From: a virus
IMG/VR virus record: IMGVR_UViG_3300032087_000708
Coordinates: 1 to 27,835 of that record
Direction: 5' to 3' (one strand)
Length of the DNA stretch: 27,835 nt
The notes below the pieces were generated by a model. The model ran no database searches and was not told the DNA's origin. It was given only the letters and a program-made list of their open reading frames with translations. A program made the position numbers and the translations under genes. This document shows positions 1-27,835 of this stretch, piece after piece. Within the stretch, counting starts at the first letter, position 1, and every line of letters starts with the position of its first letter.

Positions 1-70
1 TACGGTTACGTTTTGCTTTGTTCCCCTTTTTAGGGGGAACTGTTTGGGGTGATTTACGTTCCTGTAACAT
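1..70 (-). CDS. 5' end of a basic hypothetical protein, cut by the window edge
   Basis: An ATG at 70-68 opens a frame that stays open to the left edge and gives 23 residues, beginning MLQERKSPQTVPPKKGNKAK and rich in Lys, Arg and Pro. It starts 4 nt after the stop of the upstream minus-strand gene, as expected in the same leftward operon. No clear Shine-Dalgarno sequence precedes it. A perfect 7-bp inverted repeat (GTTCCCC at 20-26, GGGGAAC at 34-40) lies inside the frame. Too little is visible to assign a function, and the call rests on position and open frame only. Confidence 0.4.
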   Translation of the reverse strand, partial: MLQERKSPQTVPPKKGNKAKRNR

Positions 71-74
71 AGCT

Positions 75-302
75 TTAGCTACAGGATTGCGGTATGTTAC
101 CTTTGTCGATTTCATCTCGTATATCCTCTAATGCTGCAATTAGACTAGGCAGTACGGCATCATATCTTACGATATGCATATTCTCACTGGCAGGTAGTAT
201 ACCCACTTCCTGCACTGATGTGATGCCGTTTGAAACATGTTGGGCAATGGAAATCTCATGGCCCATGTATCTAACATAAATGTTATTCGTAGTTGTGAAC
301 AT
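75..302 (-). CDS. Hypothetical protein, 75 aa
   Basis: A 75-residue, slightly acidic protein with no recognised domain. The C-terminal half (about 47-70) looks helical and charged (IAALEDIRDEIDKGN). An AAGGAG Shine-Dalgarno sequence lies about 9 nt before the ATG, and the start is 4 nt after the stop of the cysteine-rich gene upstream, so the two are almost certainly co-transcribed and probably early. A competing plus-strand frame over the same bases has no ribosome-binding site and no neighbours on its strand, so I treat the minus strand as coding. Function unknown. Confidence 0.65.
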   Translation of the reverse strand: MFTTTNNIYVRYMGHEISIAQHVSNGITSVQEVGILPASENMHIVRYDAVLPSLIAALEDIRDEIDKGNIPQSCS

Positions 303-306
303 ATCA

Positions 307-996
307 TTACACTCCTTGTGCTACGGTATTTGCTTTACGTTTGCTGCTACCATGTGCAGGGAAACCAACGATTGCATCACGGTTTCTAGCACACAGTTGG
401 CATGTGGCACATGTCACATCGTCACGTATCGTGGCTGGACATATGACCACCTTACGGCCTTTGGGTGTGGTGGTGTTGGTGGTTTGTGCCTCTGGCAACA
501 CTGTGGTCACAGGTGCAATGTCTAGGTCATACAATGCATCAGCATGTGCAAGATTGTTGCCAGACAGGTTGACCACAAAACCTTTCCCATTCATCCGTTT
601 GACCACCTGTGCATTATGCTTGTCAGTCAATACGGGATAGTGAGTATAGGTGAAACCCTTTTTACCCTCATTGGCATCTGCCAATTCGTCACATGCATCA
701 GCATCCAGACGTTTACCATCACCCGGACAATCACCTGCTTGGTTGTGTCTCCACAACTGACCATCCTTGAAGGATTTGACATTGGCAATGAATGTAGGCC
801 AATCATCACCACGTTCACCACGTGTCACTTTACCCCAATGTATTGCTAATGGGCCACCGTTTGCATAGCAACCACCTTCATTATCATTGTTGAAGGGGCA
901 AACATCAGGGCATGTATCTGCTGACGTGGTTGTGACGGGTATTTTGCCAACCTTTATGTTGTTAGATTTGAAGGTGGTGTGTACTTGGTAAGTCAT
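307..996 (-). CDS. Conserved cysteine-rich phage protein with two Cys clusters (DUF7227-like)
   Basis: A 229-residue protein of a type I recognise from many phages, probably the one catalogued as DUF7227; the number is from memory. The N-terminus carries the family hallmark: KVGKIPVTT, then a cluster with C29, C33 and C43, followed by GGPLAIHWGKVTRGERG at about 47-63. RHNQAGD follows at 83-89. A second cluster near the C-terminus has C186, C196, C199 and C202, followed by VGFPAHG at 210-216. The spacing suggests bound zinc or an iron-sulfur cluster; that is inference, and no function is established to my knowledge. Translation starts at the ATG preceded by ACGGAGTT. Upstream lie the GTCCAACATTGGAC palindrome (1017-1030) and the inverted-repeat promoter (1060-1097), making this the first gene of a leftward unit. 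Confidence 0.85.
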   Translation of the reverse strand: MTYQVHTTFKSNNIKVGKIPVTTTSADTCPDVCPFNNDNEGGCYANGGPLAIHWGKVTRGERGDDWPTFIANVKSFKDGQLWRHNQAGDCPGDGKRLDADACDELADANEGKKGFTYTHYPVLTDKHNAQVVKRMNGKGFVVNLSGNNLAHADALYDLDIAPVTTVLPEAQTTNTTTPKGRKVVICPATIRDDVTCATCQLCARNRDAIVGFPAHGSSKRKANTVAQGV

Positions 997-1016
997 TTGA
1001 CTAACTCCGTTAAAGT

Positions 1017-1030
1017 GTCCAACATTGGAC
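1017..1030. promoter_or_regulatory. GTCCAACATTGGAC palindrome, copy 1
   Basis: A 14-bp near-perfect palindrome (GTCCAA, 2-bp centre, TTGGAC) followed by GGTTTC, between the promoter-like repeat at 1060-1097 and the start of the cysteine-rich gene at 996. One of five copies, all in 1017-2893. The position downstream of a promoter suggests an operator for a dimeric regulator; this is inference. Confidence 0.65.
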
Positions 1031-1059
1031 GGTTTCGATGGTGGTTAGTATATGTATAC

Positions 1060-1097
1060 GTTATATATACTTTCACTAAAGATCAAGTATATATAAC
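1060..1097 (-). promoter_or_regulatory. Promoter-like perfect inverted repeat
   Basis: Plus-strand arms GTTATATATACTT (1060-1072) and AAGTATATATAAC (1085-1097) are perfect 13-bp complements around a 12-nt centre. Read on the minus strand, TTGATC (1086-1081) and TATAAC (1065-1060) are placed like -35 and -10 boxes, although the 15-bp spacer is short. It lies in the 106-bp gap upstream of the gene starting at 996. The centre is nearly identical to that of the repeat at 1641-1681, so the two belong to one element family. A regulator-bound promoter is likely; a purely structural role is possible. Confidence 0.6.
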
Positions 1098-1102
1098 TTA
1101 TA

Positions 1103-1330
1103 CTATACATAATGATCGTCATAAGTTTCGTCCAACTCACCAAATAATTCATCCCATTCATCGGGTGTGATGCCTGTCATAAGAAACTCACGTTCATCGG
1201 CAGACAAGTGAGGCAAAGCATCTTGTATACACTTGCCAGATGCTACATAATCAGCAAGTTGCTGCTCTGTAACATCAATCGTCATAGTATTTACATTGCC
1301 AGTAGCTGCAGAGGCCATTGTGATTTGCAT
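1103..1330 (-). CDS. Small acidic hypothetical protein, 75 aa
   Basis: A longer frame begins at 1360, but the start is placed at 1330 because ACGGAGTT lies just upstream of that ATG and the longer version would run over the GTCCAACATTGGAC palindrome at 1352-1365. The product begins MQITMASAATGNVNTMTIDV and has a strongly acidic C-terminus with two Trp/Tyr-rich stretches (TPDEWDELFGELDE, then TYDDHYV). Similar acidic small proteins are common in early regions of marine phages and may bind host proteins, but no function is known. It lies downstream of the 78-aa gene, separated by the palindrome and ribosome-binding site. Confidence 0.65.
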   Translation of the reverse strand: MQITMASAATGNVNTMTIDVTEQQLADYVASGKCIQDALPHLSADEREFLMTGITPDEWDELFGELDETYDDHYV

Positions 1331-1351
1331 AAGTAAACTCCGTTTAAAAGT

Positions 1352-1365
1352 GTCCAACATTGGAC
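1352..1365. promoter_or_regulatory. GTCCAACATTGGAC palindrome, copy 2
   Basis: Same orientation and flanks as copy 1 (AAGT before, GGTTTC after). It fills most of the 43-bp gap between the stop of the gene at 1374 and the start at 1330, directly upstream of ACGGAGTT. No -35/-10 pair accompanies it here, so it may control read-through, act as an operator for an unseen promoter, or act in RNA. Confidence 0.6.
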
Positions 1366-1373
1366 GGTTTCAA

Positions 1374-1610
1374 TTAAGCCCACATACTGTGGACGTTAGC
1401 TTCCTCAAGCCACCGCATTGCAGTGTCTATGTCGGGTGCACCAGCTTCCATGCAAGCATTAATGGATGCATCCTCATCTGCACGTTCCTGTGCAATCTGA
1501 GATTCCACCTCTTGCATGAGGTATTCCAACATCTCTGGCGTTTCTTCCACATAACGTGGACGAAAACCATGTACATCTTTGTACAAGTCACTGAAAAAAT
1601 CTGAGTACAT
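1374..1610 (-). CDS. Small acidic hypothetical protein, 78 aa (FFSDLYKDVHGFRPR type)
   Basis: The N-terminus (residues 2-19) carries the motif FFSDLYKDVHGFRPR, which I have seen in many small phage proteins of unknown function. The rest is acidic and helical, with two Trp near the C-terminus (MRWLEEANVHSMWA). ACGGAGTT precedes the ATG at 1610; an overlapping frame starting at 1615 is a shadow. It is the first gene after the inverted-repeat promoter at 1641-1681. The gene downstream (1103-1330) is of similar size and acidity. Probably early; role unknown. Confidence 0.75.
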   Translation of the reverse strand: MYSDFFSDLYKDVHGFRPRYVEETPEMLEYLMQEVESQIAQERADEDASINACMEAGAPDIDTAMRWLEEANVHSMWA

Positions 1611-1640
1611 TTCACAACTCCGTTTTTAATGTCTATACAT

Positions 1641-1681
1641 GTTATATAACACTTTCACTAAAGATTCAAGTGTTATATAAC
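1641..1681 (-). promoter_or_regulatory. Promoter embedded in a perfect 14-bp inverted repeat
   Basis: Arms GTTATATAACACTT (1641-1654) and AAGTGTTATATAAC (1668-1681) are perfect complements around a 13-nt centre. On the minus strand TTGAAT (1669-1664) and TATAAC (1646-1641) are separated by exactly 17 bp, the optimal sigma70 geometry, and point at the gene starting at 1610. Because the element is symmetric, a similar box pair exists on the plus strand (TTTCAC, 17 bp, TATAAC). A regulator binding both arms would cover both promoter boxes. Confidence 0.7.
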
Positions 1682-1691
1682 TGTAAGACAA

Positions 1692-1811
1692 TTAATTGTA
1701 CACCAAAGGCAGCAAAGCAATCAGCATTGCGGTTGCGGTCCAGCCTACACCTAACAGAAACCAGCCTATGGTTCTGTTACGGTTCAACCGTTTGATCTCA
1801 CGTCTAGTCAT
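1692..1811 (-). CDS. 39-aa single-helix membrane protein
   Basis: A short frame of 39 residues starts with MTRREIKRLNRNRTIGWFLL: a basic N-terminus followed by one hydrophobic helix at about residues 16-38. By the positive-inside rule the N-terminus should be cytoplasmic. The ATG overlaps the TAG stop of the upstream gene (ATGACTAG), so translation is probably coupled. The frame ends just before the inverted-repeat promoter at 1641-1681, completing a three-gene unit with 2064-2654 and 1804-2067. Too short for most gene callers. Function unknown; superinfection exclusion or membrane targeting are possibilities only. Confidence 0.55.
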   Translation of the reverse strand: MTRREIKRLNRNRTIGWFLLGVGWTATAMLIALLPLVYN

Positions 1812-2067
1812 TACTCACGTCCTTCCATCCACTGTCATATATCAGTGTGGGTGATTGCTCGAACATTTGTTCAGGCGTTTTCGTGTTGGCAATCAAAGTG
1901 TCCAATGTTGGACATGTTTGATCTTCGATCACACTACGGTTTGCTTCCTGTGATGCCAATTCATAGAATTGATCAGTAGCAGCATCAAGCTGCCACTGTT
2001 CAATGTCACGTTTAGTGCTAGGTAATAAATACCTAACACTAGTTTGATGTGTGTGGCGGCTGATCAT
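1804..2067 (-). CDS. Hypothetical protein, 87 aa
   Basis: A soluble-looking 87-residue protein with no recognised domain. It starts at the ATG that overlaps the TGA stop of the upstream gene (ATGA), a sign of translational coupling, and overlaps the 39-aa membrane gene at its end. A palindrome copy (1900-1913) lies inside the frame, encoding the CPTLDT segment. Function unknown. Confidence 0.65.
   Translation of the reverse strand: MISRHTHQTSVRYLLPSTKRDIEQWQLDAATDQFYELASQEANRSVIEDQTCPTLDTLIANTKTPEQMFEQSPTLIYDSGWKDVSND
1900..1913. promoter_or_regulatory. GTCCAATGTTGGAC palindrome, copy 3 (inside a gene)
   Basis: The same 14-bp element in the opposite orientation, inside the 87-aa gene, where it encodes CPTLDT. 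It keeps the AAGT flank on one side. In copy 4 the element is read in a different frame, so conservation cannot be due to protein sequence. Confidence 0.6.
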
Positions 2068-2654
2068 GCAGCCACCTTTGCTTCCGTAGGAAGTGATGCC
2101 ATCAGATCCTCAATGATCTTTTCAAGATCAAGGCCGTTAAGCTCACATTGACGGATGATGGTTTTCACCATCACTTGACGTGTGACAGGTGGCTTGTCAG
2201 CTTTAGCTGGTGCTTCATCAGACTGTCCAACATTGGACGGTTCTGCTTTAGCAGGTTGTTCAGCTTTAGCTGATTCGTCACTGCCTTTGGCAGCTTTACG
2301 CATTGCAGCTTGTAAAGCTGTAAGGGATGAACCTTTGAAACCAGAGGTTTCGATGAAGGCACGAACCTCAGTTTCGTTTTCAACGAACCACAGAGCTTCT
2401 GAACGGCGACGACGATCAATGCAGTGGATACCGTAGGTAGTCAGCACTTGCCGAGAGATTTGACCAGAGTCAAGGGATGACTGTGCTTTCAGCTTTTGCA
2501 TCAGCTTTCCAAGCCGTGTGTCAAAGCCGTTGGCCTTGATGGTTTGCTTGAGACTGTTAGTCTGCCGCCAGATTGACCCAAGGGCTTTGCCCTCTTTGAT
2601 GTCGGCATTGATTGAAGTTCCTTCAACTTGAGTTTTTGCAGTTGCTTTTGCCAT
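2064..2654 (-). CDS. Hypothetical protein, 196 aa, with Ala/Lys/Glu/Pro linker
   Basis: First gene of the leftward arm. Residues about 20-120 form a compact-looking basic domain (SIWRQTNSLKQTIKANGFD, YGIHCIDRRRRSEALWFVEN). A low-complexity linker rich in Ala, Lys, Glu and Pro follows (about 122-155), then a short C-terminal domain (TRQVMVKTIIRQCELNGLDL). The composition and two-domain layout would suit a DNA- or RNA-binding protein, but I recognise no family. An AAAGG-type ribosome-binding site precedes the ATG, and the nested inverted repeat at 2668-2759 lies directly upstream. A palindrome copy (2225-2238) lies in the linker, encoding PSNVGQ. Its position next to the control region makes a replication or regulatory role conceivable. 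Confidence 0.7.
   Translation of the reverse strand: MAKATAKTQVEGTSINADIKEGKALGSIWRQTNSLKQTIKANGFDTRLGKLMQKLKAQSSLDSGQISRQVLTTYGIHCIDRRRRSEALWFVENETEVRAFIETSGFKGSSLTALQAAMRKAAKGSDESAKAEQPAKAEPSNVGQSDEAPAKADKPPVTRQVMVKTIIRQCELNGLDLEKIIEDLMASLPTEAKVAA
2225..2238. promoter_or_regulatory. GTCCAACATTGGAC palindrome, copy 4 (inside a gene)
   Basis: Same element with the GGTT flank, within the linker-coding part of the 196-aa gene. Here it encodes PSNVGQ, a different frame from copy 3. Confidence 0.6.
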
Positions 2655-2667
2655 CGTTTGGCCCTTT

Positions 2668-2759
2668 CTCTATCTCTAAGTGTTACATAAGAGAGTTTTA
2701 TATCTCTCTCACCCTAAAGGGAGAGATAGAAAACTATCTGTAACACTAGAGAGATAGAG
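2668..2759 (-). promoter_or_regulatory. Nested inverted repeat upstream of the first leftward gene
   Basis: Outer arms CTCTATCTCTAAGTGTTACA (2668-2687) and its near-complement at 2739-2759 match over 10 and 9 bp with a small interruption. Inner arms TATCTCTC (2701-2708) and GAGAGATA (2721-2728) flank a TCACCCTAAAGG centre. The outer arm core AAGTGTTACATAA resembles the arm of the repeat at 1641-1681 (AAGTGTTATATAA), and the centre resembles its TCACTAAAG centre. On the minus strand TATAAA (2702-2697) could be a -10, but no good -35 is present. Confidence 0.55.
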
Positions 2760-2774
2760 TAGGTGATTTCAGCT

Positions 2775-2923
2775 TCACACGATCCTCTGCCCATGCCGTT
2801 TCCCGTGTGACTGCAGGTATCTTCGATACCGAAGTTCGTGCACGAAACTCGTGAGGCTGGTTCACTGTTTGTTCTCACTGTCCAATGTTGGACGGTTCAA
2901 CAGCCACCACCCCTAAGAGGGGT
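2775..2923. repeat. String of five short hairpins
   Basis: Consecutive perfect inverted repeats: TCACACG (2775-2781) with CGTGTGA (2804-2810); GGTATC (2816-2821) with GATACC (2825-2830); TTCGTGCACGAA (2835-2846); GTCCAATGTTGGAC (2880-2893); ACCCCT (2909-2914) with AGGGGT (2918-2923). The density is well above the flanking genes. It could be a structured RNA, an origin or a multi-operator region. Confidence 0.5.
2880..2893. promoter_or_regulatory. GTCCAATGTTGGAC palindrome, copy 5
   Basis: The rightmost copy, in the divergent region, with the GGTT flank on the right. No copy was found to the right of this position. Confidence 0.6.
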
Positions 2924-2943
2924 AGGGTATTTTATGCATCGGC

Positions 2944-3110
2944 ATTGCAACACACCCTTGCCGTGAAAATCCCACCCTTTTTTTCATGCTATTGCATGGC
3001 AACTGATTGCATAACAGTTTCCCCTAGACTGTAAGTCACTGAAAGTGAAGGGATTTCTTCCTACATGGTGGATGTATATGCATTATGCATGTTCACCATG
3101 CATTGCATAT
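2944..3110. repeat. ATTGCA repeats and a large inverted repeat
   Basis: ATTGCA occurs at 2944-2949, 2991-2996, 3006-3011 and 3102-3107. The last lies in an inverted repeat with left arm ATATGCATTATGCATG (3076-3091), a 5-nt loop and right arm CATGCATTGCATAT (3097-3110), complementary except for single-base bulges. A small hairpin TCACT-GAA-AGTGA lies at 3036-3048. The pattern resembles iteron-type protein-binding sites, but unit spacing is irregular. Confidence 0.45.
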
Positions 3111-3167
3111 GCCTAACATGTATGCTACATGCTGCATGAGGTGGGTCAGGCAGGGGCCACACGGGGG

Positions 3168-3243
3168 GTATACGTATATGTATACACAGAAATACACAGA
3201 TCAGGAAAAATGAAGTGTTAACCACATTACATATATAGTGGTT
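3168..3243. repeat. Two small inverted repeats
   Basis: GTATAC (3168-3173) is repeated at 3180-3185 and is self-complementary. AACCAC (3220-3225) pairs with GTGGTT (3238-3243) across 12 nt. Between them ACACAGA occurs twice in direct orientation. No gene is present. Confidence 0.35.
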
Positions 3244-3321
3244 TACAGAGAATAGTGTTCTTAGAAAGGGGTGTTTTGAAGAACGATTTCCCTAAAATTA
3301 AACATATATAAAGATTAGGGG

Positions 3322-3334
3322 TTGACACGTGTCA
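3322..3334 (+). promoter_or_regulatory. TTGACA box under a perfect 12-bp palindrome
   Basis: TTGACA at 3322-3327 is a consensus -35, but the best -10 at 17 bp is only AAAACT (3345-3350); TATATA begins 22 bp away. TGACACGTGTCA (3323-3334) is a perfect palindrome over the -35, a typical repressor-operator arrangement. A rightward promoter for the middle genes is plausible but not proven by the spacing. Confidence 0.45.
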
Positions 3335-3372
3335 CAGAATGTGTAAAACTATATAAAACAGATTTAGGTGGC

Positions 3373-3470
3373 CTACACTTTAACTGTTACACGTACAATG
3401 CTACACTTTAAATGTACCATTTACTAAATATAATAACAATAATAACTAAGACACGTACAATGTAGTCACT
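3373..3470 (+). promoter_or_regulatory. Direct repeats upstream of the rightward genes
   Basis: CTACACTTTAA occurs at 3373-3383 and 3401-3411, each followed by a TGT. ACACGTACAATG occurs at 3389-3400 and again at 3451-3462, each followed by a related ACTT-type stretch. TATAAT (3429-3434) lies downstream of the second copy, whose TTTAAA falls at the -35 distance. This arrangement could be an activator-dependent promoter or iteron-like origin repeats. Confidence 0.5.
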
Positions 3471-3525
3471 TAAACTATACGTTTAGTGATATTAATTTGT
3501 ACTATTTTGTAATTAAGTATTGACA

Positions 3526-3738
3526 ATGGCTAAAAAATCAGTAAAACTATATACAGACAATGTTCTTGAAGAATTTTATCGTCACGTATTAGACGAGAAC
3601 ATTGATAATTTGCATATCCCTCATAGTGATGTATTTTATGTACGTGAAGCTGTACAGAATCATTATGGTAGACCATTTACTTTAGAGCATGTAGAGTGGG
3701 CTATGAGAGCAGAAGGATGGACTGATGGCAATACCTGA
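3526..3738 (+). CDS. Hypothetical protein, 70 aa
   Basis: First gene of the rightward arm. The frame is open from a TTG at 3520, but the ATG at 3526 (MAKKSVKLYTDN) is the more likely start; no clear Shine-Dalgarno sequence precedes either. The sequence is mildly acidic and predicted helical, with HSDVFYVREAVQNHYG in the middle and the C-terminal pattern TLEHVEWAMRAEGW. The spacing of helices could suit a small DNA-binding fold, but I recognise no family. The end overlaps the next gene by 14 bases. Confidence 0.65.
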   Translation: MAKKSVKLYTDNVLEEFYRHVLDENIDNLHIPHSDVFYVREAVQNHYGRPFTLEHVEWAMRAEGWTDGNT

Positions 3739-4018
3739 TCGTGTAAAGAATAAAATGAGGCAGTTAGGTTTAAGTGGTGTTAATAAACCTAAACGTACTC
3801 CTAGTCACAGTACTAAATCACATGCAGTAATGGCATCAGAAGGTGGCAAGTATAAAGTTGTACGATTTGGACAACAGGGTGTTAAGGGTGCAGGTAAGTC
3901 TCCTACAACAGCCAGAGATAAAGCTCGTAAACGGAGCTATTATGCAAGACACAATGCACAAGGCAAGCCAACAACTAAGTTGAGTGCCAAGTATTGGTCA
4001 CACAAAGTTAAATGGTAA
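3725..4018 (+). CDS. Small very basic conserved phage protein, 97 aa
   Basis: I recognise this protein type from many marine phages: KPKRTPSHSTKSHAVMA at about 22-38, KYKVVRFGQQGVKGAG at about 42-57, then a Lys/Arg-rich stretch, and the C-terminal signature SAKYWSHKVKW. It may be the family catalogued as DUF6321, but I am not sure of the number. No function is established. High positive charge and invariant Gly suggest nucleic-acid contact or a minor virion role; this is inference. It overlaps the upstream gene by 14 bases and is 12 bases from the next. Confidence 0.75.
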   Translation: MAIPDRVKNKMRQLGLSGVNKPKRTPSHSTKSHAVMASEGGKYKVVRFGQQGVKGAGKSPTTARDKARKRSYYARHNAQGKPTTKLSAKYWSHKVKW

Positions 4019-4030
4019 GAGGATAAACCA

Positions 4031-5218
4031 ATGGGAATACTTAGTGGAGCACGTAGGGCTGCTAAAGCAGCTAAAAAAGCCAGCACTACAGCACAAGATA
4101 GAGTTAAAAGAGAAGCAGGTGTAGATACTAGGTTCTCTAAAAAAGGCTACAAACAGTATATGGATGTTGTAGACAGAAATGCATTTGATGAAGAGATGCA
4201 AATTAAATTAGCTAAACGTGCAGCTAAAGAAGGTATGACTAAAAAAGAAGCTAGTGCTATGGCTTCAGAACAATTGCAAAAACTTAGAGCTGCTAAGAAA
4301 GTAGATACCCGAACAGACAATGTTGTTAAAGGTGTACGTGAAGCTCGAAATGAAATGCGAGATGAAATTAAAGAAAAACGTAAAAGTAAAAAAGGAACAC
4401 AGGGTACAGGTTTTAGGTTTGCTACAGGTAAAACTACAACAGAAGAAGCTGCAGGTCGTATAAATGCCCGTACTGGTGGAGATGACAGATTTGCATACGA
4501 ACAAGAATATGGTCGTGGTGGTAAAGAAAAAATTACACAAGGCAGTAAATCCTTTGCACGTATGGAAGAAGCAGCATCTAAAGGTTCACGTGAACGTTCT
4601 AAGGTCGTATCTCAATTAGAAACTAAAAGAGAAAAAGGTGATATTACAAAAGAAGAACGTACTCTTTTGAATCGTCTTAATCGTTTGTCTCGTGAGTCAG
4701 ACCAAGCACGTACTCGTAAAGCTGGTGCTACACTTAGTTCAGAGGCTCGTAAAGATAAGGGTGTGTCTGTACAGGGAATGGAAGGTATAGAACGTATCGG
4801 TGCTAAACCTAAACTAAAAGACAGTGACATGATGGTAGGTAATACTACAAATGGTGTTACTAAAGATGGTGAGGTTATTGGCAATCCTACGGACAATCAA
4901 ATTAAAATGGTTATACGTAATCTAGAGGCTAGAGAACGGTTAAGTGCAGAAGCTAAACGTAATCTTGCTAAACTAAAACGTATGACACAAAGACAAAAAC
5001 AAGATGCAGCTATACGTAAAATGGAACGTAATTTAAAGGATACGGGTAAAGATAGGCAAGAACGTAATAAGGGTGGGCTTATTGCACCTAAAACAAATCA
5101 AAAAGGTTTGAAGAAACTTCCTCAAGCAGTACGTAATAAAATGGGCTACATGAAACGTGGTGGGATGATGAAGACGGGTCACATGGACATGCGTAAAGGT
5201 GGTATGTTCTACAAGTGA
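4031..5218 (+). CDS. Lys/Arg-rich hypothetical protein, 395 aa, with GGM-rich tail
   Basis: Highly charged, Lys/Arg/Glu-rich, mostly helical or disordered, with no membrane segment. The N-terminus is basic (SGARRAAKAAKKA). The C-terminal tail changes character: KGGLIAP, then MKRGGMMKTGHMDMRKGGM before the stop. The same RGGM/KGGM motif recurs in the 45-aa gene at 5735 and in the 146-aa gene at 8605. Its size and charge would suit an internal virion or DNA-condensing protein, but no family is recognised. The stop overlaps the GTG start of the next gene (GTGA). Confidence 0.7.
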   Translation: MGILSGARRAAKAAKKASTTAQDRVKREAGVDTRFSKKGYKQYMDVVDRNAFDEEMQIKLAKRAAKEGMTKKEASAMASEQLQKLRAAKKVDTRTDNVVKGVREARNEMRDEIKEKRKSKKGTQGTGFRFATGKTTTEEAAGRINARTGGDDRFAYEQEYGRGGKEKITQGSKSFARMEEAASKGSRERSKVVSQLETKREKGDITKEERTLLNRLNRLSRESDQARTRKAGATLSSEARKDKGVSVQGMEGIERIGAKPKLKDSDMMVGNTTNGVTKDGEVIGNPTDNQIKMVIRNLEARERLSAEAKRNLAKLKRMTQRQKQDAAIRKMERNLKDTGKDRQERNKGGLIAPKTNQKGLKKLPQAVRNKMGYMKRGGMMKTGHMDMRKGGMFYK

Positions 5219-5796
5219 GCATAGAGAAAGACTTACGTAGCTGGTCACTCAATGTGTTAGAAGTACCTAACGAAGCATTGGGTGGCCTACCTGCTTGCCC
5301 TTTTGCTAAACAAGCATGGAAACAACGTAAAGTAAATGTTGTAGAAACTACTGGTTTAGTGTATACTACAGAAAAAGAAGCTAAAGTATTCCATAATCAC
5401 AACTATGAATTAGTTGTAGTTGCATCTTATAATTATCCTGACATAGAAATGTTTAATTACTATGTTGATTATCTTAACGATAAGTATTCCGAAAAAGATT
5501 TGCACATAATGGGATTTCATCCTGACTATGGTGCAGAAGATGCAGAGTTAGATTTTTTATATGAACACGATTGGGAATCTAGCATAGACAAAGAATATGC
5601 TATGTTGTTTATTCAATCGTTAAGTCAAGTAGACGATGCAAGTTTACAATTAGAAAAACTGGGGTACTACAAAGTATACCCAGAAGAAGAGTATAAATCT
5701 CTCGTATTAGATCGTAGGGCAAGGAGACAGTCTAATGGCAATGAAACCCAGAGCAATGAAAAAGAAGACACCAATGCGTGGAGGCGGTATGGGTAA
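5215..5796 (+). CDS. Hypothetical protein, 193 aa, with CPFAK motif
   Basis: Starts at a GTG that shares GTGA with the upstream stop, so translation is coupled. Residues 8-40 read WSLNVLEVPNEALGGLPACP followed by FAKQAW. This PxLGGLPxCPFA motif recurs in phage proteins and loosely resembles the CPFAK region of DUF1415 proteins. The remainder looks like a mixed alpha/beta domain (about 60-175) with an acidic middle (DYGAEDAELDFLYEHDWESS). Function unknown. The last 62 bases are also read in another frame by the 45-aa gene. Confidence 0.7.
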   Translation: MSIEKDLRSWSLNVLEVPNEALGGLPACPFAKQAWKQRKVNVVETTGLVYTTEKEAKVFHNHNYELVVVASYNYPDIEMFNYYVDYLNDKYSEKDLHIMGFHPDYGAEDAELDFLYEHDWESSIDKEYAMLFIQSLSQVDDASLQLEKLGYYKVYPEEEYKSLVLDRRARRQSNGNETQSNEKEDTNAWRRYG

Positions 5797-5872
5797 AAAA
5801 CCCATGATGCGTGGTGGCATGATGCCTAAAAAGAAAATGATGCGTGGTGGAATGGGTAAGAAAAAGAAATAA
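5735..5872 (+). CDS. 45-aa Met/Gly/Lys/Arg repeat protein in an overlapping frame
   Basis: An AGGAG Shine-Dalgarno sequence (5722-5726) precedes the ATG at 5735. The product is almost entirely Met, Gly, Lys, Arg and Pro, with three MRGG repeats (MRGGGMGKK, MMRGGMMPKKK, MMRGGMGKKKK). It overlaps the end of the 193-aa gene by 62 bases in a different frame. The MRGGM motif matches the C-terminal tail of the 395-aa protein (KRGGM, RKGGM), arguing that it is real and not a chance frame. Similar Met/Gly/Lys-rich proteins occur in other marine phages; no function is known to me. RNA, DNA or membrane binding are possibilities only. Confidence 0.65.
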   Translation: MAMKPRAMKKKTPMRGGGMGKKPMMRGGMMPKKKMMRGGMGKKKK

Positions 5873-5886
5873 CGGGTATTCCGTAT

Positions 5887-5962
5887 TTGCAATTCTAACT
5901 ATGTATAAACTATGATATAACTATCTCCATAAGCCTTGTTAGGGCTAACATAAAGGAGATAG
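5887..5962 (+). promoter_or_regulatory. Promoter and Shine-Dalgarno-sequestering hairpin
   Basis: TTGCAA (5887-5892) and TATGAT (5911-5916), 18 bp apart, form a good sigma70 promoter; TATAAC (5916-5921) overlaps. Transcription should begin near 5922-5928. CTATCTCC (5921-5928) is the perfect complement of GGAGATAG (5955-5962), which contains the Shine-Dalgarno GGAG just before the ATG at 5965. A smaller stem (AGCC 5932-5935, GGCT 5943-5946) lies inside. The hairpin would hide the ribosome-binding site, as in RNA thermometers or other translational switches. If transcription starts beyond 5928 the arm would be lost. Confidence 0.65.
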
Positions 5963-5964
5963 AA

Positions 5965-6117
5965 ATGCTAACACGTATATATAATTTCATTAAAGAATCA
6001 AATGAAAAACGAGTAGCTTATTGGCAGCTACAAAATATGTCAGATAAAAATCTAAAAGATATGGGAATAAGTCGTGGTGAAATCTACAACAAAATCTACG
6101 GTGAACAAAGCAGGTAA
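5965..6117 (+). CDS. DUF1127 protein (YjiS-like), 50 aa
   Basis: A 50-residue frame missed by length cut-offs. Residues 17-40 match the DUF1127 signature: AYWQLQNMSDKNL, then KDMGISRGEI, corresponding to the family pattern of a Leu-rich helix, LSDxxLxDIGxxR and a following Ile. DUF1127 proteins are abundant in alphaproteobacteria. Those studied, such as CcaF1 of Rhodobacter, bind RNA and affect RNA processing and growth under stress. A phage copy might steer host RNA metabolism; this is inference. It has its own promoter and a hairpin over its ribosome-binding site, unlike its neighbours, which suggests an independently regulated cargo gene. The next gene begins inside it. Confidence 0.8.
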   Translation: MLTRIYNFIKESNEKRVAYWQLQNMSDKNLKDMGISRGEIYNKIYGEQSR

Positions 6118-6259
6118 TTATACTAATCCTACAATGCGTAAAAACCTTTTTAATAAAATTAAATCTGGCACTAAGGGAGGTAAAGCTGGGCAGTGGTCTG
6201 CACGTAAAGCCCAAATGCTTGCAAAACAATACAAAGCTAAAGGTGGAGGATACAGATAA
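6074..6259 (+). CDS. Small basic conserved phage protein, 61 aa
   Basis: Recognisable from residue 11 onward: NKAGNYTNPTMRKNLFNKIK, then GGKAGQWSARKAQMLAKQYKAKGGGYR. This NYTxPxMRKxLFxxIKxGxKGGKxGQWSARKAQ pattern recurs in many phages and some large DNA viruses. Function is not established; the charge suggests nucleic-acid binding. The frame has no ATG before the conserved region. GTG codons at 6074, 6077 and 6101 are possible starts, and 6074 is used here. It overlaps the DUF1127 gene by 44 bases in another frame, and its stop overlaps the next start (TAATG). Confidence 0.75.
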   Translation: MVKSTTKSTVNKAGNYTNPTMRKNLFNKIKSGTKGGKAGQWSARKAQMLAKQYKAKGGGYR

Positions 6260-7302
6260 TGCCTAGCAAACCCAAACCCAAAACAACACGTAAAGCAAAA
6301 ACAACAAAAACAAAAAAGACTCGTGCTAGATCATACAATGTAGGTGGTCAAGTAGCTCCTGCAAAAGCAGAAAGAGCAGAAGCAGTACCTGCCCCCAAGG
6401 CTCGTAAAGCTAGTAATGCTGCCACACCCACAAAAATAGCAGAAGCTATTCCTGCATCTAGATTTAATGCTGCTAATTCTGCTGCAGCTAAGAGAGCTAA
6501 TGCTGCCCCAGCTAGGAAAGCTAATCTTGCTCCACAAGAATTGATAAATGCTTTTAATGCAAGTCAAAGAGGTAAGGCTGGAAAGTCTACCTTTACTCCT
6601 AGCCAACGTCAATTACAACAAGCACAGGCAGGAATTAAAGGTACTATACCTAAACGTCAAATGCAGCAACAAATGCTACAAGAACAAGCACTTCGAATGC
6701 AACAAGAACAAGCACTTCGAATGCAACAACAAGCAGGAGGAGGCAGACAACAGCAAGGTAAGTATGGTTTTGCAAACCCAAAACTTGATCAACGGTATGG
6801 TCTAACGATGAAAGCAGAACAGGATTTTAACAAACAATTAGAAGAAAAATACAAAGGCCAACGAAATGTTCAACTTACCCCATCTGAAAAACGAAAAGCC
6901 ATGAGTTTTGGTCTACGTCGAGCAAGAATGGATTTACAACGGCCTAATATTTCTGCTAGAGACAGACAAAATGTTATGAATCAAATTCGTATGCTACAAC
7001 AAGAAATGCGTAAATTAGGTGCACCCGTCAGAGGCAGAGGTGGTAGTGGTACAACTGGTCCTAGTCGAGGAACTCAAATTAGGGGTGGAAAATCAGATGC
7101 ACGTATTCCAAGAGGTGGTAATCGTACAACTGGTCGTCCTACTAGACCAAGACCACCAGCACCACCAGCAGGTTTAGGTACTGGTCCAACACGTAATCGT
7201 CCAGTTAGGGGTAGAGGGGGTAAACCAACTACACGTCCTAGACCAAGGCCCACACCAACTAGACGTACTCCAAGAAGTAGAAATAGGTTTATGGGTCGTT
7301 AA
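6259..7302 (+). CDS. Very basic low-complexity protein, 347 aa
   Basis: A Lys/Arg/Pro/Ala/Gln-rich protein with no recognised domain. The N-terminus has Lys/Thr runs (KPKPKTTRKAKTTKTKK), then Ala-rich repeats (40-95), a Gln/Met-rich stretch (about 135-170) with a perfect 24-bp tandem duplication, a more ordered helical middle (about 175-250), and an Arg/Gly/Pro-rich tail (GRGG, TRPRP, RPRPRP). The composition resembles eukaryotic-like nucleic-acid-binding tails and could serve DNA condensation or RNA binding; this is inference. It shares a TAATG junction with its upstream neighbour. Confidence 0.7.
   Translation: MPSKPKPKTTRKAKTTKTKKTRARSYNVGGQVAPAKAERAEAVPAPKARKASNAATPTKIAEAIPASRFNAANSAAAKRANAAPARKANLAPQELINAFNASQRGKAGKSTFTPSQRQLQQAQAGIKGTIPKRQMQQQMLQEQALRMQQEQALRMQQQAGGGRQQQGKYGFANPKLDQRYGLTMKAEQDFNKQLEEKYKGQRNVQLTPSEKRKAMSFGLRRARMDLQRPNISARDRQNVMNQIRMLQQEMRKLGAPVRGRGGSGTTGPSRGTQIRGGKSDARIPRGGNRTTGRPTRPRPPAPPAGLGTGPTRNRPVRGRGGKPTTRPRPRPTPTRRTPRSRNRFMGR
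6679..6726 (+). repeat. Perfect 24-bp tandem duplication
   Basis: Two identical 24-base copies (6679-6702 and 6703-6726) encode QEQALRMQ twice in the 347-aa basic protein. In-frame and perfect, so probably recent. Confidence 0.85.
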
Positions 7303-7304
7303 TA

Positions 7305-7550
7305 ATGCCCCTTGCTAAGTCACAAAAAAGCCTAAAGTCTTGGACTAAACAGAAGTGGAGAACTAAAAGTGGTAAGCCTAGTGCTAAAACGGGAGAACGT
7401 TATCTCCCTACTGCTGCTATTAAGTCTCTCAGCCCTTCTGAGTATGCAGCAACTTCACGAGCCAAACGAGAAGGCACGAAGGCAGGTAAGCAGTTTGTGG
7501 CTCAACCTAAAAAGATTGCAAAGAAAACGGCTAGATTTAGAAGGACTTAA
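7305..7550 (+). CDS. Small basic conserved protein, 81 aa (DUF5872-like)
   Basis: I recognise this conserved phage and large-DNA-virus family: SLKSWTKQKWRTKSGKPSAK at about 9-28, TGERYLPTAAIKSLSPSEYA at about 29-48, then TSRAKREGTKAGKQFVAQ and PKKIAKKTARFR. I believe it is catalogued as DUF5872, from memory. No function is established. It is the third small basic conserved protein in this stretch, after 3725-4018 and 6074-6259, and starts 3 bases after the stop of the 347-aa gene. Confidence 0.8.
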   Translation: MPLAKSQKSLKSWTKQKWRTKSGKPSAKTGERYLPTAAIKSLSPSEYAATSRAKREGTKAGKQFVAQPKKIAKKTARFRRT

Positions 7551-7553
7551 ACC

Positions 7554-7784
7554 ATGAATGTAAGTTTAGGTTTATTGGATTATCTACCGTTACCACAAAT
7601 GCCTTTTGATAAAGTAAAGCCAACAGAACGTACAGCAAAAAAAGAAGTTATAGAAACTTCAAAAACAGCAATGGAACAAAAAGCAGATAAGTATAAGTAT
7701 GAGGATGCATACACATACCACCCACATAAAGGAAATAGATTGTTTCTTAGACAAGGACAAAATGTAAACTTTGTAGTGTGGTAG
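7554..7784 (+). CDS. Hypothetical protein, 76 aa
   Basis: Starts 3 bases after the previous stop, with AGGAC as a weak ribosome-binding site. The N-terminus is hydrophobic and Pro-rich (MNVSLGLLDYLPLPQMPFDK), the middle is charged, and the C-terminus has HPHKGNRLFLRQGQNVNFVV followed by Trp. No transmembrane helix is certain. Its place just before the lysis genes may be coincidental. Function unknown. Confidence 0.65.
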   Translation: MNVSLGLLDYLPLPQMPFDKVKPTERTAKKEVIETSKTAMEQKADKYKYEDAYTYHPHKGNRLFLRQGQNVNFVVW

Positions 7785-7796
7785 AAAGGAAACAAT

Positions 7797-8012
7797 ATGG
7801 CAAGTACAATCATTGACAACTATAAAGTATTTCCACGACTTATGATGCTTGTAGTAACTATCTTAACATATCAGTCTGTACACTGGTATATGTCTTTACC
7901 CGATCCTACAAATGGACAAGCTGGACTTGTATCTGTTTGTATGGGTGCATTGACAGGTTGTTTTGGTATTTGGATGAACAAAGAGGCCAAGACTGATCGT
8001 GGTACAGGCTGA
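7797..8012 (+). CDS. Two-helix membrane protein, holin-like
   Basis: A 71-residue protein with two hydrophobic segments, about 14-33 (RLMMLVVTILTYQSVHWYMS) and 42-59 (GLVSVCMGALTGCFGIW), and a charged C-terminus. The linker PDPTNGQAG matches a membrane protein type I have seen in many marine phages next to endolysins. Class II-like holin is the likely role, but the 3-TM protein at 8218 is a stronger holin candidate, so this one could be an antiholin or accessory. It overlaps the next start (TGATG). AAAGGAAA precedes its own ATG. Confidence 0.65.
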   Translation: MASTIIDNYKVFPRLMMLVVTILTYQSVHWYMSLPDPTNGQAGLVSVCMGALTGCFGIWMNKEAKTDRGTG

Positions 8013-8221
8013 TGTATATTATTGTTCTAATTCTTTTTCTGGGTGGTAATCATCAGGTAGGTTCAAATCAAATACTATATGCAAATCAAGAAATGTGTGA
8101 GGCAGATAGAGCAGTAATGATTCAAAAGCTAGAGCAAACTAAACCTACTCCAGATGCTTTTGTAATTACTAAATGTGTAGAGATGTCTTTCGAAAATAAA
8201 TCAAAAGGAATACCCCTATGA
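8012..8221 (+). CDS. Small exported or membrane-anchored protein in the lysis cassette
   Basis: A 69-residue protein with a short hydrophobic N-terminus (MYIIVLILFLGG) that would act as a signal anchor or a weak signal peptide. The rest is soluble with two Cys (C30 in QEMCEADRA and C55 in ITKCVEM) that could form a periplasmic disulfide. It sits between two membrane proteins and overlaps both (TGATG upstream, ATGA downstream). A spanin-like or other periplasmic lysis role is possible, but no lipobox or long coiled coil is seen, so this is only positional inference. Confidence 0.6.
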   Translation: MYIIVLILFLGGNHQVGSNQILYANQEMCEADRAVMIQKLEQTKPTPDAFVITKCVEMSFENKSKGIPL

Positions 8222-8604
8222 TTCAAGCATTGATAGGACCAATAACTCAATTAGCAGGAACATGGTTAAATGGAAAAGTTGAAACAAAAGCTGCAGAAAC
8301 CCGTGCAATGGTTGCTAAGTCTGAAGCTGAAGCACAGATTATGCTCTCTCGTGCAACGAGTGAAGCAGACTGGGAAAAAATTATGGCTCAAGGTAGCCAG
8401 AATAGTTGGAAAGACGAATGGTTGACTATACTCTTTAGTATACCCCTTATACTTGTATTTACAGGGGATTGGGGTAGAGGGGTAGTTGCCAATGGATTTA
8501 CAGCCCTTGAGACTATGCCCGATTGGTATCAGTATACTTTAGGTGTAATTGTTGCTGCCAGTTTTGGTGTAAGGTCTGCTACTAAACTTTTTGGGAGAAA
8601 GTAA
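8218..8604 (+). CDS. Holin, 3-TM type (GTA_holin_3TM-like)
   Basis: A 128-residue membrane protein: amphipathic or hydrophobic N-terminus (about 2-18), a charged Ala/Glu helix (20-62), WKDEWLTILFSIPLILVFTG (about 64-83), and a second strong hydrophobic segment near 105-122. The layout and the KDEW motif before the membrane helix match the 3-TM holin family first described in Rhodobacter gene transfer agents. It would form the inner-membrane lesion that lets the endolysin out. The start overlaps the upstream stop (ATGA). With the endolysin two genes downstream it completes the lysis cassette. Confidence 0.8.
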   Translation: MIQALIGPITQLAGTWLNGKVETKAAETRAMVAKSEAEAQIMLSRATSEADWEKIMAQGSQNSWKDEWLTILFSIPLILVFTGDWGRGVVANGFTALETMPDWYQYTLGVIVAASFGVRSATKLFGRK

Positions 8605-9045
8605 ATGGCTGAGAAAAGTAAAAAGAAACAAATTAAGTTAAGAAAAACAGCAACAGGTGCTCAACAGTATGTAAATATAGACCCATCTAAAGATACATTT
8701 GATCAAATACAAAATAAGATAGATAAAGCACAGGCTAAAGTAGAACGTGATGAAAAGAAATTAGGATATAGTAAGTTTATAGAAAAATACGGTAAAAGTC
8801 CTGCTGAAGTATGGTCCATGCTAGAAAACGCAGGAGATGCTGCACTTTCTAAATACTATAAAGATGAATATGGTAAAGATGATAGTGCAGGAAAAATGTA
8901 TGATGAACTAGAAAAAAGTGGAAAAAAATCATACAAAAAAATAAAAAAAATTAGAGAAGATTATCAGAAAAAATCTAAAGGTTCAACAGACTATCGTAAA
9001 GGTGGAATGGTTATATCTGTCAAAGACAACAGAAAGAAAAAATAA
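8605..9045 (+). CDS. Lys-rich hypothetical protein, 146 aa, ending in a KGGM motif
   Basis: A very basic, charged, largely helical protein between holin and endolysin. Lys/Glu repeats fill the centre, with a small ordered-looking segment (FIEKYGKSPAEVWSMLENAG, about 52-71). The C-terminus reads STDYRKGGMVISVKDNRKKK; the RKGGM motif matches the tails of the 395-aa and 45-aa proteins. GGGAGAAAG precedes the ATG. Its stop overlaps the endolysin start (TAATG). Function unknown. Confidence 0.65.
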   Translation: MAEKSKKKQIKLRKTATGAQQYVNIDPSKDTFDQIQNKIDKAQAKVERDEKKLGYSKFIEKYGKSPAEVWSMLENAGDAALSKYYKDEYGKDDSAGKMYDELEKSGKKSYKKIKKIREDYQKKSKGSTDYRKGGMVISVKDNRKKK

Positions 9046-9512
9046 TGGCATTTAAACTAAGCAAACGATCATTAAATAAACTAGAGGGTGTTCACCCTGA
9101 TATGGTAGCCACAGTTAAACGTGCTATTGAATTGACTACAGTAGACTTTGGTGTAACATATGGTGTACGTACATTAGAAGAACAGAAAAAACTGTATGCT
9201 TCAGGACGTTCACAAACTATGAACTCTAAGCATTTGATTCAAGATACAGGCTATAGCCATGCTGTAGACCTTGTTGCATATGATGGATCAAATGTAGTTT
9301 GGGAATTAAATGTTTACGATAACATTGCAGATGCAATGGCAGAGGCTGCTAATGAAATAGGTTGCCCTATTAAATGGGGTGCAGCTTGGTCAGTAGGAGA
9401 TATTACTAAGTACGTAGGTACTATGGAAGACGCAATGAATGAGTACATTGATTTGCGTAGATCACAGAACCGTAGACCATTTATTGATGGCCCACATTTT
9501 GAGATGATGTAA
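9045..9512 (+). CDS. Endolysin, L-alanyl-D-glutamate peptidase (M15/VanY-type)
   Basis: A 155-residue enzyme that would cleave the L-Ala-D-Glu bond of peptidoglycan stem peptides, as in phage T5 lysin. Family motifs are clear: TYGVRTLEEQKKLYASGRS (38-56), then NSKHL with H63, HAVDLVAYDG with D75, and a C-terminal DGPHFEM with D148 and H151. H63, D75 and H151 are the expected zinc ligands. The usual SxHxxGxAxD motif is expanded here by about five residues (IQDTGYS between the His and HAVD). No signal peptide, so release depends on the holin. Length is normal for the family. Confidence 0.9.
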   Translation: MAFKLSKRSLNKLEGVHPDMVATVKRAIELTTVDFGVTYGVRTLEEQKKLYASGRSQTMNSKHLIQDTGYSHAVDLVAYDGSNVVWELNVYDNIADAMAEAANEIGCPIKWGAAWSVGDITKYVGTMEDAMNEYIDLRRSQNRRPFIDGPHFEMM

Positions 9513-9513
9513 T

Positions 9514-9885
9514 ATGAGTAGACAATTAACAGAACAACAACAAAAGTTTTTAGATGTCTTGTTTGACGAGGCAGCAGGTAATGTAGCTCATGCTAAAAAA
9601 CTTGCTGGTTATTCTGATACAACCTCAACTACACAAGTAGTAAATAGTTTAAAAGAAGAAATACTAGATGCTACACATATGTATATGTCACGTAATGCAC
9701 CCCAAGCTGCAGTTGCAATGGTGGGTGCTTTAATGGACCCAACAGAATTGGGCATACGTGATAAAATGCAAGCAGCAAAAGAATTACTAGATCGTACTGG
9801 CCTAGTAAAAACAGAAAAGATGCAAGTAGAAGCAAAAGGTGGTGTAATGCTCATGCCACCAAAACAGATACAATATGACGATTAA
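9514..9885 (+). CDS. terS: Terminase small subunit
   Basis: A 123-residue DNA-recognition subunit of the packaging motor. The N-terminal segment LTEQQQKFLDVLFDEAAGNV, then AKKLAGYSDTTSTTQVVNSL, has the helix-turn-helix layout typical of phage terminase small subunits. The C-terminal half carries PQAAVAMVGALMDPTELGIR and AAKELLDRTGLVKTEK, the oligomerisation region seen in marine phage homologues. It lies one gene upstream of the large subunit and overlaps the next gene by 11 bases. It should bind a pac or cos site that I cannot identify. Confidence 0.85.
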   Translation: MSRQLTEQQQKFLDVLFDEAAGNVAHAKKLAGYSDTTSTTQVVNSLKEEILDATHMYMSRNAPQAAVAMVGALMDPTELGIRDKMQAAKELLDRTGLVKTEKMQVEAKGGVMLMPPKQIQYDD

Positions 9886-10297
9886 AACTGGCGTTTGGAA
9901 ACTACCACAACCAACAGATTTACAAGAAGATAATGAGTGGATAGAAATCCCTCGTATTGCACGAACTGTCCCGTTTGGCTACGAACTACATCCTGATGAT
10001 AGTGAAGTCTTAGTACCAATACCCGACGAGCTAGACAAGCTACAACAGGCTAAAAAGTATCTAAAGCAATACTCATATCGTGAGGTTGCTAACTGGTTAT
10101 CCAGAAATACAGGTAGATACATATCACACGTAGGATTAAAGAAACGGTTAGATAATGAAAGAAGACGGTACAACCAAGCTAGAAGCCTTCGCAGATGGGC
10201 AGACTATGCAAAAAAGGCGGTCGCCAAGGCAGAAGCCCTTGAAACGAAGAGGCTCAACAGCAAGAAAAACAACGAAGAAAGTAGTTCCGCAGCCTGA
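9875..10297 (+). CDS. Conserved hypothetical protein between terminase genes, 140 aa
   Basis: A basic protein type that often precedes the large terminase gene in marine phages. Recognisable parts are EWIEIPRIARTVPFGYEL (about 21-38), then PIPDELDKLQQAKKYLKQYS (48-67), and YREVANWLSRNTGRYISHVG, then LKKRLDNERRR. The YSYREVANWLxxxTGxxISHxGLKKR section looks like a helix-turn-helix, so a DNA-binding role in packaging is likely but unproven. The last 143 bases are also read in another frame as the start of the large terminase gene. Confidence 0.75.
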   Translation: MTIKTGVWKLPQPTDLQEDNEWIEIPRIARTVPFGYELHPDDSEVLVPIPDELDKLQQAKKYLKQYSYREVANWLSRNTGRYISHVGLKKRLDNERRRYNQARSLRRWADYAKKAVAKAEALETKRLNSKKNNEESSSAA

Positions 10298-11726
10298 ACC
10301 TGTAGTTACTGAGCTTCCTGTAGAAGAACAACACAACATAATATTTAAACCTAATGCTGGCCCCCAGACAGATTTTCTTGCAGCAGGTGAACGTGAAGTG
10401 TTGTACGGTGGCTCTGCAGGTGGTGGTAAGTCGTATGCAATGTTGGCAGACCCTCTACGATTTATGGGCCATCCAGCCTTCTCAGGATTGCTCCTACGGC
10501 ACACTACGGAAGAACTTAGGGAACTTATATTTAAGTCTCAAGAAATGTATCCTAAAATTTGGCCCGGTATAAAGTGGTCAGAACGTAAGATGCAATGGAC
10601 TGCACCCTCTGGTGCAAGATTGTGGATGTCTTACTTGGATAGAGAAGAAGACGTATTACGTTATCAAGGTTTGGCATTTAGTTGGATTGGCTTTGACGAA
10701 TTAACACAATGGCCTACCCCATTTGCTTGGAACTACATGAGATCACGGCTACGTTCTACTGCACAAGATTTACCAGTATACATGAGGGCTACAACTAACC
10801 CCGGTGGTAGAGGCCACCATTGGGTCAAAAAAATGTTTATTGATCCTGCACCATATGGGACATCTTTTGATGCAACGGATATTGACACAGGTGAAGTCTT
10901 ACGTTATCCTTCTGGACATGCAAAAGCTGGCAAGTCTTTATTCAAACGTAGGTTTATACCTGCCCGTCTTACCGACAATCCTTACCTAGCAGAACAAGGT
11001 GACTACGAAGCAATGCTTCTGTCATTACCTGAACAACAACGTAGACAGTTGCTAGACGGTGATTGGGACATTAAAGAAGGTGCTGCATTTACTGAATTTG
11101 ATAGAAACGTACATGTTGTTGAACCTTATTACATCCCTAGTAACTGGGTTAAATTTAGAGCTTGTGATTACGGTTACGGTTCTTACAGTGGTGTGCTTTG
11201 GTTTGCCGTATCGCCTGATGAGCAACTTATCGTATATAGAGAATTATACGTCAGTAAAGTTTTAGCTACCGATCTAGCCGATATGGTGTTAGACCTAGAG
11301 GCAGAAGACGGTAACATAAAGTACGGTGTATTAGACTCTAGCTTGTGGCACAAACGTGGTGATACTGGACCTAGCCTTGCAGAACAAATGATACAACGAG
11401 GATGCAGGTGGCGACCTTCAGATAGATCAAGAGGTTCTCGTGTAGCAGGTAAAAATGAAATACATAGACGTTTACAAATAGATGAATTTACAGAAGAACC
11501 ACGTATAGTATTTTTTAATAACTGTACAAATTTAATTTCACAATTACCTGCACTACCTATTGACAAAAGAAATCCAGAAGATATTGACACCACATCAGAA
11601 GATCACTTGTACGATGCATTAAGATACGGTATAATGTCAAGACCTAGATTTAGTATATTTGACTATGACCCTAGAGGTGGTCCACAAAGAACAATGAGGG
11701 TTTCTGACCCAGTATTTGGCTATTAA
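10155..11726 (+). CDS. terL: Terminase large subunit
   Basis: A 523-residue packaging ATPase and nuclease. Walker A is GGSAGGGKS (85-93), Walker B ends in IGFDE (178-182), and the coupling motif is RATTNPGG (211-218). The RNase H-like nuclease has acidic residues D338 (in RACDYGYG), D394 (YGVLDSS) and D483 (SEDHLYDALRYG). No ATG, GTG or TTG follows in frame between the overlap and the conserved region apart from M18, so the start must lie inside the upstream gene, at 10155 or 10206. The N-terminal 60 residues are basic and variable. The nearest relatives I recognise are terminase_6-type proteins of marine phages. Confidence 0.95.
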   Translation: MKEDGTTKLEAFADGQTMQKRRSPRQKPLKRRGSTARKTTKKVVPQPEPVVTELPVEEQHNIIFKPNAGPQTDFLAAGEREVLYGGSAGGGKSYAMLADPLRFMGHPAFSGLLLRHTTEELRELIFKSQEMYPKIWPGIKWSERKMQWTAPSGARLWMSYLDREEDVLRYQGLAFSWIGFDELTQWPTPFAWNYMRSRLRSTAQDLPVYMRATTNPGGRGHHWVKKMFIDPAPYGTSFDATDIDTGEVLRYPSGHAKAGKSLFKRRFIPARLTDNPYLAEQGDYEAMLLSLPEQQRRQLLDGDWDIKEGAAFTEFDRNVHVVEPYYIPSNWVKFRACDYGYGSYSGVLWFAVSPDEQLIVYRELYVSKVLATDLADMVLDLEAEDGNIKYGVLDSSLWHKRGDTGPSLAEQMIQRGCRWRPSDRSRGSRVAGKNEIHRRLQIDEFTEEPRIVFFNNCTNLISQLPALPIDKRNPEDIDTTSEDHLYDALRYGIMSRPRFSIFDYDPRGGPQRTMRVSDPVFGY

Positions 11727-11736
11727 GGAAAAGTAA

Positions 11737-13863
11737 ATGGCAGAAGATAATGACGTATTTATTGAAGATGATGCAATAGTTCTTGAAGATTCAGAAGATT
11801 CTGAAGAGGATATACAGACATCTAATATTATTCCATTTATAATGGAACGGTATCATCGTTCTGAAGATTATCGTAGACAAGATGAAGATCGGTGGCTACG
11901 TGCCTACCGTAATTATCGTGGTATATATGGAACTGATGTACAATTTACTGAAGCTGAAAAGTCAAGGGTATTTATCAAAGTAACTAAAACAAAAACACTT
12001 GCTGCATATGGTCAGATTGTAGACGTACTATTTGCCAACAATAAATTTCCTCTTAGCATTGATCCTACAGAATTACCAGACGGTGTAGTTAAAGATGTAC
12101 ACTTTGATCCTAAAGAACCAGAACCGTTACGTAGTAAGTCTAGTGAGAATGTAAGTCCTTATGGATACACAGGTGATGGTAAAGAGTTTCCAAAAGGTGC
12201 AACTACTAAAACATTGCTAGATAGCCTTGGCCCACTAAAAGATGATTTATCTAAAATAGATTATCTTAAAGAGGGTGCAGGTAAAACACCTACAGCAGTT
12301 ACATTTAGTCCTGCTATGATTGCAGCTAAGACAATGGAAAAACAAGTCCATGATCAGTTGATGGAATCGAATGCATCAAAACATCTACGTAGTACTGCAT
12401 TTGAAATGGCTTTGTTTGGTACAGGTGTAATGAAAGGGCCATTTGCTGTAGATAAAGAGTACCCTAACTGGAATGAAGACGGTGAGTACGATCCTGTATT
12501 TAAAACAGTGCCACAGGTATCTCACGTTTCTGTGTGGAACTTTTATCCAGACCCAGATGCAAACAATATGGATGAAGCACAGTATGTAATTGAACGTCAT
12601 AAAATGTCTCGTACTCAATTACGTAGCTTAAAGAAACGTCCTTATTTTAGATCAAGTATAATTGACGAAGCAATAAGTTTGGGTGAAAACTACAATAGAG
12701 AATCTTGGGAAGACGATCTTTCAGAGTATGCACCAGAACATGGTGTAGAACGTTTTGAGGTTCTTGAGTATTGGGGTATGTGTGACACAGAAATGCTTAT
12801 AGAGCAAGGTGTAGATATTCCTAGTGAATTAGAAGAAGTAGATGAATTACAAGCAAATATTTGGATTTGTAATGGTAAACTTCTTCGTATGGTATTAAAT
12901 CCATTTAAACCAGCAACTATCCCATATATGGCTGCACCATATGAACTTAACCCATATTCATTCTTTGGGGTAGGTATTGCAGAAAATATGGATGATACTC
13001 AAACTCTTATGAATGGTTTTATGAGAATGGCAGTTGACAATGCTGTATTATCTGGTAATCTTCTTATTGAGGTAGATGAAACAAACTTAGTTCCGGGTCA
13101 AGACTTATCAGTATATCCGGGTAAAGTATTTAGGAGACAAGGTGGTGCTCCGGGTCAAGCTATCTTTGGTACAAAATTTCCAAATGTTTCTGCAGAAAAT
13201 ATGCAACTATTTGATAAGGCACGTGTGCTTGCAGATGAGTCAACTGGCTTCCCATCATTTGCACATGGTCAAACAGGTGTTACTGGTGTAGGCCGTACTG
13301 CTAGTGGCATTAGTATGCTAATGGGTGCAGCACAGGGCAGTATCAAAAACGTAATTAAAAACGTAGATGATTATTTACTTAGACCATTAGGAGAAGGTCT
13401 ATTTAGATTTAATATGCAGTTTAACTTTAACCCAGATATAAAGGGTGATTTAGAAGTTAAAGCACGTGGAACTGAAAGTCTAATGGCTAATGAAGTACGT
13501 AGTCAAAGACTTATGCAGTTTATGCAGGTTGCTAGTAGTCCAGCACTTGCACCATTTGCAAAGTTTCAATATATTATTCGTGAGATTGCAAAGTCTCTCG
13601 ACCTTGATCCCGACAAGGTAACCAACAATATGAATGAAGCTGCTGTCCAAGCAGAGCTTATGAAAGGTTTTCAGCAACAACAACAAGTTCAACCACCAGC
13701 AGGAGCTAATCCTGCAGACCCAACAGGTGCAGGTGGTGGAACCATAGGCACAGGACAAGCACCTTTACCAGAGGAACAAGGATTTAGTGGTAATGAACAA
13801 CAACCAGTTGAGCAAGTTGAAGGGTCTGGTGAGCAACCAGAAGCAATGGGAACACTTCAGTAA
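11737..13863 (+). CDS. Portal protein (P22-like)
   Basis: A 708-residue portal that would form the dodecameric ring for DNA entry and head-tail joining. It begins with an acidic stretch, then IIPFIMERYHRSEDYRRQDEDRWLRAYRNY, with the typical N-terminal Arg/Tyr helix of large P22-type portals. Later regions typical of this class are AFEMALFGTGVMKGPF, VWNFYPDPDANNMDEAQYVI, PFFGVGIAENMDDTQTLMNG (as YSFFGVGIAENMDDTQ) and GVGRTASGISMLM. The C-terminus is Gln/Pro/Gly-rich low complexity. AAGGAAAAG precedes the ATG. It follows the terminase by 10 bases and overlaps the next gene by 71 bases. Confidence 0.92.
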   Translation: MAEDNDVFIEDDAIVLEDSEDSEEDIQTSNIIPFIMERYHRSEDYRRQDEDRWLRAYRNYRGIYGTDVQFTEAEKSRVFIKVTKTKTLAAYGQIVDVLFANNKFPLSIDPTELPDGVVKDVHFDPKEPEPLRSKSSENVSPYGYTGDGKEFPKGATTKTLLDSLGPLKDDLSKIDYLKEGAGKTPTAVTFSPAMIAAKTMEKQVHDQLMESNASKHLRSTAFEMALFGTGVMKGPFAVDKEYPNWNEDGEYDPVFKTVPQVSHVSVWNFYPDPDANNMDEAQYVIERHKMSRTQLRSLKKRPYFRSSIIDEAISLGENYNRESWEDDLSEYAPEHGVERFEVLEYWGMCDTEMLIEQGVDIPSELEEVDELQANIWICNGKLLRMVLNPFKPATIPYMAAPYELNPYSFFGVGIAENMDDTQTLMNGFMRMAVDNAVLSGNLLIEVDETNLVPGQDLSVYPGKVFRRQGGAPGQAIFGTKFPNVSAENMQLFDKARVLADESTGFPSFAHGQTGVTGVGRTASGISMLMGAAQGSIKNVIKNVDDYLLRPLGEGLFRFNMQFNFNPDIKGDLEVKARGTESLMANEVRSQRLMQFMQVASSPALAPFAKFQYIIREIAKSLDLDPDKVTNNMNEAAVQAELMKGFQQQQQVQPPAGANPADPTGAGGGTIGTGQAPLPEEQGFSGNEQQPVEQVEGSGEQPEAMGTLQ

Positions 13864-14005
13864 TTATATAGATGTGTTAATAGAACAACAACACCGTTCT
13901 ATGGAACAAGCAGATAATGTAGCAATTATAAATAGGTCACAAGGTGCAATCTATATGCTACGAAGATTGCAAAAACTCAGAGATGAGGTTTTAAAACAAG
14001 GATAG
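13793..14005 (+). CDS. Small conserved protein downstream of portal, 70 aa
   Basis: The core YIDVLIEQQHRSMEQADNVA, followed by RSQGAIYMLRRLQKLRDEV, resembles a small helical phage protein commonly next to portals (pattern YIDxxIxxxHRxLEQAxD...QGAIxxLRxLxxLRDEV). ATG at 13793 is chosen over an in-frame GTG at 13787. The first 71 bases overlap the portal end in another frame. It might be a minor head or chaperone-like protein; function is not established. The next gene starts 4 bases on. Confidence 0.7.
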   Translation: MNNNQLSKLKGLVSNQKQWEHFSNYIDVLIEQQHRSMEQADNVAIINRSQGAIYMLRRLQKLRDEVLKQG

Positions 14006-14009
14006 TTCT

Positions 14010-17000
14010 ATGCTAAAAGACGAAGGTGGTCAAATCGACAAAGAGTCAGGGAATAAAGTTCCTGTAGGCGGCACTAAAAAAGGTGTACGTGATGACATAC
14101 CTATCAATATTAGTGAGGGTGAGTTTATTTTTCCTGAAGACGTTACACGTTACATAGGTTTAAAAGAACTTATGAACATGCGTCAAGAAGCCAAGATGGG
14201 TTTAAAAAAGATGGAAGCTATGGGTTTAATGGGTAATGCAGATGAAGCCACTATTCCAGATGATCTACCTTTTACTATGGACGATTTAATTGTAGTTCAA
14301 GTAGCAGATAAAGAAGGTAGTGAAAAAGATCGTGCAGATATGAAGACAGGTGGTCTAGGATCACGATCCCGTTTGCTTTCCACACCACAAGTACGTCCAC
14401 AGCCTATCGTAGTAGAGGAAGGTGAAAAAGTAGTTACTGATATAATGGAAGCTGTAGAATACCGTAATGCTGCAGGTAATAGTATTATTATTATGCACTA
14501 CGGTGGTTCTCCTATGTATCCTATACCTGCTGGATATTCACGTTATGATCCTGAAACTGGTGAATTGGGAGAGGTAGTAAATCCAGTAACAGAAACTGTA
14601 AAAGAAATTAATGATGTAGTAACACGTGCTTCACAGTCTGGTAAAGACAAAGCACCAGAATTACCTGAAAATGAATTTACTAAGGCAGGTAGTTGGGAAA
14701 ATTCTCCATTAGATATGTATATTAAAGAAGCCAAAAAGTTTTCGGATGGTTCTTCATCTATAGCTACTTCTATAATGGGTGTAATGGGTGCATCTGGTTT
14801 TGGGCTATTAACTTACGGACTCGTTAAATTAGAAAAACGTAAAATTTTAAATACCATTGATGATCGTATAAAAAATGCAACAGGCAAACAAAAACAAGAA
14901 TTAATTAGAATACGTGATACTTTGCTTGGAAAAATTAAAGGGCCAAATTTTATTGAAAAAATTACAAATTTTGTGGATGGTATCCTTGCACCAGAAGAAG
15001 TAAAAACAGAAGTAAAAAATACGGCAATAAAAGATGTAAACCAATCAGCAACAGTAAATAACCCAGAAGAAGTTTTACCATATGGATTAACTAAAACTGA
15101 TTTAGATGCATTTAGAGGTCAAGATGTATTTGATATAAGTCAACAAGCACCTTTAGATGCATTTAGTGGTCAAGATGTATTTGATATAAGTCAACAAGCA
15201 CCTATAACTAATCTTTTAGGCCCAATTGAAGAAGTTGCAGCTAGAGATGTGCCAGTTGAAACTAGTCAAACTTTAACAGGTGATAACATAGTTGGGTATC
15301 AAGATGGATATGAAATTAGGTATGCACCTGATCCTGAAGGAAATCCAAAGCAAGATTACTATGAAATAATTAATACAAAAGGAGAAGTAGTAAATTATGA
15401 AACTACAACGAAACGTTCTATGGATCCTAATGAATCATTAAATGGTCTTAAAAAAAGTATATCTAATCTTGTTAAAAGTGGTCAAATTCCAGATGGTGGT
15501 ATAAGATATGACACGCAAGGAATGTCTAGGCCAAGTGCAGTACCAACAGCAACTGCACAACAACCCATAGAAGAAACACAAACTTACGACCAAGAACTGT
15601 TTAATAATTTAAAAAACACAATATCTTTAGGAAAAATAGATGATCCTAGATTGCCGCCTGAATATAGAGGTGGTGAAGGTAGTGAAGGATACAACAGAAT
15701 AATAAGTGAGGCACAAAAATTTTATGGTAAAAACATTGTACAAGATGTATTAAATAGTCTTACTCCCGTTGTACCTACAGCTACAACTACAACTCCTGTA
15801 CAGCAATCTAGAGTTAGCCCACGTTTAGGATATGAATCAGGTCAAGATGTACTACAAAGTGTTGCCCCTTATGTATCTTCTACTATAGGCCAACCCTCTA
15901 TAAGTCAAATTGATTATAGTAATATTCAAACATCTGGACCACCTAGTGTGCCTGATGCTCTTCGTACTCCATTAGGAACTGCAGCAGCAGCAAGTGCTTT
16001 TGAACAAGAAGCCACATTGCCGCAACCGTATGATTCATCTGTAGACGATCTTATTAAACAAACAAGAGAGGCATTAGGTACGTCTGATCAATCTATCGAA
16101 GAAACAATTGCTAGAGCAAAAGAAGTTATAAGCAAAGACCAACCTTTACGTATTCCAGATTATTCTAATTATCCTAGAATTACTGAAGGTACTACATTTG
16201 TTTCTCCTACACAGGATCAAACAGAACAAACATTTTTTGGAGAGGGAGATATTGCTTCTTTATATACACCTACTGTAACAACTACAACACCTAGTGTAGA
16301 TGAAGATCCTTTTGCATATATGTTTGAAACACCAATTACAATTCCAGAAGATCAAACAGAACAAGCATTTTTTGGATTAGGAGACCCAGATATAGACTTT
16401 ACTACTCCTACAGTAACTCCTAAAGTAGAAATTGATTTTGATCCTTCTCAAACTCTAGGTGATCCTGCAATTAGTGGTATGCTACCTTCAACACCAACAG
16501 CAACACCTATAGTATCCAGTGTATCTCCAACAGAAACAGGTTTAAGTAGTTTTGAACAAGCCTTTGCAAATGCTAGAGCAGCAGGACAAGATACATTCCC
16601 ATTTGAAGGGAAAACCTATACTACAAAACTAGCAAGTGATACTGAACCTTCTGTAAAAGCTGCATCTGATGATAAGTATGATGGTGCTGTTGTAACTGGT
16701 ACTAAAATGACAGAACTTCTTGGTGGATTAAAGGAAGGTGAAACCAAACTTAAATCAGAAGTCGAAGCTGATAATTTAGCTAATGTTATAGGTGTATCTA
16801 GACAAGAATATGATACTATGTCAGAGTATGAAAAATCACAGGCTTTAGCTGGTAGTAGTAGTGCTCAAGAAGATAGAGAGAGAAAACAGGCAATTGAAGC
16901 ACTAGAAACTCTTGCATCTAAACCTAGACCACCTTCAGGATTAGGTAGAGATGAAGCAAAAAGATGGCTTCAAGAAAATGGATACGGAAGCATAGATAAA

Positions 17001-17063
17001 AAAGAAGCACCAGATTACATTAGAAAATTACAAGAGGATTGGGATAGAGTGAATAAAAAATAA
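14010..17063 (+). CDS. Large virion-type protein, 1017 aa, with conserved N-terminal SEGEF module
   Basis: The N-terminus (about 1-80) is a module I recognise in many large marine-phage proteins: EGGQIDKESGNKVPVGGTKK, then DDIPINISEGEFIFPEDVTR and YIGLKELMNMRQEAK. A single hydrophobic segment lies near 248-270 (SIMGVMGASGFGLLTYG). The remainder is mostly low-complexity, rich in Thr, Pro, Gln and Ser, with a 17-residue tandem repeat (FRGQDVFDISQQAP-type) and a second repeat pair (DQTEQTFFGEGD, DQTEQAFFGLGD). A more ordered charged C-terminus ends at VNKK. Placement between portal and scaffold suggests an internal or ejected virion protein, perhaps membrane-acting; this is inference. Confidence 0.75.
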   Translation: MLKDEGGQIDKESGNKVPVGGTKKGVRDDIPINISEGEFIFPEDVTRYIGLKELMNMRQEAKMGLKKMEAMGLMGNADEATIPDDLPFTMDDLIVVQVADKEGSEKDRADMKTGGLGSRSRLLSTPQVRPQPIVVEEGEKVVTDIMEAVEYRNAAGNSIIIMHYGGSPMYPIPAGYSRYDPETGELGEVVNPVTETVKEINDVVTRASQSGKDKAPELPENEFTKAGSWENSPLDMYIKEAKKFSDGSSSIATSIMGVMGASGFGLLTYGLVKLEKRKILNTIDDRIKNATGKQKQELIRIRDTLLGKIKGPNFIEKITNFVDGILAPEEVKTEVKNTAIKDVNQSATVNNPEEVLPYGLTKTDLDAFRGQDVFDISQQAPLDAFSGQDVFDISQQAPITNLLGPIEEVAARDVPVETSQTLTGDNIVGYQDGYEIRYAPDPEGNPKQDYYEIINTKGEVVNYETTTKRSMDPNESLNGLKKSISNLVKSGQIPDGGIRYDTQGMSRPSAVPTATAQQPIEETQTYDQELFNNLKNTISLGKIDDPRLPPEYRGGEGSEGYNRIISEAQKFYGKNIVQDVLNSLTPVVPTATTTTPVQQSRVSPRLGYESGQDVLQSVAPYVSSTIGQPSISQIDYSNIQTSGPPSVPDALRTPLGTAAAASAFEQEATLPQPYDSSVDDLIKQTREALGTSDQSIEETIARAKEVISKDQPLRIPDYSNYPRITEGTTFVSPTQDQTEQTFFGEGDIASLYTPTVTTTTPSVDEDPFAYMFETPITIPEDQTEQAFFGLGDPDIDFTTPTVTPKVEIDFDPSQTLGDPAISGMLPSTPTATPIVSSVSPTETGLSSFEQAFANARAAGQDTFPFEGKTYTTKLASDTEPSVKAASDDKYDGAVVTGTKMTELLGGLKEGETKLKSEVEADNLANVIGVSRQEYDTMSEYEKSQALAGSSSAQEDRERKQAIEALETLASKPRPPSGLGRDEAKRWLQENGYGSIDKKEAPDYIRKLQEDWDRVNKK
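15102..15203 (+). repeat. 51-bp tandem duplication in the 1017-aa gene
   Basis: Copies at 15102-15152 and 15153-15203 differ by one base (AGAGGT versus AGTGGT), changing Arg to Ser. Each encodes LDAF(R/S)GQDVFDISQQAP. In frame and recent. Confidence 0.9.
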
Positions 17064-17098
17064 GACCGTGTACTAGTATCACGTAAAATAAACTAGAT

Positions 17099-17149
17099 AT
17101 GCTGGCTACTCATCCCCCATCCAACATGGCTACGGTGGCCCCAGTTTAA
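17099..17149 (+). CDS. Possible 16-aa leader peptide before the scaffold gene
   Basis: In the 95-base gap between the 1017-aa gene and the scaffold gene, an ATG at 17099 opens a frame MLATHPPSNMATVAPV with a TAA at 17147. The stop is 9 bases before the scaffold ATG, and AAGGAAA after it serves the scaffold gene. No Shine-Dalgarno sequence precedes the peptide. It could be an upstream peptide that couples translation, or chance. Small GC-richer arms (CTGG, CCAG) frame it. Confidence 0.3.
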   Translation: MLATHPPSNMATVAPV

Positions 17150-17158
17150 GGAAATAAA

Positions 17159-18010
17159 ATGTCTGAAGAAATGGTAGTGGAACAACCACAAAAAACAATG
17201 GCTTTTGTAACGAAGCCTTACTCTAATGAAGAACGTATGAAAAAGGACGAAGAAGAATTAGAGCAACTAATGAAAGAACAAAAAGGTGAAGCAGAAGAAG
17301 TAGAAGCTGAACCTAAAAATTCAGAAGAAAAAAGTTTTAAAAAACGATATGGTGATCTTCGTCGTCACATGCAACAAAAAGAAAAAGAATGGACAGATAA
17401 GTTCGATAAGTTGCAAACACAGTTAAAAGATGTAACCCGTAAAGAAATTAAACTTCCTACATCTGATGAACAGCTAGATGCTTGGATGAATAAGTATCCT
17501 GATGTTGCAAAAATTGTAGAAACAATTGCAATTAAAAAAGCAAAGGAACAAGCTGCAGAACTAGAAGATCGTGTTAAAGCAGTTGATGAAATGAGAATTA
17601 ATGCTTCTCGTGAAAAAGCAGAAGCAGAGTTAATGAGAATCCATCCTGACTTTGACGAAATACGAGACAGTGATGATTTTCACGAATGGGCTGAAGAACA
17701 ACCTAAATGGGTACAAGAAGCTCTTTATGATAATGATACTGATGCTCGTTCAGCAGCACGTGCTATTGATCTATATAAAATTGATAGAGATATTAAACCT
17801 ACAAAATCACAAAGTAGTAGAGGTGCAGAACAATCTGTAAGTACACGTGGATCACGTAGTAAACCTGATGCTACTGGTAAATCTGGTTCTATTAGGGAGT
17901 CTGATGTGCAACGTATGACTTCACAACAATACGAAGCTAATGCAGATGCTATTATGGAAGCTATTAGAACTGGTAAATTTATTTACGATTTATCTGGTAG
18001 TGCTAGATAA
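17159..18010 (+). CDS. Capsid scaffold protein
   Basis: A 283-residue, acidic, highly helical protein directly before the capsid gene. The N-terminal third is Glu/Lys-rich coiled coil (KKDEEELEQLMKEQKGEAEE), followed by KSFKKRYGDLRRHMQQKEKE, a segment typical of marine phage scaffolds. The middle has LPTSDEQLDAWMNKYPDVAK, then MRIHPDFDEIRDSDDFHEWA. The C-terminus is basic and Ser-rich (SQSSRGAEQSVSTRGSRSKP), the expected coat-binding end. It directs procapsid assembly and leaves before packaging. AAGGAAAT precedes the ATG. Confidence 0.85.
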   Translation: MSEEMVVEQPQKTMAFVTKPYSNEERMKKDEEELEQLMKEQKGEAEEVEAEPKNSEEKSFKKRYGDLRRHMQQKEKEWTDKFDKLQTQLKDVTRKEIKLPTSDEQLDAWMNKYPDVAKIVETIAIKKAKEQAAELEDRVKAVDEMRINASREKAEAELMRIHPDFDEIRDSDDFHEWAEEQPKWVQEALYDNDTDARSAARAIDLYKIDRDIKPTKSQSSRGAEQSVSTRGSRSKPDATGKSGSIRESDVQRMTSQQYEANADAIMEAIRTGKFIYDLSGSAR

Positions 18011-18016
18011 AAAGTA

Positions 18017-18044
18017 TTGACATATTAGTTATTTATGTTATAAC
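18017..18044 (+). promoter_or_regulatory. Strong promoter for the capsid gene
   Basis: TTGACA (18017-18022) and TATAAC (18039-18044) are 16 bp apart, a near-consensus sigma70 promoter 6 bases after the scaffold stop. The same TATAAC -10 occurs in the DUF1127 promoter and in the leftward promoters. A TATAAT lies a little further downstream (18051-18056) and may be a second -10. It would boost coat expression over the upstream operon. Confidence 0.75.
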
Positions 18045-18059
18045 TATATGTATAATGAG

Positions 18060-18176
18060 TATTAGGTTAGCCCCTATATGGATTACCTAACCTAATACTT
18101 ACCCTAGCAAACAACATATTCTTTCGGACAACCTAATGTCTCAAGGCCCGTTATGAACAGTGTAGGCCAACACTGT
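18060..18176 (+). ncRNA. Structured leader of the capsid mRNA
   Basis: TATTAGGTTAG (18060-18070) pairs perfectly with CTAACCTAATA (18087-18097) over a 16-nt loop. ACAGTGT (18157-18163) pairs perfectly with ACACTGT (18170-18176) over 6 nt. GACA and TGTC between them could form a third small stem. The leader runs about 200 nt from the promoter to the capsid ATG and contains no convincing gene. No U-tract follows, so these are not terminators. An mRNA-stability or regulatory role is likely. Confidence 0.55.
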
Positions 18177-18259
18177 AATTAATGCACCCTAGTAGAATTA
18201 GCCTCTGTATAGTATAGTTAGTTTTGCATCTGTTTGCTATATGCTAAAGGAGAAATACA

Positions 18260-19357
18260 ATGGCATTCACAGCAGCCGCAGGTCACGGAAACTTACCTAA
18301 TGGTAATTTTAGTCCCGTAATCTACTCCAAACAGGTGCAACTTGCATTCCGCAAAGCATCTGTTGTTGAGGCAATTACTAACTCTGATTATTTCGGAGAG
18401 ATTGCACAAATGGGTGACTCAGTAAAAATCATCAAAGAACCTGAGATCACCGTTAAAGCCTATGAACGTGGTACAACTATCACACCACAAGATTTGGATG
18501 ATGAAGACTTTTCATTGACCATTGACAAAGCAAACTATTTTGCATTTAAAGTCGATGATATTGAAGAAGCTCATTCACATGTAAACTTCCAAAGTCTTGC
18601 AAGTGATCGTGCCGCATATCGGTTGGCAGACCAAATGGACCAAGAAGTTCTTGGATACCTTTCTGGTTTTTCACAAGCTGCACTTCATGCAAATGCAAGT
18701 ACAGTTAATACATCTGTAAACGGTTCTAAAGCCGTATCAACTGCTTCTGATGGTGCAAACCTAGTTGGTGCAGAATTGCTGGCAACTATGTCACTTGATG
18801 CATCTGACTTTACAAACTCCAGTGGATCAGCAGGTTCAGCTAACCAATCAATTGGTATTGAGCCACGTGCAGGTGGTGCTACGGCTGCAAAGTCAAGCAC
18901 AGCAGGTAATGCATTTCCATTGCAAATCATTGCCCGTATGTCACGTTTAATGGATCAGCAAAATGTTGATACACAAGGACGTTGGCTCGTATTGGACCCG
19001 GTATTTATTGAGGTTCTGAAAGACGAAGATTCACGTCTTCTAAATTCAGACTTCGGTGGTTCTGGACTTCAAAACGGTTTGGTGCTAAATAACCTACATG
19101 GGTTTAAAATTTATAGCTCAAACAACCTTCCATCTTTGGGTACAGGTCCATCTACTACTGGTGGTTCTAATGCCTCAAACATGGGTGTTATTGTTGCAGG
19201 ACATTCATCTGCTATTGCAACTGCAGAGCAGATTAATAAAACTGAGACATATCGTGACCCTGACAGCTTTGCTGACATTGTTCGTGGTATGCATCTATAC
19301 GGTCGTAAGATTCTTCGTCCAGAAGCAATCGTTACTGCAGCATACAACTTGGCATAA
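18260..19357 (+). CDS. Major capsid protein (P22-coat-like, HK97 fold)
   Basis: A 365-residue coat protein. The N-terminal half is characteristic of a marine phage coat family: NFSPVIYSKQVQLAFRKASV, then YFGEIAQMGDSVKI, AYERGTTITPQDLDDEDFSL and DIEEAHSHVNF, then ASDRAAYRLADQMDQEVLGY. The middle insertion (about 140-220) is Ala/Ser/Gly-rich. The C-terminus has GRWLVLDPVFIEVLKDE, then GLVLNNLHGFKIYSSNNLP, and DPDSFADIVRGMHLYGRKIL, then RPEAIVTAAYN. A strong AAAGGAGAA ribosome-binding site plus its own promoter fits the high demand for coat. It follows the scaffold gene, as expected. Confidence 0.93.
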   Translation: MAFTAAAGHGNLPNGNFSPVIYSKQVQLAFRKASVVEAITNSDYFGEIAQMGDSVKIIKEPEITVKAYERGTTITPQDLDDEDFSLTIDKANYFAFKVDDIEEAHSHVNFQSLASDRAAYRLADQMDQEVLGYLSGFSQAALHANASTVNTSVNGSKAVSTASDGANLVGAELLATMSLDASDFTNSSGSAGSANQSIGIEPRAGGATAAKSSTAGNAFPLQIIARMSRLMDQQNVDTQGRWLVLDPVFIEVLKDEDSRLLNSDFGGSGLQNGLVLNNLHGFKIYSSNNLPSLGTGPSTTGGSNASNMGVIVAGHSSAIATAEQINKTETYRDPDSFADIVRGMHLYGRKILRPEAIVTAAYNLA

Positions 19358-19372
19358 AGGGAGGAATAGACA

Positions 19373-19849
19373 ATGGCGACTATTACTGCAACTTTAGCTG
19401 CTGCACACGGGAGTTCTGCCCGTGGTCGGCAACCGTATTACATTGAGCAAAACATTGACTTGACTGCCAATAGTATTGCTGTTGGTGATGTGGTGCAAGC
19501 ACTTACTATTCCAGCTAATACAAAAATTATTGCTGCTGGTCTTCAAGTAGTGTCTAGTGCTACAATGAATACGGGTACAGATGCAACTGCTACTCTGGGT
19601 ACAGGGGCAGATGCAGATGAGTATGTAGCTGCATTTGACATTGACGGTGCTTCTGATGGTGCTTATGCTCCTTCAGCCACCGTTGCTGGTGATGTAGTTC
19701 TTACTTCTGCTGACACGTTAGATGTTACTCTTGCTGGTTCAGGAGCATCATTTACGGCAGGTGAACTTCGTGTATATGCATGTCTGCTAGACGTTAGCTC
19801 TGTAGGAGAAATGTCTGCTGCAGAAGTAGCACGTGATGCACTTGCATAA
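19373..19849 (+). CDS. Head decoration-type structural protein, 158 aa
   Basis: Starts 15 bases after the coat stop with GGGAGGAATAG as a strong ribosome-binding site. The sequence is Ala/Thr/Gly-rich beta protein: AAAHGSSARGRQPYYIEQNI near the N-terminus, VGDVVQALTIPANTKIIAAG in the middle, and GELRVYACLLDVS near the end. This layout recurs directly after coat genes in marine phages. Decoration or minor head protein is the likely role, based on position and composition. Confidence 0.7.
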   Translation: MATITATLAAAHGSSARGRQPYYIEQNIDLTANSIAVGDVVQALTIPANTKIIAAGLQVVSSATMNTGTDATATLGTGADADEYVAAFDIDGASDGAYAPSATVAGDVVLTSADTLDVTLAGSGASFTAGELRVYACLLDVSSVGEMSAAEVARDALA

Positions 19850-19858
19850 ATAAAACAT

Positions 19859-19887
19859 TAAAGGGCTGGTTAAATACTGGCCCTTTA
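19859..19887 (+). terminator. Hairpin after the capsid-decoration genes
   Basis: TAAAGGGC (19859-19866) pairs perfectly with GCCCTTTA (19880-19887) over 13 nt, in the 59-base gap between two structural genes. No U-tract follows (TAATAATAAAAAGG), so intrinsic termination would be weak. It may be a partial terminator or an mRNA-protecting hairpin that separates high coat expression from the tail genes. Confidence 0.5.
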
Positions 19888-19908
19888 TAATAATAAAAAG
19901 GTTTATCT

Positions 19909-20346
19909 ATGTCTATTACAACAGCCGTTTGCAACAGTTTTAAAAAAGAACTGCTTGAGGGAACGCATGATTTAGATACAGATATAATCAAGGCTGCACT
20001 AATAAAAGTTTCTCCTTCGGGAACTTACGGTGCAGCCACAACTAATTTTGCCAATGTAACGGATAACTCTGATGAGGCAGTGGGTTCTTTTTATACATCA
20101 GGTGGTGTAGAGCTTACAACTCCATCAATAGCATTAGATGGGTCTACAGCAACGGTAGACTTTGATGACATTACTTTTTCATCTGTTACACTATCTTCGA
20201 TAGGATGTATACTGTACAACACATCGAAATCAAATAAAGCTATTGCTGTAATAAGTTTTGGTGGTACTGAGACTTGTGTTAATGGTGATTTAGTGATAAC
20301 ATTACCAACAGCAAATGCATCTAATGCCATAATTCGTATTACATAG
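19909..20346 (+). CDS. Structural protein, 145 aa
   Basis: The N-terminus SITTAVCNSFKKELLEGTHD, then IIKAALIKVSPSGTYGAATT, matches a small beta-rich protein found among head or tail genes in many phages (pattern TAVCNSFKxELLxGxHD). The remainder is Ser/Thr/Val-rich beta strands. Function is not established; a minor head, connector or fibre-base protein is plausible. It is followed by a related-looking protein of 136 residues. Confidence 0.65.
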   Translation: MSITTAVCNSFKKELLEGTHDLDTDIIKAALIKVSPSGTYGAATTNFANVTDNSDEAVGSFYTSGGVELTTPSIALDGSTATVDFDDITFSSVTLSSIGCILYNTSKSNKAIAVISFGGTETCVNGDLVITLPTANASNAIIRIT

Positions 20347-20355
20347 GAGGTATAA

Positions 20356-20766
20356 ATGGCTACGTTTAACAAAATTAACACTTTTATTGAGTATGCAGTT
20401 GAGGGAGCAAACTTAGGTTCTGATACTTTTAAAGTTGCACTAACAAATACAGCACATAGTGGTTCCTTTGCTACACTAAGTGATCTTACTTTAGCATCTG
20501 GTGCTCCAGCTAATTTAGATAGTGTTACTCTAGTAACAACAAGTTCAGCACAATCTGGTGGCACGTATAAACTTGTTATCCAAGATAAAACAATGACTGC
20601 TTCAGGTACGGTTGGACCATTTCAATATGTTTATATTTATGATGATACTGTAACAGGTGATCCACTTGTATGTTATTTTGATAATGTTTCTACCATTACA
20701 CTTGCTTCAGGTGATACGTTTACACTGAACTTTGATGAGACAAATGGTCTTTTGCAGATAGCATAA
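20356..20766 (+). CDS. Structural protein, 136 aa
   Basis: Begins ATFNKINTFIEYAVEGANLG, then SDTFKVALTNTAHSGSFATL. Like its upstream neighbour it is a Ser/Thr/Gly-rich beta protein with an N-terminal KxALTN segment, and the pair may be paralogues. The C-terminal part (YIYDDTVTGDPLVCYFDN, LASGDTFTLNFDE) resembles proteins found next to phage fibres. AGGAGG precedes the ATG. Precise role unknown. Confidence 0.65.
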   Translation: MATFNKINTFIEYAVEGANLGSDTFKVALTNTAHSGSFATLSDLTLASGAPANLDSVTLVTTSSAQSGGTYKLVIQDKTMTASGTVGPFQYVYIYDDTVTGDPLVCYFDNVSTITLASGDTFTLNFDETNGLLQIA

Positions 20767-20777
20767 AGGTTTAATTA

Positions 20778-22739
20778 ATGGCTCTTATAGTAGCTGATAG
20801 AGTAAAAGAAACCACTGATACAGCAGATGGTACTAGTGCCTATAATCTACTAGGTGCCGAAACAGGTTTTCAAACCTTTTCTAGTACTGTAGGTAATGGT
20901 AATACAACGTACTATGCTTGTACAGATGGTACAGATTTTGAAATAGGTATTGGAACATATGCCTCTTCTACTGACACTCTAGCTAGAACTACTATTCTTC
21001 AAAGCTCCAATAGTGGTAGTGCTGTAGTCTGGAGTGCTGGCACAAAAGATATATTTGTTACTTTACCTGCAGATAAAGCTATCTTTGAAGATGCAAGTAA
21101 TAATGTAGCCATTGGTAATAATATTACTGTTGGTGGCACTGTAGACGGTGTTGACATTGCGACTCGTGATGGTGTTCTTACAACGACGACAACAACAGCA
21201 AACAATGCAATGCCAAAAGCTGGTGGTACATTTACGGGTGATGTTACATTTAATGATAGTGTAAACCTTTATCTTGGTACAGATAGTGATCTGCAAATTC
21301 GTCACAACAATAGTAATGGTCTTATAGGAAATACTAACGGTCCTTTTTTTATTGTTCAATATGATGATAACAATGATATTATTTTACGTAGTGATGATGG
21401 TTCTGGTGGTGTTACTAACTACTTTAGAGGTGAAGGTTTAACAGGAGAAGCTCAACTATATTATTATGGTTCAGAAAAACTTGCAACAAAAACAGGCGGT
21501 GTAGATGTAACTGGTAACATTACGGTTTCTGGTACTGTTGATGGACGTGACGTTGCAACAGATGGTACTAAATTAGATGGTATTGAAGCAGGTGCAGACG
21601 TAACAGATGCTACAAACGTACAAGCTGCTGGTGCTTTAATGGACAGTGAACTTGCTTATGAGGCGGCTGTTAAAGCAATAGATCAAGATTTAAGCACTAC
21701 TGGCATAGTACAGTTTTTAAGTGTTCAAGCTCCAACGGTTTACATTCCGAATGCTGGTGGGAGTGGTTTATTATTTGAGGGATCAACAGCCGATACTTTC
21801 GAAACTTCTGTGGTTGCGACTGATCCTACGGCAGATCGAACAATTACCCTTCCCGATAGTGATGGAACGGTTGTGTTGCTTGACAGTCTTGGTGACTTAA
21901 CTTTTGAGACATCTGACGCCAATAAAACTATTTTGTTTGATAAGTCTGCTAATGCTTTACATTTTAAAAGACCATCTGGCCCAGATGCTTACGGCAAAAG
22001 TCCAGAAATATTATTTAACTTTGCTGGTAGCTCTAAAATTTTTGACGAGTTTACACAAAATATCAACAATTTTGGCCTTAACATTAAAGGTAACAGCAAT
22101 ATACACCTTGATACACCATACATTGTATTTAGAAATGGTGATGCTTCAGGTGAAGAAACTTTAGAAATATCACCTGTAAGATTAGGTAATTCTTTTTCTT
22201 TAGTTAATTTATACCAACCAGAATTAAATCCAACAACACACCCTACCAATGTTGCTTATAATCATAACTTATATGTTGGAGCACTTGGTAGTGTTACATA
22301 TACAGCCGATTACGGAAGCAATACAACTTTTGATGACTTTGGATTAAGTTTTATTCTTGATAAAGAGCAAGATACTGTTGCTAATAATGATGCTATTGCT
22401 TTGTTTATATTCCAAGGAAACGATAGTGCTGGTAATAATCATGGTTATGCAAAAATTACGGGGATTATGCAGGATGTAACAGATACTGCTGAAGATGGTA
22501 TCTTGCGATTTAGTGTAAGCCGTGGTGGTTCATATGTAGATTATTTTGAAATAGATGGTGATGCAGATCACACACTATTTTTAAAACCTATTGCTTTTGA
22601 AGGATCAACGGCAGATGCTTTTGAAACAACCTTAGACGTTGTAGACCCAACTCAAGACAATACTCTTAATCTTCCAAATGAAAGTGGTACGATAGCAACC
22701 AGAGCACATGCTGTAGCTCTTGCATCAGTATTAGGATAA
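20778..22739 (+). CDS. Tail fibre or tail spike-like protein, 653 aa
   Basis: The N-terminus (1-110) is a conserved marine-phage fibre head: LIVADRVKETTDTADGTSAY, then FQTFSSTVGNGNTTYYACTD, TLARTTILQSSNSGSAV and VTLPADKA. It is followed by fibre-shaft repeats (NNITVGGTVDGVDIATRDG, GNITVSGTVDGRDVATDGTK) and AGADVTDATNV. The block FEGSTADxFETxxxxxDPTxDxTxxLP occurs twice, near residues 335 and 609, bracketing a beta-rich middle domain (about 370-590) that may be the receptor-binding part. No chaperone domain is recognised. Confidence 0.85.
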   Translation: MALIVADRVKETTDTADGTSAYNLLGAETGFQTFSSTVGNGNTTYYACTDGTDFEIGIGTYASSTDTLARTTILQSSNSGSAVVWSAGTKDIFVTLPADKAIFEDASNNVAIGNNITVGGTVDGVDIATRDGVLTTTTTTANNAMPKAGGTFTGDVTFNDSVNLYLGTDSDLQIRHNNSNGLIGNTNGPFFIVQYDDNNDIILRSDDGSGGVTNYFRGEGLTGEAQLYYYGSEKLATKTGGVDVTGNITVSGTVDGRDVATDGTKLDGIEAGADVTDATNVQAAGALMDSELAYEAAVKAIDQDLSTTGIVQFLSVQAPTVYIPNAGGSGLLFEGSTADTFETSVVATDPTADRTITLPDSDGTVVLLDSLGDLTFETSDANKTILFDKSANALHFKRPSGPDAYGKSPEILFNFAGSSKIFDEFTQNINNFGLNIKGNSNIHLDTPYIVFRNGDASGEETLEISPVRLGNSFSLVNLYQPELNPTTHPTNVAYNHNLYVGALGSVTYTADYGSNTTFDDFGLSFILDKEQDTVANNDAIALFIFQGNDSAGNNHGYAKITGIMQDVTDTAEDGILRFSVSRGGSYVDYFEIDGDADHTLFLKPIAFEGSTADAFETTLDVVDPTQDNTLNLPNESGTIATRAHAVALASVLG

Positions 22740-22743
22740 TAAA

Positions 22744-23094
22744 ATGGCAAACCCAAATCTTTTAAATTTAACAAGTATCATACTAGAAAATAGTGCAGCT
22801 ACTTTAGGAACAAGTTCAACAACTTTTTTAAATTGCCCATCTGATAAAGTACTAAAAATTATTTCAGTATATTTAGCAAACAAATCAGCAGCAACTGTTT
22901 CTGCAACAGTAATTGTAAATAGGAATAGTACGGATTATAATTTAGCTTATCAGGTAGATATTCCACCAGACAGTACACTTCAACTTATAACAAAAGATGC
23001 ACCTGTTGTATTGACTGAATCAGATACTTTTTCTGCACTTGCTTCAGCAGCTACCTCAATAGATTTATTTTTATCTTATGAGAATATGACATAA
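22744..23094 (+). CDS. Tail-associated structural protein, 116 aa
   Basis: A beta-rich protein of a type common next to phage fibres. It begins ANPNLLNLTSIILENSAATL, continues with DKVLKIISVYLANKSAATVS, and ends in DLFLSYENM. The KVLKIxSVYxAN...YxLAYxVxIPPxSTLxLITKDAPV...SYE pattern recurs in marine phages. Probably part of the tail or fibre attachment; no specific function is established. It starts 4 bases after the fibre stop. Confidence 0.7.
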   Translation: MANPNLLNLTSIILENSAATLGTSSTTFLNCPSDKVLKIISVYLANKSAATVSATVIVNRNSTDYNLAYQVDIPPDSTLQLITKDAPVVLTESDTFSALASAATSIDLFLSYENMT

Positions 23095-23095
23095 T

Positions 23096-23857
23096 ATGGG
23101 CAGAGAGTTTTCATATTTTCGTGGAATTATTGGTGGGAATGATACAAACATTCTCCAAGACCCTACGGCTGCTATGGCAGGGCAGACCAATAGAGGGTCA
23201 CTGCTTACAATAAATGCACAGTATATGAGAAAAGTAAAAAGCACTGCCCCAACACCTTTAAATTTATTTACTGCTAGTTGGAGTCATCCAGCAGACACAA
23301 GCACAGGAACAAGTTGGCAAGCATCTGGCACTGTTACAGTTTCGGGAGTAGGTGCAAGCACAGGCAGATGGCTATGGTTAATACGTCAAGTCACTGGGTT
23401 TCAATCAGACTTTCAAATGAATGATTTTGATTTTGGAGTTGCTGTAGGTGGTGATGCAGATGGTAATATTCCCAATACGGGTGCAGCTTTAAATGCTGTC
23501 TTTGAGGGAACGGCTGCTGATAGTTCTTTTGTTGATAGTACAACTTCCACTGTTCCACTTATAAAAGCTGAATACGATAGCCGTACATTTACACAAATAA
23601 CAACTGGTACAAGTAGCAGTATATGGAATACTTTAAATACAGCCCCTGCTTCATCTGGGACAGGTATTGCTGATTCAGGTAATACCTTTGTTTATTATGA
23701 AAGTTCTGGTGCAACCCTTTCGGCTGGTAAAAACGGCATGTTAAGGACAGAAGAAATGACATACGCATCATCACCAACTTGTAGTTTTTCGTATGCTTTG
23801 TACAGCACAACACCAGCAAATGCTGGTGAAGTTCAAATGTATTGGGTGGAGAGTTAA
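23096..23857 (+). CDS. Hypothetical structural protein, 253 aa
   Basis: A Ser/Thr/Gly-rich beta protein. Begins MGREFSYFRGIIGGNDTNIL, with a basic pocket at NAQYMRKVKSTAPTP, then long polar beta stretches and a C-terminal SFSYALYSTTPANAGEVQMY. The size, composition and location among fibre genes suggest a fibre or tail accessory protein. I recognise no family. The gene starts 1 base after the previous stop. Confidence 0.6.
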   Translation: MGREFSYFRGIIGGNDTNILQDPTAAMAGQTNRGSLLTINAQYMRKVKSTAPTPLNLFTASWSHPADTSTGTSWQASGTVTVSGVGASTGRWLWLIRQVTGFQSDFQMNDFDFGVAVGGDADGNIPNTGAALNAVFEGTAADSSFVDSTTSTVPLIKAEYDSRTFTQITTGTSSSIWNTLNTAPASSGTGIADSGNTFVYYESSGATLSAGKNGMLRTEEMTYASSPTCSFSYALYSTTPANAGEVQMYWVES

Positions 23858-23858
23858 A

Positions 23859-24023
23859 ATGCTTGAATTTGAAACGGGAAGTAAAGAAGAAGCTCTAGCT
23901 ATTTTAGATAATATTAAAACAGTTCACTGTAAAACTTTGACTACTGAGCAACTTGAGTGGTTTGCAGACGCATATAACGTATCAACAGAAACGGTACAAG
24001 ATTGGTACGATAACGAGGTTTAA
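23859..24023 (+). CDS. Small hypothetical protein, 54 aa
   Basis: The frame is open from 23793, but the ATG at 23859 is chosen because GGAGAG lies just upstream and the longer version would overlap the preceding gene by 65 bases. The 54-residue product is acidic and helical (MLEFETGSKEEALAILDNIK, WFADAYNVSTETVQDWYDNE). The C-terminal part looks like a small helix-turn-helix or a helical pair. It lies between two fibre-type genes, directly abutting the next start. Function unknown. Confidence 0.6.
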   Translation: MLEFETGSKEEALAILDNIKTVHCKTLTTEQLEWFADAYNVSTETVQDWYDNEV

Positions 24024-25571
24024 ATGTTAGGTTTTGCACCATTATCCACCTTACCTTTTTCAGATGATGGTGTAAGTGTTGTAGAGTATAGCCTTGATTT
24101 AGGTCAAGGATCATTTACATTTGCAGGGCAAACTGTCGGTGTCGTAGCTAATAATAGGGCATTAAATCCCGGCACATTTACACTAACAGGTAATGATGTA
24201 GGTCTTGTAGCTAATAATATTGCCGTAGGACAAGGCTCATTTACACTAACTGGTCAGTCTGTAGGTTTAGTTGCAAACAATTTAAGTATAGGCCAAGGAT
24301 CATTTACCCTTACAGGGCAAGATGTAACACTTACAAGAAATATAATTGTTTCAGCAGGTCAAGGTTCATTTACACTAACTGGTCAAAATGTTGGTTTAGT
24401 TGCAAACAATCTTGATATAGGCCAAGGATCATTTAGTCTTACAGGGCAAGATGTAGGGTTAGTAGCCAATAATATAACTTTAAACAACGGTTCGTTTACA
24501 CTAACTGGACAAGACGTTGGTTTAGTAGCTAATAATATAGCTTTAAATTCTGGTTCTTTTACCCTTACAGGGCAAAATGTAGGACTTGTTAATAATAACA
24601 TTTCTATTGGTCAAGGATCATTTACCCTTAGTGGACAAGATGTAACAAAGGGTATATCTAAAGAATTAAATCAAGGTTCGTACACATTTGCTGGACAAAC
24701 CGTTGGTGTCGTAGCTAATAATAGAGCACTTAATCCCGGTACATTTATACTGACAGGTAATGATGTACGGTTAATAGCAAATAATCTAGCAGCTAACCAA
24801 GGGTCATTTACTCTTAGTGGACAAGATGTAACATTAAACTCAACCCGATCTTTTGTTTTAGATCAAGGTTCCTTTACCTTAACGGGTCAAAATGTAAACA
24901 TTATAAACAATAATATCCAGTTAGCTAATGGATCATTTACATTAACAGGTCAAGATGTAGGACTTGTTAATAATAATTTACAAATTGAACACGGGTCTTT
25001 TGTACTTACTGGACAAGATGTAAACTTAATAGACAATAATATTGTTCTTTCTAATGGCTCGTTTACACTAACAGGACAAGACGTAACATTTGTAAAAAAT
25101 GTAACCGTTGTAGCAGACCAAGGATCGTTTACATTTACAGGTCAAGATGTACTGAAAAGTATATCTAATGTTATAGACCAAGGTAGCTTTGTATTAACAG
25201 GTCAAAATGCAAGGCTTATAGCAAACAATCTTTCTATTGGTCAGGGTTCGTTTACGTTAACTGGTCAGAGTGCTGATCTAAACATTGCAAGAGAAGTAAC
25301 GTTTAGTATTACAGGACTGTCTATAAATACTAATACAGTTACAGTATCTACTGAAATATTTGTATATGATCCAGATAGCTACTCAAAAGAAAATACTGTT
25401 TATTTAGTAGAACAAGATAGGCAAACTAAAGCACACGTAATTGAAGAAAATAATGTGATACACTTAGTAGAGCAAGACAGAAGAAATACTGTTTATGTGG
25501 TAGAGCCTGTTAACTTTACAGTGTACATAGAAAAACAAGATAGAGATAATATAGTATATATTGCTGCTTAA
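24024..25571 (+). CDS. Repeat protein with 19 GSFTLTGQ units, 515 aa
   Basis: After a 27-residue head, residues 28-427 are nineteen repeats of 20-22 residues with the core (Q/N)GSFTLTGQDVGLVANN. Each predicts one or two short beta strands, so a beta-solenoid or fibre is likely. Units 1-2 and 10-11 are near-identical (TFAGQTVGVVANNRALNPGT), marking a duplicated block of nine units. The C-terminus (about 450-515) has four copies of a VYLVEQDR-type strand (YLVEQDRQTK, HLVEQDRRNT, YIEKQDRDN). Similar repeat proteins occur among phage tail genes. A tail appendage or surface-binding role is likely, not proven. The start abuts the previous stop. Confidence 0.8.
   Translation: MLGFAPLSTLPFSDDGVSVVEYSLDLGQGSFTFAGQTVGVVANNRALNPGTFTLTGNDVGLVANNIAVGQGSFTLTGQSVGLVANNLSIGQGSFTLTGQDVTLTRNIIVSAGQGSFTLTGQNVGLVANNLDIGQGSFSLTGQDVGLVANNITLNNGSFTLTGQDVGLVANNIALNSGSFTLTGQNVGLVNNNISIGQGSFTLSGQDVTKGISKELNQGSYTFAGQTVGVVANNRALNPGTFILTGNDVRLIANNLAANQGSFTLSGQDVTLNSTRSFVLDQGSFTLTGQNVNIINNNIQLANGSFTLTGQDVGLVNNNLQIEHGSFVLTGQDVNLIDNNIVLSNGSFTLTGQDVTFVKNVTVVADQGSFTFTGQDVLKSISNVIDQGSFVLTGQNARLIANNLSIGQGSFTLTGQSADLNIAREVTFSITGLSINTNTVTVSTEIFVYDPDSYSKENTVYLVEQDRQTKAHVIEENNVIHLVEQDRRNTVYVVEPVNFTVYIEKQDRDNIVYIAA
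24105..25304 (+). repeat. 63-bp-type tandem repeat array
   Basis: Nineteen in-frame units of 60-66 bases (mostly 63) encode the GSFTLTGQ repeats. The protein is more uniform than the DNA, since synonymous codons vary between units, so selection on the protein is implied. The recurrence of units 1-2 as units 10-11 shows a higher-order duplication. Confidence 0.9.
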
Positions 25572-25582
25572 AGGATAAATAA

Positions 25583-25900
25583 ATGTCATATAAATGGCCC
25601 GATAAAGACCCTGATGAAGTTATCGACTACAGTGTAGATTGGTCTAGGTTTTTAAATACCGACACCATAAGTACTGTTAGTTGGTTTGTTGATAATTCTA
25701 GTGGTGTTAAAACTGCAATAGCAGGTGGTGAAACTGTAAATGGACTACAGTTAGTTGCACAAACTAATACAGCAACAGTTGCTACTGCACAATTAGGTTT
25801 AGGTACTGCAAACATTAGATACAAAGTTACATGTCGTGTAAGTACAGCAGGTGGCCTTACGTATGAACGTTCTATATTTTTACGGATTAGAGAGAAATAG
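25583..25900 (+). CDS. Fibre-tail adaptor-type protein, 105 aa
   Basis: Begins MSYKWPDKDPDEVIDYSVDW, then SRFLNTDTISTVSWFVDNSS, and ends with TCRVSTAGGLTYERSIFLRI. This KWPxKDPxExxDYSxDWSRxL...Ig-like pattern is widespread in phages just before the tail genes and has been annotated as a fibre-tail adaptor or Ig-like tail protein; that name is from memory. The fold appears to be a single beta sandwich. It starts 11 bases after the repeat protein and lies 2 bases before the adaptor gene. Confidence 0.7.
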   Translation: MSYKWPDKDPDEVIDYSVDWSRFLNTDTISTVSWFVDNSSGVKTAIAGGETVNGLQLVAQTNTATVATAQLGLGTANIRYKVTCRVSTAGGLTYERSIFLRIREK

Positions 25901-25902
25901 TA

Positions 25903-26619
25903 ATGGCATATAATTTTTTAAGTTTAGTTAATGATGTAAATAGACGGTTAAACGAAGTAGAATTAACTGCCAATAATTTTGCAGCTACTACAGGGTATTA
26001 TAGTTTTGCAAAAGATTCTATCAATGCATCTATTAGGCATATTAACCAAGAAGAATATGAATGGCCTTGGAATCATGTAGAAGAAGAAGAGATTTTAGTT
26101 GCAGGTGAAGTTAGATACAGCTATCCTTACGATGCTAAAACAGTAAACTTTAATACAGTTAGATTAAAACGTAATAATTCTTTAGGTGTAGATACTAGAA
26201 AATTAAAGATAATGTCGTATGAAGAATATATTGCAAAGTATTCTGACTATGAGTATAATACGGATACAGGTATACGTGCTGTACCAACTCATGTTGTAAG
26301 AGCACCTAGCAGAGAAATTTTATTTGTACCATCACCAGATAAAGCATATGAGGTTATATATGAATACTATGCAACAACGTATGATTTAGAATTACATTCA
26401 GATGTCCCTAGACTACCAGAACAATATAGGTATGTTATTCTAGATGGTGCTATGTATTATGTATATAAGTTTAGAGGAAACACACAAGAATCACAATTAG
26501 CATTACAAAAGTTTCAATTAGGAATAAAACAATTACGTAGTCTACACATAAATAGAATGGATTATGTAAGAGATACACGTATTGACAATAGAACGACTAT
26601 TAATACAAAGGTACTATAA
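25903..26619 (+). CDS. Head-tail adaptor (P22 gp4/T7 gp11-like)
   Basis: A 238-residue protein of the class that joins the portal to the tail nozzle in podoviruses. It begins AYNFLSLVNDVNRRLNEVEL, then AATTGYYSFAKDSINASIRH and INQEEYEWPWNHVEEEE, the recognised N-terminal helical part of this family. Later comes a beta domain (YSYPYDAKTVNFNTVRLKR), and PSREILFVPSPDKAYEVIYE, then LPEQYRYVILDGAMYYVYKF near the C-terminus. Next to the nozzle gene, this is the strongest evidence for a short-tailed morphology. Confidence 0.8.
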   Translation: MAYNFLSLVNDVNRRLNEVELTANNFAATTGYYSFAKDSINASIRHINQEEYEWPWNHVEEEEILVAGEVRYSYPYDAKTVNFNTVRLKRNNSLGVDTRKLKIMSYEEYIAKYSDYEYNTDTGIRAVPTHVVRAPSREILFVPSPDKAYEVIYEYYATTYDLELHSDVPRLPEQYRYVILDGAMYYVYKFRGNTQESQLALQKFQLGIKQLRSLHINRMDYVRDTRIDNRTTINTKVL

Positions 26620-27835
26620 TGCCCACAGCATGGCAAACATTTCCTGTAGAGTTTAGGGGTGGGTTAATATCTAACTTAACCCCATTGCAGCAAGGTACAA
26701 ATGCTGTTGGTTCTGCTACAGTATTACAAAACTTTGAAAATAACAAAGAGGGTGGCTACAGTAAAGTTTTAGGCTACACTAAACACAGTGATACTGCAGT
26801 TGCAGGTGAAGATGAAATACTTACAGTAAAGTTAGAAACAGTTTCTAATGTTATTGCAGCTAGAAAAATAAATGCTGCTGCTGTAAGTGCATATAGTTCA
26901 GATTTGGTTGCTGGAGACATAGGTAAAACAGCATACTACAGTAGTACAGGATCATCTTGGACTTTTGAAACTAAAACAACATCTTCTAATAGTTTAAAAA
27001 TAAGGCACACAGAAGCTAAACTAGGAAGTACAGAATATATTGTTTTTGTTGATGGGGTTAATTACCCTATGACGTATAATAAAAATAGTAATACATGGGC
27101 AGAACTTACTACACCTACAGATATTCAAGCTGCTAAACATGTAGCATTTTTTATGAATAGAATGTTTTATGCCAAGGATAACTTACTATCATTTACTGAC
27201 CCTGATACGGTTGGTACATTTGGTAACTTAGGTAGTGGTGTAGATAGTTTTGATGCTGATATAACTGGACTAAAAGTATTTCGTGATCAGTTGTTAGTTT
27301 TTACTGAAAAATCTATACGGGTTATTACGGGAACTAGTGAAGCTGATATGTTAAATAAACCTATTACTGAAGATGTAGGTTGTATTGACGGAGATACTAT
27401 ACAGGAATTTGGTGGTGATGTAATTTATTTAGGTCCAGATGGTCTACGGCTATTAAGTGCTACAGATCGTATTGGTGACTTTTCTTTGCAAATTCCATCT
27501 GATAGAATACAAAGAACATTTAACGATTTTAAAGCAGGTACTACTAATTTTTGTTCTACAGTCATTCGTGAAAAAGCACAGTACAGAATATTCTCGTACA
27601 GGCAAACAGAATCTGACTCTACATCAGCAGGTTTGTCAGCTACTAAGTTTGCAGCACAGGGTGCTGAAGGTATAAACTGGGGTACACTAAAAGGAATACA
27701 AGCACATGTAGCAGATAGTGCTATGTTTAGTGTAGATGAACGTATTGTATTTGCTAACGACGATGGTTATGTGTATAGAATGGAAAATGGAAATAGTTTT
27801 GATAGTGCAAACATAGAAGCTATTTATGAGTCTCC
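26619..27835 (+). CDS. Tail nozzle protein (P22 gp10/T7 gp12-like), 3' end beyond window
   Basis: Starts at the ATG sharing TAATG with the adaptor stop and stays open for 405 codons to the window edge. It begins MPTAWQTFPVEFRGGLISNL, then TPLQQGTNAVGSATVLQNFE and NNKEGGYSKVLGYTKHSD, a pattern typical of podovirus nozzle or stabilisation proteins (PxEFRGGLxxNLSPLQQG...NFExxxEGGYxxxxGY). Later are FVDGVNYPMTYN, KVFRDQLLVFTEKSIRVITG and YLGPDGLRLLSATDRIG, which look like beta-propeller blades. It would form the distal tail tube below the adaptor. Confidence 0.85.
   Translation, partial: MPTAWQTFPVEFRGGLISNLTPLQQGTNAVGSATVLQNFENNKEGGYSKVLGYTKHSDTAVAGEDEILTVKLETVSNVIAARKINAAAVSAYSSDLVAGDIGKTAYYSSTGSSWTFETKTTSSNSLKIRHTEAKLGSTEYIVFVDGVNYPMTYNKNSNTWAELTTPTDIQAAKHVAFFMNRMFYAKDNLLSFTDPDTVGTFGNLGSGVDSFDADITGLKVFRDQLLVFTEKSIRVITGTSEADMLNKPITEDVGCIDGDTIQEFGGDVIYLGPDGLRLLSATDRIGDFSLQIPSDRIQRTFNDFKAGTTNFCSTVIREKAQYRIFSYRQTESDSTSAGLSATKFAAQGAEGINWGTLKGIQAHVADSAMFSVDERIVFANDDGYVYRMENGNSFDSANIEAIYES

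Follow-up and report, generated by a model that had tools for sequence, protein, structure and literature searches.

The lysozyme-type leader is a textbook case from bacteriophage T4, where it stands before a few genes. Long early transcripts of T4 carry the genes e, soc, 49 and I-TevI in silent form; translation occurs from RNAs made at local late promoters (PMC3014915). In the read-through RNA, the Shine-Dalgarno sequence or the AUG is buried in a hairpin; the hairpin's 5' strand is missing from the local transcript, which is translated, as is best documented for e. For T4 lysozyme, the effect is about 100-fold (PMC3014915). In the open-access papers searched, leaders of this type were described only for T4 and its relatives.

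Two activities have been published for DUF1127 proteins, namely RNA binding by CcaF1 of R. sphaeroides and binding of the sensor kinase PhoR (PMC12501420). An mRNA leader has been described for a DUF1127 gene of S. meliloti, where transcription is attenuated via a translated uORF (PMC12218461). Among the papers pairing 'DUF1127' and 'phage', no title or abstract describes a phage-borne gene, and the papers searched on the HMO-2011 group mention neither promoters nor DUF1127.

The stretch of viral DNA analysed here (27,835 nt, called the window) carries a DUF1127 gene whose leader is proposed to be a promoter-choice translational switch of the T4 gene e/soc/I-TevI kind. The probability of this reading is put at roughly 70%. 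As in T4, the Shine-Dalgarno sequence or the AUG would be buried in read-through RNA, and the local transcript is predicted to lack the 5' strand of the hairpin. RBS burial, compensatory pairing and a promoter within or over the 5' strand, as in gene e of T4, were found by prediction or in the sequence. The differences concern the phages (HMO-2011-type phages of marine alphaproteobacteria), the gene (DUF1127) and the promoter, which consists of TAWAACTA and a TAACGGG box, whereas T4 uses the late promoter TATAAATA, absent from the phage leader. Furthermore, the start site and the translation difference are predicted here and were measured in T4. By analogy, the leader would work like those of T4 without being of the same family. 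With the S. meliloti gene it would share control by the mRNA leader. The means differ, as the phage has a short hairpin on its own Shine-Dalgarno sequence, and its predicted own leader of about 36 nt holds no ATG, unlike the uORF-dependent leader of S. meliloti.

The gene, its product and its phage

Judged by its proteins, the window comes from an HMO-2011-type phage and covers part of its genome. Its TerL shares 86% identity with the protein of Roseobacter phage CRP-345 and 82% with that of Puniceispirillum phage HMO-2011, and the portal protein agrees (83% and 80%, respectively). The DUF1127 gene lies on the rightward strand, with the terminase about 4 kb downstream, and its place upstream of the terminase genes is the same in nine roseophages compared by annotation. 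A profile search detected DUF1127 in 11 of 12 HMO-2011-type isolates (CRP-1, 2, 3, 9, 13, 207, 212, 235, 345, 603 and 738); from HMO-2011 itself, a 35-kb part of which was examined, this search gave no match. The annotation names the product DUF1127 in one of the nine isolates that tblastn found. Immediately upstream of the leader, the window holds a 45-aa ORF rich in Met, Gly and Lys (5735-5872), and a similar Met/Lys/Gly-rich stretch precedes gp65 in HMO-2011.

The assignment of the 50-aa frame to DUF1127, first made by a sequence-only reading of the window, was borne out by the HMM search it had suggested: the match to Pfam PF06568 scores 27.2 bits, above the cut-off of 23.3. All 56 of 56 diverse phage members also match Pfam DUF1127 (E <= 0.001). 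A structure model of the product shows three helices at moderate confidence (pLDDT 79). A search of PDB with the DUF1127 profile returned no significant match; the C-terminal part of SAM domains weakly resembles the profile (E 0.06-0.8), and one phage member also matches Pfam SAM families. Cellular DUF1127 proteins, such as CcaF1 of R. sphaeroides, small Agrobacterium proteins and YjiS (PMC12501420), are of the same Pfam family and, like the phage protein, small and basic. In a genome scan, the window protein matched only five cellular proteins, all of them distant (identity <= 51%). Either RNA binding or PhoR binding would make sense for a phage DUF1127 protein, and the role in RNA metabolism suggested earlier is one of the two.

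Hairpin and predicted promoter elements of the leader

The features of the leader and of the gene, all on the + strand, are as follows.

5870..5876, + strand: TAACGGG box, 39 nt upstream of the -10 element, with an IC of up to 2.15 bits at fixed distance
5916..5923, + strand: TATAACTA, -10 element of the DUF1127 promoter (TATAAC at 5916-5921, TG at 5913-5914), overlapping the 5' arm of the hairpin
5921..5928, + strand: CTATCTCC, 5' arm of the hairpin and anti-Shine-Dalgarno, from pairing, fold and covariation
5928..5929, + strand: predicted start of the DUF1127 promoter, placed 7-8 nt after TATAAC from the -10 position
5932..5946, + strand: apical stem-loop AGCCUU-GUU-AGGGCU, from the fold; equivalent stems of other sequence occur in many relatives
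5955..5962, + strand: GGAGATAG, 3' arm with the Shine-Dalgarno sequence GGAG at 5955-5958, from pairing, fold and opening-cost scan
5965..6117, + strand: DUF1127 gene, 50 aa, three helices predicted

The two arms CTATCTCC and GGAGATAG are perfectly complementary, as had been noted from the letters alone, and folding of the leader confirmed the pairing. The region 5915-5990 folds at -16.2 kcal/mol (z -2.96), and one of 200 shuffles folds as well. No known riboswitch or thermometer family of Rfam 15 was matched by the whole window or, at lax thresholds, by the leader.

The hairpin was compared among relatives in a set drawn from viral contigs by four scans, three based on protein and one on a DNA pattern, to which the isolates and a few host matches were added. 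This set comprises 339 DUF1127 ORFs with 192 distinct leaders in 62 leader clusters, of which 58 are left once the four matches from host genomes are set aside. These 58 clusters come from marine phages and conserve the hairpin, as do 11 of the 12 HMO-2011-type isolates. In nearly all leaders the upstream arm pairs with the Shine-Dalgarno sequence; in CRP-2, CRP-603 and their kin, it pairs with the start codon region instead. The spacing of the arms ranges from about 10 to about 45 nt, and the Shine-Dalgarno or start region always lies in the 3' arm. The loops differ widely in sequence and length and show no conserved core of an aptamer-like kind.

Homologous leaders keep the pairing through compensatory changes, in agreement with the sequence-only reading. 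In an alignment of 45 clusters, both sides changed in six of nine pairs. Cells with changes on both sides number 18, against 4.6 +/- 1.8 in shuffled data (0/500), counts that are inflated by the shared ancestry of the clusters, which are not independent. Exchanged arms include TATCTCC/GGAGATA, CTACTCC/GGAGTAG, TATCCTC/GAGGATA, TTACC/GGTAA, GTCTCCG/CGGAGAC and AACTCTCCTTAGT/ACTAAGGAGAGTT. In the pairs that hold GGAG, changes in the left arm are mostly C to U, so that a G-U pair is kept, which fits an RNA rather than a DNA operator. RNAalifold gave no consensus structure on the gapped alignment, and a fixed-register count was used instead.

The first part of the 5' arm is constrained differently from the rest. 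With the 58 leader clusters aligned on the arm, TAWAACTA is nearly fixed (86-100% conserved per position), and the remainder of the arm varies with compensation. The hexamer at the -10 is TATAAC in 44 clusters, TAAAAC in eight and TATAAT in six. That the gene has its own promoter, as the sequence-only reading proposed, is supported, but the elements it named, TTGCAA (5887) and TATGAT (5911-5916) at a spacing of 18, are in the wrong register. They match 9 of 12 positions, and shuffled sequences give more such sites (10.2) than the region does (5). Moreover, the TATGAT positions are mostly 45-66% identical across the 58 clusters, against 86-100% for the overlapping TAWAACTA.

The TAACGGG box is a probable activator or upstream promoter element. 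When spacers of 33-45 nt were allowed, the distance from the box to TAWAACTA in viral contigs was 38 (62 times), 39 (35 times) or 44 (once). The pattern of box and TAWAACTA alone leads to DUF1127 ORFs in 85 of 88 distinct matches by an automatic rule and in two more by inspection. Of 78 distinct sequences from the search with box and -10, 72 were new to the data set; the same fold difference between read-through and own RNA is seen among these matches. Because the consensus -35 (TTGACA) is missing and the box stands at a fixed distance, the promoter is probably activator-dependent; its TATAAC also lacks the T at the sixth -10 position.

Two other ideas on the leader were dropped. The hairpin does not appear to be a cassette placed before other genes, as the leader-like DNA-pattern matches all precede DUF1127 ORFs; in these searches L393 and L473 were likewise DUF1127, and L397 was a chance match. 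As for a host origin, the four leaders compared, from the five distant DUF1127 genome matches, lack the TAWAAC hairpin.

Independent support for TAWAACTAT as a -10 region comes from other promoters of the phage. The combination TTGACA-16-TAWAACTAT occurs exactly three times in the window, always rightward, and is absent from the reversed control.

3322..3352, + strand: promoter TTGACA-16-TAAAACTAT, from which read-through RNA probably comes
3520..3550, + strand: promoter TTGACA-16-TAAAACTAT, which overlaps the first rightward gene at its start
18017..18047, + strand: promoter TTGACA-16-TATAACTAT, before the major capsid gene (18260-19357), used as the yardstick for the -10

The promoter at 3520-3550 is conserved in HMO-2011, CRP-345 and CRP-1 and has TACAAC in CRP-2 and CRP-207. 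Its TTGACA abuts the ATG (3526) of the first rightward gene, with the -10 within the coding sequence. The capsid promoter is the same in HMO-2011, CRP-345 and CRP-1, with TAAAAC in CRP-2 and TACAAC in CRP-207, and all of them have TTGACA at 16 nt.

Predicted read-through and own transcripts of the leader

RNA from the upstream genes, started at the promoters at 3322 and 3520, would carry both arms of the hairpin; no rightward terminator-like site was found in the region 3200-6600. In this read-through RNA, (A)CTATCTCC would pair with GGAGATAG, the Shine-Dalgarno sequence would be buried and DUF1127 would be poorly translated. As TATAAC (5916-5921) overlaps the 5' arm, initiation at about 5928/5929 would make an RNA without the arm. 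This own transcript would have a free Shine-Dalgarno sequence and a short 5'-terminal stem-loop, modelled as the apical stem-loop at 5932..5946. DUF1127 would then be made only when its own promoter fires, despite its place inside a long operon. In a second architecture (CRP-235, CRP-738, L080 and L048), a perfect TGnTATAAT occupies the loop of the hairpin and the whole 5' arm lies before it; the consequence would be the same, an own RNA without the 5' arm.

The predicted folds agree with this scheme. Across the 58 clusters, the mean probability that the Shine-Dalgarno sequence is unpaired in read-through RNA is 0.10; shuffling the upstream sequence raises it to 0.40 (Wilcoxon 7e-11). For RNA that begins at the predicted start, placed by assuming the usual 6-7 nt between the -10 and the start, the mean is 0.663. 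With a start 5 nt earlier, as TTGCAA-18-TATGAT implies, it is 0.245, so that the Shine-Dalgarno sequence would be mostly buried. Opening the stretch from the Shine-Dalgarno sequence to the AUG costs about 11 kcal/mol when the RNA starts 40 nt upstream and 3.6 kcal/mol when it starts at the predicted +1; for later starts the cost stays nearly constant. In most clusters this +1 is the last base of the anti-Shine-Dalgarno, and the partners of the Shine-Dalgarno sequence end there. For the window, the predicted probability of an unpaired Shine-Dalgarno sequence in read-through RNA is 0.00, and the opening cost drops from 10-11 to 2.0-3.8 kcal/mol. The value for its own RNA depends on the length of coding sequence folded (0.24 with 36 nt, 0.70-0.86 with 60-90 nt), and in several isolates the AUG of the own RNA stays partly paired.

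Among the alternatives, the best surviving one is a signal-responsive leader, although it seems rather unlikely. Here, the own transcript would begin before the 5' arm and so include the hairpin, which would open in response to temperature, a ligand, an sRNA or a protein. The conserved and covarying hairpin would suit it, as would the regulated leaders of DUF1127 genes elsewhere, such as the S. meliloti attenuator (PMC12218461). Moreover, in a subset of relatives another TATAACTA stands about 15-17 nt farther upstream; TTGCA precedes it at 17 nt, and this element could start an RNA that retains the hairpin. However, this upstream -10 is missing in the window and in many clusters, whereas TAWAACTA in the arm is nearly universal; the loops lack a common core, no Rfam family fits, and the loop architecture places the promoter within the hairpin itself. 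The sequence-only reading had proposed such a signal-opened hairpin. Its separate translational control, with a hairpin that hides the Shine-Dalgarno sequence, probably stands; the opening by a signal is unsupported because the conserved -10 lies either across the 5' arm or within the loop, so that the own transcript most likely lacks the arm. Control by ligand, temperature or sRNA is unnecessary, though it keeps a low probability. A start downstream of 5928 had been named as refuting that reading; the predicted start at 5928/5929 counts against a hairpin in the own transcript but not in read-through RNA.

Autogenous control, in which the DUF1127 protein would bind the hairpin of its own leader to repress or mature the mRNA, is less probable again. 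The gene is almost always accompanied by the hairpin, and CcaF1 of R. sphaeroides is a DUF1127 protein that binds RNA (PMC12501420). Nonetheless, loops and apical stems share no sequence across clusters, a short-loop class has no apical stem, and the promoter overlap suffices to explain the conserved parts. Very little likelihood is left for an ordinary weak-expression leader, or a 5'-end stem that stabilises the mRNA, with no regulatory switch. 5' stems are frequent on phage genes, and a small stem-loop opens the own transcript predicted for the window, but the Shine-Dalgarno sequence is buried far more than in shuffles and, in most clusters, the arm ends where the transcript is predicted to start. 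Least likely of all is a DNA operator, with the inverted repeat as a repressor-binding dyad at the promoter it overlaps and the RNA hairpin as a by-product, given the variable arm spacing, the mostly preserved G-U pairs and the constant place of the Shine-Dalgarno or start region in the 3' arm.

The promoter-choice switch remains the preferred reading. A wider version of it is offered tentatively and is somewhat more likely to fail than to hold. In this version, an activator-dependent promoter built from the anti-Shine-Dalgarno arm would have evolved at least twice, by arm overlap and by loop placement. Throughout a dominant group of marine phages, it would serve DUF1127 almost exclusively and time the release of a host-like regulator that binds RNA or PhoR to a precise point in infection.

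If the switch is real, promoter-embedded RBS hairpins would be a general phage solution to silence one gene within an operon, with a covarying version in 11 of 12 cultured HMO-2011-type phages and hundreds of environmental contigs. It would also suggest that expression of DUF1127 is timed; how this widespread family acts, by binding RNA or a sensor kinase, is disputed. In addition, TTGACA-16-TAWAACTAT would provide a promoter motif for an abundant marine phage group.

Further features of the window

Downstream of the capsid promoter, the capsid leader of about 210 nt (18052-18259) has a strong predicted structure (z -3.66) and shares conserved blocks with HMO-2011, CRP-345, CRP-1, CRP-2 and CRP-207. 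It has no Rfam match and is possibly an undescribed leader RNA.

The region of leftward genes holds five perfect palindromes GTCCAAYRTTGGAC (1017-1030, 1352-1365, 1900-1913, 2225-2238 and 2880-2893), against an expectation of 0.00 in shuffles; they are possible operators of a phage regulator. Inverted repeats rich in AGAGAG/CTCTCT and TATCT occur at 2693-2760, just upstream of the leftward gene 2064-2654. A 51-bp tandem duplication (15101-15202, 98% identical) lies within the ORF 14010-17063, and a tail-region ORF at 24024-25571 is made of many 63-bp (21-aa) tandem repeats.
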